A stretch of 64,000 nt of DNA from Dyella sp. S184 (GTDB taxonomy: Bacteria > Pseudomonadota > Gammaproteobacteria > Xanthomonadales > Rhodanobacteraceae): contig NZ_LMUE01000009.1 in assembly GCF_009766065.1 (NCBI RefSeq), positions 666,282 to 730,281 on the forward strand, read 5' to 3'. Below are positions 1-64,000 of this stretch, piece by piece (positions within the stretch are counted from its first letter, which is position 1; each line of letters opens with the position of its first letter). The notes below the pieces were generated by a model that did not search any database, was not told the origin of the DNA, and worked only from the letters and a program-made list of their open reading frames with translations. The translations under genes and the position numbers were made by a program.

Positions 1-3
1 CTT

Positions 4-312
4 ATGAAGAACCAACCGCACATTGATGCTTGGCGTGACTATCGGGGGCGAGTCCGGTTGTTCTTTGTCGTATGGCTTGGAGGCTTTGTGGTTGCTGCCT
101 CGCTGGCTTACGCACTATCTCTTACATCTGCTTCAAGTTGGCTTGGCCTAGCTGTCGCGCTCTTCTGGGTTCTCGGCTTTGCTTTCGCTGCTGTGCGCTT
201 ACAGCTCTTCCGGTGCCCGCGCTGTCACAGTCAATTCTTCAAGGCTTCTTGGTACTACTGGCCGTTTGCGCGCAGTTGTGTTCATTGCGGCCTGCCAAAG
301 TGGCAAGAGTGA
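4..312 (+). CDS. Integron cassette protein: two-helix membrane protein with zinc ribbon
   Basis: A 102-aa protein in the first cassette seen, directly upstream of attC 1. Two hydrophobic stretches (about residues 19-38 and 46-66) are followed by a short domain with C71-P-R-C74 and C92-V-H-C95, spaced as in a zinc ribbon. So it is probably an inner-membrane protein with a small metal-binding tail. The family is not recognised and no function can be assigned. The window starts three bases before the ATG, so the upstream attC and any ribosome binding site are outside view. It lies on the same strand as all following cassettes, as expected for genes read from a promoter near attI. Confidence 0.7.
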   Translation: MKNQPHIDAWRDYRGRVRLFFVVWLGGFVVAASLAYALSLTSASSWLGLAVALFWVLGFAFAAVRLQLFRCPRCHSQFFKASWYYWPFARSCVHCGLPKWQE

Positions 313-331
313 TTGAGGTCGTGCTACTTAT

Positions 332-388
332 GCCTAACTACTCGTTCAAGGCGGACGCCTCCGGCGCCGCTTAACTCCAGCGTTAGAG
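332..388 (+). repeat. attC recombination site 1
   Basis: The site runs from R'' box GCCTAAC to R' box GTTAGAG, with an inner arm AAGGCGG facing CCGCTT. The extra unpaired G in the left arm matches the extrahelical base that fixes strand choice in IntI recombination. The tip (GCCTCCGGCG) is the variable terminal structure. It is nearly identical to the other eight sites. Confidence 0.9.
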
Positions 389-392
389 CCCA

Positions 393-803
393 ATGATCAG
401 ACTCTGCACATTTATAGTCTTTTTGCTCGCAGCGTCATCCAGCATCGCTGCGGAGTCGCGCAGCTGGGGCTTCGTTCAAACTATTGGGGGCATTGCAGTT
501 GGTCAGCCGACCAAAGTAGCAAATGAGTGGCTTCTTCCTGTTCGCGCCGACGTCAGCGGGCTTCAAAAAATCACGTTCAAGCCCACGGCACTGAATTCGG
601 GGCTGTCGTGTTACACGGTCAATGCAAGCGTTGAGGGTCAAGTCATCTACATTGCTATCTCTACTAGCCTCGCTGGCTCAGGGCGTACCTCACTCTGTCC
701 GCCGGCACAGCTCGGTCATTTGAAGCAAGGCACCTACGCGGTTGTCTATCGTGGCCCTGATGGGCAAACAACCCAACTTCGCAATGTCGCAGTTGGGCTC
801 TAA
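393..803 (+). CDS. Integron cassette protein, secreted, unknown function
   Basis: A 136-aa product whose first 20 residues form a signal peptide (basic start, hydrophobic core, cleavage likely after S-I-A-A). The mature part is short, probably beta-rich, with two cysteines that could form a disulfide, so a periplasmic location is likely. The ATG lies four bases after the R' box of attC 1, so there is little room for a ribosome binding site, as is common in cassettes. The stop codon sits inside the R'' box of attC 2 (CTCTAAC). No family recognised. Confidence 0.7.
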   Translation: MIRLCTFIVFLLAASSSIAAESRSWGFVQTIGGIAVGQPTKVANEWLLPVRADVSGLQKITFKPTALNSGLSCYTVNASVEGQVIYIAISTSLAGSGRTSLCPPAQLGHLKQGTYAVVYRGPDGQTTQLRNVAVGL

Positions 804-854
804 CATCTCGTTCAAGGCGGACGGCTTCGCCGCCGCTTAACTCCAGCGTTAGGT
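798..854 (+). repeat. attC recombination site 2
   Basis: The left box is CTCTAAC (first base off consensus) and the right box is GTTAGGT. The left arm AAGGCGG faces CCGCTT and the tip variant is GGCTTCGCC. The left box overlaps the stop codon of the upstream cassette gene. Confidence 0.9.
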
Positions 855-860
855 ACCACA

Positions 861-1172
861 GTGAAACTTACGCTCTGCTCAATATTGGTTGCGGCAACTT
901 TATGCTCCGCGCAAGGATGTACTCAAAAGCCTCTCGCTCAAGGTCCATTTACACATGACGAAGCGTTAATCGTGGCTCGACAGACAGCAGTCAAACATGG
1001 CTACGATTTAAAAGAATATTCGCTTCTCTCCAACCCAAACACTAATGACCTCATGCCCGGAGGAAAGGAGTGGTTCTTTCTATATACCTGCAAAGATCCG
1101 GCGCCTGGATGTGCCTTCTCTGTCACTGTCAGTCGCGTTTCCGGCGCAGCGGAAGTTCAACCCGGAGAGTAA
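861..1172 (+). CDS. Integron cassette protein, exported or lipoprotein-like
   Basis: A 103-aa product starting with GTG six bases after the R' box of attC 2. The N-terminus is a hydrophobic signal with A-Q-G-C at residues 17-20. This is an imperfect lipobox, so it may be lipidated or simply cleaved. The mature protein has two further cysteines in a C-K-D-P-A-P-G-C motif near residues 80-87. No family recognised. Base composition is lower in GC than the chromosomal genes further right, which is usual for captured cassettes. Confidence 0.65.
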   Translation: MKLTLCSILVAATLCSAQGCTQKPLAQGPFTHDEALIVARQTAVKHGYDLKEYSLLSNPNTNDLMPGGKEWFFLYTCKDPAPGCAFSVTVSRVSGAAEVQPGE

Positions 1173-1179
1173 GGGTTAT

Positions 1180-1236
1180 ACCTAACAACTCGTTCAAGGC
1201 GGACGGCTTCGCCGCCGCTTAACTCCAGCGTTAGGC
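1180..1236 (+). repeat. attC recombination site 3
   Basis: Left box ACCTAAC, right box GTTAGGC, tip GGCTTCGCC. The arm pair AAGGCGG/CCGCTT is conserved. Confidence 0.9.
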
Positions 1237-1256
1237 CTGCTTACAGGAGGTCCCTG

Positions 1257-1517
1257 ATGAACCCCGATCAAGCCAATCGGATCGCCGACAGTCTGTTAAA
1301 CCAAGCTCGCAGTTCAAGTGCGCCAGCCCGCAACGCCACGCTTCGCCGAATGAACGCCGTTGAGCGATTAAATACTGGCGTCGCCACACTTGTTGGTGCT
1401 TACATCGGTTGGCGTTTCGCTGACTCCTGGTTCGGGCATGGCTTTCCCCCAGTGGTCTGCGGCTTATTGGTCGGCCTGTTTGCCGCTGTTGTGTTTCCAA
1501 GGCGGCGGCAGGCCTAA
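1257..1517 (+). CDS. Integron cassette protein, small membrane protein
   Basis: An 86-aa product with a strong ribosome binding site (AGGAGGT, six bases before the ATG), unlike most cassettes here. The N-terminal half is polar and helical. The C-terminal half holds two predicted membrane helices (about residues 41-56 and 62-80), ending in a basic tail. Unknown family. The stop codon (TAA) falls in the R'' box of attC 4. Confidence 0.65.
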   Translation: MNPDQANRIADSLLNQARSSSAPARNATLRRMNAVERLNTGVATLVGAYIGWRFADSWFGHGFPPVVCGLLVGLFAAVVFPRRRQA

Positions 1518-1563
1518 CATCTCGTTCAAGGCGGACGGGCGCCGCTTAACTCCAGCGTTAGGC
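1512..1563 (+). repeat. attC recombination site 4 (short variant)
   Basis: Left box GCCTAAC and right box GTTAGGC. The variable tip is reduced to GGGCGCC, making this site 52 bp against 57 bp for the others. The arms are otherwise intact, so it should still fold. Confidence 0.88.
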
Positions 1564-1568
1564 CTCAA

Positions 1569-1823
1569 ATGCCGCATTTCGCGCTCACCAGACAAGGTTA
1601 CGATCAGCTCATTAAAGTATGCGGTGGCAGTCCACCATCGCCGCTCTGGGTTAATGCTGGCGTGCTCTCTTCTTCTGAATTAACCGTGTTGCGCACCCAA
1701 GGCCTCGATGTCACGGAGTTTGCGCGGCTGGTCTCTTCGGAGGGTCAAGGGCTAGACGATGCAATCGGCACCATCAAAGAGCATCATCCGGGTTTGTCTG
1801 TCTGGGTTGAGCATGCCGCTTAG
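1569..1823 (+). CDS. Integron cassette protein, unknown, cytoplasmic
   Basis: An 84-aa soluble product with no signal peptide and no membrane segment. It starts six bases after the R' box of attC 4 without a clear ribosome binding site. The sequence looks alpha-helical with an acidic C-terminal half. No motif or family recognised. The TAG stop lies just before the R'' box of attC 5. Confidence 0.55.
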   Translation: MPHFALTRQGYDQLIKVCGGSPPSPLWVNAGVLSSSELTVLRTQGLDVTEFARLVSSEGQGLDDAIGTIKEHHPGLSVWVEHAA

Positions 1824-1880
1824 CCCTAACTACTCGTTCAAGGCGGACGCCTCCGGCGCCGCTTAACTCCAGCGTTAGAC
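1824..1880 (+). repeat. attC recombination site 5
   Basis: Left box CCCTAAC, right box GTTAGAC, tip GCCTCCGGCG. Arms conserved. Confidence 0.9.
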
Positions 1881-1882
1881 CT

Positions 1883-2278
1883 ATGCGCACACTGCTAGCT
1901 CTCGTATTGGGTTTCTTCTCGATCCTCAGCTATGCGCAGACGCCCTCTGTGCTGGCTTCGGCTGCCGGGCTATGGCAGTTCGAAGAGCACACGGTTTGGG
2001 TTCAAATTGACCAAGATGGGTCGGCCTATCAATGCCGCGTCGCTGTCGGCGGAACTGTCTATACATCAACAGGAACCGTTGTTGCGCCAAGCTCAATCCA
2101 CTGGCAAAAAATTTGGGGCATAGACCAAGTTTCGTTGCAGGCAGGCACAATGGTCCTAAAAGGGTCGTATGGTGCCTTCCGTTATCAGCGAGCTACTCAA
2201 GCAATGGCCCCTGCATGCGTAATTGCTCGGCAACGGTCTAACATTTCGTTCAAGGCGGACGCCTCCGGCGCCGCTTAA
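1883..2278 (+). CDS. Integron cassette protein, secreted, with attC-encoded tail
   Basis: A 131-aa product with a signal peptide (residues 1-18, cleavage after S-Y-A). The mature domain looks like a small beta protein with two cysteines. The reading frame has no stop before the attC site. It runs through the left half of attC 6 and ends at the TAA of CCGCTTAACT, so the last 13 residues (SNISFKADASGAA) are encoded by the recombination site itself. The natural end may therefore have been lost by a frameshift, or the tail is tolerated. Function unknown. Confidence 0.65.
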   Translation: MRTLLALVLGFFSILSYAQTPSVLASAAGLWQFEEHTVWVQIDQDGSAYQCRVAVGGTVYTSTGTVVAPSSIHWQKIWGIDQVSLQAGTMVLKGSYGAFRYQRATQAMAPACVIARQRSNISFKADASGAA

Positions 2279-2292
2279 CTCCAGCGTTAGCC
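2236..2292 (+). repeat. attC recombination site 6
   Basis: Left box GTCTAAC, right box GTTAGCC, tip GCCTCCGGCG. Its left half is translated as the tail of the preceding cassette gene. Confidence 0.9.
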
Positions 2293-2298
2293 TCCACA

Positions 2299-2691
2299 AT
2301 GCACTCTGATGCGACCATGACTGAAAACGAAGCGCGTCTATTTCATGCCATTCGGGCTCAACTTGCTCCCGATCTGCTCACTGCCGGGTTCAAGGATCGT
2401 CCTGACAATCCGTTCTACGGGCATTGCTTTCATGCAAGCATCGCTCTGTACAAACTCCTTGGTGGCAAAGATTGCGGCTACTCCGTCTGGAAAGCCATTG
2501 ATGCAACTGGCGTCTCACATTATTGGTTGGTTTCGCCCGCCGGCGACATCATCGACGCTACAGCGGAGCAGTACACCGACTTCGGTTCAAACCCACCATA
2601 CTTGCAAGGCAAGCGGACAGGCTTCCGTGTTCCAAAATCCGCTAAAAGTCTGATCGCTGCAGTTCAAAATGGCTGCGGCGGTGGCGGCTAA
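2299..2691 (+). CDS. Integron cassette protein, possible papain-like C-H-D fold
   Basis: A 130-aa soluble product; the start could also be the second Met (2317). Three islands are spaced as in papain-like or transglutaminase-like hydrolases: C43 in YGHCFHAS at the start of a helix, H74 in SHYWL, and D86 in GDIIDATAEQY. The phrase 'ID-T-AEQ' after a strand resembles small phage and plasmid proteins with a Cys-His-Asp triad. This assignment is by motif order only. The TAA stop lies in the R'' box of attC 7. Substrate unknown. Confidence 0.6.
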   Translation: MHSDATMTENEARLFHAIRAQLAPDLLTAGFKDRPDNPFYGHCFHASIALYKLLGGKDCGYSVWKAIDATGVSHYWLVSPAGDIIDATAEQYTDFGSNPPYLQGKRTGFRVPKSAKSLIAAVQNGCGGGG

Positions 2692-2742
2692 CAATTCGTT
2701 CAAGGCGGACGGCTCCGGCGCCGCTTAACTCCAGCGTTAGGC
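2686..2742 (+). repeat. attC recombination site 7
   Basis: Left box GGCTAAC, right box GTTAGGC, tip GGCTCCGGCG. The left box carries the stop codon of the preceding gene. Confidence 0.9.
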
Positions 2743-2782
2743 GCAATTCATCGGGATCGCTATGAATCATAGTGAGGTGCTC

Positions 2783-3286
2783 ATGTTTCGCAATTTGTCG
2801 ATCGTGACTGTTTGTATTTCCCTGATTCTGGCCACGGTGCCCACTAGTGCTCAACCCACTGAATCCAAAAATTTGGAATCTGCCCTTGCTGCTCTCGCCC
2901 TAAGGCAAGACTTTCCTCAGATCGGCGATATCCAAGCGTCTTTGCACGTTGTGTTCAGTGATGAAACGCCGATAGTTACGAGCACGTTCTATAAGGCACA
3001 AAGCAACAGGTGGGGTATCACCACGGTTACTGTGGGTGATCCAAGGAACCAAATTCATGGAATGAGCATCACCTTGGATGGATCGTCTTGTGCAACCGCT
3101 ATTGGTGTTGCGAGGTTTGCAGGGGTTGCCATCACCCACAACTGGGCGCTTGGCGTGGATGGTGGACCTGGCTATCGAGCAATTTCGGCACGAATCGGCG
3201 ATCGGCGCGAGCTGAGTTTTTGGGCCGCGTCCGACCATGACTGCTTAACACAAGTTCGTCTGAGGGAATATCCTCCTGCGCATTGA
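2783..3286 (+). CDS. Integron cassette protein, secreted, unknown function
   Basis: A 167-aa product. The start at 2783 is preferred over 2762 because GAGG lies five bases before it and the signal peptide then begins directly (about residues 1-23, cleavage after T-S-A). The mature part is likely a beta-sandwich with two cysteines far apart. About 80 noncoding bases separate the stop from attC 8, more than in the other cassettes. No family recognised. Confidence 0.65.
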   Translation: MFRNLSIVTVCISLILATVPTSAQPTESKNLESALAALALRQDFPQIGDIQASLHVVFSDETPIVTSTFYKAQSNRWGITTVTVGDPRNQIHGMSITLDGSSCATAIGVARFAGVAITHNWALGVDGGPGYRAISARIGDRRELSFWAASDHDCLTQVRLREYPPAH

Positions 3287-3365
3287 TCATTGGCATCTCG
3301 GCATCACCAAAGCAACGACATTGCCTCACATCATCAAGGCTTGCCATGAGCTCATCGCATCGCAG

Positions 3366-3422
3366 GCCTAACTACTCGTTCAAGGCGGACGCCTCCGGCG
3401 CCGCTTAACTCCAGCGTTAGAC
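3366..3422 (+). repeat. attC recombination site 8
   Basis: Left box GCCTAAC, right box GTTAGAC, tip GCCTCCGGCG. Arms conserved. Confidence 0.9.
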
Positions 3423-3428
3423 ACAAGC

Positions 3429-3911
3429 ATGCTCAACGCGATGCCAAATTCGATCTTCGAGCAGTTCCTATCGCCCGCAGGTCGCGCCGCAGCAACCTCG
3501 GAATTAGCCAGCCGAGGCGCGCTGGCACTTCCTGTTCTTGTGTCGTTATTTGACGGCTCCGCTCGTAACAACTACGGCATTCCTTATCGGCAAGTCGGCG
3601 TACCGCTAGATTGTGGCTTGGTTGCTGCTCGTTCCCTTGGTGTCGCTGCTCGACCGCTTGAGCCTTTTCTTCGCAACGAGCTTCGCGCAGGCCATCCCTA
3701 CGCGGCAGGAGCTTTGGGTGCGCTCGGCTTACTGTCCGACGAGTCGGTTTGCGCGCTCGCCGAGGCCCTGCGCTCTGATCCGCTCATAGCGTGTGAGGCT
3801 GCGGCAGCACTTTCTCTTTGCAGCGCCACCAACCATGCTGCAGTCAAAGAGGTTTCAGCATCTTCCACAATAGCCAACAAGGCACTAGCTGTGGTTTCGG
3901 CAAGTGTCTAA
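3429..3911 (+). CDS. Integron cassette protein, HEAT-like helical repeat
   Basis: A 160-aa, alanine- and leucine-rich, all-helical soluble protein. Segments such as 'AAGALGALGLLSDES' and 'ACEAAAALSLC' repeat with a period of about 30 residues, as in HEAT or Armadillo-like scaffolds that bind other proteins. The start could be the first or second Met (3429 or 3441). The TAA stop is in the R'' box of attC 9. Partner and role unknown. Confidence 0.6.
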   Translation: MLNAMPNSIFEQFLSPAGRAAATSELASRGALALPVLVSLFDGSARNNYGIPYRQVGVPLDCGLVAARSLGVAARPLEPFLRNELRAGHPYAAGALGALGLLSDESVCALAEALRSDPLIACEAAAALSLCSATNHAAVKEVSASSTIANKALAVVSASV

Positions 3912-3962
3912 CTACTCGTTCAAGGCGGACGGCTTCGCCGCCGCTTAACTCAGGCGTTAGGC
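3906..3962 (+). repeat. attC recombination site 9 (last in array)
   Basis: Left box GTCTAAC, right box GTTAGGC, tip GGCTTCGCC. The right arm is CTCAGGCG where the others have CTCCAGCG. No further attC follows, because the next cassette is broken by the IS element. Confidence 0.88.
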
Positions 3963-3965
3963 CTC

Positions 3966-4184
3966 ATGAACGACATCGAGTTCGACACACTCATTACTCT
4001 ATTTCAGCAACGGGGGCTTGCTGCATGGCGCCGTCCTCTTGGCGGGAGCGACTGCGTTATGATCGGCGCTGATCCGCTTGAGCCAGGGGCAATTCGGGGA
4101 TGGCGTCGGGCAGCTCATGTTTGGAGGCACGAGTCAGGTGGTTGGTGGGTAACAGTTGCGTCTTTACGTAAGCTCCCCCGCTAG
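3966..4184 (+). pseudogene. Last cassette gene, truncated by IS3-family element
   Basis: The reading frame begins four bases after attC 9 and codes about 67 residues of a soluble, tryptophan-rich protein (G-W-R-R, H-V-W-R, G-G-W-W). It then enters the IS inverted repeat near 4168, which supplies the last five residues and the stop. The true C-terminus and the attC of this cassette are missing. Nothing resembling them is found right of the IS, so the distal part has been deleted. Function unknown. Confidence 0.6.
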
Positions 4185-4237
4185 GTAGACGCCACAGAAG
4201 TAGAACTTTCTGGCATGTTTCGGCCAGGAGGTTTCCC

Positions 4238-4504
4238 ATGAAGAAGTCGCGGTTCACCGAGACCCAGATCGTCTCGATTCTCAAACAAGCAGACGCCGGG
4301 ATACCGGTGAAGGACATCTGCCGGCAGGCCGGCATCAGCGTACCGACGTACTACCAGTGGAAGTCCAGGTACGGTGGTATGGAGGCGTCGGATCTCAAGC
4401 GTGTAAAGGAGCTGGAGGCCGAGAACGCTCGCCTCAAGCGCCTCTATGCGGAGCTAGCGCTGGACAACGCAGCGATGAAGGATCTGATTGCAAAAAAACT
4501 CTAG
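4238..4504 (+). CDS. IS3-family transposase OrfA
   Basis: An 88-aa helix-turn-helix protein that binds the IS ends. It has the N-terminal HTH (QTQIVSILKQADAG...ISVPTYYQWKSRYGG) and a leucine zipper-like helix at the C-terminus (VKELEAENARLKRLYAEL). The ribosome binding site AGGAGG lies seven bases before the ATG. It ends just after the run of seven A residues (4492-4498) where a -1 frameshift would make the OrfAB transposase. Confidence 0.93.
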   Translation: MKKSRFTETQIVSILKQADAGIPVKDICRQAGISVPTYYQWKSRYGGMEASDLKRVKELEAENARLKRLYAELALDNAAMKDLIAKKL

Positions 4505-5352
4505 GACCGGCTCAGAAGCGCGACGCCGCACGGTACCTTATCGAGGTACACGCGCGACCGGTGGGTCGGTCCTGTGGATGCGTCGGGCTGTCTCGTGCGG
4601 CGTTCTATCGTCCACCGCTGGACTGGACGGTTCGTGATGCCGCGTTGATCGCAGCCTTGGCGCGACCGGTGGAGGATCGGCCCAGCCGTGGCTTCTGGAA
4701 GTGCTGCGCCCTGCTGCGGCGAACGCAGCCAGACTGGAACCCCAAGCGGATTTACCGGGTGTACAAGGCGATGCGACTGAATTTGCGCCGCGCTGCACGG
4801 CGGCGCCTGCCTAAGCGTGAACGTGTGCCGCTGTACGTTCCACGGATGCCCGACTCCGTGTGGTCGGCGGATTTCGTGTCCGATGCACTGGCGTGTGGTC
4901 GGCGCTTCCGGACGTTCAACATCGTTGACGACTTCAATCGTCAGGCGATGCATATCGAAGTGGACACATCGATTACTTCCGCACGCCTGGTGCGTATCTT
5001 CGAGCAGCTCAAGCGTGACCACGGCCTGCCGCGGGTGTTGCGCACGGATAACGGCCCAGAGTTCCTCGGCGAGGCCTTCGTGCAATGGGCCAAGATCCAT
5101 GCCATGGCCATCCAGTACATCCAGCCTGGCAAGCCCAACCAGAACGCCTACATCGAACGCTTCAACCGAACCTTCCGCGAGGAGATGCTAAACCAACACT
5201 TGTTCGCTCGCATTGAAGATGTGCGCGAGGCAGTCTGGTGGTGGATGATCGAGTACAACGAGGAGCGCCCGCATGAGTCGCTCGGCAATCTGACGCCCAG
5301 CGAATACCGTCAACAAGTCGCCAGCCGTTCTACTTTTGAAATGTCTACTTGA
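4498..5352 (+). CDS. IS3-family transposase OrfB (DDE integrase core)
   Basis: The frame is entered by -1 slippage on the A-rich stretch AAAAAAC. It carries the HTH_21 segment and then the retroviral-integrase-type core: first Asp in WSADFVSDAL, second Asp in LRTDNGPEF, and Glu in NAYIERFNRTFREE, 35 residues later, the D-D-35-E pattern. The C-terminus (NEERPHESLGNLTP) is typical of IS3 family. The frame is intact, so the element may still be active. Confidence 0.92.
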   Translation, partial: TLGPAQKRDAARYLIEVHARPVGRSCGCVGLSRAAFYRPPLDWTVRDAALIAALARPVEDRPSRGFWKCCALLRRTQPDWNPKRIYRVYKAMRLNLRRAARRRLPKRERVPLYVPRMPDSVWSADFVSDALACGRRFRTFNIVDDFNRQAMHIEVDTSITSARLVRIFEQLKRDHGLPRVLRTDNGPEFLGEAFVQWAKIHAMAIQYIQPGKPNQNAYIERFNRTFREEMLNQHLFARIEDVREAVWWWMIEYNEERPHESLGNLTPSEYRQQVASRSTFEMST

Positions 5353-5366
5353 CGGGGGAGCTTACG

Positions 5367-5456
5367 CTTACGAGTTGTCCATATTCCATATGGGTAGTAG
5401 CTCTGCAACCCGCTCGGATCGATAGAGAGAAGAGGATTATCACCGGCATAGGCATA
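5367..5456 (-). pseudogene. Orphan Rhs core tail, truncated by the IS element
   Basis: On the - strand, the base after the immunity gene stop begins an open stretch reading YAYAGDNPLLSIDPSGL. This is the conserved end of an Rhs core (N-x-Y-x-Y-x-x-x-N-P-x-x-x-x-D-P-x-G). It has no start codon and runs into the IS inverted repeat after about 30 codons. Such headless fragments downstream of a toxin/immunity pair are known as orphan or displaced Rhs tips, left when a new tip recombines into the main gene. The toxin domain it once led into is lost. Confidence 0.7.
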
Positions 5457-5457
5457 C

Positions 5458-5940
5458 TTACTTGTTACGATTTTTAATAACTTTCCCTGGAAAAATCTTG
5501 AATCCTATGCCCAAACGCACAGTAAAGTATCCCACCACAATGAGCAGTAACGCGTTCACTAGGTAAATAAAATGTAGAAAGAACGATCTGCCTGATTGAA
5601 TATCTTTTATTAAATCGCTTATTTCCACAAAAGGCAAAATTAATCCAATTAAAATAAGTATTAAACCACAAATAATTTGAGGTACAGCCAAGATAATCGC
5701 AAAACGATTTGTCATCTCGTCTTTCGGCATTTCAAGCCTTACCGTCTTACTGGCTTTTATGCTAAGCAAGATGCTAGTAAAAAATGTTATAACCGCAAAT
5801 GGTCCAACAAAAATCTTTAAATCTTTTTGAACGAATAATACGCCTATAAAAAATGTAATAAATAGTATCAAAGATACTGCTAATTTTATAGCACTAACTT
5901 TAGATTTTTTACTTAGACTCGAAAGAAATTCGATGATCAT
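5458..5940 (-). CDS. Putative Rhs immunity protein, four-helix membrane protein
   Basis: A 160-aa hydrophobic protein with about four membrane helices (roughly residues 18-37, 44-62, 82-104, 122-143) and basic ends. The gene is strikingly AT-rich compared with everything around it. It can start at this ATG or at a GTG two codons upstream that overlaps the stop of the Rhs gene (GTGA), so it is probably translationally coupled to it. Position, size and composition fit the cognate immunity protein of the Rhs tip. Membrane immunity proteins usually guard against pore-forming or membrane-acting toxins. No family name is recognised. Confidence 0.65.
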   Translation of the reverse strand: MIIEFLSSLSKKSKVSAIKLAVSLILFITFFIGVLFVQKDLKIFVGPFAVITFFTSILLSIKASKTVRLEMPKDEMTNRFAIILAVPQIICGLILILIGLILPFVEISDLIKDIQSGRSFFLHFIYLVNALLLIVVGYFTVRLGIGFKIFPGKVIKNRNK

Positions 5941-5942
5941 AT

Positions 5943-7973
5943 TCACTTCATTATTAAATATTTTGCCAGACCCGCGTCGTTTGCCGCATCTTGTGCCATG
6001 GAAGTAATGGCGGTGAGTTGCTGAGTATAATTGGCACCCTCCACGGTATATCCTGTTAAATCAACTGCTCCCGTCGCCAATTGCAGGCTGAGATAAGTAG
6101 CTTGAGCTGTTGTAGCTGCTCCCGCAACCTTGACCGCAAGCCCACCAACACCTGCTGTGACGGTAGCAGCTCCGTACAATTGACCGTAAGTAAATGCGTT
6201 TTTATAGTACTTTGAACATGGATCTATTGCTCCAGCTGTGTATATCGACTGATTTCTAAGATCTGCCAAACTCAATTGGCCAAAAGTAACTGCTGAAAAC
6301 ACTCCGTCGCCGAATCCAGTAACGCCATCCACCAGACCTTGTGGAAGCGGATCGCCCGGCATCCAAAACATCCCGTAGGGGTCAACGCGGCTCAGCGGGT
6401 TGCCGCCGACATAGGCATAGGTATTGATTCCGCCACTTTGCCCGATCGGATCACTCTCGATATATCGTCCCAGCCCCGACTTATAATCCCGAAACCCATT
6501 GTTCCAAGCCGACGTTTCCGCATCGTAGTACTGGCCGGGAAAGCCCAGGTTAAGCGTGATACTGGCCGTCGTGACGTTCTGCGTGAACGCCAGGTTCTGT
6601 GCCTGCCACACAATGTTGTGGCCTGAGTCCGTCACGACCTGCGGCCGACCGACCTGATCGTCGTCGATCGCGTCGGCCTGGTTGGCCGCCATACGGCCGA
6701 TCAGTCGGCCGTTAAGCCAGACGTAATCGACCCAGGCACCGCTCGGGTTTTCCGCCAGCAGGCTGCCGCTTTGATCCGGGGCGAAGTAGGTCGTCCCCGC
6801 TGTGCCCGTCTTGCGCAACCGCTGCCCCTCAGGGTTGACGTAGTAAGCCATGCCGCCAGCGGCATTCATCCGATTGAACGCATCGTAGTTATAGGTGATT
6901 GCGCCATTGACCGTGGTGGTATTGCCCTTGGCGTCGTAACCGTATTGCGCGCTGAGCGACCCCGACGCACTGACGATCTGGTTGCTAGTGGGGCTAACGT
7001 TGAGGAGCGACGATGCGCCGTCGCCGGTCTGCGCGATCCGGTTGCCATTGGCGTCGTACTGGAAACTTTCGTTGTCCACCCCGGAGTACACCGACACTAG
7101 GCGCGACATGGCGTCATAGCCGAAATATTGCGTCTGCGTGCCATCGATGCCGTTGGCGACCTGGGTAATACGGTCGGCATTGTCGTAGGTGAAACCCAGG
7201 CTCTGCACGCTCGGTACGCTGATGCCGGTCAGACGCCCATCCGTATCGTAGCCCATCGTATTGACCAGGCCGTTGCTGGAGGTCCACGACGCCATGCCCA
7301 GGTTCATCGGCTGATAGCTGATCGCGGTGGCGCCGTTGACCGTGGTGCCACCCATGGTCAGGGTCAGGCCCGAGACCACGCCATCGGTATAGGTGTAGTT
7401 GGCCTGGTTACCGTCTGGGTAGTTCACCGTCGTGACATGGCCCACGCTGTCATGGCTGTAACCCAGCGCATAGGTGGTGCTGCCGATGGTGAAGCCGCGA
7501 CCCGCGATCCAGCCTTCGGGCGTATAGCTGTACGACGTCGCGCCGGTGGCATCTCCGTCCGAGCACAGGCGCCCGAGGCCGTTGGTGCAGTTGTCGTAGG
7601 TGAAACTCTGTGTCAGGCCGCCCGCGCTGACGCTCGTCATGCGGTTCAGGCCGTCATAGCCGTAGGTGGTCTGCACGCCATCGGCACGCGTCATGCTGGA
7701 GCGGCGGCCGTAGCTGTCGTAGGCGTAGCTAGTCGTGCCGGTATCCGGGCTGACCTGCTGCCATAGCAGCCCCAGTCCATCGTGGGTATAGGTGGTCACC
7801 AAACCACGGGGATCGATCACGGTGGCCACATGATCCCCGGTATCGTAGGTGTTCTGCGTGACCACCGGACTGTCCGCGTAGGCTACTTGACCCGCCATCA
7901 GTCCGCCCAGCAGCAGGACAGGCAGTACGCGATGCCGGGACAGAAGGTGACGGATGGTTAGGGCCAGATCCAT
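5943..7973 (-). CDS. Secreted Rhs/YD-repeat protein with polymorphic C-terminal tip
   Basis: A 676-aa product. The start at 7973 is chosen because GGAGG lies nine bases upstream and a signal peptide (about residues 1-31, ending V-A-Y-A) follows. An in-frame ATG pair overlapping the stop of the upstream gene (8064-8066) is the alternative. From residue 35 to about 500 it is made of YD repeats (YDxxGRxxx). The Rhs core ends with RYIESDPIGQSGG and YAYVGGNPLSRVDPYG. The last 140 residues diverge and become AT-rich. They hold a hydrophobic stretch (AATVTAGVGGLAVKVAG), and the likely toxin is this tip. No PAAR domain is present. Confidence 0.85.
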   Translation of the reverse strand: MDLALTIRHLLSRHRVLPVLLLGGLMAGQVAYADSPVVTQNTYDTGDHVATVIDPRGLVTTYTHDGLGLLWQQVSPDTGTTSYAYDSYGRRSSMTRADGVQTTYGYDGLNRMTSVSAGGLTQSFTYDNCTNGLGRLCSDGDATGATSYSYTPEGWIAGRGFTIGSTTYALGYSHDSVGHVTTVNYPDGNQANYTYTDGVVSGLTLTMGGTTVNGATAISYQPMNLGMASWTSSNGLVNTMGYDTDGRLTGISVPSVQSLGFTYDNADRITQVANGIDGTQTQYFGYDAMSRLVSVYSGVDNESFQYDANGNRIAQTGDGASSLLNVSPTSNQIVSASGSLSAQYGYDAKGNTTTVNGAITYNYDAFNRMNAAGGMAYYVNPEGQRLRKTGTAGTTYFAPDQSGSLLAENPSGAWVDYVWLNGRLIGRMAANQADAIDDDQVGRPQVVTDSGHNIVWQAQNLAFTQNVTTASITLNLGFPGQYYDAETSAWNNGFRDYKSGLGRYIESDPIGQSGGINTYAYVGGNPLSRVDPYGMFWMPGDPLPQGLVDGVTGFGDGVFSAVTFGQLSLADLRNQSIYTAGAIDPCSKYYKNAFTYGQLYGAATVTAGVGGLAVKVAGAATTAQATYLSLQLATGAVDLTGYTVEGANYTQQLTAITSMAQDAANDAGLAKYLIMK

Positions 7974-8062
7974 GCTCGGTTTCCTCCGTGAATAAACCCG
8001 GTTGTCGTTATCGCAGCGCAACTTCATTGCGGCTGGCATCTTGTGAGGGCGTAGGCTCGTCA

Positions 8063-11000
8063 TCATTCTGTCCCCGCCACTTCGGCCGTCATCGTGCACG
8101 TAGAACTGGACACGTTGATGCCGGCCGCGTTGTAGAACGTCACGGTGACTTGATACTGCTGCCCTTCGATATTGCTGCTGTTCTTGCCCATGGCGACGGT
8201 GTAATTGCTCGAAGGGTTGCTGCTGAGCGCGGTAGGTGTGCTGGCTCCGTTGGTGACGGTGCCGCCTCCCAGGTTGGCCCCGCTCGCCAAGCCAACTTCG
8301 GTCCAGCTGTATTGCACCGTGGTGGCCCCGGATGGCACGGCGCCCGAGGTGACGTACGTATTGGCCACCTTCTGGTTCGAGGTGAAGACTTCCCAGGTAT
8401 TCCCACCCGTGATCTCGATGCCGATGGTGGACGAAGCGCCGCCGGTGCTGCCTGGGGAAGAACTGGTCGCGTAGGTTTGCCCGTTGATCGCGATCGGCAC
8501 CGGGATGGTCACTGCGGCAGTGGCCGTTGCACTCCAGCCACTGCAACCGCTGACATTGCAGCTCTGGATCCGGTAGCCGTAGCTTCCGCTCGCTTCGCCG
8601 CTGGCCGCCCAGCTGGTGGCTGCCGAGCTCAATACCGTCGTCCAGCTACCGCCATTGACTTGCTGCTGCAGGTTATAGCTGGTGGCGCCGCTCACCCCAC
8701 CCCAGCTCACCGTGTAACTGCCGGTGCCGTTGTTGGCGGGTACGGTGAGCGCAGGCACGCCAGGTATCGGCGGAAGGGTCACCGTGGTGGTTCCGGTGGT
8801 GCTCCACGGACCGCAGCCCACGGCATTGCAGGCCTGCACCTGGTAGGCATAACTGCCACTGACTTCACCACTCGCGCTCCAGCCGGTCGCTGCGGAGGCT
8901 TGGATGGTCGTCCAGCTGCCACTGTTGACGCGTTGTTGCAGGTTGTAGCTCGCTGCGCCACTGACACCGGTCCAGCTCACCGCGTAACTGCCCGTGGCAC
9001 TGCTGGCAGGTACGGTTAGCGTCGGTGCCGATGTCGGCGCGGTGGGAATCGATACGGTGGTGCTGCCCTGTGCGCTCCACGGACCACACCCTGTGGCATC
9101 GCAGGCCTTGACCTGATACCCATAACTGCCGCTCGGCTGACTGCTGGCATTCCAACTGGTCGAGGCGGGGTTGCTAGCAGTGACCCAAGAGCCACCATTG
9201 ACCTCTTCCTGCAAGACGTAGTTCGTCGCACCACTGACAGCGGTCCAACTGACGGTGTAATCACCGGTGTTGCTGCTGGCCGGTTCGCTCAGCGTGGGTG
9301 CCGCACTGGGCATCGGTGGGCTGGCACCCCCACTCTCCGTCGTCTGCGTGAGGCGATCGAGATGGTCATAGGTGTTTACCGTGCTGTGTCCCGCAGCGTC
9401 GGTGACCGTCAACACATTTCCGTTGCCGTCATAGCCGTAGGTCAGCGTCTGACCATGCTGACCCTGCTTCTGGTAGAGCCGGCCGAGCGCGTCGTAGAGC
9501 GCATTTTCGGACAGGCTTGTGACGCTGCCGCGCGTCACCACGTGACTGATGACATCGTCGTTCGAATCGTAGTCAAACGTTTCGGTCGACGTGCCGTCCT
9601 TGTCGTTATGCGTGATGGTCTTTAACCGCATCAAGGCATTGCGGTTCCAGGTGGTGACCTCGTTGTCCGGTGCCGTCAGCGTATAGAGCAAACCGAAGCC
9701 GTCGTAGGTGTATTGCCAAGTAGCTGCCGTACCGTTGGGGTAGGTGGTCTTGGTCTGTACACGACCGCGTGCGTCGTAGACGTAGTCGGTGGCGTCACCG
9801 TTGGGGCCGACGATGTGCTGGGCCTCACCGAGTCCGTTGTAGTTGCTGTAGGTGGTGGTCTGGCCGAGGCCGTTGGCGAACGAGGTCAGGTTACCGAGGG
9901 TGTCATAGGTGGAGACGTCCGTATCGCTGTTGTTCGGCGAGGGGTGGGTCACGGACAGGGTCTGGACCATGCCGTTGGCATACAAGGTGTAGTTGTAAAT
10001 GGTTGTGAGCGTCTGGCCGGATGTGCCGTTGCTGGACAGATTGGTTACAGCCACGGACGCCAGACGGTTCTGAGCGTTATACGTGTAGACGGTCTTGGAC
10101 CAGCCTTCGACCGTGACGCTCGTCAAGCGATTGAGCTGAAGGCTGGGATCCCAGACGTAGTCGGTGGTGCGTGCCTGCGAGGTGCCGGAGGCCTCGGTTT
10201 CGGTCTGCAACTGGCCGTTGGCGGCATACGTCAAGGTGTCAATGTTGCCGTTGTTGTCGACGGTTTGCGACGGGTTGCCGTTACTGTCGTAGGCATATGA
10301 GCTAGTGGTGGCACCGCAATCTTCGACCGCATTTTCGCTTACCGAGCTCAACTGTCCGTTGGAGGCCCCGCCAACGCCATTGGTGCCGGCATAGGTGTGG
10401 GTCGACACATGACCGAGTGGGTTGGTGAGCGTCGCGACCAGATTGCCCGCGCTATTTGTCGCGTAGGCCACTGAGTCCAACTCCGAGCCATCGGCCAGCG
10501 AGGTGCTATTGGCCCATTCGTAGTTAGGGCTGGTGGATGTGGTGACGTACGTGGTGTACGCATAGGGCACAGCGTTGTAATCGACCTCCGAAAGCACGTC
10601 CGCATAGGGCGTTACCGAAAAGCCGATGTATTTGAAGGTAATGACCGTGGCGGGTGAGCCAGGCAAGGTCATTGCGGCGACATCCGTGATGGCCGCATTG
10701 GGCGTGTAGGCATCCCCATAGTCGAACGTGTAGGCATTTCCAGCCGGATCGCTCACTGTGACGACTTGACCTTCGACGTTCTGGCCGTTTTGCTGGCTTT
10801 GTGTGAATGGGCCCGCCGCAATGGTGATGGATTGGCCATTGGTATGCGTGACGCTGGTAGGTATGGCCTCGTTGGCAGTTACTCCGCTGGCATAGTGGAA
10901 GGTCCAGCCGATGCCGGAGGCATCCGTGATGGACTGGATCTGCCCGGTCGACGAGTAGACCTCGGTTTCCGCATTCTCGTCCTGCAGACTGTAGTTGCCA

Positions 11001-11632
11001 GTCGTCGGATCTCGGCTCAACACTGCCACGGGATTGCTGACGCTCTGACCGTTGCTGAAGGTCTCCAGATAGGCTGAGTCGTTCGGCCCTCCCGCGAACT
11101 TCAGCGTCGAACCATCGGGGCGATGCGCGATCGTTTGTGAGCACCGACCTGTATTGTTATTGACTTGGGTGGAGCAATCGGTATCCAGCCAGTATTGGAA
11201 ATTGCTGGTCCATTTGGATGGACTTGCTGCCGTGTTGTAGTAGAGAACGTATTTGAGACCCATCTCACCGGGCATGGCGAAAATGGGATAGGTCTCCACT
11301 TTCGTTCCCGTCTGGGGAAGAATGGGTTTTCCGGTTTTGTCGCATGGGTTCAGGTTATTGGTATTCGACGGAGTACGGCTGGCAGTAGCGAAAACGGCAC
11401 TGGCATGCCAACCCGCGGTAATGTTGTCCACTTGGATGTTGCCAACCATGGGGATTCCCGCCGTTGGATCGGGGATGGAATAACCGGTTACAGGGATGGT
11501 GGGAAGCGTTTTTGCGTTTTCCGGTTTGGCTGGTGTTCCTGAGTCGTCTTGCGCACTCGCCATGCCAGATAAAAGCGTCAACAAACAGACGGACAGAAAT
11601 GCAGCGCCAAAGCGCGCCTTAGCGTGAGGCAT
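8063..11632 (-). CDS. Secreted YD-repeat protein with three Fn3-like repeats
   Basis: An 1189-aa product. Start 11632 has AGGGAG seven bases upstream and a signal peptide of about 27 residues ending M-A-S-A; a longer in-frame start upstream lacks both. A globular N-terminal part (to about residue 180) is followed by YD repeats (YDxxGRxxx, YDGNGNV) to about residue 760. Then come three near-identical Fn3-like domains of about 90 residues (SYTVSWxGVSGATSYNLQQ...CGPWS) and a unique threonine/serine-rich C-terminus. It overlaps the alternative start of the second YD gene and is probably cotranscribed with it. It has no Rhs core end, so the shell may be split over two proteins. Confidence 0.85.
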   Translation of the reverse strand: MPHAKARFGAAFLSVCLLTLLSGMASAQDDSGTPAKPENAKTLPTIPVTGYSIPDPTAGIPMVGNIQVDNITAGWHASAVFATASRTPSNTNNLNPCDKTGKPILPQTGTKVETYPIFAMPGEMGLKYVLYYNTAASPSKWTSNFQYWLDTDCSTQVNNNTGRCSQTIAHRPDGSTLKFAGGPNDSAYLETFSNGQSVSNPVAVLSRDPTTGNYSLQDENAETEVYSSTGQIQSITDASGIGWTFHYASGVTANEAIPTSVTHTNGQSITIAAGPFTQSQQNGQNVEGQVVTVSDPAGNAYTFDYGDAYTPNAAITDVAAMTLPGSPATVITFKYIGFSVTPYADVLSEVDYNAVPYAYTTYVTTSTSPNYEWANSTSLADGSELDSVAYATNSAGNLVATLTNPLGHVSTHTYAGTNGVGGASNGQLSSVSENAVEDCGATTSSYAYDSNGNPSQTVDNNGNIDTLTYAANGQLQTETEASGTSQARTTDYVWDPSLQLNRLTSVTVEGWSKTVYTYNAQNRLASVAVTNLSSNGTSGQTLTTIYNYTLYANGMVQTLSVTHPSPNNSDTDVSTYDTLGNLTSFANGLGQTTTYSNYNGLGEAQHIVGPNGDATDYVYDARGRVQTKTTYPNGTAATWQYTYDGFGLLYTLTAPDNEVTTWNRNALMRLKTITHNDKDGTSTETFDYDSNDDVISHVVTRGSVTSLSENALYDALGRLYQKQGQHGQTLTYGYDGNGNVLTVTDAAGHSTVNTYDHLDRLTQTTESGGASPPMPSAAPTLSEPASSNTGDYTVSWTAVSGATNYVLQEEVNGGSWVTASNPASTSWNASSQPSGSYGYQVKACDATGCGPWSAQGSTTVSIPTAPTSAPTLTVPASSATGSYAVSWTGVSGAASYNLQQRVNSGSWTTIQASAATGWSASGEVSGSYAYQVQACNAVGCGPWSTTGTTTVTLPPIPGVPALTVPANNGTGSYTVSWGGVSGATSYNLQQQVNGGSWTTVLSSAATSWAASGEASGSYGYRIQSCNVSGCSGWSATATAAVTIPVPIAINGQTYATSSSPGSTGGASSTIGIEITGGNTWEVFTSNQKVANTYVTSGAVPSGATTVQYSWTEVGLASGANLGGGTVTNGASTPTALSSNPSSNYTVAMGKNSSNIEGQQYQVTVTFYNAAGINVSSSTCTMTAEVAGTE
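8490..9310 (-). repeat. Three tandem Fn3-coding repeats, about 270 bp each
   Basis: Within the 1189-aa gene, three consecutive units encode near-identical domains. Each has G-S-Y-x-V-S-W, an L-Q-Q-x-V-N-x-G-S-W strand, then S-G-S-Y-x-Y-x-V-x-A/S-C-N and a C-G-P/G-W-S end. The DNA similarity suggests recent duplication and makes copy-number change by recombination likely. Confidence 0.75.
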
Positions 11633-12064
11633 GATAAAGCTCCCTGGACTCAAACGAGGACCAGCTAGTAATGGGCGGAAGGAAGGAATGCGCGAATGAG
11701 CCGCGGCCACGGTGGCGAGAGCGACCGTGCTGGAAGAGGGGTTCGCAAAAGGAGGGCCGTTGGTTGACACTCAGCCGCGCGACATGGCCGTCATCAGCGG
11801 CGAGCATCTGGATGTCGAGCGCTAGCTTGGTGAATCTTGTGGTCGGGATCACGATCAAAGCCGACCCGGCTCGCTGCGTATAGACGGCCGTAGATAGAGC
11901 CTGACGGCTCTCTGCCTTCCCTGACATCAGCTGCTCCCCAAATCCCTGCGCTCTTGCCGTTCCGTCATCAATTGATGCGGTAGGGAACCATTTTGATTTC
12001 ATCGCGTGGGGGCATGTCAAGGCGCAGGTTTTTACGCATCAGGAATGCTGAAAATTAGCCATTC
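11633..12064. other. Intergenic region upstream of the Rhs locus
   Basis: 432 bp between the RNB nuclease stop and the YD-repeat gene, both on the - strand. It should hold the promoter of the Rhs locus. A small hairpin (AGAGCC-tgac-GGCTCT near 11896-11911) is visible. Open frames here have poor codon use and no homologous motifs, so no gene is called. Confidence 0.4.
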
Positions 12065-13501
12065 TCACCCCACCAGTTCGAAGCGGGTGGTTCGCTTGAC
12101 CGGATCCGCCTCGACCAGCTTGACCTTGACGTCAGCACCCAGCGGCAGCGCGGACGCACTGGAAACACTGGCCTCGATCGCGGGATCGCGCACGATGACC
12201 ACGCCTTTCCTGGGATCGTTGGGTGCAACCTCGACAATGGCGCCAGCGAAGATGTCACCTATGCGCGTTGCCAACACCTCAGCTTCGGCGAGGTCGAGCA
12301 CGGCCTTCTCGTACTGGCGCGCGCGATGGCCGGAAGCCTGCATCGTGGCGGGCAGGCCCGGCAATGCCGAGAGTACCCACTCAGGTACCGGCTGCTTTGC
12401 GCACAACGCCACGCAGACTTCGCCGGTGTAGCGGTCGACCAGACGACGCAGCGGCGCGGTGGCATGAGTGTATTCCGCGGCCAGCGCCCACTGCATCGGT
12501 TGCGCGGGCAGCTCGCCATTGAACGCCGCGTAGCCGGCGCCGCGCAGCACGGTAGTGCACGCGGTCAGCATCGCGACATGGGTGTCCTTGGTGGGGTCGA
12601 GCGAGCGGATGAATGCGGGATAGCTTTGCGCGGGTGGCCAGTCGATGCCGAGCGCCTGCGCCGTGATGCGCAGGCGCTGCAATGACTGCGGCTCGGGCTC
12701 GGGCAGCGTGCGCAGCAGGCCGACCTTGGCCTGCACCATCAACTGCGCCGCGGCCATGCCGGTCAACAGCGAGATCTGCTCGTTCCAGTCCTCGACCGCC
12801 AGGCGCGCGCGAAATGCCAGTGTCCACCGACCGTCGACCACGTCGATCTCCTGCTCGGGTAGCGGCAGGCTGATGCCGCCCCGGGAGAATTCGCGCTGCT
12901 TCCGCAGTTCGCCAATCTCACGCAGCACGGCCCACATCGGGTCGGCGCTGCCCGCGTCGATGAGCTGCTGTACACCGGCGTAATTGAGCTTGGCGCGACT
13001 GTTGACGCGGGCGCGTCGCACATCGATGCTGCTGATCTCGCCACTCTTGTCCAGCTCGATCGTCCACAGCAATGCGGGGCGCAGCTGGCCGGGCAGCAGC
13101 GAGGTGGCACCCTCGGACAGCACCTTGGGATGCAGTGGAATCTTGGCGTCCGCACCGTACAGCGTTTCACCGCGCCGGTTCGCCTCGAGGTCGATCGGAT
13201 CACCGGCGCTGACGAACGCGGCGACATCGGCAATCGCGTAGTAGACGCGGTAACCGCCGTTGCTGTGCTCGACGTACATCGCCTGATCGAGATCCATCGA
13301 CTCGGGCGGGTCGATCGTGATCAGCGGGACGTCGGTGCGATCCAGTGCCGGCAACCGCGGATTCGCGGCGGCCCGTTCGGCAGCGGCCTCGACTTCCGCT
13401 GGAAACGCCAGCGGCAGTTTCATTTCGGCCTGGATATCGCGCATGCTTTGCGCGAGTACATTGTCGTCGGCTTGAACGTGGATGCGGCGAGTGGTCGACA
13501 A
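12065..13501 (-). CDS. RNB-domain exoribonuclease (RNase II/R-like, short form)
   Basis: A 478-aa protein starting with TTG behind AGGAAG. It contains the RNB catalytic domain that degrades RNA from the 3' end. The motif ITIDPPESMDLDQAM supplies the metal-binding aspartates, and YADVAAFV-like and HATAPLRRLVDRY segments are conserved. The N-terminal cold-shock domains of RNase II/R (about 80-200 residues) are absent. Only a short OB-like tail (FAGAIVEVAPNDPRKGVVIV...) stands where the S1 domain would be. Its RNA choice is therefore likely different from RNase R. It is monocistronic. Confidence 0.88.
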   Translation of the reverse strand: MSTTRRIHVQADDNVLAQSMRDIQAEMKLPLAFPAEVEAAAERAAANPRLPALDRTDVPLITIDPPESMDLDQAMYVEHSNGGYRVYYAIADVAAFVSAGDPIDLEANRRGETLYGADAKIPLHPKVLSEGATSLLPGQLRPALLWTIELDKSGEISSIDVRRARVNSRAKLNYAGVQQLIDAGSADPMWAVLREIGELRKQREFSRGGISLPLPEQEIDVVDGRWTLAFRARLAVEDWNEQISLLTGMAAAQLMVQAKVGLLRTLPEPEPQSLQRLRITAQALGIDWPPAQSYPAFIRSLDPTKDTHVAMLTACTTVLRGAGYAAFNGELPAQPMQWALAAEYTHATAPLRRLVDRYTGEVCVALCAKQPVPEWVLSALPGLPATMQASGHRARQYEKAVLDLAEAEVLATRIGDIFAGAIVEVAPNDPRKGVVIVRDPAIEASVSSASALPLGADVKVKLVEADPVKRTTRFELVG

Positions 13502-13665
13502 GGGCGCTCTTCCTGGCGTGGTACCTTTCGGCAGTCCGGGGCCAACAGATCGCCCCTGTGGTGGTCATGCTGCCCGGAATATACACGCGTCGTTCGGGAC
13601 TTCCGTCGGCACCCCGCTAGGTGTAGAAACAGCAGGGTCATTCCCCGCATCCTGTCGACTGCATC

Positions 13666-14139
13666 ATGACTGCCTCTGCCCTGCTGATCCGTCTGGCCGA
13701 AGACGACGACGACTTCATCCTCTCGCTGGTACCACGCTTCGTGGATTTCACCCTGCCACCGTGGCGACGTCGGCACGAATGTGTCGAGGGGATCCGCAAT
13801 GACTTGCTGCGGCATCTGGAGGACCAGCCGGCGAACAGCTACCTGTTCGTGGCCGAGGATGCGAATGGCGAACGGGTGGGCTTCATCCATCTGCAACGTA
13901 CCGCGGATTTCTTCACCGGGCGCAGCAATTGCCACGTTTCCGACTTGGCCGTAGCACCGCGGCACGAGAGCAACGGGGTCGGCCGCGCCCTGTTGGCGCA
14001 TGCAGAGGAATGGGCGCGCGAACATCATTGCCAGCTGGTGACGCTGGCGGTGTTTCCCGGCAACGAGCGGGCGCGAGCGCTGTACGAGGCGACCGGCTAC
14101 GCGCCGGATCTGCTGCGGCTGGCCAAATCGGTGCGCTGA
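13666..14139 (+). CDS. GNAT-family N-acetyltransferase
   Basis: A 157-aa protein with the acetyl-CoA-binding motif A (HVSDLAVAPRHESNGVGRALLAHAEEWA) and the late motif NERARALYEATGY. It is thus a small-molecule or protein acetyltransferase of the RimI-like type. The substrate cannot be deduced. It stands alone, divergent from the RNB nuclease gene, and is followed by a strong bidirectional terminator. Confidence 0.85.
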   Translation: MTASALLIRLAEDDDDFILSLVPRFVDFTLPPWRRRHECVEGIRNDLLRHLEDQPANSYLFVAEDANGERVGFIHLQRTADFFTGRSNCHVSDLAVAPRHESNGVGRALLAHAEEWAREHHCQLVTLAVFPGNERARALYEATGYAPDLLRLAKSVR

Positions 14140-14152
14140 GCGGGCGCGACAC

Positions 14153-14185
14153 AAAAAAAGATGGTGCTCACGCACCATCTTTTTT
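14153..14185. terminator. Bidirectional rho-independent terminator
   Basis: Stem AGATGGTGC/GCACCATCT with a four-base loop, flanked by seven A on the left and six T on the right. It can stop the GNAT transcript on the + strand and the SapC transcript on the - strand. Confidence 0.9.
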
Positions 14186-14254
14186 AAAGCGACGAATGGC
14201 TTGTTCAGGTATCGATCGCAACGGCGTGTCGCCGCAACGATCGCCAGCACATGC

Positions 14255-15040
14255 TCAGTTCTTGGTGGCGCTGCCGGCCGCTTCGGCCTGCTCACGCAAG
14301 GTCAATCGGTGGGTCAGCCGATCGATGTTGGACAAAGACAGAAGGTGTCCGTAGATCCAGCCGAAGATGCCGTCACGGGCGAATTCATGAGCCGTCTTCT
14401 CGTCCAGCGCACGCAGCCTCTCCTCGTTGATCACGAACAGACCATTGAGATTGATCGAACGGCCATCCGCACCGTCCTTGCCAGTCTGCTGCAGACGGAT
14501 GTTGCGCAACTCCAACAGATTATGCTTGTTGAGCTGTTCCACGAACCACTTGGTGCGTGCCACGTTCTGCTGGAATTCGCCAAGGAAGTCCACGGCACGA
14601 GTCAGCATCTCGGTATCGGTGCCGTCGTCCTTGAACAGGCGTTCGCCTTCGGTGGTGTTGAAACCTTCGTAGTGCTCATCGAGGAAAACGGTGAAGTCAT
14701 CACCGTCTTTCTGATCCGCGGGCTTCTCAGCGAGCACGAACGGATAGCGGCGCACGAACGCCGGGATATAGGTGTTCAATGCCCACTGACCGTCGGTATC
14801 GACGTACAGGTTTTCGTTCTCGCGCAGACCCAGCAATGCCACCGGACCAGCCGTTGCCGCGTCCGCGCCTGCAAACACGATCAGCAGGTCGCGCGCGGCG
14901 GCGCTGAACTCCGCACCGGTGATCGGCACCGAATGCACGTTCATGGCGAACTTCACGTTCGGCACGCCCTTCAGGCGCAAATCCTTGTGGGCAGTACGGT
15001 TAAGCGGTACCGGGCGCTCGTAAAAAAGAACTTCAGCCAC
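14255..15040 (-). CDS. SapC family protein
   Basis: A 261-aa protein with the SapC layout: an N-terminal strand region ending in NYVDTDGQWALNTYIP-like residues, the RRYPF motif typical of the family, then a helical half with LTRAVDFLGEF and a C-terminal SLSNIDRLTHRL helix. SapC was first described with Campylobacter S-layer proteins. In this order it is often found near TonB-dependent receptors, but its activity is unknown. Start ATG is supported by GAGG upstream. It appears cytosolic, without a signal peptide. Confidence 0.85.
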   Translation of the reverse strand: MAEVLFYERPVPLNRTAHKDLRLKGVPNVKFAMNVHSVPITGAEFSAAARDLLIVFAGADAATAGPVALLGLRENENLYVDTDGQWALNTYIPAFVRRYPFVLAEKPADQKDGDDFTVFLDEHYEGFNTTEGERLFKDDGTDTEMLTRAVDFLGEFQQNVARTKWFVEQLNKHNLLELRNIRLQQTGKDGADGRSINLNGLFVINEERLRALDEKTAHEFARDGIFGWIYGHLLSLSNIDRLTHRLTLREQAEAAGSATKN

Positions 15041-15279
15041 GTTGACTACCTCTGCCCCCGCCGTGCCGGGTCACCACTGAAGCGCCCCTACCAAACCCGG
15101 CGTCGGGTCTGTGTTGATCCATGATCATATCAGCGCGGCCGGACGCCCGCGACTGCGCCTGGACTGGCCTGCGCACGGCATTTGCATGCGAATTGCAATC
15201 AAATTGGTCTATGCTGGCTCCAGACAAGCATTCTGCATCGCTGAAACGCTCTCAAAGCCCTGGCTGAAGGACGATCTAC

Positions 15280-15879
15280 ATGCTGATGGAAGTGCCAAGT
15301 CGGGCCGATCTCAACTCGACCCGTGTGCTGTCGCTGGACTCTGCCGGCCGTATCCTCGACTGGATCAGCTGGCAGGAGGCAGTTTGTCTGTACGTCCGCG
15401 ACGCCGTGGCCTGGACCCTGGGTGACCCTTGCCTGACCGTGCATGGCGGCATGAATCGCCTGCATGGCGTGCAGAGCACGATGGAACTGCATCCGATCAT
15501 CGCCAGCACCGGCCGCTGCCGCGATCACGCAGTGGATCCTGCCCCGGCCCTGACCAATACCGCACTGTTCGCCCGCGATCGCCATCTGTGCCTGTACTGC
15601 GGCGACCATTTCACTCGCGGCGAACTCACTCGCGACCATGTGCTACCGATTTCCAAGCATGGCAAGGACAACTGGGAGAACGTGGTCAGCGCCTGCCTCG
15701 CCTGCAACCTGAAGAAGAGCAACCGCATCCCGCAGCAGGCCAATATGCCGCTGCTGGCGGTGCCGTACCGGCCTAGCTGGGTCGAGCACCTGATCCTGTC
15801 CAACCGCAATATCCTGGCCGACCAGATGGACTTTCTGGTCAGCCATCTGCCGCGCGACCGGCGACCGCACGCTACCTGA
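15280..15879 (+). CDS. HNH endonuclease family protein
   Basis: A 199-aa protein. The C-terminal half holds a complete HNH module: CLYCG with a second pair in CLACN (zinc knuckle), the catalytic H in LTRDHVLPISKHG, and N in NWENVVSACLACN. Ribosome binding site AAGGA precedes the ATG. This subfamily is widespread on bacterial chromosomes outside restriction systems. Its targets are unknown, so DNA repair or processing is only a possibility. It is monocistronic upstream of dxs. Confidence 0.88.
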   Translation: MLMEVPSRADLNSTRVLSLDSAGRILDWISWQEAVCLYVRDAVAWTLGDPCLTVHGGMNRLHGVQSTMELHPIIASTGRCRDHAVDPAPALTNTALFARDRHLCLYCGDHFTRGELTRDHVLPISKHGKDNWENVVSACLACNLKKSNRIPQQANMPLLAVPYRPSWVEHLILSNRNILADQMDFLVSHLPRDRRPHAT

Positions 15880-15962
15880 AATGGGTGATGGCGCTCATGC
15901 GCCCATGATTCCGCCCCCGCGTTGCCCTTGCCCCGCCCCGCCGCTGGGCCAACAATACGCAA

Positions 15963-17858
15963 ATGAACGACCTATCCCACTATCCCCATCTGGCGCCGAT
16001 CGAGACGCCGGCCGACCTGCGTCGCGTGCCCGACGACGAACTGCCGGCCGTCGCCGACGAGCTGCGCCAGTACCTGATCGAGGCCGTGGCCAGCTCCGGT
16101 GGCCACTTCGGCGCGGGCCTGGGCGTGGTCGAGCTCACCGTGGCGCTGCACCACGTGTTCGACACGCCGCATGATCGGCTCGTGTGGGACGTCGGCCACC
16201 AGTGCTATCCGCACAAGATCCTCACCGGCCGCCGCGATCGCATCACCACGATCAAGAAGAAGGACGGCTTGGCGCCGTTCCCGCGCCGCGAGGAGAGCGA
16301 GTACGACACCTTTGGCGTCGGCCACTCGTCCACTTCGATCTCGGCCGCCTTGGGCATGGCGATCGCCGCGCAGCGCAAGGGTGACCATCGCAAGGTAGTC
16401 GCGGTGATCGGCGACGGCGCGATGACCGCCGGCATGGCTTTCGAGGCGCTTAACCACGGCGGCGATGTGGAACCGGACATGCTGGTGGTGTTCAACGACA
16501 ACGGCATGTCGATCAGCGAGAACGTCGGCGCGCTGACCAAGATGATGGCGCGCGCGATGGCCAGCCGCCGGCTCAACGCATGGCGCGAACGGGCCAAGCG
16601 GGCGATCCCGAAGCAGTCGTTCTTCGGCCGCTTCTTCAAGCGCTGGGAGGAACACGCCAAGGGCATGTTCGTGCCGAGCACGCTGTTCGAGGAACTCGGC
16701 TTCCATTACACCGGCCCGATCGACGGCCACAACATTCCGCAGTTGCTGCAGGCGCTGCGTACGGTGAAGAACCTGCCCGGTCCGCAGCTGCTGCATGTGA
16801 TCACCACCAAGGGCAAGGGCTACGCTCCAGCCGAGCAGGCGCAGATCGAATACCACGCGGTCGGCCCGTTCGATCCGCAGGCCGGGCTGGTGAAAAAGAA
16901 CGCGCCCGCCAAACCCACCTACACCGACATCTTCGGCGACTGGCTGTGCGATCAGGCCGCGGCCGACGAACACCTGCTGGCGATCACGCCGGCGATGCGT
17001 GAAGGCTCCGGCCTGGTGCGTTTCTCGAAGGAATATCCACAACGCTATTTCGACGTTGCGATCGCCGAACAACACGCCGTGACACTGGCCGCCGGCATGG
17101 CCTGCGAAGGTGCCAAGCCGGTGGTGGCGATCTACTCCACCTTCCTGCAGCGCGCCTATGACCAGGCGATCCACGACGTGGCGTTGCAGAACCTCGACGT
17201 CACCTTCGCGATCGACCGCGCCGGCGTGGTCGGCCCGGATGGCGCCACCCATTCGGGCAGCTTCGACCTGTCGTTCCTGCGCTGCCTGCCGAACATGCTG
17301 ATCATGGCACCGGCGGACGAGAACGAGTGCCGCATGATGCTGAGTACCGGCTTCCAGCACCACGGTCCAGCCGCGGTACGTTATCCACGCGGCAGCGGCC
17401 CCGGCGTAGCCATCCGCAAGGAGCTCGACACGCTGCCGATCGGCAAGGCGGAGCTACGTCGCCGCGGCCACGGCCTGGCCCTGCTGAGTTTCGGCGTGAT
17501 GCTCGCCCCGGCCACGACGATCGCCGCCGAACTCGACGCCACCCTGGTCAATATGCGTTTCGTGAAACCGCTGGACGAGGCGTTGATCGTGGAACTGGCG
17601 AAGACCCATGATGCGTTCGTCACGCTGGAAGACAACGCGATCGCCGGCGGCGCCGGCTCTGCCGTGGCCGAATGCCTCGCCGCCCATGGCATCAGCCTGC
17701 CGATCCTGCATATCGGCCTGCCGGATGTCTATCTGGAACATGGCAGCCGCGAGGAAGTATTGACGATGGCCGGTCTGGACCTGCCAAGCATCCGCAACGC
17801 TATCCGCGTGCGTTTTCCTCAGGCCGGGACAATAAAACAAGCACAAGCAAGCGCCTGA
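15963..17858 (+). CDS. dxs: 1-deoxy-D-xylulose-5-phosphate synthase
   Basis: A 631-aa thiamine-diphosphate enzyme that condenses pyruvate and glyceraldehyde-3-phosphate, the first step of the MEP isoprenoid pathway. Seen are the [23 protein letters not shown] entry region, the ThDP-binding [18 protein letters not shown]...N motif, the catalytic Glu region in [16 protein letters not shown], and [15 protein letters not shown]. The length is normal for Dxs. The next gene is an HpnN-like transporter, so isoprenoid supply to hopanoids may be the link. Confidence 0.97.
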
Positions 17859-17957
17859 GACTACCGACGAGCGTCGCGCGCTGAAATATCGTGACGGCGA
17901 ACAAAAACAGGATGGCCATCGTTTTTGATGGCCGTCCGGTCAGGAGACGCGTCACTG

Positions 17958-20552
17958 ATGACCGATTGGATCGCACGTCTTGTCGACACCAGCCGCCGAT
18001 ACGCATGGCTGATCATACTGACCTTCACCCTGCTCGCTGCTGCCTGTCTGTGGTTTGCCGCGGGCCATCTGGGTATCGATTCGAATACGGATCACATGTT
18101 CGCCGACAGCCTGCCGTGGCGGCAGCAGGAACTGGCGGTGGACCGCGAATTCCCGCAGTTCAACAATGTGCTGGTTGCGGTGGTGCGTGGAGCCACTCCC
18201 GAGGAAACCGATGCAACAGCCGGCGCGCTGGCACAGGCACTGCGGGCGGATCCCGCCCATTTCCATGATGCCACGCGGCCGGATGCCGACCCGTTCTTCC
18301 GACAAGAGGGCCTGCTGCTGCTTCCGTCGCAGGATCTGAACAAGCTGCTCGATTCGCTGTTGAACGCACAACCATTGCTGGGGCCGCTCGCCAAACAGCC
18401 GTCCGCACTCGGCCTGCTCTACGGTGTCTCGCTGATGGCGGCGGGCGTGCGCATCGAGCACGCCGACCTCAGTGCCTACAAGCCTGCGCTGGAACAACTG
18501 CGCCAGGTGCTGGATGCCGCCGCTGCCGGCCACGCCGTGCCGCTGTCGTGGCAGACGCTGCTCGGCTCGGACGTTACCAAGCAAACCGATCCGATGCAGC
18601 TGGTATTGATCCATCCGGTCATGCAGGCGGATGCACTGCAACCGGGCCTGGCTGCCACGCAAGCGCTTGAGCGTATAAGCGCCAGCCTGCCCGAAGTACG
18701 CAGCGGTCGCGCAAGTGTCAACTACACCGGTTCGGTGGCGCTGTCGGACGTGCAGTTCGGCGCGCTGACCCAGGGCATCCTCGGCAGCACACTGGTCAGC
18801 CTCGTGCTGCTGGCGCTGTGGCTGTATCTGGCGCTGCGCTCATGGCGATTGATCGTGCCGATCCTGCTCAACCTGCTTGGCGGCCTGGCGCTTACGCTCG
18901 GCTTTGCAGCGCTGGCGATCGGCACGCTGAACCTCATCTCCGTGGCGTTCGCCGTGCTGTTCGTCGGCCTGGCGGTCGACTTTGCGATCCAGTTCGCGGT
19001 GCGTCTGCGTGATGTGCGCCCGCAGCGGCCCCTGCTGGCAGACGCGTTGCGCCGGACTGGCAGGATCGCGGGTGCCCAGATCAGCGTGGCCGCTGCCGCC
19101 ATCGCCTGCGGCTTTCTTGCGTTTGCGCCGACGGCTTTTGTCGGTGTCGCGGAGCTTGGCCTCATCGCCGGCGTCGGCATGTGCATCGCCCTGCTGTGCA
19201 CGCTCACCTTGCTGCCCGCGCTGTTGTGGCTATTCCAGCCGCGCGACCAGGGTGGCGAACTGGCGCTGCCGTTCGGTGCGCGCTGGGATGCATGGATGTG
19301 GCGTCGGCACAAGGGAATACTGTGGCTGTTCACGCTGCTTGGCGCGGTCGGTGCGGTCGCCGCCGTGACGATGCCGTTCGACGCCAACCCGCTGCATACG
19401 CAGGCACGCGATTCCGAGCCCATGCGCACGCTGCGCAGCATGGCCGACAACCCGGTCACCAACCCGTTCAACATCAACATCATGGTGCCGGGCCTGGCGC
19501 AGGCGCGCGAACTCAGCGCGCGGCTGGAGAAATTGCCGGAAGTATCCGCGGTGATTTCGGCGGCGACCTTCGTGCCGCCGGACCAGTCCGCATCGCTCGA
19601 CCAGCTCGAGCAGGCGCAGGATCTGATCCTGCCCTCGCTGACCCCGCGCGCGACGTCGACAGCGGTCACGCCAGCGGCGCTGCGCGCCGCCATCGCCGAT
19701 ACCCGTGGCGCCATCGCCGATGCCGGCCACGACCTGCCTGCCGATTCGCCGTTGCGCGGCATCGACGCCGCGCTGCAGCGGCTGAGCCACGCATCCGACA
19801 GCAACCTGCTGGCCATGAACGAGGCAGTCAGTCGCTTCCTGCCCGATCAACTCGCCAGCCTGCGCGATGCTTTGGATGCCAACGAGATCACCCTGCAGAA
19901 CCTGCCCGCATCGATCAGTCGCGACTGGTGGAGCCCGGACGGACAGGTACGCATCCAGGTATCGCCCACTGCCGCTGCCAAGGAGACCGCAGGTCTTCGT
20001 CGTTTCGTGCAGGCCGTGCAGGCGATCGCACCGCAGGCAGGCGGTCCCGCGGTCACCACCATCGCCTCGGCGGATACCATCATGCGCGCCTTCCTGCAGG
20101 CGGCTGCCTTGGCGACGCTGGCGATCGCGCTGGTGCTGTTCGCCGTGCTGCGCCACCTGCGCGATACCGGCATCGTGCTGCTGACGCTGGGGATGTCGGG
20201 GCTGCTCACGGCGCTGCTGGCGCGGCTGGGCGGGATGGAGATCAACTACGCCAACATCATCGCGCTGCCGCTGCTGCTCGGCGTCGGCGTGTCGTTCAAC
20301 GTGTACTTCGTGATGAACTGGCGCGCCGGCATGCGCCACTACGTCAGCTCGGCTTCGGCGCGCGCGGTGCTGTTTTCAGCGCTGACCACCGGCACCGCGT
20401 TCGGCTCGCTGGCGCTGTCGCACGACCGCGGCATGGCCAGCATGGGCAGCCTGCTGCTGCTCAGCCTGGTCGCGGTGCTGCTGGCGACCTTCGCCTTCCT
20501 GCCCGCCCTGCTCTACACGTTGACACCTGCACAAACTAGAACGGCACATTGA
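17958..20552 (+). CDS. hpnN: HpnN-like RND/MMPL transporter (hopanoid-associated)
   Basis: An 864-aa inner-membrane transporter. ATG 17958 is preferred because AGGAG lies eleven bases upstream. Architecture: one helix (about 13-33), a periplasmic loop, five helices with the sterol-sensing-like run (LVSLVLLALWLYLALRSWRLIVPILLNLLGG), then a second copy of the same plan, as in MMPL proteins. HpnN moves hopanoids to the outer membrane in other bacteria. The name rests on general layout and the dxs neighbour, because no squalene-hopene cyclase is in the window. Its 3' end overlaps the convergent TonB receptor gene by 17 bp. Confidence 0.75.
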   Translation: MTDWIARLVDTSRRYAWLIILTFTLLAAACLWFAAGHLGIDSNTDHMFADSLPWRQQELAVDREFPQFNNVLVAVVRGATPEETDATAGALAQALRADPAHFHDATRPDADPFFRQEGLLLLPSQDLNKLLDSLLNAQPLLGPLAKQPSALGLLYGVSLMAAGVRIEHADLSAYKPALEQLRQVLDAAAAGHAVPLSWQTLLGSDVTKQTDPMQLVLIHPVMQADALQPGLAATQALERISASLPEVRSGRASVNYTGSVALSDVQFGALTQGILGSTLVSLVLLALWLYLALRSWRLIVPILLNLLGGLALTLGFAALAIGTLNLISVAFAVLFVGLAVDFAIQFAVRLRDVRPQRPLLADALRRTGRIAGAQISVAAAAIACGFLAFAPTAFVGVAELGLIAGVGMCIALLCTLTLLPALLWLFQPRDQGGELALPFGARWDAWMWRRHKGILWLFTLLGAVGAVAAVTMPFDANPLHTQARDSEPMRTLRSMADNPVTNPFNINIMVPGLAQARELSARLEKLPEVSAVISAATFVPPDQSASLDQLEQAQDLILPSLTPRATSTAVTPAALRAAIADTRGAIADAGHDLPADSPLRGIDAALQRLSHASDSNLLAMNEAVSRFLPDQLASLRDALDANEITLQNLPASISRDWWSPDGQVRIQVSPTAAAKETAGLRRFVQAVQAIAPQAGGPAVTTIASADTIMRAFLQAAALATLAIALVLFAVLRHLRDTGIVLLTLGMSGLLTALLARLGGMEINYANIIALPLLLGVGVSFNVYFVMNWRAGMRHYVSSASARAVLFSALTTGTAFGSLALSHDRGMASMGSLLLLSLVAVLLATFAFLPALLYTLTPAQTRTAH

Positions 20553-22878
20553 CCGAGACACCGAGCGTGCGCGGTGTGGACAGCTGCACCAGCATCGGAC
20601 CGCCCACGCTGGCGAGAAAACTGACTGACTCGGAGTTCAGCGTGCCAATCGCCACCCGGCGATCCAGCGCGTTGCGCAGGTAAAGGTCCACGCTGACGCC
20701 ACTGCGCAAGGTCATGCCGGTGTTGAGATCGAGCATGGCGAAGCCCGGCAGGTTGAAGTTGGGGTCGCTCGCATCGCCCTCGAAGCCCGCGTTACGCTGG
20801 CTCGACAGACGCAGGTTGGCGCCGGCATAGGCTGCCTCGCCAGCCAGCCGGAAGTTGTACTTCGCAGCGAGCGTGGCCGTTTCCTTGGCCGAATACGGCA
20901 GGCGCGCGCCGTCCTCAATGCCCTGTTGCGAGTTGCCCTGCAAGGTGCGCGCGTCGGTATAGGCACCCGAGCCGCTGAGCAGCCATGGCCCGGTAGAATA
21001 GGTGGCCTGCAGCTCAAGGCCATCGATCCTCGAATCACCCGCATTCTCGATGATCGCGTTGCCGACCGTATAGGTGATCAGCTGCATGTTGTGCCACTCG
21101 ATGTCATAGGCATCGATACCCACGTTCAGATGGCCATCGAGGTGACTGCCCTTGTAGCCGAGTTCATAGCTCTGCAGCGTATCCGAGCCGAAGGTGTCAC
21201 CCGCGTTCGGGTTGGAGCCGAAGATCGTGCTCTGCACCGGCGCCTGCAAGCCACCCGGACGGTAGCCGGTGGATGCGCGCATGTAGTAGCTGTGGGTCGT
21301 GTCGGGCCGGTAGCTGGCGGTGAGCATCTTGGTGATGTCATCGCTGATCATGCTCTCGCGGAAGCCGCCCGGGCTGCCGGCCACCGAGCCATCCTCGAAA
21401 TTGGATAGTTGCTGCGAATTGCCGCTGGCGCGCACGCCGGCGGCCAGGTCGATCGTCGGGGTGATATGCCAGGTCACGTCGCCGTAACCGGCATATTCCT
21501 CGAAGCGGGAACTCACCAGCTGCTGCAGCAGAATGCTCCGGCCCGGCGGCGGCAGGTTCGCACCTTGCAGCGCGTACTGCTCCCACTCGTCCTCGCGGTT
21601 GAACCACAGGCCCGCCAGCCAGTCGAAGTGATCGCCCTTGCGCGAGGTCAGGCGGATCTCTTGCGAAGCCTTGTGCACGTCGTATTGGGAATCGACATAT
21701 AGCGAGCTGAGTGCGCTGTCGCCACCGAGCGAGGGATAAATCTGGTTGTACAGGGCCAGGAATCCATCCGGATAATCCTGCACACTGTGGTTGACGAAAT
21801 TCTGGTACGAACTGATCCAGTCCAGGTTGGCCCAGCCAAAGTCGTAGCCGGCATGGAACGAATACAGCTGCAGGGTCTGCGTGAACGGCTCGCGATGGTT
21901 GAGCTCGCGGTCATAGGGGCCACCTGATACCGGCTGGCCGGTGGCCAGCGAATAGTCCGCCATCGATAGGCCATCGGCGGCGATGCGCTGGACCATCGCG
22001 CTGAGGTTGAAGGTCAGCTTGTCAATCGGGTCGACCTCAAGCTGCGCACGCACCCCCTGGGTATGCGTGCGGTTGTCGCCATTGGACGGCGTTTCGCCCA
22101 CCGCACGGTATAGCCCGGCACTGTGCTGATCCATCACCGATACGCGCAATGCCGCCTTGTCCAGAACCAGCGGGATATTCAGCGTGGCCCGCTCGGTGTA
22201 ATTCATGCCGGCTTGCTGGGTATGCGAGATGTCGAAGCCCGCTGAGCCGGAAAACCCGCTGGCATCGGGCTTGTTGGTGACGTACTTGACCAGGCCGCCC
22301 ATCGAGCCGGCGCCGTACAGCGTGCCCTGCGGGCCGTACAGGAACTCGATGTGATCCAGATCCATCAGCGCCGCGTCGAACACGAAGGTGGCGGCCGAGG
22401 CGTACACGGTACTGCCGCCGACCGGCACGTCGTCCAAGTACACCGACACGGTGGGACTGGTCTGGTTGCCGGTGGACACGCCGCGCATGATCAGCTCGCC
22501 TTCACCGGGGCCACCCGAGCTGGCGAAGAACACGCCCGGCTGGTACGAAGCATAGTCGCTGAGCGTGCTGGCGCCAAGCTTCTGCAGGTCGGCAGCCTGC
22601 ACCGTGTCCACATGCATCGGCACTTCGCGCGATGGCTCGCGCCGACGGTTCGCGGTGACGATGATCTCGCCCAGCGTCGTTGACGGCTTTGCTTTTGATG
22701 CTTGGCTGTTGCCGGCTGTTGGCGCGGCAGCTGCGCCGGTCGAATCCGGGGACGACTGCGCGAGGACCAACGCTGGAATGCAAAGCAGCGACATGCCGAT
22801 CATTCGACGCCAGCGATTGCCGCCAGCAAGAGGCCTGCCGCCTGCACCGCCTGAAGCGCTACCCGAATGAAACTGCAT
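20536..22878 (-). CDS. TonB-dependent outer-membrane receptor
   Basis: A 780-aa precursor with a signal peptide (residues about 20-40, ending V-L-A), a TonB-box-like TLGEIIVTANRR, the plug domain (VPMHVDTVQAADLQKLG...GVSTGNQTSPTVSVYLDDVPVG) and a 22-strand-type barrel ending in V-N-V-P-F. It imports a ligand across the outer membrane with TonB energy. The plug resembles receptors of the sphingomonad/xanthomonad 'TANRR' type. The ligand cannot be told from sequence. It is separately transcribed, convergent to the HpnN-like gene. Confidence 0.93.
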   Translation of the reverse strand: MQFHSGSASGGAGGRPLAGGNRWRRMIGMSLLCIPALVLAQSSPDSTGAAAAPTAGNSQASKAKPSTTLGEIIVTANRRREPSREVPMHVDTVQAADLQKLGASTLSDYASYQPGVFFASSGGPGEGELIMRGVSTGNQTSPTVSVYLDDVPVGGSTVYASAATFVFDAALMDLDHIEFLYGPQGTLYGAGSMGGLVKYVTNKPDASGFSGSAGFDISHTQQAGMNYTERATLNIPLVLDKAALRVSVMDQHSAGLYRAVGETPSNGDNRTHTQGVRAQLEVDPIDKLTFNLSAMVQRIAADGLSMADYSLATGQPVSGGPYDRELNHREPFTQTLQLYSFHAGYDFGWANLDWISSYQNFVNHSVQDYPDGFLALYNQIYPSLGGDSALSSLYVDSQYDVHKASQEIRLTSRKGDHFDWLAGLWFNREDEWEQYALQGANLPPPGRSILLQQLVSSRFEEYAGYGDVTWHITPTIDLAAGVRASGNSQQLSNFEDGSVAGSPGGFRESMISDDITKMLTASYRPDTTHSYYMRASTGYRPGGLQAPVQSTIFGSNPNAGDTFGSDTLQSYELGYKGSHLDGHLNVGIDAYDIEWHNMQLITYTVGNAIIENAGDSRIDGLELQATYSTGPWLLSGSGAYTDARTLQGNSQQGIEDGARLPYSAKETATLAAKYNFRLAGEAAYAGANLRLSSQRNAGFEGDASDPNFNLPGFAMLDLNTGMTLRSGVSVDLYLRNALDRRVAIGTLNSESVSFLASVGGPMLVQLSTPRTLGVSVNVPF

Positions 22879-23063
22879 GGATCTGCATCCTCATCTGGCA
22901 CGGATAATTTCGTTGCGGATGACGGGAGACCGAAGTCCGCCGAGACCCGACCGAGAACGACATGCTGTCGTCAGCTTAGCGCGACCGTCAGCAACACACT
23001 ACCCGCAAGCTGGAAGAGTCTTCAGCTTCAACAACCCATCGTGAACGATGGATTCCCAAATGA

Positions 23064-23885
23064 TCAGCAGCAACCACCGCTGACGCGATCGCGTCGCTCC
23101 AGATCCTGCGTCGTGAAGACACTGGAGTAACCAGCATCCACAAGAAGCGCGCGTACGGCTTCACCCTGGTTCCACCCGTGTTCGAACAGTAGCCAGCCAC
23201 CCGCGCCGAGATGGGCACGCACATCGCGCACGATGCGGCGGATATCGTCGAGGCCATCATGACCGGACGCCAATGCGCTGGCCGGTTCGAAACGCAGGTC
23301 GCCCTGCGCCAGATGCGGATCGTCAGCCTCGATGTACGGCGGATTGGAGACGATCAGTTCGAAGCGCTGGCCAGCCAGGGGTGCCAGCCAGTCTCCGTGC
23401 AGGAACGTGACGTTATGGATGCCATTGCGCTGCGCATTGCGCAAAGCGACAGCGAGTGCATCAGCACTGGCATCGGTAGCGATTACTTGTGCGCGCGGAC
23501 GCTCATGGGCGATCGCGATCGCGATCGCCCCACTGCCGGTGCCAAGATCCGCCACGCTGCAGGCGATGTCGGGCGGCAATCGCAGCAGCGCCTGCTCGAC
23601 CAGCAGCTCGGTTTCCGGGCGCGGTATAAGGGTCGCCGGACTCACTTCCAGATCCATGGACCAGAAGCCACGATAGCCGGTGATATAGGCCACCGGCTCA
23701 CCCTGCATGCGGCGCTCGAGCAGCGCGGCATACGCTATCTGGATATCTGCATCGACTACGTCATCTACATGCGCAAACAACCAGCTTCGCGGTTTCTTCA
23801 GCACGTGCAGCAACAGCAGCTCGGCATCCAGGCGCTCGCCGAGCTGCTGCGTGGCCACGGCCAGTACGCTGCGAACATCAGGCAT
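23064..23885 (-). CDS. prmC: Peptide chain release factor N5-glutamine methyltransferase
   Basis: A 273-aa SAM enzyme that methylates the GGQ glutamine of RF1/RF2. The N-terminal helical domain ([13 protein letters not shown]) is followed by the Rossmann motif [14 protein letters not shown] and the substrate motif [10 protein letters not shown] start at 23885 gives the normal PrmC length; longer in-frame extensions lack homology. Its first codons overlap the end of the upstream 1376-aa gene by eight bases, so the two are likely cotranscribed. Confidence 0.95.
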
Positions 23886-26800
23886 CCTGCACTGGCTCCA
23901 TCGATGACGGCGGCAACTGCGGCGGCATGACAGAAGGTCTGGCTTCGGGTTTGCGCCAGTAGCCACCCCGCGTCCATGCATCGAAGGCCCAGCGCAGCCA
24001 GCCGATCAGCGCGTTGGCCAGCCACAGCGCCCAAGCCAACATGGCGACCTTGTAGACCCACAGCGGTACGCTGAACACACCCGCCTCAGGCAGCGCGCCA
24101 CTGCTCCGGTCAGCAAACCAGCGCAGCGACGACGCCGTTGATCCGTTACCGGCCACATGCATGTCGGGCAGGCCGAGCAGTCCCTGCGGCACGGCGCCGA
24201 TCAGCACCACCAACGAAAGCACAGTCAGTGCGGCCAGACCGAATTGCAGCAGGTTGAACTGCGTGCCGCCCATCAGCTCCGGTGTGCGCATGCGCGCGCG
24301 CAGCCCCAGCAAGATCAGCCACAACACCACCAGCGCATACGCACTCCAGGCAAAGGCCGAGAAACCCAGTCCCAGCAGCAGCCAGTGGCTGAAACGCAAC
24401 GGTGTCGGCGCATAGCCGGCCAGCAGCCAGGAGGCGATCAGCAGCACCAGCAATTGCGACCAGTAGAGTACGGCCGGACCGTCGGTTGGCCCCCACGTCC
24501 ACAGCACCCAGCGATCTTGCGGCAGTTGCAGGGTGAGGTCGATGTTGGCCACCGGCGCGTGCAAGTCAAGCGACGGCACGCGCACGCGCGCAGCCACACC
24601 CTGCGGTTCGCGCAGGCGCAGGGAATAGTCATGCTCGCCCGGCAGCAGCGGCAGGCTGAGCTTGCCGTCGCGGATGGCGAGATTGATCGACTCGTTGTCG
24701 CGCTTCGCATCGAGCAGTTCGCTGCCCGGCGGCAGATCGATCGCATGCTCGCCACCGCGGGTGCTGCGTGCATGTACGTTGAGCACCAGCTCGCTGGCAC
24801 GCTCACCGGTGCTGCTGGCCAGCTGTACGCTGTCGATGGCGAGGCTGTCGCCGGCGATCGCGACCGGCCGGGTGATCGCCAGTTGCAGGCTTTCGCCTGG
24901 CAACGGGTCGAAGCGCAGATCAACATCACTGTCGCTGGTCGGCACGCCCTTGGCATCGACGTGCCACATCGGCGCCGCACCCAGTTCCCACACCTCGGCA
25001 CGTTCGCCCAGCGGCGGTGCGTGCATAGTGATTCCGGCCGAACGATCAAGCTGGCTCTCCCAGCTCACTACGGATTCGCCCGCCTTGAAAGTGATGTTGA
25101 TGCGGCCATCCCTGACCAGCACGCCCTCGCCCTTGGGATGCTCGCCAGGCAGCAGTGGCAGGCTGATGCTGAAACCGCCGTCCTGGGGCGCGATGCGTTC
25201 CACCTGGTTCGATACGAACCAGTCCAGGCCCAGGCCGATCTTCCGGGTGAGTCGTACATAGGGCGGAAAGCTCTGCGTGGTCGGCAGGCTCTTGCCGTCG
25301 GCTGCGGTCTGCACGCGGCGCAAGGTGATGCTGTCGCCCAGCACCCGTCCGTCGTCGATGCCTTCCAGCAACCAGCCCGGGCCCACGAAGGCGATGTGTT
25401 GCGGCGCCAACGCGAAATGCACGGCAGCGCTTTCGACGTCGTCAAGACGGTAGTGCAGGCTGATGCGGTGCACGCCGCGGTCGACCCGCAGCAGCAGTTG
25501 GTCGCCGTCGCGGAGCAGCGCCGGATTGGCATGGCCATCAAGGCTGACGTCGGCCAGCGGCAACGCATCGTCAGGTGTCGGCAGCGGCAGCGCAACGGAA
25601 GTGCCCGCATGTGCCTCCAGCTCCAGATCGAGCATCGCGCCGTTCACCTGCAGCTGCGCCTGCGCCACCTCGGCGCATTGCGGCGAACACTTCGGCGCCT
25701 CGGTGAGCCGGCTGCGCAACTGGTTCAGCAGCTGCTGATCGGGCATCGCCTGGGCGCGCGAACCCGTGGGCAGCAGGACCATCGCCAGCAGTACGGCACC
25801 AACCACGCCGGCGCCACGCGAAGGCGTCCAACGACCACGCAACGGCAGCAGCAGGTTCATCACCAACCGGCCGAGCAGTGCAGCAAGCAGGCCGATCATC
25901 AGTACGCGCATGATGCGCACCAGCCATGCCGGCGCAATCACCAGGCGGGTGGTCTGCTGCAGGGTCACCGGGCCGGACCAGCCGAGCCGATAGTTGTTGC
26001 CCTCGTTCCAACGCGGGGTGCCGGCACCGGCCTGGATCACCGTGTGCGTGTCCTGGTCGTTGCCGACCAGATCTTGGATGCTGATTAACGAGCCGGTGAC
26101 CACAATCGTCTGCAGATTGCCTGATCTGGCTGCGCCAGCCTGTGCCGGAGCGGCGGCCTCGTTCAATGTCACCAACCCTGCCATGGGTGGCGGCGGCGGG
26201 ACTGCCTGAACGATCTTCGGCGAGGGCTGATTGACGCTCTTTTCATCCTCCGTCGCATCCTGCGTCTGCGGCACGTAAGCGGCCGAGACCATCCGCGGCA
26301 CCATGCTTTCCTCCAGCTGCGGATGCAGCGCGTACTGCAACTGTGCCGCGGTGAACGGCAGCGCCCACAGTGCCGCCAGCACGAACATGCCGATGGCACC
26401 GTAGCGTGCGCACAGGCGCAACCGGCCCTCGGGCAAGGCGCGCAGCAACAACGCCAACGCGAGCGAGATGGCGACCGTCCACAGGGGCGCCATGTCCTCA
26501 TGCTGGGCCAACACGAGATAGCCGGCTGCCAGCATCGCCCACGGCCAGCCGAGCAGACGCCCGGCCAACAGCGCAATCAGCGCCACCACGAACAGATCGA
26601 GCAGGCTCCATTGCGCCGCCCACGAATCGGCCGAACGATCCGCACCGATCGCGCCGAGCAGTCGGTAACCATGCGGCAAGTGCAGGGTGGCGTCGATGTT
26701 TTCCAGCGGCACCTGCCAGCCCGAACTGGGCACCGCACCGGCATGTGCCGGCAGGTTGAGCCCGGCTGAAACGTCAATCGTGCGATCGCGCACTTCCACG

Positions 26801-28008
26801 CCCGGATGCCCCGTGGCATCCCGGGTGACCAGCAACGGTTGGTCGTTCTCCGAGGCACGCTGCATTTGCCATGGTGCTGCCACGTCGAGCCGCTGCTGGT
26901 GACGCAACTTGCCGGTGAGGTGATCGGCGATGCTGAAATCGCGCCCATCGAAATCCAGCCACATCTCGCGCTGCAGGTGCAGCGCGTCACCCTGGCCACC
27001 CTCGTTGCCACGATTGCCCTTCTCCACGCTCAGACCGCTGGCCCCGTCCAGTACATAGGCCGGCAGCTTGCTCCAGTCGTCCGGCACACCGGCCTGATCG
27101 GCATCGATGGCATTGCCATCGACCCGTGTGCTGCGCAGCGCGTTGTCGTCGGCATAGCTCCAGATCTCCTGCTTCGGCCATGGCAATGGCGGCAGCGCCA
27201 CGCTGATCTTTGCCAGCGGCGCGACGCTGCGCGCGACCAGCGTCAGCGTCGACTGGCCCGGCCGCAACTGCACGCGCAGGCGGCCATCCTTTTCCAGCCG
27301 CGCCGGCAGATCGCCGCTGAGGGCAGTCGCCACGAAACCGTCCGGCAGCGCAGGTCCCAACACTTGCTCGCGCGCCGTGCCGGTGACATTGAATTGAAGT
27401 TGCGTTTCCAGCGTGGCCGGCAGGCCATCGGTGAGGCGGCGATACACGCGAAGCGAAAGCGCATCGGCAGCGCGTTGTGCATTGGCCGCTTCGCCCAGCG
27501 TGAGCAATTCGTCCTCACGCTCGATCCGGGTGACGGCGGCGCCGTCGACAGTCAGTGTGACCAGGCCGATCGCAGCCGGGACATGCAGGTTGGCCGGGCG
27601 CGACGCCCATGGCAGCGTGCCTTTCACCTGGTAGTCGCCGGGCTCCAGTCGCAGCATCGGCACGTTTTCATGCTCCAGCACGATGGCCGGCTGGTTACCC
27701 AGCGTCACCTGCTGCGGCCAATGGACGTTGTCGCCCGGCAACGCCACCCAGCTTGGCGCATCCACATGCACGTCCAGGCTGAAGCGCCCGCCATCCTTGT
27801 CGGCATCCAGTGTCAATCGTCCCGGCCACGCGCACTGATAGCTGCCATCTCCCGGTGGCTGGTTGGCAAGAAACGGACAGCCATGCTGCGGCACATCGTG
27901 CAACACCCAGGCCTGCCAGTCGCGCAATGGCGACGGTACGTCCTGTGCCAGCAAGGGCGCGGCAAATAGCAGCCATAGACCCAGCAACCCCAACGATCGA
28001 CGAAGCAT
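23878..28008 (-). CDS. Large inner-membrane protein with repeated extracytoplasmic beta domains, unknown
   Basis: A 1376-aa protein; ATG 28008 has AGGGAG upstream and a signal peptide (about residues 1-22, ending L-L-A-Q). A long periplasmic beta region is followed by a cluster of helices around residues 525-620. Two more helices lie around 760-830, then a second long beta region with a P-L-L-P-G-E-H motif seen twice. The C-terminal third has about six helices. A segment [11 protein letters not shown] near residue 680 resembles the TonB box of outer-membrane receptors. The family is not recognised; a cell-envelope role is likely from topology. It is the first gene of a pair with prmC. Confidence 0.8.
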
Positions 28009-28211
28009 GCGTTTCTCCCTGTGTGCCCGCGGGGCCGGCACAGTGTAAGTGGTACGCGGCAGGCACACAGCAGCAACTGCATCCTGAAGGAGTCGTTGCT
28101 CGTATCTGCACGCATGCCACCTCAACCTCTGATGAAACGCGGCCCGCTGCGCAACGGGGTTAACCGGCCAGCCACCTCGGTCAAACCCATGGACCAGCCA
28201 AAGGAAACCGG

Positions 28212-28376
28212 ATGCCGGCCAGTACACCCAGCGCAACCTACAACGCGATTCGTCGAGGCCTTCTTGCAACGGCGCTGATGCTGCTCGGTGACGCCCTGCT
28301 CACCGGCTGCCAGGCCGTGCTTTTCAGCGGCATCAACGCACCTCAGCCATGCGCAGCCACCACGCTTTGGCGGTGA
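28212..28376 (+). pseudogene. Lipoprotein N-terminal fragment, decayed paralogue of the 30454 hydrolase
   Basis: A 54-codon frame with a good ribosome binding site (AAGGAAA). It reads a basic start, a hydrophobic helix and the lipobox context LLTGCQAVLFSGINA. The intact alpha/beta hydrolase at 30454 has LLMGCQAVLFGSLNA at the same place. After that the frame shifts and stops, so the hydrolase body is lost. A short expressed lipoprotein cannot be excluded. Confidence 0.6.
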
Positions 28377-28456
28377 TGTGAAAGGCGGGACAGCGAAAAC
28401 AACATGGCAGCATTCATCGACGGAGAGTCGACACTGTGAAGCGAACCCGCCATGCG

Positions 28457-30133
28457 TCAGCCCGCTTCCGGATGCAGATAGTGATGCACCGCCTGGATCA
28501 CCACGGAACCCTCGCCAACCCCCGAGGCCACGCGCTTGACCGACCCGGCGCGGACGTCGCCCACCGCGAAGATGCCGGGCTTGGTAGTCGCAAACGGTGA
28601 ATCCAGCAGATGACCTTCCTCGCAACGGCCGGTCATCACAAAGCCCTTGGCATCGAGTGCCAGGCAATCCTTCAGCCATTCGGTGTTGGGTTCGGCACCG
28701 ATCATCACGAACATATTGCCCACCGGTCGCGTCGTCAGCTCACCGCTATTGCGATGTCGCCAGGTGACGCGCTGCAGTCGCCCCTCGCCTTCCAGGTTCA
28801 CGATTTCACTGCACGCATGCAGGGTAATCGTCGACGACTGCGCAATGCGCTGGACAAGATAGTCGGACATGGTTGCCGCCAACCCGTTCGCACGCACCAG
28901 CACGTGCACGTGCCCCGCGATGCGCGACAGGAACACCGCCGCCTGTCCGGCGGAGTTGCCGCCACCGACCACCACCACTTCCTCGTTGACACACAGCTGG
29001 CCTTCTATCGCGGTGGCGGCGTAGTGGATACCTGCGCCCTCGAAGTCGGTGTAGCCAGGCACATCGAGTTTTCGATAGCGCGCGCCGGTGGCAACAATCA
29101 CCACGCGCGCCTGCAGCGACTGCCCATCGTCCAGTTGCAACTGATAGGGCTGTACCGAACAGTCGATGCCCACCGCATGGCGCGAGATGGCCAAACGCGC
29201 GCCGAATTTCTGCGCCTGGGCCTGCGCGCGTCCCGCCAACGCCTGCCCCGAAATGCCCGTGGGAAAGCCCAGGTAGTTCTCGATCTTCGACGACGTACCA
29301 GCCTGCCCGCCCGGTGCAAGACCTTCCACCACGATGGTGGACAGCCCTTCCGATGCCGCGTAGACGGCGGCCGCCAACCCCGCCGGCCCCGCACCCATCA
29401 CGGCCACGTCGTAGACGGTATTCGGATCGATGATTTCCGTCAGGCCCAGCTCATCGGCCAGTTCCGACGTGCTGGGGTTTTGCAGGAAACAATGCTCGGG
29501 ACAGATCACCACCGGCAACTGATCATGACGCAACTGGAAGCAGGCAATGAAACCGCTCGCGTCCGGATCCACCTCGGTATCGATCAACCGATGCGGGTAA
29601 CCATTGCGTACCAGGAAGCGCTCAAGCCGCAGGGTATCGGCGCTGTGTCCCGGTCCCACCAGCACCACGCCGCCGTAACCCAGGCGAATCAGGCCCACAC
29701 GGCGCAGGATGAAGGCCCGCATGATGATCTCGCTGATGTCCGACTCGGCGGCCACCATGCGGCGGAAGTTCTCCGGACGGACGCGCACCACGCGGCTGTC
29801 CACCGCTACGCGTGCCGAAGCCAGGATGCCGCGCTGGTTGAACAGGTTCATCTCGCCGCTGAACTGCCGTGCAGCGTGGATGGTGAAAACATTCGCCTGG
29901 CCGAACTTGTCGAGCTCGAAGATCTCGATCAGGCCCTCCAGCACGAGGAAGAAATCCGCGCCGCGCTGCCCGCGCTGGAAAAGCAGTGTGCCAGCCGGCA
30001 CGGCCTCTTCCTCACCATAAACAGCAATACGCTTCACCATATCCGGGCTCAGCCGAGGGAACATCTGCTCCCTGCGATGCATGGGATCGGTGGGGTCATA
30101 GACGACCTCGAGCGATGGCGACTGATCCGACAT
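28457..30133 (-). CDS. cNMP-binding domain fused to thioredoxin-reductase-like flavoprotein
   Basis: A 558-aa protein; ATG 30133 has GAGGTG upstream. Residues about 25-145 form a cyclic-nucleotide-binding fold (GEMNLFNQRG...). Residues about 150-240 are a short linker domain. Residues 245-558 are a TrxR-type FAD/NAD(P) oxidoreductase with VMGAGPAGLAAAVYAASEG and VVVVGGGNSAGQAAVF. The CxxC of true thioredoxin reductases is replaced here by HYAATAIEG, so it cannot reduce thioredoxin in the usual way. A signal-gated NAD(P)H flavoenzyme is likely. It is transcribed alone. Confidence 0.88.
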   Translation of the reverse strand: MSDQSPSLEVVYDPTDPMHRREQMFPRLSPDMVKRIAVYGEEEAVPAGTLLFQRGQRGADFFLVLEGLIEIFELDKFGQANVFTIHAARQFSGEMNLFNQRGILASARVAVDSRVVRVRPENFRRMVAAESDISEIIMRAFILRRVGLIRLGYGGVVLVGPGHSADTLRLERFLVRNGYPHRLIDTEVDPDASGFIACFQLRHDQLPVVICPEHCFLQNPSTSELADELGLTEIIDPNTVYDVAVMGAGPAGLAAAVYAASEGLSTIVVEGLAPGGQAGTSSKIENYLGFPTGISGQALAGRAQAQAQKFGARLAISRHAVGIDCSVQPYQLQLDDGQSLQARVVIVATGARYRKLDVPGYTDFEGAGIHYAATAIEGQLCVNEEVVVVGGGNSAGQAAVFLSRIAGHVHVLVRANGLAATMSDYLVQRIAQSSTITLHACSEIVNLEGEGRLQRVTWRHRNSGELTTRPVGNMFVMIGAEPNTEWLKDCLALDAKGFVMTGRCEEGHLLDSPFATTKPGIFAVGDVRAGSVKRVASGVGEGSVVIQAVHHYLHPEAG

Positions 30134-30453
30134 GCAAGACACCTCGTCATGGGTCCGCCCGGCGACATCGCCGGGCTCTTCCTGCGGTCATTGTTTGGCG
30201 GCAATACCTATGTAGCACCGTGCCGACAGGCCATCCTGCGCGCACATCGGTATCGGGGGCAAGTCGGCGTTGCGAAGGCAACATCGCCTAGGCAATCGAC
30301 TTGGCGAGACGTTCACGAGACCAGCGATGCGCCTGATCATCCTCCTTCAATAATTGACGGCAAACTGCATCCCTGAGCTGACCGGTTACGTATCTCCAGC
30401 ACTGCCGCCGCATCAACCGCTCCCACGTGGCACCACACGATTCAAGGCTGCCC
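30134..30453. other. Divergent intergenic region
   Basis: 320 bp between the cNMP/TrxR-like gene (-) and the lipoprotein hydrolase (+). It must hold both promoters. No repeat, hairpin with T-run or convincing small gene was seen. Confidence 0.35.
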
Positions 30454-31401
30454 ATGAGTCCAGTTTCCCAACGCCCGTCCGCAACCCCGCACCGTCGCCT
30501 GTTCGCCACTGCCGCGCTGCTGATCGGCAGCAGCCTGCTGATGGGCTGTCAGGCGGTGCTGTTTGGCAGTCTCAACGCCACCACCGGCAAGACCGACGTC
30601 GTCGTGCAACGCGATGTGGTGTTCGACCCGGCGTACCAGCTGGCGCTGGACGTCTATCGCTTGCCCGGTACAGCACGCGCGCCGGTGGTGCTGTTCTTCT
30701 ACGGTGGCAGCTGGAAGTCCGGCAAGCGGCAGTGGTATCGCTGGGCAGCCGAGGCATTGGCCAGACGTGGCGTGGTGGTGGTAATTCCCGATTACCGCAA
30801 GTGGCCGCAGGTTCGGCTGGACGGTTTCATGCAGGACGCCGCGCGTGCGGTGGCATGGACGCATGCGCACGCCGGCGACTACGGCGGCGATCCAGCCTCG
30901 TTGTTCGTGATGGGTCATTCGGCCGGCGCGCACATCGGCGCCCTGCTGGCCACCGATGCGCACTGGTTGAACGCAGTCGGCATGAAACCACGTGACCTCG
31001 CTGGCTTTATCGGACTAGCTGGCCCGTACGATTTCCTGCCATTGAAGGACCCCGATTTCATCGATATGTTCGGCAGCACCCATGAAACGCAACTGCGCTC
31101 GCAACCTGTGCATTACGTTAATGGCGACGAACCGCCAATGCTGCTGATGCAAGGCACCACCGACAAGATCGTCTGGCCGCGCAATGCCACGTCGCTGGCC
31201 GCGGCGCTGCGGCACGAAAACGAGCCGGTCGAACTGAAGCTGTATCCGGATATCGGCCACTTTGCCATTCTTTTCGCGATGTCTCGACCGCTCCGCAGCA
31301 AGGCACCCGTGCTGGACGACACCATAAATTTCATCCGGCAATATGCGCAACATGTACAACCCGAATCGGCCGCGTCGGCAGCAAGTGCGGTCGCCCACTG
31401 A
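30454..31401 (+). CDS. Lipoprotein alpha/beta hydrolase (esterase/lipase-like)
   Basis: A 315-aa protein. The N-terminus has a signal peptide and lipobox L-L-M-G-C, giving a lipidated Cys near residue 30. The hydrolase core has FFYGGSW (oxyanion hole, HGG-like), the nucleophile elbow GHSAGA, a late Asp in GTTDKIVW and the His in DIGHF. It thus resembles carboxylesterases of the Est/HSL type, anchored on the periplasmic side. Its stop codon abuts the stop of the convergent LysR gene. A decayed paralogue lies at 28212. Confidence 0.85.
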   Translation: MSPVSQRPSATPHRRLFATAALLIGSSLLMGCQAVLFGSLNATTGKTDVVVQRDVVFDPAYQLALDVYRLPGTARAPVVLFFYGGSWKSGKRQWYRWAAEALARRGVVVVIPDYRKWPQVRLDGFMQDAARAVAWTHAHAGDYGGDPASLFVMGHSAGAHIGALLATDAHWLNAVGMKPRDLAGFIGLAGPYDFLPLKDPDFIDMFGSTHETQLRSQPVHYVNGDEPPMLLMQGTTDKIVWPRNATSLAAALRHENEPVELKLYPDIGHFAILFAMSRPLRSKAPVLDDTINFIRQYAQHVQPESAASAASAVAH

Positions 31402-32331
31402 TCATCGCCGTCGCTGAGCAGGCGCAATCGCCGCGGTGATCGCCTCGATCACCCACTGCCGGAACCATACATGCGCGCGATCGGCGTCTTTCGATTCGTG
31501 CCAGTAGGCCAGGATAGGGAACGCCTTCAGCTTGATCGGCAACGGTTGCACGGTGATCGGCAGCAAGGTGGCCAGGTGCAATGCGTATGAGCGAGGCACC
31601 GTAAGCAACAGATGCGTGCCTGCGGCAATCTGGCAAGCCGAGAAATAGTGCTGGCAGACCAGCCTCACCTGTCGAAACATGCCGTCCTGGCCGAGCAGCG
31701 TGTCCAGCGCGTTGGCCTCTCCCAGCGGCGAGACAGCCACGTGCTGGGCGCCCAAGTAATCGTTGCGCCGCAGTTGCGATGCGAACGGGTGATCGGCACG
31801 CATCACTACTACCAGCGATTCATCAAGCAGGTGTCGACGGGAAATCCGTGAGCCAGCGCGCAGCGGGCGATCCACTACCAGGTCGACCGAACCCGCGGCC
31901 AGCTCGCGCTCCACCTCGTCCGCGGCGACGCGCCGGCTTACCACGCGCAGCTGCGGCGCGTCCCGCTCGATCCGCGCCAGCAGCGCCGGCAACGCGATCG
32001 ATTCAAGGATGTCACGGAAACCCACGGTGAACTGCAGGTCCAACTGCGCCGGATCGAAGCGCGGCTGCGCATGTGTGCTGGCATGCAGGCCTTTCAGATG
32101 CAGCTGCACCGCCGGCATCATCGTGCGCACCTTCTCGGTCGGCAGCAGCCGGTTGCCCTGGCGGACGAATAACGGGTCACCCAGCTGATCGCGCAGGCGC
32201 TGCAACGCATGCGTGACCGCCGGCTGGGTCAGGTGCAGCACGCGCGCGGCGGCGCTGACGCCGCCATGGCTGTAGATCGCGTCAAGCACGCGAAACAGGT
32301 TCAGGTCGATGCGGTTGTCGGTGCGATCCAT
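31402..32331 (-). CDS. LysR-family transcriptional regulator
   Basis: A 309-aa regulator with the N-terminal winged HTH (NLFRVLDAIYSHGGVSAAARVLHLTQPAVTHALQRLRDQLGDPLF), close to the NodD/SyrM-like group, and a two-lobed ligand-binding domain. It is divergent from the acyl-CoA dehydrogenase operon at 32472, with a 140-bp intergenic region. LysR proteins usually control the neighbouring divergent operon, so control of that operon is likely. The inducer is probably a pathway intermediate. Confidence 0.9.
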   Translation of the reverse strand: MDRTDNRIDLNLFRVLDAIYSHGGVSAAARVLHLTQPAVTHALQRLRDQLGDPLFVRQGNRLLPTEKVRTMMPAVQLHLKGLHASTHAQPRFDPAQLDLQFTVGFRDILESIALPALLARIERDAPQLRVVSRRVAADEVERELAAGSVDLVVDRPLRAGSRISRRHLLDESLVVVMRADHPFASQLRRNDYLGAQHVAVSPLGEANALDTLLGQDGMFRQVRLVCQHYFSACQIAAGTHLLLTVPRSYALHLATLLPITVQPLPIKLKAFPILAYWHESKDADRAHVWFRQWVIEAITAAIAPAQRRR

Positions 32332-32471
32332 GTCCTGCTCCCTACCGTATGCGTGCCGAAGGCATCGGCACCAAAGTCATCAGCGATGTTAATGGATAGT
32401 CATAAAGCATATTCATTTCACTAATTGTAGTGGCGAGGCGTAGGCTGGCTTGCTGGTCAGGAGAAACGCAC
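32332..32471. promoter_or_regulatory. Divergent promoter region of the LysR gene and acyl-CoA operon
   Basis: An AT-rich patch near 32389-32428 (GATAGTCATAAAGCATATTCATT) stands out from its GC-rich surroundings. It contains an ATA-N9-TAT type dyad in the range expected for a LysR T-N11-A box. AGGAGA before 32472 sets the GTG start of the operon. Confidence 0.45.
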
Positions 32472-33701
32472 GTGGACTTCGCCGCCTCAGAACGTACCCA
32501 GGCTCTTATCGAACGCCTCTCTACCTTCATGCGCGATGAGGTGGTTCCAGCCGAACGCGTCTACGCCGCGCAGTTGACTGGCAGCAGCGACCATCACCAG
32601 TGGCAGCAACCGGCCATGATGGAAACCTTGAAGGCGAAGGCGCGCGCCGCCGGACTGTGGAACCTGTTCCTGCCCGACGCCGGACATGGCGCGGGGCTCA
32701 GCCATGTGGAATACGCACCGCTGGCCGAGATCATGGGCCACTCCTTCATCGCGCCCGAAGTGTGCAATTGCAGCGCGCCCGACAGCGGCAACATGGAAGT
32801 GCTGCATCGCTACGGCACGCCGGAACAGCAGCAGCGCTGGCTGCAACCCTTGCTGGATGGCCGGATCCGCTCGGCCTTCGGCATGACCGAGCCGGACGTA
32901 GCCTCCTCCGACGCCACCAACATGCAGGCCACCGCGACTATCGAAGGCGACCACGTCGTGTTGAATGGCCGCAAGTGGTGGACCACCGGCGTCGGCCATC
33001 CGCATTGCCGCTTCGTGATCTTCATGGGGCTGAGCGACCCGCGCGCCGAACCGCACCGCCGCCACAGCATGGTGATCTGCCCACTCGACAGTCCGGGCGT
33101 CATCGTCGAGCGCATGCTGCCGGTGTTCCATCACTTCGACGAACCCAGCGGTCATGGCGAGTTGACCTTCACCGATGTTCGGTTGCCGATTGAGAACGTG
33201 ATCCTTGGCGCGGGCCGCGGCTTCGAGATCGCGCAGGGTCGACTGGGACCTGGACGCGTGCATCACTGCATGCGTGCGATCGGTGCGGCAGAACGCGCGC
33301 TAGCCCTGCTGTGTGCACGTGCCTGTTCACGCGTCGCGTTCGGCAAACCACTGTCCGAGCTCGGTGGCAATCCGGACATCATCGCCAACCTGCGCATGGC
33401 GATCGAGCAGGCGCGCCTGCTGACGCTGAAAACCGCCTGGACACTCGACATGCACGGCACCAAGGCCGCGCTCAGCCTGATCTCGCAGATCAAGGTGGTG
33501 GTGCCGGCGGTGGCCCAGCAGGCGGCCGATGCGGCAATCCAGATCCACGGCGGCGCCGGCCTGTCCGACGATTTTCCGCTGGCACAGTTGTACGCGTATG
33601 CGCGTGTTCTGCGACTGGCCGACGGCCCCGACGAAGTCCATCGCGGCGTGATCGCACGGCTGGAAATGAAAGCGCAAAGCGCACAGGAGCCGGCGCGATG
33701 A
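32472..33701 (+). CDS. Acyl-CoA dehydrogenase (ACAD11/LvaC-like)
   Basis: A 409-aa flavoenzyme. The start is GTG 32472, with AGGAGA eight bases before it. Conserved segments: FGMTEPDVASSDATN (FAD and substrate contacts), GRKWWTTG, and the C-terminal QIHGGAGLSDDFPLAQLYA. Together with the kinase gene that overlaps it (ATGA), it matches the domain pair fused in mammalian ACAD10/11 and split in the Pseudomonas LvaA/LvaC system. There the ACAD releases phosphate from a phosphorylated hydroxyacyl-CoA to give the enoyl-CoA. First gene of a six-gene operon. Confidence 0.9.
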   Translation: MDFAASERTQALIERLSTFMRDEVVPAERVYAAQLTGSSDHHQWQQPAMMETLKAKARAAGLWNLFLPDAGHGAGLSHVEYAPLAEIMGHSFIAPEVCNCSAPDSGNMEVLHRYGTPEQQQRWLQPLLDGRIRSAFGMTEPDVASSDATNMQATATIEGDHVVLNGRKWWTTGVGHPHCRFVIFMGLSDPRAEPHRRHSMVICPLDSPGVIVERMLPVFHHFDEPSGHGELTFTDVRLPIENVILGAGRGFEIAQGRLGPGRVHHCMRAIGAAERALALLCARACSRVAFGKPLSELGGNPDIIANLRMAIEQARLLTLKTAWTLDMHGTKAALSLISQIKVVVPAVAQQAADAAIQIHGGAGLSDDFPLAQLYAYARVLRLADGPDEVHRGVIARLEMKAQSAQEPAR

Positions 33702-34768
33702 GTACGCCGCTGGATCAACCGCGCGCGGTACGTGACGAGGATGCGCTCGATCTGTCGCGCGTCGATGCGTTCCTGAAGCAACATGTCGATGGTCTCGAAG
33801 GCACGCCGACGCTCGCGCAGTTTCCCGGCGGCGCCTCCAACCTCACCTATCTGATTGCCTACGGCGAACGCGAACTGGTGCTGCGCCGTCCGCCAGCCGG
33901 CGCCAAGGCGAAATCCGCGCACGACATGCTGCGCGAGGCGCAGGTGATGGCGGCGCTGAAACCGCACTACCCGTATGTGCCGGCGATCCTCGCCAGCTGC
34001 AACGACAGCTCGGTGATCGGCCATGACTTCTACGTGATGCAACGGCTGCGCGGCAGCATCCTGCGTCGCGAACTGCCGTCCGAGCTGGGTCTCGATGCGG
34101 ACGGCGTGCGCCAACTCTGCCTGGGCTTCATCGACCGGCTGATCGAACTGCATCAGGTGGATGCCTCGCTGCCCGAACTGCAGCATATCGGCAAGGGCGG
34201 CGGCTATATCACACGACAAGTCGCCGGCTGGAGCGATCGCTGGCAAAAAGCGGCCACCGAGGATACCGATGCCTGCGCCGATGTCGTGGCATGGCTCGCG
34301 GCGAAGCAACCGGCGCGCGACAACGCCAGCTGCGTGATCCACAACGATTACCGCTTCGACAACGTGGTGCTCGACCGCGACCACCCGCTCGACATCATCG
34401 GCGTGCTGGACTGGGAGATGGCGACCATCGGCGATCCACTGATGGACCTGGGTGGCTCGCTGGCGTACTGGGTGCAGGCCGACGACGATGCCACGTTCCA
34501 GTCATTCCGGCGCCAGCCCACGCACGTACCCGGCATGCTGACGCGCCGCGAGGTGATCGATTACTACGGCCAGCGCAGCGGCTTGCATGTGGACAACTTC
34601 GATTTCTACGAAGTGTTCGGACTGTTCCGCTTGATGGTGATCATTCAGCAGATCTACCTTCGTTTCGCGCTGGGCCAGACCAGCAACCCGCAGTTCGCCG
34701 GCTTCGGCCAGGCCGCCCGTTACATGGGCGGTCGCTGCCGCCGCATCATCGGTCGTTCCACGCTGTGA
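33698..34768 (+). CDS. APH-family phosphotransferase (LvaA/ACAD11 kinase-like)
   Basis: A 356-aa kinase whose ATG overlaps the stop of the dehydrogenase. Kinase-like features: FPGGASNLTYLI (P-loop-like), ELVLRRPP with the ATP-binding Lys/Arg region, catalytic VIHNDYRFDNVVL (HxDxxxxN) and DWEMATIGDPLMDLG (metal-binding DxE/D). This clade phosphorylates the hydroxyl of 4-hydroxyacyl-CoAs rather than aminoglycosides. Resistance is therefore not the expected role. Confidence 0.9.
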   Translation: MSTPLDQPRAVRDEDALDLSRVDAFLKQHVDGLEGTPTLAQFPGGASNLTYLIAYGERELVLRRPPAGAKAKSAHDMLREAQVMAALKPHYPYVPAILASCNDSSVIGHDFYVMQRLRGSILRRELPSELGLDADGVRQLCLGFIDRLIELHQVDASLPELQHIGKGGGYITRQVAGWSDRWQKAATEDTDACADVVAWLAAKQPARDNASCVIHNDYRFDNVVLDRDHPLDIIGVLDWEMATIGDPLMDLGGSLAYWVQADDDATFQSFRRQPTHVPGMLTRREVIDYYGQRSGLHVDNFDFYEVFGLFRLMVIIQQIYLRFALGQTSNPQFAGFGQAARYMGGRCRRIIGRSTL

Positions 34769-35460
34769 GCGCGTGTAGCCTGCTGCTGATACGTCATGGT
34801 CAGGCCAGCTTCGGCGAGGACGACTACGATCGACTGTCACCGCTTGGCGAAGAACAATCACGTCGACTGGGTGTCTGGCTGGGAGCCAGTGGATCGACCC
34901 CGGACCTGATCGCGATCGGGCCGCGCGAACGGCATCGACGCACGGCCGAACTCTGTCTCGAAGCCGCTGGCATCGATCGTGAGCCACTGACGCTGGATGG
35001 CCTGGACGAAGTCGACCATCACGAACTGCTTGCGCGACATCGCCCCGACCTGAGCGGACCCGGTGCACTGCGCGCGGAGTTGAAGCAGGCGCTCGATCCA
35101 CACCGCGCATTTCAGCGCCTGTTCGCCGATGCCGTCGCTCGCTGGGTCGACGGCGCGCACGACACCGAGTACCAGCTCACCTGGCCGAGCTTTCGCAGCA
35201 ACGTGTTGCAAGCACTACAGACACTGACCGCGCATCCGGCGCGCACGATCTGGGCGTTCACTTCGGGCGGCCCGATTGCCGTACTCACCAATACACTGAC
35301 CGAAGCACCGCTGGCACAGACCTTCAAGCTGAGCTGGCCGCTGGTTAACACCGGCCTCACGCGACTGCGACTCGGCCAACGTGGCGCGACGCTGATTACC
35401 TACAACGCGTGGCCGCATCTGGAACACGCGAACGACCATCACCTCGTCACGCTGCGCTGA
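34765..35460 (+). CDS. Histidine phosphatase family protein
   Basis: A 231-aa protein starting with GTG that overlaps the kinase stop (GTGA), so it is translationally coupled. The catalytic RHG motif is in LLLIRHGQASFGEDDYD. A second arginine (GPRERHRRTAE), a Glu region and the distal His-containing segment (WAFTSGGPIAV; Ser replaces the usual His) complete the phosphoglycerate-mutase fold. In the operon it might remove a phosphate from a dead-end product. The replacement of the second His with Ser is notable and could lower activity. Confidence 0.85.
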   Translation: MSACSLLLIRHGQASFGEDDYDRLSPLGEEQSRRLGVWLGASGSTPDLIAIGPRERHRRTAELCLEAAGIDREPLTLDGLDEVDHHELLARHRPDLSGPGALRAELKQALDPHRAFQRLFADAVARWVDGAHDTEYQLTWPSFRSNVLQALQTLTAHPARTIWAFTSGGPIAVLTNTLTEAPLAQTFKLSWPLVNTGLTRLRLGQRGATLITYNAWPHLEHANDHHLVTLR

Positions 35461-35491
35461 TTTCCTCCCACTTTCGCCAAGAGGCCTCGCC

Positions 35492-36262
35492 ATGAGCACC
35501 ACACCGACCTTCGATCTCAAGGGCAAGATCGCCATCGTCACCGGCGCCAGCCGCGGCATCGGTGCGGAGATCGCCAAGCTGCTGGCTGCGCACGGCGCAC
35601 ACGCCATCGTCTCCAGCCGGCGCGAGGCCGACTGCCAGCTGGTGGTCGACGAGATCGTGGCGGCCGGCGGCTCGGCCGAAGCGTTCGCCTGCCATATCGG
35701 CGAGCTAGAGCAGATCGAGACGCTGTTCGCGCACGTGACGCAACGCCACGGCCGGCTCGACATCCTGGTCAACAACGCGGCCACCAATCCCTACTTCGGC
35801 AGCATCCTCGATACCGATCCGGGCATCTTCCAGAAAACCGTCGACGTGAACATCCGTGGCTATTTCTACATGTCCACGCATGGCGCGAAGCTGATGGCGG
35901 CCAATGACGGTGGCGCGATCGTCAACGTGGCCTCGGTCAACGGCGTGGTGCCGGGCTTCCAGCAGGGCATCTACTCGATCACCAAGGCGGCGGTGATCTC
36001 GATGACCAAGGCATTCGCGGTGGAATGCGCGGCATCTGGCGTGCGCTGCAACGCACTGCTGCCGGGACTCACCGACACCAAGTTCGCCTCGGTGCTGGTG
36101 AATACGCCGGCGATCCTCAAGCAGGCGCTGGCGCATGTACCGATGCGTCGTGTGGCACAGCCGTCAGAGATAGCCGGCGCTGCACTCTATCTAGCCTCCG
36201 ACGCGTCGTCGTACACCACCGGCGCGGTGCTGAACGTCGATGGCGGCTATCTCTGTGTCTGA
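35492..36262 (+). CDS. SDR family oxidoreductase
   Basis: A 256-aa classical short-chain dehydrogenase. TGASRGIGAEIA binds the cofactor, NNAATNPYFG is the structural NNAG-type motif, the Ser is in VASVNG and the catalytic pair is YSITK. It belongs to the group often called DHRS4-like or 3-oxoacyl reductases. As second-half gene of the operon it probably interconverts a keto- and hydroxyacyl intermediate, comparable to LvaD. Confidence 0.88.
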   Translation: MSTTPTFDLKGKIAIVTGASRGIGAEIAKLLAAHGAHAIVSSRREADCQLVVDEIVAAGGSAEAFACHIGELEQIETLFAHVTQRHGRLDILVNNAATNPYFGSILDTDPGIFQKTVDVNIRGYFYMSTHGAKLMAANDGGAIVNVASVNGVVPGFQQGIYSITKAAVISMTKAFAVECAASGVRCNALLPGLTDTKFASVLVNTPAILKQALAHVPMRRVAQPSEIAGAALYLASDASSYTTGAVLNVDGGYLCV

Positions 36263-36289
36263 TCCGATCAACCTCGCCAGGAACACGCC

Positions 36290-37078
36290 ATGACCGAACC
36301 TTCCGCACAGCGCGTCGCCGGCAAGCACGCCTTCGTCACCGGTGCCGGCGGCGGTCTCGGCGCCGCGATCGCGCGCATGCTCGCGCGCCACGGCGCGAAT
36401 GTCTTTCTGACCGATATCGACGAAATCGGCGTACGCGCGGTGGCTGACGAGATCAACCACGAACGCGGCCGGCAAGTTGCCTGGTCCGCCGCACAGGATG
36501 TGCGCGACGAAGAGCGCTGGCATGCGCTGCTGACTGAAGCGAGCGAGGCCATGGGCGGCCTCTCCGTCCTCGTCAACAATGCCGGCATCGGTTCACTCGG
36601 CACGGTGGAGCAGATCGAGCTGAAGGAGTGGCGCCGCGTGATGAGCGTTAACGTCGAAAGCATCATGCTCGGCTGCAAGCATGCGCTGCCGCTTTTGCGC
36701 GCGCATCAGCCCGCGTCGATCGTCAACATCTCCTCACTGGCTGCGTTCAAGGTCGGTCCCGATTACACCGCGTACAACACTTCCAAGGCCGCGGTGGCGA
36801 TGCTGACCAAATCGGTCGCCATCGACTGCACACGGCAGAAGATCGACGTACGCTGCAACTCGATCCATCCTGCCTTCATCCGCACCGGTATCGTGGCGCC
36901 GTTCTTCGACGCGCTGGGCGAGGAGGAGGCCACCCGCAAGCTCACCCACGGCATTCCCATGCATCGCCTCGGCGATCCGGACGATGTCGCCTATGCCGTG
37001 TTGTATCTCGCCTCCGACGAAAGCCGCTACGTCACTGCCGCCGAAATGGTGATCGACGGCGGCGCCTGCGCCGTATAG
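36290..37078 (+). CDS. SDR family oxidoreductase
   Basis: A 262-aa short-chain dehydrogenase with TGAGGGLGAAIA, NNAGIGS, ISSLAAF and YNTSK. It shares the fold but not close identity with the preceding SDR, so the two likely act on different intermediates or stereoisomers. It sits 27 bp after the first SDR, within the operon. Confidence 0.88.
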   Translation: MTEPSAQRVAGKHAFVTGAGGGLGAAIARMLARHGANVFLTDIDEIGVRAVADEINHERGRQVAWSAAQDVRDEERWHALLTEASEAMGGLSVLVNNAGIGSLGTVEQIELKEWRRVMSVNVESIMLGCKHALPLLRAHQPASIVNISSLAAFKVGPDYTAYNTSKAAVAMLTKSVAIDCTRQKIDVRCNSIHPAFIRTGIVAPFFDALGEEEATRKLTHGIPMHRLGDPDDVAYAVLYLASDESRYVTAAEMVIDGGACAV

Positions 37079-37119
37079 TCGAACGCACCCATGCCTCTTT
37101 CCACATCACGGTGAACCCC

Positions 37120-38133
37120 ATGCCCTACGTCAATCGTCAGCTACGTCTGAAGACCCGCCCCGAAGGCCTGGTCAAACGCGAGAACTTCGACCTGGTCGAG
37201 CAAACCGTGCCCGAGTTGAAGGACGGGGAGGTGCTGTTGCGCGTGCTGTACCTGTCGATGGACCCGACCAACCGCGTGTGGATGCGCGACATCCCGCAAT
37301 ACCTGCCGCCGGTGGCGATCGGCGAAGTGATGCGCGCACTCGGCCTGGGCCGCGTAGTGCAGTCGCGCTCGGCGCAGTACCAGGTAGGCGATCTGGTGCA
37401 AGGCATCACCGGCTGGCAGGACTACCTGGTACTGCACGAGAGCGCCAAGGGCTACGTGCGCCTGCCCGCCGATCCCGGCATTCCGCTGCCCACCCTGCTC
37501 GGCGCCTGCGGCATGAGCGGCGTCACCGCGTACTACGGCCTCACCGACATCGCCCCGGTGCAACCCGGCGAAACCCTGGTGGTCTCCGCCGCCGCCGGCT
37601 CGGTCGGCTCCATCGCCGGCCAGATCGGCAAGATTCACGGCGCACGCGTGGTCGGCATCGCCGGCGGCGCCGACAAGTGCCGTTACCTTGTCGACGAACT
37701 CGGCTTCGACGCCGCCGTCGACTACAAGGCCGAAGACTTCAAGCAACAGCTCAAGGCAGCCACCCCCAACGGCGTGCACGTCAACTTCGAAAACGTCGGC
37801 GGCGAGGTGATGCGTGCGGTGCTCTCACGCATGGTCATCGGCGGCCGCATCGCGATGTGCGGGCTGATCTCCGGCTACAACAGCAGCGAACGCCCCAGCG
37901 ACGACTACGGCGTATTCGTGATGAAGCGCCTCAGCATGCGAGGGTTTCTGATACTCGATTACACGAAGACGCGAGAGGCAGTGCAGACGTTAGGTGGGTG
38001 GATTCGCGAGGGGAAGTTGAAGGCGGAGGAGACGATGGCGGATGGGCTGGAGAATGCTCCCGAGGTACTCAATCGGTTGTTTGATGGGAGTCATCGGGGG
38101 AAGTTGGTGCTGCGGGTGGACCCGCAGGCGTAA
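37120..38133 (+). CDS. NADP-dependent MDR oxidoreductase (curcumin/alkenal reductase-like)
   Basis: A 337-aa zinc-free medium-chain reductase. The start could be ATG 37120 or GTG 37111. Cofactor motif VVSAAAGSVGSIAGQIGK, and NADP-type PTGR/CurA hallmarks (YLSMDPTNRVWMRD, FENVGGEVM). Enzymes of this group reduce the C=C of enones and enals. The last gene of the operon, it may saturate an enoyl product. No terminator with a T-run was seen after it. Confidence 0.88.
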   Translation: MPYVNRQLRLKTRPEGLVKRENFDLVEQTVPELKDGEVLLRVLYLSMDPTNRVWMRDIPQYLPPVAIGEVMRALGLGRVVQSRSAQYQVGDLVQGITGWQDYLVLHESAKGYVRLPADPGIPLPTLLGACGMSGVTAYYGLTDIAPVQPGETLVVSAAAGSVGSIAGQIGKIHGARVVGIAGGADKCRYLVDELGFDAAVDYKAEDFKQQLKAATPNGVHVNFENVGGEVMRAVLSRMVIGGRIAMCGLISGYNSSERPSDDYGVFVMKRLSMRGFLILDYTKTREAVQTLGGWIREGKLKAEETMADGLENAPEVLNRLFDGSHRGKLVLRVDPQA

Positions 38134-38209
38134 GGTGCGATTGTTCTGTAATGTCCGCTATCGACGGCGGATATTCTTGGGTTCAAGACAAAAGGAACTG
38201 GGGATAGTC

Positions 38210-38818
38210 ATGGATCGTATAGTGAGGATGTTGCTCATGGCGATGGCGACGTTGTCGATAGCCAATATCGCGCATGGCAATCAAGCGTCTCCCGATGAGC
38301 TCAAAGCGGACAAGGCAGTTCTGACTGCGGTGGTGTCGATTCAGTGTCAAGGAAAGGATCGAGGCAAGGTCCTGCTTTCTTCTAAGCCTTCAGCACCCGA
38401 CGATACGAAAAAAGGTTATCCGAGTGGCATCTCCGATGCTCAGATAGCCGACCTTATTAATCGCACCGAAGCCACAGATGCACTGCCGAAAGGCATAGTG
38501 TGTCCGCGCGTACGCGTGGTGCCCTACGCACGACTCAAAGCGGCTTTTGATAGGCCAGCAAAGCAACACATGGAGTTCCCGGTTCCTCCGGGCGTGTTGA
38601 TACCCATTGGAGCGAACACAGGCTTCAAGGATACCTTTCCGGACATTGGCATCCTGCTTAGGCTTAGCATGCCGGTCTACTCCCCGACAAAGGACATGGC
38701 GATTGTTTATTTCTCGGAAGACTGCGGAGGACTGTGTGCACACGGGGAGTACGTCCTACTACAGCATGTAAACGGCACTTGGCGGGTAATAAAGCGCGAG
38801 GAGGCTTGGACTTCGTAG
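38210..38818 (+). CDS. Secreted protein, unknown function
   Basis: A 202-aa precursor; ATG 38210 follows GGGGAT. The signal peptide (about residues 1-23) ends I-A-H-G. The mature part has a pair of close cysteines in DCGGLCAHGEYVLL, near the C-terminus, and two others. GC content and codon use are less extreme than in the operon upstream. No family recognised. It stands before the palindrome mosaic and is not clearly part of the operon. Confidence 0.7.
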   Translation: MDRIVRMLLMAMATLSIANIAHGNQASPDELKADKAVLTAVVSIQCQGKDRGKVLLSSKPSAPDDTKKGYPSGISDAQIADLINRTEATDALPKGIVCPRVRVVPYARLKAAFDRPAKQHMEFPVPPGVLIPIGANTGFKDTFPDIGILLRLSMPVYSPTKDMAIVYFSEDCGGLCAHGEYVLLQHVNGTWRVIKREEAWTS

Positions 38819-38932
38819 CCAGTCGCCCATGCAATACGAACGTCCGCTTTCAACCCTAGCAGACGTTCCCAGATATCGTTCCGACTCATTTGCGGGCGAC
38901 GTTGAAGCAAGACCTTTCGTGCGCCCGAGTTA

Positions 38933-39385
38933 CTTTCTCTTTGCGTGGCCAAAGAGAAAGGCCGCCCCGCTTGGCGCTTGCCGGGCATCCTTGCCCGGCA
39001 AATCCGTGAGCCGGGGCCCCGGGTAGAGAAGCGGGCCATCGTGGCCCGCACTCGGTGAAATGCTAAGAAGTTTAAAAGCGACAGCAAGAGCAAAGCATCG
39101 CTATGCCGTGGCTTCGCTCTTGCTCTGTTTTTGATCTGGCTCTTCTAAAAAGTACGCGCAGGATGCGCGTCGCTCTATCCGGGGCCCCTCTGAAGCGGCG
39201 GGCGGGTGGAGGAAAAGCCCGCAGGGTGGTTCGCAGGGATGCGAACCAGTTTGGCGTCAGCACAGGAGGTGCTGTCGACAAACCCCGTAACCCGCACGCG
39301 GACCTTGCGGGCAGGGATGCCCGCAAGGCGCGTAAACGGGGTGCCCCTCTCTTTGGTTACTTTCTCTCGGGCAAGCGAGAGAAAG
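38933..39385. repeat. Mosaic of consecutive perfect hairpins sharing a loop motif
   Basis: Stems with different sequences follow one another: 38933-38960 (11-bp stem), 38978-39001 (9), 39031-39049 (7), 39083-39124 (9, long loop), 39154-39170 (6), 39227-39248 (8), 39258-39274 (6), 39303-39328 (10), 39360-39385 (10). The loops of the 39154, 39227, 39258 and 39303 hairpins are AGGAT, AGGGAT, AGGAG and AGGGAT. The first and last stems are related (CTTTCTCT...AGAGAAAG) and bracket the block. It is noncoding, dispersed-repeat-like. The rest of the 638-bp gap (38819-39456) shows nothing else. Confidence 0.75.
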
Positions 39386-39456
39386 TGACTCGCCCTCCGC
39401 AGGAGGACGAAAGCCTTTGCTTCAAAAATGGCAGCGGCCGAAACCGCCAAACCCAC

Positions 39457-40437
39457 TCAATCCGAAATCGCCAACACACACTCATCCGCACCATAACTAC
39501 GGCAACAAACCGGAAAGATCGACAAACTACCCGGTGCGATGGCAGGCGAGAGCACCCCCTCCAGGAAACCACTGAAGAAACTGCACCCGGAATGGCCATC
39601 CTCGGCGCAAAGAGCGCTGTCCTGGATGTGCAGCTGGGCGCCCTGCTGATCGACCTCGGCCAGCGCGCGCAACGCCGGAACCCCGATGCGCTCGATTGCC
39701 TCGCGCAAATCGAGCCCGCCATCCAGCGCGTACTCGCGCTCGAAAACCCAGCCCCCCATGCGCCGCCCGGCCAATGCGAGCGACGACTCGCGCGCCGCTT
39801 CGGCGACCGCATGATCCATCGCCAGCAACTGCGGCACGATCTTCGGGTAGTCGTATTCCAGATCGCGCAGCAACTTGTCGACGGCTGGCTCGTCCGGCCC
39901 CTGCGGAACCAGATCGACGAACGGGGTCGCCGCCATGGGTGCGGGTGGCGGAGCCGGTCGCGGCGGATTGGGCAAGATGAACTCGAACTCTGGCTCCGGC
40001 TCCGGCGGTGCTTGCCGCGTTTCCGGCACGTCCGCGATCGCCGACGCCACGACCGGCTCGGGCCGATCGACCACCTTCGATGTCACTGGCTCAGCGGCCG
40101 GCACTGACGTCATCGCAGGCGCAGCCGCTATTGGTGGCGACGCCAGAGCTGTCTGCGGCGGCAGCTTGTGCGATGCGGCGAAATGCGGCTTCAGCTCACC
40201 TTCGACATACGGCTCGACTTTGACACTGAGAAAGCGCTCATACGCATTCAACGCCGACACGAGCGCCCGCTTCTTGAGCCAGGGTCCGCGTACGACCATC
40301 GTGATCAGAATGCCGTGCGGATCCTGCACCAGACGTTGCCGCTGCAAGGTGAAGCCGTTGGCGATGACGAATCGGCCAACGTCGATCAGCAGGCCCTCCC
40401 GGCTTTCCGAGAGGCCTTGAATTTCCAGCTCGATCAT
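39457..40437 (-). CDS. V4R-domain-like protein with N-terminal ACT-like region
   Basis: A 326-aa cytosolic protein; ATG 40437 follows a GGGGGG ribosome binding site. The N-terminal 85 residues (MIELEIQGLSESREG...) look like an ACT-type sensory or regulatory fold. Then follows a proline/alanine-rich linker (about 90-200). The C-terminal 130 residues end in CSFFSGFLEGVLSPAIAPGSLSIFPVCCRSYGADECVL, the pattern of V4R domains (small-ligand sensor domain with a cysteine-rich end). It is probably a sensor or adaptor. It is divergent from the PAS-repressor gene. Confidence 0.65.
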   Translation of the reverse strand: MIELEIQGLSESREGLLIDVGRFVIANGFTLQRQRLVQDPHGILITMVVRGPWLKKRALVSALNAYERFLSVKVEPYVEGELKPHFAASHKLPPQTALASPPIAAAPAMTSVPAAEPVTSKVVDRPEPVVASAIADVPETRQAPPEPEPEFEFILPNPPRPAPPPAPMAATPFVDLVPQGPDEPAVDKLLRDLEYDYPKIVPQLLAMDHAVAEAARESSLALAGRRMGGWVFEREYALDGGLDLREAIERIGVPALRALAEVDQQGAQLHIQDSALCAEDGHSGCSFFSGFLEGVLSPAIAPGSLSIFPVCCRSYGADECVLAISD

Positions 40438-40768
40438 CAGGCCCCCCTGTATTCGATGCCGGTGAACTAAATTGTGTGGAATACGGTGTTCGTTCCTGCG
40501 TACAAGCCATGTGCTGCAGCTGAAGACTGCGGCGACATGCATAGATTCTATGGGTTATGCGGCAGGATTTGTGCGAAAAATTTCGCGCGCCGTACCGAAC
40601 GCCACCTGTAGCTGCCGACGTACCCGAGAAATTCGTCCCCGCAACGTGACCGCGCCAGACCGATGCGTGCGTCCCACCCGACGCGTTGGAGCATCCGAGC
40701 AAGGTTGGGAGATGAGCAAGGTGCACGATTGCCAGCGTTTGCGACGAAGTCTGCACACGCGGCATCGG

Positions 40769-40774
40769 TATAAT
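40769..40774 (+). promoter_or_regulatory. Candidate -10 box of the PAS-repressor gene
   Basis: A perfect TATAAT in a GC-rich divergent region (40438-40843), 70 bp before the ATG at 40844. No consensus -35 box at proper spacing was found, so it may need an activator. The rest of the 406-bp region shows no gene. Confidence 0.4.
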
Positions 40775-40843
40775 TTCTGCCTGAGTCGATCTCCGACAAC
40801 CTCCATTCCCATCTGCACTCCCATCCCGTTGTTAAGGCACTGC

Positions 40844-42034
40844 ATGACTGACCCGAATGCCATCGATCCCTTTCCTTTTCTGGGCGGCGGTTCCAGGACT
40901 GGTGCGTTGATTCGGGCCTTCGACTGGCAGAAAACCTCACTGGGAGCGCTAAGCCAGTGGCCTGAATGTCTGCGCACGGTTACTGCACTGATCCTGCGCT
41001 CCGATGCGCCGATGACCCTCCAATGGGGGGCTGAGGGTTGGTTCCTCTACAACGATGCCTACATCGAACTCGCCGGTGCTCGTCATCCCGGTTTGCTGGG
41101 CCAGACAGTTCGCGATAGCTGGTCGGAGATAGCGGACTTCAGGGCAGATGCAGTGAGTCATGTACTTGAGGGGAATACGCTCAATTACCGTGACGAGCAT
41201 TTTGTGCTGCTACGCGATGGCGAGCCAGAGGATATTTGGCTCGACATCAACTACAGCCCTGTCGTCGATGGAACCGGGACCCCTGTCGGCGTAGTGGCGG
41301 TTGTCAAAAATACCACCGCGCGAGTTCAAGCCGAACAGCGACTTCGTTTTGCCCAGGAAGCTGGTGGCGTGGGTACGTTTGAGTGGTATCCGGACTCCGG
41401 TCGCCTCGAGGCTTCCGAGCAATATAAACGCGTGTGGGGACTGGGCGCCGATGCAGTCGTCACCGATAAACTGTTGCTCAGCCTGGTGCACCCCGATGAC
41501 CGGCACATGGTGATACCTCAACGCTCCGGCCTGCCCAATCCCATGGCTTATCTGGAGTTCCGGCGCGTCGATCCGGTAACGGGCGAAATCCGGTGGATCG
41601 CTCGGCGCGGCAAAGTGATCTCCCTCAGTGGAGCGGCACGGCGTTACGTCGGCATCGCCATGGACATTACCGACCAAAAAAGGTCCGCAGAAGCACTGGC
41701 TGAAAGCGATGCCCGGTGGCGCCAACTGGTTGAGCAAATGGATATCAAGGAAATTCGGCATCGCAACGTGCGTACGCTCGTAAGAAAGCTTGAGCGCGAT
41801 GCAAACCGCGGCGGAAAACAGGCTGGAGGTTTGACCATGCTGGCCGAGATGCTAGGCAAGTCGGTTGCCCAGGTCAGCCGTTTCGCGGCTGAAAAACCCA
41901 CCACGCATATCGGCGATCGGATCGCTCGCGAAATCGAAGCGGTCTTCGAGAAGGAGCGCGGCTGGATGGATCATGTGCAGTGGAGCGCCAACATAGATGA
42001 CGCCGGGTCCAGCCATACCATCCCATCTGCCTGA
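40844..42034 (+). CDS. PAS-PAS sensor fused to phage-repressor-like DNA-binding domain
   Basis: A 396-aa protein; ATG 40844 follows AAGG. Residues about 20-165 form the PAS domain usually found at the front of hybrid histidine kinases (TGALIRAFDWQKTSLGALSQWP). Residues about 168-290 are a second PAS ending in DITDQKRSAEAL. Residues 299-396 start with their own Met. They carry a helix-turn-helix module (GGLTMLAEMLGKSVAQVSRF...HIGDRIAREIEAVF.KERGWMD) as in the N-termini of Cro/C1-type phage repressors. No kinase or GGDEF domain follows. A one-component, signal-sensing transcription factor is likely. Confidence 0.75.
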   Translation: MTDPNAIDPFPFLGGGSRTGALIRAFDWQKTSLGALSQWPECLRTVTALILRSDAPMTLQWGAEGWFLYNDAYIELAGARHPGLLGQTVRDSWSEIADFRADAVSHVLEGNTLNYRDEHFVLLRDGEPEDIWLDINYSPVVDGTGTPVGVVAVVKNTTARVQAEQRLRFAQEAGGVGTFEWYPDSGRLEASEQYKRVWGLGADAVVTDKLLLSLVHPDDRHMVIPQRSGLPNPMAYLEFRRVDPVTGEIRWIARRGKVISLSGAARRYVGIAMDITDQKRSAEALAESDARWRQLVEQMDIKEIRHRNVRTLVRKLERDANRGGKQAGGLTMLAEMLGKSVAQVSRFAAEKPTTHIGDRIAREIEAVFEKERGWMDHVQWSANIDDAGSSHTIPSA

Positions 42035-42183
42035 GTGCCCCGTGTGCATCGATTCATGCTCAGGGTTTTAGACGTCCATTTACTGACCGCATCGGACCAG
42101 ACCCGATCCTGGCTCCAGTCGAGCTTGCGACCTGGCCAGCTGCGAAGCAACCTCAAGCAATCTGCTCTTGACCGAGGCCCGCA

Positions 42184-42226
42184 TGCACCCAGGCACGAGG
42201 AACGCCATTCCTCGTGCCTGGGTGCA
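42184..42226. terminator. Perfect 19-bp hairpin between convergent genes
   Basis: Stem TGCACCCAGGCACGAGGAA with exact complement and a five-base loop, lying eight bases after the aminopeptidase stop and between convergent transcripts. It has no T-run on either side. It may act as a 3'-end stabiliser or intrinsic pause rather than a classical terminator. Confidence 0.6.
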
Positions 42227-42233
42227 GCCATCA

Positions 42234-44915
42234 TCAGCGCATGATCGCTATCGGATCCTGCTTCGCCTTCAGCGCGCTGCACAGCTTGATCGATTCGCTG
42301 GTCTGCGCCAGCCCGCGGTCCACGCCATCGGCATCCTTCATGCGCGACTTGAAGAAGCCCTGCAGGCGATCGACCTCGGCATTCGAGCAGCCGCCACCGG
42401 CAGCCAATGCCGGCAGGTAGCCACCGGCGAAGCTGCCGGTGCGAGTCAGCACCTGCGCATAGTGCGTGGTGAACCACTGCCACATCGCATCACGCTGGGC
42501 TGCGGTATCACGGCCGCCACGCAGCAGCGAAACCATCTCGCCGACCTTGACCGGCTTGGTCAATGCGAAATCACGTACCTGTTCCGTCAATGCCGGATCT
42601 TCCACGCTGGTCAGACCGCCGAGGATGCCGTTGCGCAAGGCTGCATCGCTGGTCTTGGGCAATTCCGCAATCAATGCATCGACAGCAGGTTTGCCCTGTT
42701 CCTGCACAGCCATGCCGAGTGCATCACTGAGCAGGTCGGGATCGGCCGCGGCCAGATCCAGGCGACCATCCGGCTTGGGCTTGAGTGCTGCCTCACCTTG
42801 CTTGAGCAAGGCCGCACGCACTTCGGGAAGCTTGAAATCGAACGCCAGGCTGCTGGCCAGTGCGCTGCGCAGCAAGGCATCCCCCTCGGATTCGCCTGCC
42901 TTGCGCTGGTAGCCAAGTTGTTCGAGGCGCGGCAGATAGGCGTCCTTCACCCATGTGGCCAAACGGGCACGCTGGGCATCGGTAGTGGCTTCCTGCCGAT
43001 AGATCCATTCCACCTGGTCGAGTGGCGCCGTGGCCACTTCGCGGATCTTCGACGTAGTCAACGGCTGCAACGCCGCCAGCACGTCGCCGGCATCCAGGTC
43101 GCCACGGCGGAAGTTGGCGTTGATCGCATCGGCATAAGCCAACTGCTCGGCATCGCTGAGCTGGCCGACCTGTTTGGTCAGGCCGGCCAGCTCGACCTTG
43201 CCCAGGCTGAAACGGTAATAGCCGCTGGCATTGGCATTCGGCATGATCCAGGTCGGGTTGCTGGCGCCAGCCAGCACCATCGAACCGGTGGCCTGGTCGA
43301 GCATGTCGCAGCTGACCTTGCTGCCATCGGCCGTACCGTAGCGCACACAGACCGGCACGCCCCAGATGCGCTTCGCATCGCCGCTGCTGCCGATCGGCAG
43401 ATAGCGGCTCTGGCTCAAATGCAGCACGGTCTTGCCGTCCTTCTGCTCCAGCTTGGTCTGCACGTAAGGCACGCCGGACTGGTCGAGGAAACTGTTGAAC
43501 GCGTGCTTGAACGCATCGCCCTTGCCCGCGGCCGTGGCGATCGCGCCAACCAGATCAGCGGCCACGGCGTTACCGAACTTGTGCTGCTGGATATATGCCT
43601 GCATGCCCTTCTGGAAGGTCTTCTCGCCGACATAGTTCTCGAACATGGCGATCACACCTGCACCCTTCTGGTAGGTGATGCCATCGAACGCGGTCTCGAT
43701 GTCGCCATTGCCGGTGATCGGCTGACGGATCATGCGCGCGCTGACCAGGCTGTCGCTGCTCATCGCGCCCTGCACGCCACGCACGCGGTCGAGATCGGCA
43801 CGGTATTCCGGATGCACCTGCATCGTCACCTTCTGCTGCATCCAGGTGGCGAATGCCTCGTTGAGCCAGATGTCGTTCCACCATTCCAGCGTCACCGTGT
43901 CGCCGGTCCACTGATGCGCCAGCTCATGCGCGGTGACGTTGAACGAACCCTGTACGTTGCGCGCCGGCGAATCCTTGTCGAGCAACAGCAGCCAGTCGCG
44001 GAAGGTGACCAGACCGGCGTTCTCCATCGCACCGGCGGCGAAGTCCGGCGCGGCAAGTACGTCGAGCTTGTCCCACGGATAGCCGAAGCCGTAATAGTTC
44101 TCCAGCGCATGGATGATGCTCGGAGTTTCGCCGAGTACATGCGACATGCGATGCGCCTCGCCCGCGGCGGCAATGCCGCGCAATGGCAGCGGGGTGGTGC
44201 GATAAGCGTCCGGCGAAATGTCCGGCCCCTTGGCGATATCCCACGGACCCACGCCGAATGCCACCAGATAGGTCGGCAGCGGCAACGTCTGTGCAAACGT
44301 CAGCGTCTTCCAACCGTCGCCGGCCGGCACTTCTTTCACCTGCTGGGTATTCGCCACCGCCGTGTCGGCCGTGGGTATCGTCAGGCTGATATCGAACGGC
44401 GTCTTGAAGCCGGGCTCGTCGAAGCTCGGGAAGGCGAAGCGCGCGCTGATCGGCTCCATCTGCGTCATCGCATACGGCTGGCCCTTGGCGCTGACCTTGT
44501 ACAGACCCTGCAGCTGGGCGTTGAGCGGCGCGGTGTAGTCGAAGCTCAACGTCAGCTCCTGCGGCTTCAGCGTGCTGCCGAAATCGACCCGCACCACACC
44601 GGCCTTCGGATCCACCGCGACGTACTTGCCGACATGAACCTTGCCGGTGGCGTCGGTGATTTCAACCTTCGACACCTTCAGCTCGTTACCGTCCAGCCAC
44701 AAGTGGTCCGATGCCTGGGTCAGCTTGACCTTGATCGTGGTGGTGCCGGAAAAGTCCTCCTTCGCCGGATCGACCTTGAACGACAACTGGTACGACTGCG
44801 GCACCGCCCAGCGCGGCAAGCGCCCTTGCGGCGCCTGGTCGGCGCTGGCGGCAAACGCTGCGCCACAACAGGCAGCAAGCGCGGTAAGCAGGAGTGGGCG
44901 AACGAGACGGCGCAT
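42234..44915 (-). CDS. M1-family aminopeptidase, exported
   Basis: An 893-aa metallo-aminopeptidase. Signal peptide residues 1-22 (ending A-A-F-A). The exopeptidase motif GAMEN occurs in FAAGAMENAGLV. Zinc site HELAHQW followed 18 residues on by the second Glu (NEAFATW). A C-terminal ERAP1-like helical domain follows. It removes N-terminal residues from peptides, probably in the periplasm. Normal length for the ERAP/PepN-like group. It is transcribed alone, divergent from the response regulator gene. Confidence 0.93.
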   Translation of the reverse strand: MRRLVRPLLLTALAACCGAAFAASADQAPQGRLPRWAVPQSYQLSFKVDPAKEDFSGTTTIKVKLTQASDHLWLDGNELKVSKVEITDATGKVHVGKYVAVDPKAGVVRVDFGSTLKPQELTLSFDYTAPLNAQLQGLYKVSAKGQPYAMTQMEPISARFAFPSFDEPGFKTPFDISLTIPTADTAVANTQQVKEVPAGDGWKTLTFAQTLPLPTYLVAFGVGPWDIAKGPDISPDAYRTTPLPLRGIAAAGEAHRMSHVLGETPSIIHALENYYGFGYPWDKLDVLAAPDFAAGAMENAGLVTFRDWLLLLDKDSPARNVQGSFNVTAHELAHQWTGDTVTLEWWNDIWLNEAFATWMQQKVTMQVHPEYRADLDRVRGVQGAMSSDSLVSARMIRQPITGNGDIETAFDGITYQKGAGVIAMFENYVGEKTFQKGMQAYIQQHKFGNAVAADLVGAIATAAGKGDAFKHAFNSFLDQSGVPYVQTKLEQKDGKTVLHLSQSRYLPIGSSGDAKRIWGVPVCVRYGTADGSKVSCDMLDQATGSMVLAGASNPTWIMPNANASGYYRFSLGKVELAGLTKQVGQLSDAEQLAYADAINANFRRGDLDAGDVLAALQPLTTSKIREVATAPLDQVEWIYRQEATTDAQRARLATWVKDAYLPRLEQLGYQRKAGESEGDALLRSALASSLAFDFKLPEVRAALLKQGEAALKPKPDGRLDLAAADPDLLSDALGMAVQEQGKPAVDALIAELPKTSDAALRNGILGGLTSVEDPALTEQVRDFALTKPVKVGEMVSLLRGGRDTAAQRDAMWQWFTTHYAQVLTRTGSFAGGYLPALAAGGGCSNAEVDRLQGFFKSRMKDADGVDRGLAQTSESIKLCSALKAKQDPIAIMR

Positions 44916-45068
44916 GGCGGATTTCCCTGGGACGAAAGCAAACGCTCACGCTAGGGCGAGGCATGACTTGTGACCCAGTGCCAAAAGGCATAGGCGACCG
45001 GCGTCGAAGGGCACGAGGCGATTTTCATATACTCTTCGGCAGGCCACACCCCGAGCAGAACGCCGCCG

Positions 45069-45806
45069 ATGCCCGAGCTCTCCACACCAGCCAGCCCATT
45101 GCATATCGCGGTATTGGAAGACGACACGGAGCTGCGCGAGGCGATCCTGTTACCTGGTTTGCGTGATTACGGTTTCACGGTCAGCGGCGCCGGCACCTCC
45201 GCTGAACTGTATCGCCTGATGCTCAGCCAACGCTTCGATATCGTCACCCTGGATATCGGGCTGCCCGATGAGAGCGGCCTTACTGTGGCGCGTCATCTGC
45301 GCGAATTGTCCGCCAGGCTCGGCATCATCATGCTCACCGGCAATCAGGACAAACACGATCACCTGCATGCGCTTGGCGCAGGCGCAGATGCGTATCTGTC
45401 CAAACCCGTGGATATAGACGTACTAGCAGCCACATTGCACAGTCTGGCACGACGACTGGCAGAAAAATCGACGGGCTCGGTACAGCCACACGTGGCCAAC
45501 CAGCAAACGCCAAGGCATTGGCGACTGGAAACGGACGGCTGGTGCCTGGTGTCTCCCAACGCTGTCGTCCTGGCCCTTACCGCACCCGAACGCTGTCTAC
45601 TCAGTGTGCTGATCAGTGCCCAAGACGCACCAGTGTCGCGCGAAACCCTGATCGCAGCACTATCCGACAATGTGTATGACTTCGATCCGCATCGTCTCGA
45701 AATGCTGGTCTACCGATTGCGGCGCAAGGCCATCGATGCCGCAGCTGGCAATCTGCCGCTACTTACTTCACGCGGTGCAGGTTATCTGTTTGTCCGCGGT
45801 GAATAA
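45069..45806 (+). CDS. OmpR-type two-component response regulator
   Basis: A 245-aa regulator. The receiver domain has acidic residues D18/D19, phosphoacceptor D62 in IVTLDIGLPDESG, the Thr in MLTGN and the Lys in LSKPVD. The C-terminal winged helix (ALTAPERCLLSVLI...RLEMLVYRLRRKA) binds DNA. It is convergent with the histidine kinase gene 45 bp away, which is the obvious partner. The target genes are unknown. Confidence 0.92.
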   Translation: MPELSTPASPLHIAVLEDDTELREAILLPGLRDYGFTVSGAGTSAELYRLMLSQRFDIVTLDIGLPDESGLTVARHLRELSARLGIIMLTGNQDKHDHLHALGAGADAYLSKPVDIDVLAATLHSLARRLAEKSTGSVQPHVANQQTPRHWRLETDGWCLVSPNAVVLALTAPERCLLSVLISAQDAPVSRETLIAALSDNVYDFDPHRLEMLVYRLRRKAIDAAAGNLPLLTSRGAGYLFVRGE

Positions 45807-45851
45807 CCTGCGCGGCATGGGTGTGCAAGACCTGGATGTCCGAGCCCGCGG

Positions 45852-47225
45852 TCAGGCCGAAAGCAGCGGCAACCGGATTTGAAAGGTCGTACCTTGGCCC
45901 GGCGAACTCATCACTGAGATACTGCCGCCCGCAGTCTTCAGCATGTCCTGCACCACGGCAAGGCCAAGTCCTGTGCCTTGCCCCGATGGCTTGGTGGTGT
46001 AGAACGGTTCGAATACATGTTTTTGCACCGACTCCGGCATACCGTCACCGCTATCTGCCAGCGTCACTTCCAGTTCCCCCGCGCCAAATGCCGGCTGCGC
46101 GCTGACTTTGAAATGGCCCCCTTCGGGCATCGCATCACGCGCATTCGCGGCGATGTTGAGCATCATCAATTCGAACTGCCCACGATCCAGGCAAACCGGC
46201 AAGCGGATCTGGTCGATATCCATCTGGAATCTGGTATTGGAGTCGAACAACTGTCGGAGCATCGGCTGCATCTCGCGCAGCACCTGCCCGGCATCGAATA
46301 CTTCCGGGTGCGCCACATCCTGCCGACTGAAATTGAGCAGTTTGCGGCTGATCGCCAACGCGCGCCGGGACGCCAATTCAACCCCTTCCAGCGCGCCCAG
46401 CAGTGCAGGCGCACCCTGATCGGCCAATCGTTCGCGGCGCATCGCGTAACCAAGCACCACGTTCAGCACGTTGTTGAAATCGTGAGCAATGCCGCTGGCG
46501 ATGCGCCCGACTGCCTCCATCTTCTGGGCATGGATGAGCTGATCCTGTACGCGCTCACGCTCGACCATCTCGTGTTCGAGCAGCACATTGGCCTGCACCA
46601 ACTGACGCGCATGCTCCTTGGATTCAGCGAGCGTCTCGCGCAAGGCAGCCACGGTGCGATCAAGCAATACGGTGGTCACCAGATAGCCCAGCGACTTGTT
46701 AGTCAGCAGCAAAAGTGTATCGGACGTCCTCGCCTGACGCGTGGCGGCGTACAGGATGTCAGTCAACGCGCCGCATGCGTTGACCATGACCAAGGCCAAA
46801 AAAACGGCCCAGAGCATCCGACGCCCCAAGACCAACCCGGCCAGGCCGATCATCAGCAGTGGATACAAGTCGTCATATGAAAGTCGCGTTATGCCGAACG
46901 CGGCGTACGTAAGCGCCAATGAAATCAGCGAAACCCAGATGTAGGCACTGACCGCAAGCCGAAATCGCCCATGGCGGATCCAGTAAAGGCTAAAGGCAAT
47001 ACAGGCCAGCACGAACACGTCAGTCGACAGGTCCACGACAATCGCAAACAGGGGTATCTGCTTGTAAAGCCCCTGATTCAGGTACACCCATGGGGTATTC
47101 ACCAGCAACTCGCCACCAATGCAGATCAGCAGCAACTGCACGACCGGCGCATTGCGCCGATCCAGCGCATCATCGATGGGCACCCGTTGCAGCCACTCGG
47201 CCACCGAACGCAAGGACAGTCTCAC
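45852..47225 (-). CDS. Membrane sensor histidine kinase
   Basis: A 457-aa kinase starting with GTG. The first 190 residues contain about six membrane helices (VQLLLICIGGELLV ... AVFLALVMVNACGALT) with no large extracellular loop, so it senses in or at the membrane. A coiled-coil leads to the HisKA domain, with the phosphorylated His in GIASGIAHDFNN (near residue 245). The HATPase has N (NIAANARDAM), DSGDGMP, and GTGLGLAVVQ. It probably phosphorylates the convergent response regulator. Confidence 0.92.
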   Translation of the reverse strand: MRLSLRSVAEWLQRVPIDDALDRRNAPVVQLLLICIGGELLVNTPWVYLNQGLYKQIPLFAIVVDLSTDVFVLACIAFSLYWIRHGRFRLAVSAYIWVSLISLALTYAAFGITRLSYDDLYPLLMIGLAGLVLGRRMLWAVFLALVMVNACGALTDILYAATRQARTSDTLLLLTNKSLGYLVTTVLLDRTVAALRETLAESKEHARQLVQANVLLEHEMVERERVQDQLIHAQKMEAVGRIASGIAHDFNNVLNVVLGYAMRRERLADQGAPALLGALEGVELASRRALAISRKLLNFSRQDVAHPEVFDAGQVLREMQPMLRQLFDSNTRFQMDIDQIRLPVCLDRGQFELMMLNIAANARDAMPEGGHFKVSAQPAFGAGELEVTLADSGDGMPESVQKHVFEPFYTTKPSGQGTGLGLAVVQDMLKTAGGSISVMSSPGQGTTFQIRLPLLSA

Positions 47226-47667
47226 AAGGTCGACACTCCGAAAGCCCTGAGTCTTGCCGATTTGTACGCCGCCATGGCGCGCGTGAGCAAGCGTTAGTTT
47301 CCGTTAGCAAGCGTGCGTGACACATGGGACCGACGTGCTCAATGCTGCCCATCGGTTGTCGCGATACGGAAATCGATTCGCGGGCAGCACCGACGGGAGG
47401 GGCGCCGGAGTCCACGCAGCCATCGGCAACTATCCCAAGGTACTGGTCGACCACTTCGGTACTCGGGCTGGTGGCCAGGATTGGGCAGCACGAGTGGGGC
47501 CATGCCGACGATTCTCAAAATAAATCCGGATCCCGCTCGACGCCAGGAGAGTCCGTTGCCGCACGGAATGGGCAGGGGCCATGTTCGGCACACGCTTGAC
47601 GCTTGCAAGCAGCTATCGGCCGATGTCGCCATCAATTTTTGACCAACTTATTCAATGGGGTTTCATC
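47226..47667. other. Intergenic region between the kinase and the S53 peptidase
   Basis: 442 bp between divergent genes, expected to hold both promoters. A short imperfect repeat of GCAAGCGTTAG/GTTAGCAAGCG occurs near 47286-47313. No gene or terminator was recognised. Confidence 0.35.
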
Positions 47668-49998
47668 ATGAAACAAAGGCATCTCATTCTTAGTGCGTCC
47701 ATCGCTGCGGCGCTGGCCGTCACACCCGGCATTCTGCTTGCCACTTCCGAAAACGCAGCACTTTCCGGCATCAACACTACCGAAGCGCCGAGGGTTACCC
47801 AAGCCGTCAACAGCAGCCACCTGTTCACCATTCCGAAGACGCATCTGGACTTCGTAGGCAAGGGCAAGACGACATCGAGCGTTGCGCTGGCCGGCACAAC
47901 CACCATGAAGCACCTGCAGTTGGTACTCAAGCCCAGTGCTGCGCGTCAGACGGCAATGGAGTCGCTGATTGCCAACCAGCACAACCCCAAGTCTGCCCAG
48001 TTCCAGAAATGGCTGACGCCGGAGCAGTTCGGCAAACAGTTCGGCGTGGTGGATGACGACATCGCGGCTGTGACATCGTGGCTTGCCTCCCAAGGCTTCA
48101 CCATCAACAACGTATACCCAAACAAGACGCAGATCGATTTCAGTGGTACCGCGGCACAAGTGAATCAGGCGTTCCATATACAAGAAGCTGTCTACACAAT
48201 CGGCACGGAAAAGCATCTGGCGAACGCCAGCGACATCAGTGTTCCAGCTGCACTGCAATTGGTGGTGGCGGGCGTGATGGGCTTGAATGACTTTCACCCG
48301 ACAGCGTTGGTGAAAAAGCCCGAGATTGCCCAGTGGAATGCGGGGAAGAAGGGCTTCGTGTCCGAGTCCAAGCCGGCCTCGGGTTCGAAAGTGATCAGTC
48401 AGGCCCTTAACTTCAATAGCACCGAGCGTGGTCTGGTACCCAATGATCTGGCAACGATGTATGGCATCAGGACCATCCGGGCCAACGGTGTAACCGGCAA
48501 GGGAATTACCATTGCCGTGGTCGAAGACAATGACATGGTGCCAAGCGATTGGACCAACTTCACAAGCACCTTCAATCTTGCTCAATACGGCGGCACGTTC
48601 CAGCAAATCAATCCGGCCCCGACATCCGGCACGAGCAATTGCGTAGATCCAAGCACGAATTTTCTTGGTGAACCCAATGACGACGGAGAGACCTTGCTGG
48701 ATGCCGAATGGGCTACCGCGATCGCCCCTGGGGCAAACATCGTTGTCGCCAGCTGCGCTGATGACGGCCCCAACTACTATCCCCTCACCAGCAACATCTT
48801 CGGCGGCGTCTTCATCGCGGCAACCAACCTGATCAATGGCACCAGCCGCCCGGACATCATCAGCGCCAGCTACGGGTTGGGCGAACTCTTCACGGATAGC
48901 GCCAGCAAAACGGCGATCGACCTGATGTGGGCTCAGGCTGACGCAGAGGGTATTTCAGTATTTGTATCAACCGGCGACTCCGGCTCCAATCCGAGTTTCA
49001 ACGGGAACATCATCCAAACCCAGGGCGTCGACGCCAATGCGCTCGGTACGTCACCGCATGACACGGGTGTGGGCGGTACTGATACAGCGGATATTCTCGA
49101 TGGCACGACCAGCCAGTATTTTGCCCCTACACCAAGTGTTGTTGGCGGTTCGGCGCTGTCTTATGTACCAGAGATTCCATGGAATGAATCCTGCGCCAAC
49201 GGTGTTGCCGCAACGGCTTTCGGCTTCACGAGTGCCCTTTCCTTCTGCCAGGAATATCTGAAATTGGATCCTGATGGCTGGAATGTCACCTCCGAAGCAG
49301 GTAGCGGAGGCCCGTCCTCGACAGATGCCAAACCGGTATGGCAGCAGCAGGTATTCAACGCTGCAAAGGATCATTCACGCGATCTCCCCGACGTAGCGCT
49401 GTTTGCCGCGTCCTATGGCGGATACACTTGGGTGATAACTTGCACGAATGCCAACCCCTGCACTCCGGGGTTCACTACTCCGATGGCATTGAGCGGTGGC
49501 ACTTCGCTGGCTTCGCCGATGTTCGCCGGCATCCAGGCACTCATCGATCAGGGGCTGGCCGCACGCGGATTGTCACAGGATCAGGGCAATGCAGCACCGA
49601 CGCTGTATGCGCTGGCGGCTGACGAATACGGCGGCGCTACCGGTCCGACGCCCGCCAGCCTGGCCGTGTGCAATGCGAACAATGGTGCTACTGGCACGGC
49701 CAATTGCGTGTTCCACAATGTCACTCGAGGATCGATTTCGACCCAGTGCATCGAGATTTTTGGCGAAACTACTCCTGATTGCTATTTCTACGGGCAGAGC
49801 AATAGCTATCTGGCATTACTTGGAGTTGCGCAACTGGGCATGACCACCAGTAATGCTTCACCAACCTCATATGGGGTAAGTAACAAAGCCTACGGTGCCC
49901 AACCGGGCTGGAGCTTCGCCTCGGGCCTGGGTTCGGTGAATGCCACGAACTTGTTGATCGCGTGGCGAGCCTTCGACCATGCGCCGCCTGCTCCTTGA
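47668..49998 (+). CDS. Secreted S53 family serine peptidase (sedolisin/pro-kumamolisin)
   Basis: A 776-aa preproenzyme. Signal peptide residues 1-26. The activation prodomain (about 50-200, LKPSAARQTAMESL...TPEQFGKQFG) is of the pro-kumamolisin type. The catalytic domain has the Glu/Asp pair in GETLLDAEWATAIAPGA, the oxyanion Asp in VFVSTGDSG and the nucleophile in SGGTSLASPMFAG. The C-terminal calcium-site region is present but short. Sedolisins are acid-active secreted peptidases. In this order they serve nutrient gain or competition. Confidence 0.93.
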   Translation: MKQRHLILSASIAAALAVTPGILLATSENAALSGINTTEAPRVTQAVNSSHLFTIPKTHLDFVGKGKTTSSVALAGTTTMKHLQLVLKPSAARQTAMESLIANQHNPKSAQFQKWLTPEQFGKQFGVVDDDIAAVTSWLASQGFTINNVYPNKTQIDFSGTAAQVNQAFHIQEAVYTIGTEKHLANASDISVPAALQLVVAGVMGLNDFHPTALVKKPEIAQWNAGKKGFVSESKPASGSKVISQALNFNSTERGLVPNDLATMYGIRTIRANGVTGKGITIAVVEDNDMVPSDWTNFTSTFNLAQYGGTFQQINPAPTSGTSNCVDPSTNFLGEPNDDGETLLDAEWATAIAPGANIVVASCADDGPNYYPLTSNIFGGVFIAATNLINGTSRPDIISASYGLGELFTDSASKTAIDLMWAQADAEGISVFVSTGDSGSNPSFNGNIIQTQGVDANALGTSPHDTGVGGTDTADILDGTTSQYFAPTPSVVGGSALSYVPEIPWNESCANGVAATAFGFTSALSFCQEYLKLDPDGWNVTSEAGSGGPSSTDAKPVWQQQVFNAAKDHSRDLPDVALFAASYGGYTWVITCTNANPCTPGFTTPMALSGGTSLASPMFAGIQALIDQGLAARGLSQDQGNAAPTLYALAADEYGGATGPTPASLAVCNANNGATGTANCVFHNVTRGSISTQCIEIFGETTPDCYFYGQSNSYLALLGVAQLGMTTSNASPTSYGVSNKAYGAQPGWSFASGLGSVNATNLLIAWRAFDHAPPAP

Positions 49999-50134
49999 CC
50001 AAGACTGGTTTCTAATGAGCATTGAAGTTGGTCATTGAGTCGATTGCCTGGTGGCAAGATGCCACCAGGCTCCTTTTGAAGCGCATTCATCCATCAAGAC
50101 GTCGTTGGGCATATAGACGTCTATTTTCTTGCAA

Positions 50135-50674
50135 TCAGCCGGCCACGTCGGCCTGCTCCAGCGCCACGGCCACCGCATGGATTACCGCGGCGATGCGCGC
50201 AGCACTCTGAATCGGCTGCGCGGACAGGCCGTGCTTGCGCAAGGTCTTCTCGTGCGAATCAAGGCACATGCCGCAGCCGTTGACGGCCGACACGGCGAGC
50301 GAGGCCAGTTCGAAGTCGATCTTGTCGCCGCCGGGATTGGCCATCGCGTTCATGCGCAGGTTGGCGCGCAGCGTGCCGTACTCGGCATCGCCGACCAGGT
50401 GCACGAAACGGTAGTAGATGTTGTTCATGCCCATGATCGCGGCGGCGACGCGGGCACCATTCAATTCCTCGGCGCTGGCGTGCTGCGCGGCTTCTTCGTT
50501 GATCGCCGCGGTCAGCGGCTTGTAGCGCGAGGCAATCGCCGAGGCGAGCGCGATCACCGCAATCTGTTTCTGGGTAAGGCCAGGCGCACCACCCTCGGTC
50601 AATACGGACTCGAGGTTGAGGCGCAGGTCCTTGGCATAGTCGGGCAACTGGCTTTTCAGATCGGCAAGACTCAT
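50135..50674 (-). CDS. ahpD: Alkyl hydroperoxide reductase AhpD-like carboxymuconolactone-fold protein
   Basis: A 179-aa all-helical protein with the peroxidase motif GCGMCLDSHE (two cysteines plus His), as in AhpD. That protein reduces AhpC with help of a lipoyl carrier. ATG 50674 follows AAGG. It lies downstream of ahpC with a terminator in between, so part of the transcription from the ahpC promoter may reach it. Confidence 0.95.
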   Translation of the reverse strand: MSLADLKSQLPDYAKDLRLNLESVLTEGGAPGLTQKQIAVIALASAIASRYKPLTAAINEEAAQHASAEELNGARVAAAIMGMNNIYYRFVHLVGDAEYGTLRANLRMNAMANPGGDKIDFELASLAVSAVNGCGMCLDSHEKTLRKHGLSAQPIQSAARIAAVIHAVAVALEQADVAG

Positions 50675-50699
50675 GGGACACCTTCAATAAATTCGGGGC

Positions 50700-50737
50700 A
50701 AAAAAAACCGGCGACGAAGCGAACCTCGCCGCCGGTG
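50700..50737 (-). terminator. Rho-independent terminator after ahpC
   Basis: On the - strand, a GC-rich stem (ACCGGCGGCGAGG facing CGTCGCCGGT) is followed by eight T. It sits between ahpC and ahpD, so ahpD would be expressed by read-through or from its own promoter. Confidence 0.8.
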
Positions 50738-50809
50738 GGGTCACCCGCGCGTCAGCGGGGGGAGGGAGGAACTCCTGACGCGCGGGGTATTGCAAACGAA
50801 ACGCTGGAC

Positions 50810-51349
50810 TCAGGCGACCTTGAGGGTCTCTTCACCCTGGCTCCAGTTGCACGGGCACAGCTCGTCGGTCTGCAAGGCGTCGAGCACGCGCAGCACTTCC
50901 TGCGGGTTACGGCCGACCGAACCGTCGGTCACGTAGACGAAGCGGATGATGCCGTCCGGGTCGACCAGGAACGTCGCGCGCTGCGCCACGCCGTCGTCGG
51001 TCAGGATGCCCAGCGCATTGCTGAGGTCCTTCTTGATGTCGGCCAGCATCGGGAACTTCAGGTCGCGCAGGTCCTTGTGGTCCTTGCGCCAGGCCAGATG
51101 CACGAACTCGCTGTCGGTGCTGGCGGCCAGCACCTGGGTGTCACGGTCGGCGAACTGGCTGTTCACGTCGCTGAAACCCTTGATCTCGGTCGGGCAGACG
51201 AAGGTGAAGTCCTTCGGGTAGAAGAACACGCACAGCCACTTGCCCATGTAGGTGTTGTTGTCGATGTTCTGGAATGCGTTGTCCAGGCTCTCGATCGAGA
51301 CGGTGGCCGGGACGTTGAACTGGGGGAACTTGTCGCCAATGCTCAGCAT
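50810..51349 (-). CDS. ahpC: Alkyl hydroperoxide reductase subunit C (2-Cys peroxiredoxin)
   Basis: A 179-aa peroxiredoxin. ATG 51349 (MLSIGDKFPQF) follows AAAGG. The peroxidatic Cys is in PKDFTFVCPTEI. The resolving Cys is in ELCPCNW, near the C-terminus, followed by the SQGEETLKV tail. Reduces hydrogen peroxide and organic peroxides. The operator at 51444-51480 in the divergent region with oxyR shows OxyR control. Confidence 0.97.
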   Translation of the reverse strand: MLSIGDKFPQFNVPATVSIESLDNAFQNIDNNTYMGKWLCVFFYPKDFTFVCPTEIKGFSDVNSQFADRDTQVLAASTDSEFVHLAWRKDHKDLRDLKFPMLADIKKDLSNALGILTDDGVAQRATFLVDPDGIIRFVYVTDGSVGRNPQEVLRVLDALQTDELCPCNWSQGEETLKVA

Positions 51350-51443
51350 GTAGTTAGCCTTTGGTGGTGGATTCGGGGGATAAGAGACGCCTTGCAGCAG
51401 GTGCCTTGGCGAACAAGATAGCTGCCGCGCTTGCATTGTTCAA

Positions 51444-51480
51444 ATTGATTGTTACCATCGCAATCATAGGTTGAGCCTAT
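51444..51480. promoter_or_regulatory. OxyR operator between ahpC and oxyR
   Basis: The + strand reads ATTG-N7-CCAT-N7-ATAG-N7-CTAT. The complement is ATAG-N7-CTAT-N7-ATGG-N7-CAAT, so 14 of 16 fixed positions match the OxyR consensus ATAG-N7-CTAT-N7-ATAG-N7-CTAT with exact spacing. It lies 95 bp upstream of ahpC and 20 bp upstream of the oxyR start at 51500, so it can serve both. Confidence 0.88.
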
Positions 51481-51499
51481 GGCCTGGATGAGGCATACG

Positions 51500-52471
51500 A
51501 TGAACCTGCGCGATCTGCAGTATCTGGTGGCACTGGCCGAGCATCGGCACTTCGGCCACGCCGCGGATGCCTGCTTCGTCAGCCAGCCGACACTGTCTAC
51601 CCAGATCAAGAAACTGGAGGACGAGCTCGGCGTGCCGCTGGTCGAACGCACACCGCGCAAGGTGCTGCTCACCGAAGTCGGCCGCGACATCGCCATCCGC
51701 GCACGCGACGTGCTCAACGAGATCGAGCAGATCCGCGGCGTAGCCCGGCGCACGCTCGACCCGGAATCCGGCACGGTGCGGCTGGGCATTTTCCCGACCC
51801 TGGGCCCCTATCTGTTGCCGCACGTATTGCCGCTGGTACGCACGGCGTTTCCACGACTGGAGCTGTTGCTGGTCGAGGAGAAGACCGAGGCGGTATTGCG
51901 CATGCTGCGTGAAGGCAAGCTGGACGCCGGCATCCTCGCCCTACCGCTGCATGAGGACAGCCTGCACAGCGAGTTCCTGTTCGAGGAACCGTTCCTGCTG
52001 GCGGTATCGGGCGAGCACCCGCTGGCACACAAGCAGAGCCAGCTGAAGCTCGCCGACCTGTCCAACCAGAACCTGCTGCTGCTGGAAGACGGCCACTGCC
52101 TGCGCGATCAGGCGCTGGAGGTCTGCCACATGGTGGGCGCCGGCGAGCACAGCGGCTTCCGTGCCACCAGCCTGGAGACGTTGCGGCAGATGGTGGCGGC
52201 GAATGTCGGCATCACCCTGCTGCCGGTCACCGCGGTGAAGCCGCCGGTGGCGCCGTTGGAGAACCTGCACCTGATCGAGTTCAAGGGTCGCCCACCCAGC
52301 CGGCATGTGGCCATGGTCTGGCGCAAGAGTTCGGCCATGGATGCGTTCCTGAAGCACCTTGCAGAGATCTTCCGGCAATTGCCCGCCGACCTGCTCAACC
52401 CGCACACGGCCGCAACGGCGGTGGCCGCCGCGGCAGCCTCCGCGAAAACGCGCACGCCCGCACGCCGATAG
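51500..52471 (+). CDS. oxyR: Peroxide-sensing LysR regulator OxyR
   Basis: A 323-aa regulator. The HTH is MNLRDLQYLVALAEHRHFGHAADACFVSQPTLSTQ. The redox pair is in CLRDQALEVC, nine residues apart as in E. coli OxyR C199/C208. The start at 51500 is preferred over 51479, because GAGG lies six bases before it and the earlier ATG is inside the operator. The C-terminus has an alanine-rich extension (TAATAVAAAAASAKT). Controls ahpC and probably katG. Confidence 0.95.
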   Translation: MNLRDLQYLVALAEHRHFGHAADACFVSQPTLSTQIKKLEDELGVPLVERTPRKVLLTEVGRDIAIRARDVLNEIEQIRGVARRTLDPESGTVRLGIFPTLGPYLLPHVLPLVRTAFPRLELLLVEEKTEAVLRMLREGKLDAGILALPLHEDSLHSEFLFEEPFLLAVSGEHPLAHKQSQLKLADLSNQNLLLLEDGHCLRDQALEVCHMVGAGEHSGFRATSLETLRQMVAANVGITLLPVTAVKPPVAPLENLHLIEFKGRPPSRHVAMVWRKSSAMDAFLKHLAEIFRQLPADLLNPHTAATAVAAAAASAKTRTPARR

Positions 52472-52553
52472 TCCAGCCGAAGTCGAAGTTATCGTTCCAT
52501 CGACTTCATGGCGTGACAGGCGCATACCACGGTTCAGTCGCCGACATCTGCCC

Positions 52554-52596
52554 AAGCTCGATCCGGCATCGGGTGATCCCGAGCCGGATCGAGCTT
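52554..52596. terminator. Hairpin between convergent oxyR and katG
   Basis: Stem AAGCTCGATCCGGC with exact complement at 52583-52596. After a one-base bulge it continues with TCGGG/CCCGA and a four-base loop. No T-run follows in either direction, so it may work as a bidirectional 3'-end hairpin. Confidence 0.6.
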
Positions 52597-52632
52597 GCTC
52601 GACACAAGACCTTCAAGGTCTATGCAGCGAGA

Positions 52633-55373
<2,741 letters not shown>

Positions 55374-55979
55374 ATGAGCATGCGCAAACTATGGATCGGC
55401 GTCGCCCTGCTGCTGGTGCTGTGGGGCGGCACTTCGTGGTGGCAGCACCGTCCACTGCATCAACCACCGGGCGTGATTGCGCCGGATGAACCCGAGCAGG
55501 ACAACATCGAGGATGGCGCGAAGCTGCAACACGGCGACGTGACCCTCACCACCCGCGCCCGTTTCATCCTCACCGCGCGCGTGCTGTCGCGCGCCGATTA
55601 TTCCTGGGGCGCCGACGCCAAATTGATCCCCGAAGACCTCGCACTCGGCTGGGGCCGCATGTCCGACAGCGCAGTGCTGGCCAGCATCGACATCAGCCAG
55701 TCCGACCGTTTCTACTACTGGCACGTGAAACAGTTCCCGATCCCGCGCCGCGAGATCGAGACGCACAGCGCCAACATGCACATGATCCCCGCCGACGCTG
55801 GCGTGCTGCACGACCTTAAGGAAGTGCGCCCCGGCGAAGTCGTACATATCGAAGGCTTCCTCGTCGACGCCAGCCGCCCCGACGGCTGGCGCTGGAAAAC
55901 CTCGATGACCCGCGACGATGTGGGTCCGGGCGCGTGCGAGCTGGTTTATGTGGAGAGCCTTGGCATCGTCACACCGTAA
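55374..55979 (+). CDS. Membrane-anchored protein, unknown function
   Basis: A 201-aa protein with one N-terminal helix (about residues 6-22) and an extracytoplasmic domain. Conserved-looking islands: YSWGADAKLIPEDLALGWGRMSDS, FYYWHVKQFPIP, and HIEGFLVDA. These resemble a family of short proteins found in several Proteobacteria without an assigned role. The start could be 55374 or 55380. It is monocistronic. Confidence 0.75.
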   Translation: MSMRKLWIGVALLLVLWGGTSWWQHRPLHQPPGVIAPDEPEQDNIEDGAKLQHGDVTLTTRARFILTARVLSRADYSWGADAKLIPEDLALGWGRMSDSAVLASIDISQSDRFYYWHVKQFPIPRREIETHSANMHMIPADAGVLHDLKEVRPGEVVHIEGFLVDASRPDGWRWKTSMTRDDVGPGACELVYVESLGIVTP

Positions 55980-56194
55980 ATCCTGTTACACCCGCGGATT
56001 CACAGGCGTAACTCGGTTTACATCTACAAAGTGCCGAATGACAACGGAGCGCGGCTATTTGCGTAGCGCATCTGCAGTAATACAAAACGTTGCATAACAA
56101 GGAAATCCGCTGCTTGTACGAGGCGCGATCAAGACTACATACTCGATGCAATGCTCCGGATCCGGGGGGGCTACTTCACGTTAGTGCTCAAACC

Positions 56195-56764
56195 ATGCAG
56201 CCAAACAGCTGGAACTCACTAGAAATTGCCAAACTCGTAGCAGGGATTCTCACTCCGATTGCACTCGCAGTGCTTGGCATATACCTGCATCGACTTGCCA
56301 AGCGATTTGAGTATCTACAATGGCGCAACCAAAAGCTCACTGAAAAAAGATTATCGGTGTATGACTCTCTTGCTCCAAAACTCAACGATCTATTTTGCTA
56401 CTTCACATATGTCGGTGCGTGGCGAGACATGTCACCAACTTCCGTCGTAGGACTTAAGCGCTCAATAGACAAAGAGATCCATCTCGCCGCGCCGCTTTTC
56501 GGCAAAGACTTCTTCAAGGCGCTTATTGCGTTCCAAGATACTTGCTTTGAGACATTCACTGGCTGGGGGCGTGATGCTCGTCTCCGCACTGAATGTGAAC
56601 GTCGCCGCGAGTACTATTCTGGGGACTGGCAAGCTTCTTGGGATAGTCTTTTCAGTGAAAATGTGTCTAGTACTACGAGTATAAAGCTCGCGTATGCACA
56701 CGCTATGCAGGCATTCTCAAAAGATATTGGCGTTCACGAACAGGCTGGAGCAAGTGAGCGCTAA
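56195..56764 (+). CDS. Single-helix membrane protein, low GC, unknown
   Basis: A 189-aa protein with one membrane helix (about residues 12-30) and a cytoplasmic helical domain rich in charged and aromatic residues. GC content is clearly lower than in its neighbours. Its TAA stop is followed by an attC-like left arm (see findings), and GTTAG lies 14 bases before the ATG, so it may be an orphan cassette. The 215 bp upstream (55980-56194) show nothing else. No family recognised. Confidence 0.7.
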   Translation: MQPNSWNSLEIAKLVAGILTPIALAVLGIYLHRLAKRFEYLQWRNQKLTEKRLSVYDSLAPKLNDLFCYFTYVGAWRDMSPTSVVGLKRSIDKEIHLAAPLFGKDFFKALIAFQDTCFETFTGWGRDARLRTECERRREYYSGDWQASWDSLFSENVSSTTSIKLAYAHAMQAFSKDIGVHEQAGASER

Positions 56765-56826
56765 CAGTTCCAAGCGGACGCTCTGAACTAACACTTCAGG
56801 AGTCGTCACGATGCCCAAGCCAAGCT

Positions 56827-57345
56827 TCAATAACGCAACAGGCTGTGCAGTTGTTGGCCCCCTGACCAACGATCTCGCCCGCGCAGCGCAAGCAATTCGA
56901 TGACCACACTGGCACCCATCAGCTCGCCACCAAGCTGCTCGACCAGCGCACGCGCCGCCGCCAACGTGCCGCCCGTGGCCAGCACGTCATCGACAAGCAA
57001 CACGCGTTCGCGGGGCCTCAACGCATCGCGTTGCGCTTCCAGCCGGTCACTGCCGTATTCGAGCTGATAGTCCACCGACACCACCGGCGGTGGCAGCTTG
57101 CCGGGTTTGCGCAGCGGCACGAAACCGGCGTGCAGTTTCTGCGCCAGTGCGGCGCCGAAGATGAAGCCGCGTGCCTCGATGCCGCACACGGCCTGCACGC
57201 CGCTGCCCTGCCACGGTTCGGCCAGCGCGTCGATGCAGCGGGCGAAGCCGCCGGCGTCGGCCAGCAGCGGGGTGACGTCGCGGAACATCACGCCGGGCGT
57301 GGGGAAATCGGGCACGGCGCGGATCAGGGCGGTGAGGTCTTGCAT
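56827..57345 (-). CDS. apt: Adenine phosphoribosyltransferase
   Basis: A 172-aa enzyme that makes AMP from adenine and PRPP (purine salvage). The PRPP-binding motif is VLLVDDVLATGGTL; GIEARGFIFGAALA and RKPGKLP are further family marks. ATG 57345 follows AAGGA, and longer in-frame starts lack homology. Stands alone. Confidence 0.96.
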   Translation of the reverse strand: MQDLTALIRAVPDFPTPGVMFRDVTPLLADAGGFARCIDALAEPWQGSGVQAVCGIEARGFIFGAALAQKLHAGFVPLRKPGKLPPPVVSVDYQLEYGSDRLEAQRDALRPRERVLLVDDVLATGGTLAAARALVEQLGGELMGASVVIELLALRGRDRWSGGQQLHSLLRY

Positions 57346-57397
57346 GGAGCTTCCTTGGAGGTGATGCGATCGCGGAACCGCGGTAGCTGACCTTAGT

Positions 57398-57676
57398 TCA
57401 GCAGGGCATGAGCTGCGGACCGTCGGGTAGATCGCCGATCTCGTCAATGGCGAGCCGCGCCTCGCTCAACTGCGCCTCGACCGCGTCCACGATGCCGCTG
57501 GCGAGCGCCAGGCTCGATTCGGGCACCATCACCGCGATGTAGTCCATCGCGGGTAATTGGCCTACCGCGCCGGTGAGGTATTCGCCGGCAATGAATGCCG
57601 GAATACCCTCGGCTTCGAGCGCATCCTTGACCAGATGGGCGTCGAACAGGTTCTGGGCTCGATAAATGGTGTGCAT
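57398..57676 (-). CDS. DUF2007 family protein
   Basis: A 92-aa protein of the DUF2007 group (putative signal-transducing protein): [29 protein letters not shown] and the two-strand end [18 protein letters not shown] 57676 gives the family's length; the longer upstream frame is overlapped by glnS leader sequence. Role unknown. Confidence 0.82.
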
Positions 57677-57812
57677 GGCCTGCACGCTACGCCCCGGCAT
57701 GGGCGCGAGGCAAGCGACGCCTTGTCCCAGCTTGCATCCGGGGCGATCTGCGCCCGGTAACGCCGACAGGGTAAACTTGGGTGTTTCCGCCACCGCCTGC
57801 GAGTTTTGCCCG

Positions 57813-59573
57813 ATGTCGATTGAAAATCCCACCATCGCACCCGCCACGCCAACGGCCGCCGTGCAACAGGATTTCATCCGGCAGATCGTGCGCGAGGACC
57901 TCGCCGCCGGCAAGCACCACGCGGTGCATACGCGCTTTCCACCCGAGCCCAACGGCTACCTGCATATCGGCCATGCGAAGGCGATCTGCCTGAGCTTCGG
58001 CATCGCGGCTCAATTCGGCGGCTGGTGCAATTTGCGGCTGGACGATACCAACCCGGGCAAGGAAGACCCGGAGTTCGTCGAGGGCATCAAGGACGACGTG
58101 CGCTGGCTCGGCTTCGAATGGCACTCGCTGCGCCACGCTTCGGATTATTTCGAGGTGTTCTACCGCTCGGCGCTCAAGCTGATCGAGGACGGCGTGGCCT
58201 ATGTGGATGACCTCAGCGCCGAAGAGATGCGCGAGTACCGTGGCACGCTGACCACCGGTGGGCGCCACTCGCCCTACCGCGAGCGCAGCGTGGAAGAAAA
58301 CCTCGACCTGTTCCGCCGCATGCGCGCGGGTGAATTTGCCGATGGCGCCAAGACGCTGCGCGCGAAGATCGACATGAGCGCGGGCAACATCAATATGCGC
58401 GATCCGGCGATCTACCGCATCCGCAAGATCGCCCATCAGAACACCGGCGATGCATGGCCGATCTACCCGATGTACGACTACGCGCACTGCCTGTCCGATG
58501 CGATGGAAGGCATCACCCATTCGCTGTGCACGCTGGAGTTCGAGGATCATCGCCCGCTGTACGACTGGTTCGTCGACAAGGTCGACCTGCCGAACCATCC
58601 CGAGCTGTGGCAGTCGGTGGTCGCCGCAGGTCTGGAGGCGAAGCCGGCCAAGCCGCGCCAGATCGAGTTCTCACGCCTCAACCTCAGCTACTGCATCACC
58701 AGCAAGCGCAAGCTGGCGCAGCTGGTCAGCGAGAACTTCGTCGACGGCTGGGACGACCCACGCATGAACACGCTGCGCGGCCTGCGCCGGCGCGGCTTCA
58801 CGCCGGCCGGGCTGCGCCTGCTGATCGAGCGCGTCGGCGTCAGCAAGCAGAACAGCGTGATCGACTACTCGATCCTGGAGAACTGCATCCGCGAGGATCT
58901 GGACGTCACCGCCGCGCGCCGGATGGCCGTGCTCGACCCGCTGAAGCTGGTGCTGACCAATCTGCCGGAAGGCCACGCGGAAACGTTGACCTTCGCCAAC
59001 CACCCGAAGGACGACAGCTTCGGCACGCGCGAAGTGCCATTTGCACGCGAGTTGTGGATCGAGCGCGAGGATTTCGCCGAAGTGCCGCCGAAGGGTTTCC
59101 ACCGCTTGAAACCGGAAGGTGAAGTGCGCCTGCGCGGCGTCGGCATCATCAAATGCGAACAACTGATCAAGAATGCCGATGGCAACGTGACCGAGCTGCA
59201 TTGCACGCTCGATCCGGAAACCCGTCACGGCATGCCCGGTGCTGACCGCAAGGTAAAAGGCACCATCCACTGGGTCAGCGCAAAAGATGCCGTCGCTACC
59301 GAAGTGCGCATCTACGACCGCCTGTTCAACGTATCTGCACCTGACAGCGAGGAAGACGGCAAGAGTTGGCTCGAGCACGTCAACCCGCAGGCCAAGCGCG
59401 TGGTACAGGCGTGGCTGGAGCCGGCCGCAGCCAGCGCCGAGCCGGAGCAGCGCTACCAGTTCGAGCGACTGGGTTATTTTGTGGCCGACCGCGTCGATCA
59501 TCGTGCCACGGCACCGGTGTTCAATCGCACCGTGACACTGCGCGACGTCTGGGCGAAACCGGCCGGCCAGTAA
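57813..59573 (+). CDS. glnS: Glutaminyl-tRNA synthetase
   Basis: A 586-aa class I synthetase that charges tRNA-Gln. HIGH motif in [13 protein letters not shown], and the KMSKS equivalent in CITSKRKL. The anticodon-binding beta-barrel C-terminus ([12 protein letters not shown]...) is present. ATG 57813 matches the family N-terminus. Its length is normal. Presence of GlnRS fits a gammaproteobacterium. Confidence 0.97.
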
Positions 59574-59586
59574 GCGGAGAAACACC

Positions 59587-60144
59587 ATGCTTCCTCTGCA
59601 AATCCATCTGACCCTGCCGCCATGGATTGGCGACGTTGCCGACGAAAGCCGGATCTATCTCACCGATGAGGACAAAGTCGGCCTGGCGATCGAGCTGTCG
59701 AAGCACAACGTCGAGCACAGCAACGGCGGCCCGTTCGGCGCAGCTGTGTTCAACGAGGCGGGGCGGCTGATTTCGGTCGGCGTGAATCGCGTGGTGCCGC
59801 AGACCTGTTCGGTGGCCCATGCGGAAATGATGGCGTACATGACCGCGCAGCAGCGGCTCGCCGCGTTCCGGCTCAACGAACAAGGCGGCCGTTACATCCT
59901 GGCCACCAGCGCACAGCCGTGCTGCCAGTGCTACGGCGCCACGGTCTGGGCCGGCGTCGACGAGCTGCTGATCGGCGCGCGCGCGGAAGACGTCGAGGAA
60001 CTCACCGAGTTCGACGAAGGCCCGTTGCCGGCCGACTGGATCGGCGAACTGCAGCGCCGCAACATCGTGGTCCGCCGCGACATCCTGCGTGACCAGGCGC
60101 GCACCGTGCTGGCTGCCTATGGCGCCAGCGGCACATCGTATTGA
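59587..60144 (+). CDS. Nucleoside/guanine deaminase family protein
   Basis: A 185-aa zinc deaminase of the cytidine deaminase fold. Zn site: AHAEMMAY (His, catalytic Glu) and PCCQCYG (two cysteines). Related to guanine deaminase GuaD/TadA-like enzymes but with a long N-terminal region. Ribosome binding site GGAG before the ATG. It overlaps the next gene (TTGA). Confidence 0.88.
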   Translation: MLPLQIHLTLPPWIGDVADESRIYLTDEDKVGLAIELSKHNVEHSNGGPFGAAVFNEAGRLISVGVNRVVPQTCSVAHAEMMAYMTAQQRLAAFRLNEQGGRYILATSAQPCCQCYGATVWAGVDELLIGARAEDVEELTEFDEGPLPADWIGELQRRNIVVRRDILRDQARTVLAAYGASGTSY

Positions 60145-60890
60145 GCCGCTGGCGCGCCGCGCTGCCGCTAATCCTGCTGCTGCTGGCAGGTGTCCTGCTG
60201 TTCGCCTCTGGCATGTTCGACCGGTTGAGTCCGGAAAACGTGGTGGCGCACCAGCAGCTATTGCATGTGCATATCACCGAACATCCCTGGCTGGCCCGAC
60301 TGATCTTCATCGGCCTGCTGACCCTGGCCACGTCCACCGGCATCCCCGGCACGATCGTGATCATCCTTGCCGGCGGCTTCGCGTTCGGCACGATCGAGGG
60401 CACGATGTGTTCGTCGATCGGACTGACCCTTGGTTCGCTGATTCTCTACCTGGCCAGTCGCTACGCGTTTGGCGCCGGCAGCAAGCATCCTCCGGTGATC
60501 GTCGCGAAGCTGCACCACAGCTTCGAGCGCCACCCGGTGAGCTACACGCTGTTCCTGCGTTTCGTGCCGATCGTGCCGTTCGGCATGGTCACGGTGAGCC
60601 TGGCGTGGCTGCGTTGCCCGATGTGGCTGTTCCTTGGTGCTACCTGGGTGGGCGGCACGGTGATGCTGGTCTTCGAGAACCTGATCGGCGCCGGGGTCGG
60701 CCAAGCCCTGAGCCACGGCGACCACCTGGGCCTGAGCCTGCTTCTGTACCGCCCGATCTGGCTGCCGCTGTGCGGCGTCACCCTGCTCTCGCTGCTGCCG
60801 TTCCTGATCGAGCGCCTGCTGCTGAGATACCGGCATCACCATCCCGAACCGCCTCACGCCGAATCACCCCGGCCCAGCGACGAAGGCTGA
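60141..60890 (+). CDS. TVP38/TMEM64 (VTT-domain) inner-membrane protein
   Basis: A 249-aa membrane protein starting with TTG overlapping the upstream stop, so coupled to it. About five to six helices, with the VTT/SNARE-associated core GIPGTIVIILAGGFAFG and FLRFVPIVPFGMV. These are typical of DedA/TVP38 proteins involved in lipid scrambling or ion homeostasis. The C-terminus is rich in His and Pro. Specific role unknown. Confidence 0.85.
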   Translation: MSRWRAALPLILLLLAGVLLFASGMFDRLSPENVVAHQQLLHVHITEHPWLARLIFIGLLTLATSTGIPGTIVIILAGGFAFGTIEGTMCSSIGLTLGSLILYLASRYAFGAGSKHPPVIVAKLHHSFERHPVSYTLFLRFVPIVPFGMVTVSLAWLRCPMWLFLGATWVGGTVMLVFENLIGAGVGQALSHGDHLGLSLLLYRPIWLPLCGVTLLSLLPFLIERLLLRYRHHHPEPPHAESPRPSDEG

Positions 60891-60992
60891 GCCTGGCCGT
60901 CCAGCCGACGCCTTTCGGTCGGGCTGCCGGATTCTGCTTTTCGCGCTAGGCTCAGTGTCGACGGGTACCGTGCCGGGGGTCGGACAGACAAG

Positions 60993-62885
60993 ATGGCCAG
61001 GTTCTGGATGAAACGGCTCTGGCGTCGCGCCTCGCTGATGCAGCGGCTGGGCTTCGTTGCCCTGGTACCCACCCTGGTCACCGCGTCCCTGCTGGCGGCC
61101 ATCCTGACCCATTACCAGTTGATCACACTGCGCAGCATGGGCCAGAACACGGCTGATGCGGTTGCCACCCAGGCGGCATCGATCACGGCGGGCCCGCTGC
61201 ACGATATGCAGCGTCGCGAACTGATCCGCATTGCGCAATCGATTGCCAAGCTCCCCCATGTGGCACGCGTGCAGATCAGCGCGGCCAATGGGGAGATCCT
61301 CGCTGACAGCCACGGTCGCAGCGAGGCCACGCCGCAAGACAGCCTGACCGTGGTGCGCGACGTACTCGACAGCGATCAGCCGCAAGCGCCGCCATTGGGC
61401 TCGGTGATGGTCGATGTAAGCCTGAGTGAGGCGATTGCCGCGCAACGTGCCAGCCTGCGCATTGCCCTGCTCGCGCTGGCGGCAAGCCTGCTGGTTGCGG
61501 CAGTGATCGCGTGGCAGGCCGCAAGCTGGATCAGCGCGCCATTGCGGCGACTGGCGCACGCGGTGCATGAACTCGGGCGTGGCGATCGCCCGGTTGCCGT
61601 CCGTGTCACCGACCAGACCGAGATCGGCGAGTTGCAACATGGCTTCAACACCGCCGCCGCGACCCTGTTCGACATGCACCGCGGCATGGAACAGGAAATC
61701 GAACACGCCACCCAGGAACTGGCACACAAGAACACGGCGCTGGAGGCGGCCAGTGTGGCCAAGGCGCGCTTCCTCGCCGCCGCCTCGCACGACCTGCGTC
61801 AGCCACTGTATGCGCTGACCCTGTTTTCGTCTGCGCTCGCGGTCGACGAGCATGATCCGGTACGGCTGGACCGCATTGCGCACATCCAGGAATGCGTGGA
61901 GGCGCTCGACCACCTGTTCAGTGAATTGCTCGACCTGTCGCGACTGGAAACCGGCGCGATGCAGATCGAGATCAGCGAATTCCCGCTCGACCCGGTATTC
62001 GAGGAAGTGAGCCGCAATTTCCGCATGATCGCCGAGCAGCAGGACCTGCGTCTGACCGTACGCACGACCGATCTGTGGGTGCGCAGCGACCGCACCATGC
62101 TCGCGCGCATCCTAAACAACCTGGTCAGCAACGCACTGCGCTATACCCAGGAGGGTGGCGTGCTGGTCGGCGCACGTCGACGGCTGGATGGCACCGTGCG
62201 GATCGACGTGTGGGATACCGGCAGCGGCATCGCGCCGGAGCATCGGGAACGCGTGTTCGACGAGTTCTATCGGGTGGATAACCCGGGCAGCGCCGAAAAC
62301 TCCGGTGGCCAGCACCGCGGCCTCGGCCTCGGCCTGGCTACCGTGCAACGACTGGCCGAACTGCTGGATACCCGTGTTGTGCTGCAGTCCCATGCGGGGC
62401 GCGGCAGCGTGTTCAGCTTCCACGTATGCGAAGTACCGGCGCAGCAAATCCACCTGGTGCAGACCGAGGAAGCGCCGCTGGATGTATCGGGCATGCGCGT
62501 GCTGGTGATCGACGATGAGCCGGCGATCCTTTCCGGCATCCGCTATCTGCTGCGCAGCTGGGGTTGCGATGTGGCGACCGCCGAAGATCGCATACAGGCA
62601 CTGGAGGCCGCGGAAAACTGGCCCGGCCAGCCCGACATCGTGATCTCCGACCTGCGCCTGCGCGACGGCGAGAGCGGCCTGGATGCACTGGCCGCACTGG
62701 ATCATTACTACATGCGCGATGGCATGCCGCCTTTCCCGCGCCTGCTGATCACCGGCGAAACGCGCAGCGACCGCCTGCGCGAAATCCAGGCGGCAAAGAT
62801 TCCGGTGCTCTACAAACCGGTGTCGCCGGAGCAGCTGCGCGAGGCGATGATGGCCGTCTGGACGTCTTCACGCAACGTGGTCTGA
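60993..62885 (+). CDS. Hybrid sensor histidine kinase with receiver domain
   Basis: A 630-aa protein with two N-terminal membrane helices (about 20-38 and 150-172) enclosing a periplasmic sensor loop. It then has HAMP (about 175-225), HisKA (H in AAASHDLRQPLYALTLFSSALA), HATPase (NNLVSNALRY, DTGSGI, GLGLGLAT) and a C-terminal receiver with the phosphoacceptor Asp in IVISDLRLRDGESG. The HDLRQP form marks the group of BarA/TorS-like kinases of this order. No DNA-binding partner gene follows. Confidence 0.93.
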   Translation: MARFWMKRLWRRASLMQRLGFVALVPTLVTASLLAAILTHYQLITLRSMGQNTADAVATQAASITAGPLHDMQRRELIRIAQSIAKLPHVARVQISAANGEILADSHGRSEATPQDSLTVVRDVLDSDQPQAPPLGSVMVDVSLSEAIAAQRASLRIALLALAASLLVAAVIAWQAASWISAPLRRLAHAVHELGRGDRPVAVRVTDQTEIGELQHGFNTAAATLFDMHRGMEQEIEHATQELAHKNTALEAASVAKARFLAAASHDLRQPLYALTLFSSALAVDEHDPVRLDRIAHIQECVEALDHLFSELLDLSRLETGAMQIEISEFPLDPVFEEVSRNFRMIAEQQDLRLTVRTTDLWVRSDRTMLARILNNLVSNALRYTQEGGVLVGARRRLDGTVRIDVWDTGSGIAPEHRERVFDEFYRVDNPGSAENSGGQHRGLGLGLATVQRLAELLDTRVVLQSHAGRGSVFSFHVCEVPAQQIHLVQTEEAPLDVSGMRVLVIDDEPAILSGIRYLLRSWGCDVATAEDRIQALEAAENWPGQPDIVISDLRLRDGESGLDALAALDHYYMRDGMPPFPRLLITGETRSDRLREIQAAKIPVLYKPVSPEQLREAMMAVWTSSRNVV

Positions 62886-62915
62886 TACCGGTGCATGGTG
62901 ACCTGGAACACTCGC

Positions 62916-63710
62916 TCAAGTAACCGACTGCGTCGCTCCAAGCAGCTCGAATACCGACTCCAGTTGCGCCGGTCCGCTGCTGGTTGGGGGTGCTGCCGGA
63001 TGCATCTGCGCCCATTCCGGCGCGATGATCAATGGCACCCAGCTTGCGCTCGCTGTGTCCTGTGCCGACTCCAGCCGATGCAGAGCCACCGAGACTTTCA
63101 CCGGCATCGGCACGCAGTCGATGGTCGAGGCACTCGGTTGCGCGCAATGCGCCACCGGCGAGGTGACCAGATATTCCCGACAGGCCAGCGGCCGCTCGTG
63201 ATAGATCGAACACGATTCATCCAGCAGGAACGGACAGGCAATGCCCAGCCGGAAATAGTCGAGACCGAACCTGCGTCGTTGTTCTAGCGTCATAGGCGAT
63301 GTATCGAGCAACGTATCGAGCTGATCGGCAGCCTGAAGCCTGCTGCGGGCCTCCGCGAATCGCACCACCACCTCGGCCCTTCGCGCCTCAGGCAATGCGT
63401 CCACCACCGTTTGCAGACGATGCGCTTCGGCCGGCGCGATCGGTACCAGCTGCCGACAGCACGCGCCACACCCTTTCTGACATGACACCTTTTGGCCCGC
63501 AGCTTCCACCTTGTGTATAGCGGCATCGACCAGTTGATCGGTCAGGATGCGCAACGCCGGCAGCAGCTGCTGCGCGGTTGCCGTGCCGCCGGGGACGGTC
63601 AGCTCCAGCGCGAGCGGTTCGCCATCGACGCGCAGCGCGATATTCGCCGTCACCTGGCATGAGGTGGTCACATGATGCCGGCGCGGCCGCGTACGCTTCT
63701 TCGCCGTCAT
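62916..63710 (-). CDS. YkgJ-type cysteine-cluster protein
   Basis: A 264-aa protein with the metal-cluster cysteines in CQKGCGACCRQL and CPFLLDESCSIYHERPLACREYL, the YkgJ (UPF0153) pattern that probably binds zinc or an Fe-S cluster. Its ATG overlaps the tssE stop (ATGA). The basic N-terminus is MTAKKRTRPRRHH. The role is unknown; the overlap with tssE suggests it is co-transcribed with a type VI secretion operon. Confidence 0.85.
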   Translation of the reverse strand: MTAKKRTRPRRHHVTTSCQVTANIALRVDGEPLALELTVPGGTATAQQLLPALRILTDQLVDAAIHKVEAAGQKVSCQKGCGACCRQLVPIAPAEAHRLQTVVDALPEARRAEVVVRFAEARSRLQAADQLDTLLDTSPMTLEQRRRFGLDYFRLGIACPFLLDESCSIYHERPLACREYLVTSPVAHCAQPSASTIDCVPMPVKVSVALHRLESAQDTASASWVPLIIAPEWAQMHPAAPPTSSGPAQLESVFELLGATQSVT

Positions 63711-64000
63711 CGCACCTGGTACGACTGCGTGTTGAGCTGAAGCACCGCGTCGAACTGCACTTTCTCGCGCTCCGGGCCAAGGTTCATCAGCGCCTCCACC
63801 CGGAAGCGCAGGGCACGTTCATAGGCGCGCTGCGATTCCAGCACCACGCGCACCCGGGTCAGCCGCGGCTCGTGCAGGCCGATCGCGACTTCCAGCGTGC
63901 GACGGATGCGGTCGCGGTCACGCGGACTGAGCAGGCTGTAGGAGGAAAAATCCGGGATGCCGAACGTCAGCGAAGATTTGCGACATTCCACAAATGCCTC
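63707..64000 (-). CDS. tssE: Type VI secretion baseplate protein TssE, 3' part
   Basis: The last about 97 residues of a gp25/TssE protein, open at the window edge. Conserved features: LTFGIPDFSSYSLLSPRDRDRIRRTLEVAIGLHEPRL (the core IPD-F-S motif and EPRL) and LRFRVEALM. TssE is part of the T6SS baseplate wedge. The 5' end and the rest of the operon lie beyond position 64000. Confidence 0.88.
   Translation of the reverse strand, partial: EAFVECRKSSLTFGIPDFSSYSLLSPRDRDRIRRTLEVAIGLHEPRLTRVRVVLESQRAYERALRFRVEALMNLGPEREKVQFDAVLQLNTQSYQVR

Follow-up and report, generated by a model that had tools for sequence, protein, structure and literature searches.

A kinase-type PAS pair joined in frame to a phage CI DNA-binding domain, a likely one-component regulator of Rhodanobacter

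A gene in the window, the 64,000-nucleotide stretch of DNA analysed here, encodes a protein in which a pair of kinase-type PAS domains is joined in frame to the DNA-binding domain of a phage CI repressor. The protein is probably a one-component regulator whose target is likely a host promoter. Sensor and DNA-binding domain lie in one polypeptide, as one-component regulators have them, and the assignment to that class, already made in the first-pass annotation, is therefore likely to hold. When the domain order was searched for in other genomes, it was found to recur: seven full-length copies occur in six Rhodanobacter species, with 55-76% pairwise identity and the same junction.

The features of the gene and the operators used for comparison are listed in Table 1. 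A longer frame beginning with TTG at 40472 is also present, and likeness to the relatives sets in only from the ATG at 40844 on. The first PAS region was recognized by two Pfam models, PAS (residues 56-154, 1e-7) and PAS_4 (68-161, 1.5e-7), while neither a HisKA/HATPase core nor an S24 peptidase domain was detected by Pfam in the protein. The C-terminal module of 98 residues begins with Met299 (nucleotide 41738). Over its residues 1-92 it matched phrog_12107, annotated as 'transcriptional repressor', in PHROGs (3.9e-9), and it shared 32-40% identity with CI proteins of Pseudomonas, Hafnia and Escherichia phages (E down to 2e-8). The Pfam HTH_3 match was sub-threshold, with 15.7 bits against a gathering score of 23 (E 0.016), so the module was assigned by PHROGs, by direct homology and by fold instead. 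An AlphaFold2 model of the module had a mean pLDDT of 79.5, with a core near 90. Its closest fold was the repressor of phage SPC32H (PDB 5d50), with a VIA-align Z of 10.8 over 75 residues and an rmsd of 2.3 Å, above the next VIA-align rows near 7-8; Foldseek gave this pair an E of only 0.02. The fold comparison thus groups the module with phage repressors despite the sub-threshold HTH_3 match, and the three lines of evidence bear out the earlier proposal of a module from a Cro/C1-like repressor, of CI origin. The full-length AlphaFold2 model of the fusion protein was of poor quality.

Table 1 Features of the fusion gene and palindromes of CI promoters used for comparison
Feature	Location	Strand	Basis
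Fusion gene, PAS-PAS-CI DNA-binding domain, 396 aa	40844..42034	+	Intact ORF (start ATG 40844, stop 42032-42034); full length kept in six species
First PAS domain, kinase type, residues 56-161	41009..41326	+	Pfam PAS and PAS_4
Second PAS domain, PAS_3, residues 188-272	41405..41659	+	Pfam PAS_3 1.6e-10; PDB 3mr0 relative
Helical linker, residues 276-298, present in the kinases too	41669..41737	+	AlphaFold2 models; alignment
CI-type DNA-binding domain, residues 299-381, beginning at the ancestral CI Met	41738..41986	+	PHROGs; CI alignment; fold match to PDB 5d50 (Z 10.8)
Presumed recognition helix, residues 341-347, VAQVSRF	41864..41884	+	Helix 67-73 of the module model; DNA contact inferred
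Variable C-terminal tail in place of the CI linker and S24 domain	41987..42031	+	Alignment
CI-promoter palindrome TTTACC-N5-GGTAAA and variants	L048 (6757-6851), L049, L050		
CI-promoter palindromes of phages: TTAACC-N5-GGTTAA; TGTACC-N5-GGTACT; TTTAGC-N5-GCTAAA	Turba; yong2; PotUPM1		

Both parent types of the fusion exist as separate genes in other genomes. Residues 1-299 showed 56-62% identity to the N-terminus of Rhodanobacter PAS-array histidine kinases, which run on into more PAS domains, HisKA and HATPase; the kinase type that had been suggested for the first PAS domain is confirmed by this match. In a tree of the PAS pair, all seven fusions lay on one side of a single branch (support 98/95), beside these kinases. 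The module shared 43-52% identity with the N-terminal 85-95 residues of prophage CI repressors in related genera (L048, L049 and L050). All of these have an S24 domain, though a weak one in L050, and a small, divergently oriented cro-like gene. The fusions grouped together in the module tree as well, with weak support (72/84). In an alignment with 13 phage-type repressors, the start Met of the CIs fell on Met299. The kinases also carry a Met in this column (FEEM-QEG), and the exact joint may therefore sit a few residues either way. No remnant of an S24 domain or of a kinase core was found in the 1.6 kb downstream of the gene in any copy, and a search of viral contigs with the A3 patterns returned no relatives. 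The homologies and the absence of remnants establish, at the level of sequence, a kinase origin of the PAS part and a CI origin of the module, and an S24-type CI is supported as the donor. Domestication of a prophage repressor by gene fusion, as first proposed, is likewise supported, though the genome of the window shows neither a prophage donor nor a second CI of this type. The simplest reading is one old kinase-CI fusion event inside the genus: the sensor array at the N-terminus of a PAS-array histidine kinase from Rhodanobacter was truncated where its third PAS domain begins and fused in frame with the beginning of a phage CI gene, which retained nothing but its DNA-binding domain.

The genus search covered 45 genomes, and copies were identified in G017, G013, G025 (two), G044 and G023 besides the window. 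The alignment of the copies spans the whole length, and the common junction reads EQ-M/L-D/N-I/V-K. No fusion was found elsewhere in the samples of the order, class and phylum, and a scan of about 85,000 species genomes with two search patterns returned fusions only from Rhodanobacter. Among the class and phylum matches to the CI-like HTH, nearly all lay at the start of short repressor proteins, an exception being L130, a 477-aa frame in which the HTH begins at residue 257; in these samples no match followed a recognized PAS domain. The domain order is genus-restricted and patchy (6 of the 45 species) but conserved. Furthermore, PAS1, PAS2 and the module are all under purifying selection, with pN/pS of 0.14-0.54 and heavily changed synonymous sites. 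Regarding the locations of the copies, the G017 fusion has a phage-type integrase gene 0.7 kb away (L042:5454-6710), and other copies appear, by sequence reading only, near transposase-like genes (L044, L046). Such genes may be the reason for the scattered locations.

The presumed recognition helix is the best-conserved stretch of the module among the fusions. S340, Q343, S345, R346 and F347 are invariant there, whereas the closest CIs carry Q, Q, N or T, H and F at these positions. A helix conserved within the fusions yet unlike that of the CIs suggests DNA binding with altered specificity. The CI promoters of this class contain palindromes in which 5 bases separate two arms of 6 bases each, the arms varying by phage; L099-L101 are among the CI promoters having this layout. 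No CI-type operator (N6-N5-N6) was present upstream of the fusion gene in any of the seven copies. The stretch 40438-40843, where binding had been anticipated, thus holds no operator of this type, although an unrecognized site may lie there. The pattern ACC-N5-GGT was absent from the fusion promoters, their shared dyads were no better than those of the best shuffles, and a scan for sigma-70-like promoters returned nothing. TTTACC-N5-GGTAAA had zero matches in the genome of the window with up to one mismatch allowed, and in other genomes its matches were mostly not above the reversed control. No cro-like neighbour accompanies the fusion genes. The fusion no longer has the feedback arrangement of CI.

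PAS domains dimerise and relay signals via flanking helices, dimers of XRE-type domains bind palindromes, and the S24 domain of CI provides dimerisation and damage sensing. Among solved regulators, MltR (PMC3406030) and PpsR (PMC3949515) combine PAS and HTH. In the fusion, the PAS pair is most likely a ligand-responsive dimer in both roles of S24. It would probably replace the lost S24 domain in dimerisation and sensing, the signal would pass via the connecting helix to the DNA-binding domain, and the latter would bind a palindromic site as a dimer. We infer that this site probably belongs to a host promoter rather than to an old prophage operator. Of the signals proposed at first, a redox state is unlikely to be sensed through thiols: the copies share no invariant Cys, and those of G044 and G023 contain no Cys at all.

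A role of the module without DNA binding, in protein interaction or dimerisation, might agree with the absence of a recognizable operator. The fusion could, for example, modulate related PAS-array kinases via shared PAS domains, and G023 has both the fusion and a related kinase. We regard this as unlikely, as no part of the module is more conserved than the presumed recognition helix and most fusion genomes are without a close kinase relative. Quite unlikely as well is a signal-gated immunity, in which the hybrid would silence incoming temperate phages with a related CI and act on foreign DNA instead of host genes. The CI origin of the module, the patchy presence in 6 of 45 species and a host genome without prophage-type operators or a second CI of this type all fit such a function; however, the recognition helix differs from that of the closest CIs at the likely DNA-touching positions, and the searches turned up no phage of Rhodanobacter that carries a matching CI. 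A host-encoded phage repressor gated by the kinase-type sensor, in which a metabolite decides whether incoming phages, or a regulon with phage-type operators, are silenced, is improbable.

The suggestion that the module is also made alone from the internal ATG at 41738, giving a full protein and a free module, draws on Met299, which aligns with the CI start and is present in six of the seven copies. The G025b copy, however, has CTG at this position, a Shine-Dalgarno-like sequence is missing in every copy, and the kinases have Met in the same column. Two products are hence very improbable, and Met299 is accounted for by the former CI start or by the Met in the kinase's third PAS domain. Although the parents exist separately in other genomes, a functionless chance joining or an assembly error, the latter raised in the first-pass annotation for the case of separate genes in all relatives, has practically no likelihood: the domain order is kept in seven copies of six species with one shared junction, which rules out an artefact, and both halves are under purifying selection.

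Returning to the reading as a regulator of host promoters, the neighbours of the fusion gene vary between species, with synteny only between G000 and G013, and the context therefore points to no regulon. An OmpR-type response regulator and a histidine kinase (window 45069-47225) lie 3 kb from the fusion, and their homologues stand beside the G025a fusion (L044:9699-12292). A homologue of the OmpR-type regulator was present in five of the six fusion genomes and in three of the 39 others (Fisher p 2.6e-4, a value that ignores relatedness). A protein with a pro-kumamolisin activation domain is encoded near the fusion of the window (47581-49995), and a relative with 34% identity directly beside the G025a fusion (L044:4060-7335). 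In G023, a few bases separate the fusion gene from a CsbD-like gene behind it (L047:8552-8878).

Compared with known systems, the fusion resembles S24-type phage CIs (L048, L049, L050 and Rep of phage SPC32H, PDB 5d50) in its DNA-binding domain, which has the same fold and an aligned start Met. However, the HTH domain of these CIs is N-terminal and followed by S24, whereas that of the fusion is C-terminal after PAS-PAS, without S24, and the fusion has neither the divergent cro gene nor the operator array. Over the first 299 residues it is like the PAS-array kinases of Rhodanobacter and Rhizobiales (up to 62% identity), which continue into a third PAS domain, HisKA and HATPase; the fusion has none of these, and its output is a DNA-binding domain. 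The MltR/MmyB family (PDB 3pxp), mostly of actinomycetes, also combines an XRE-type domain and a PAS-like ligand domain in one protein (PMC3406030). There the XRE-type domain comes first and is followed by one PAS-like domain; the order is thus reversed relative to the fusion, and the PAS and HTH lineages are others. PpsR/CrtJ, a palindrome-binding repressor of photosynthesis genes, shares with the fusion a PAS array followed by a C-terminal HTH (PMC3949515), but has three PAS domains, a Q-linker and its own HTH instead of two PAS domains and a CI-type HTH. FddR of Francisella is a phage S24 repressor that its host has recruited as a regulator (PMC13148647); it keeps S24 and autoregulates, whereas in the fusion the sensor part has been replaced through gene fusion. 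No report of a kinase sensor array with a C-terminal phage CI domain was found in an incomplete selection of the open-access literature. Elsewhere, a 466-aa frame (L118, G1191) carries a CI-like HTH upstream of, and in frame with, a DAHP synthase (Pfam DAHP_synth_1, 8.8e-96), possibly a second, independent fusion of this HTH kind or two genes without an intervening stop. A gammaproteobacterial protein (L057:4710-5345) apparently contains two tandem repressor-type HTH stretches, the second of them CI-like.

Neither half of the fusion is new, regulators joining PAS and HTH and a co-opted phage S24 repressor being already known, and FddR, MltR and PpsR limit the surprise. The fusion is nevertheless a traceable case of a new bacterial regulator, in which a DNA-binding domain from a phage took the place of a kinase output and the two types of parent can still be recognized. 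With the junction, the type of donor and the class of the former operators known, experiments can address how the domain became functional at the opposite end of a protein and how its specificity shifted.
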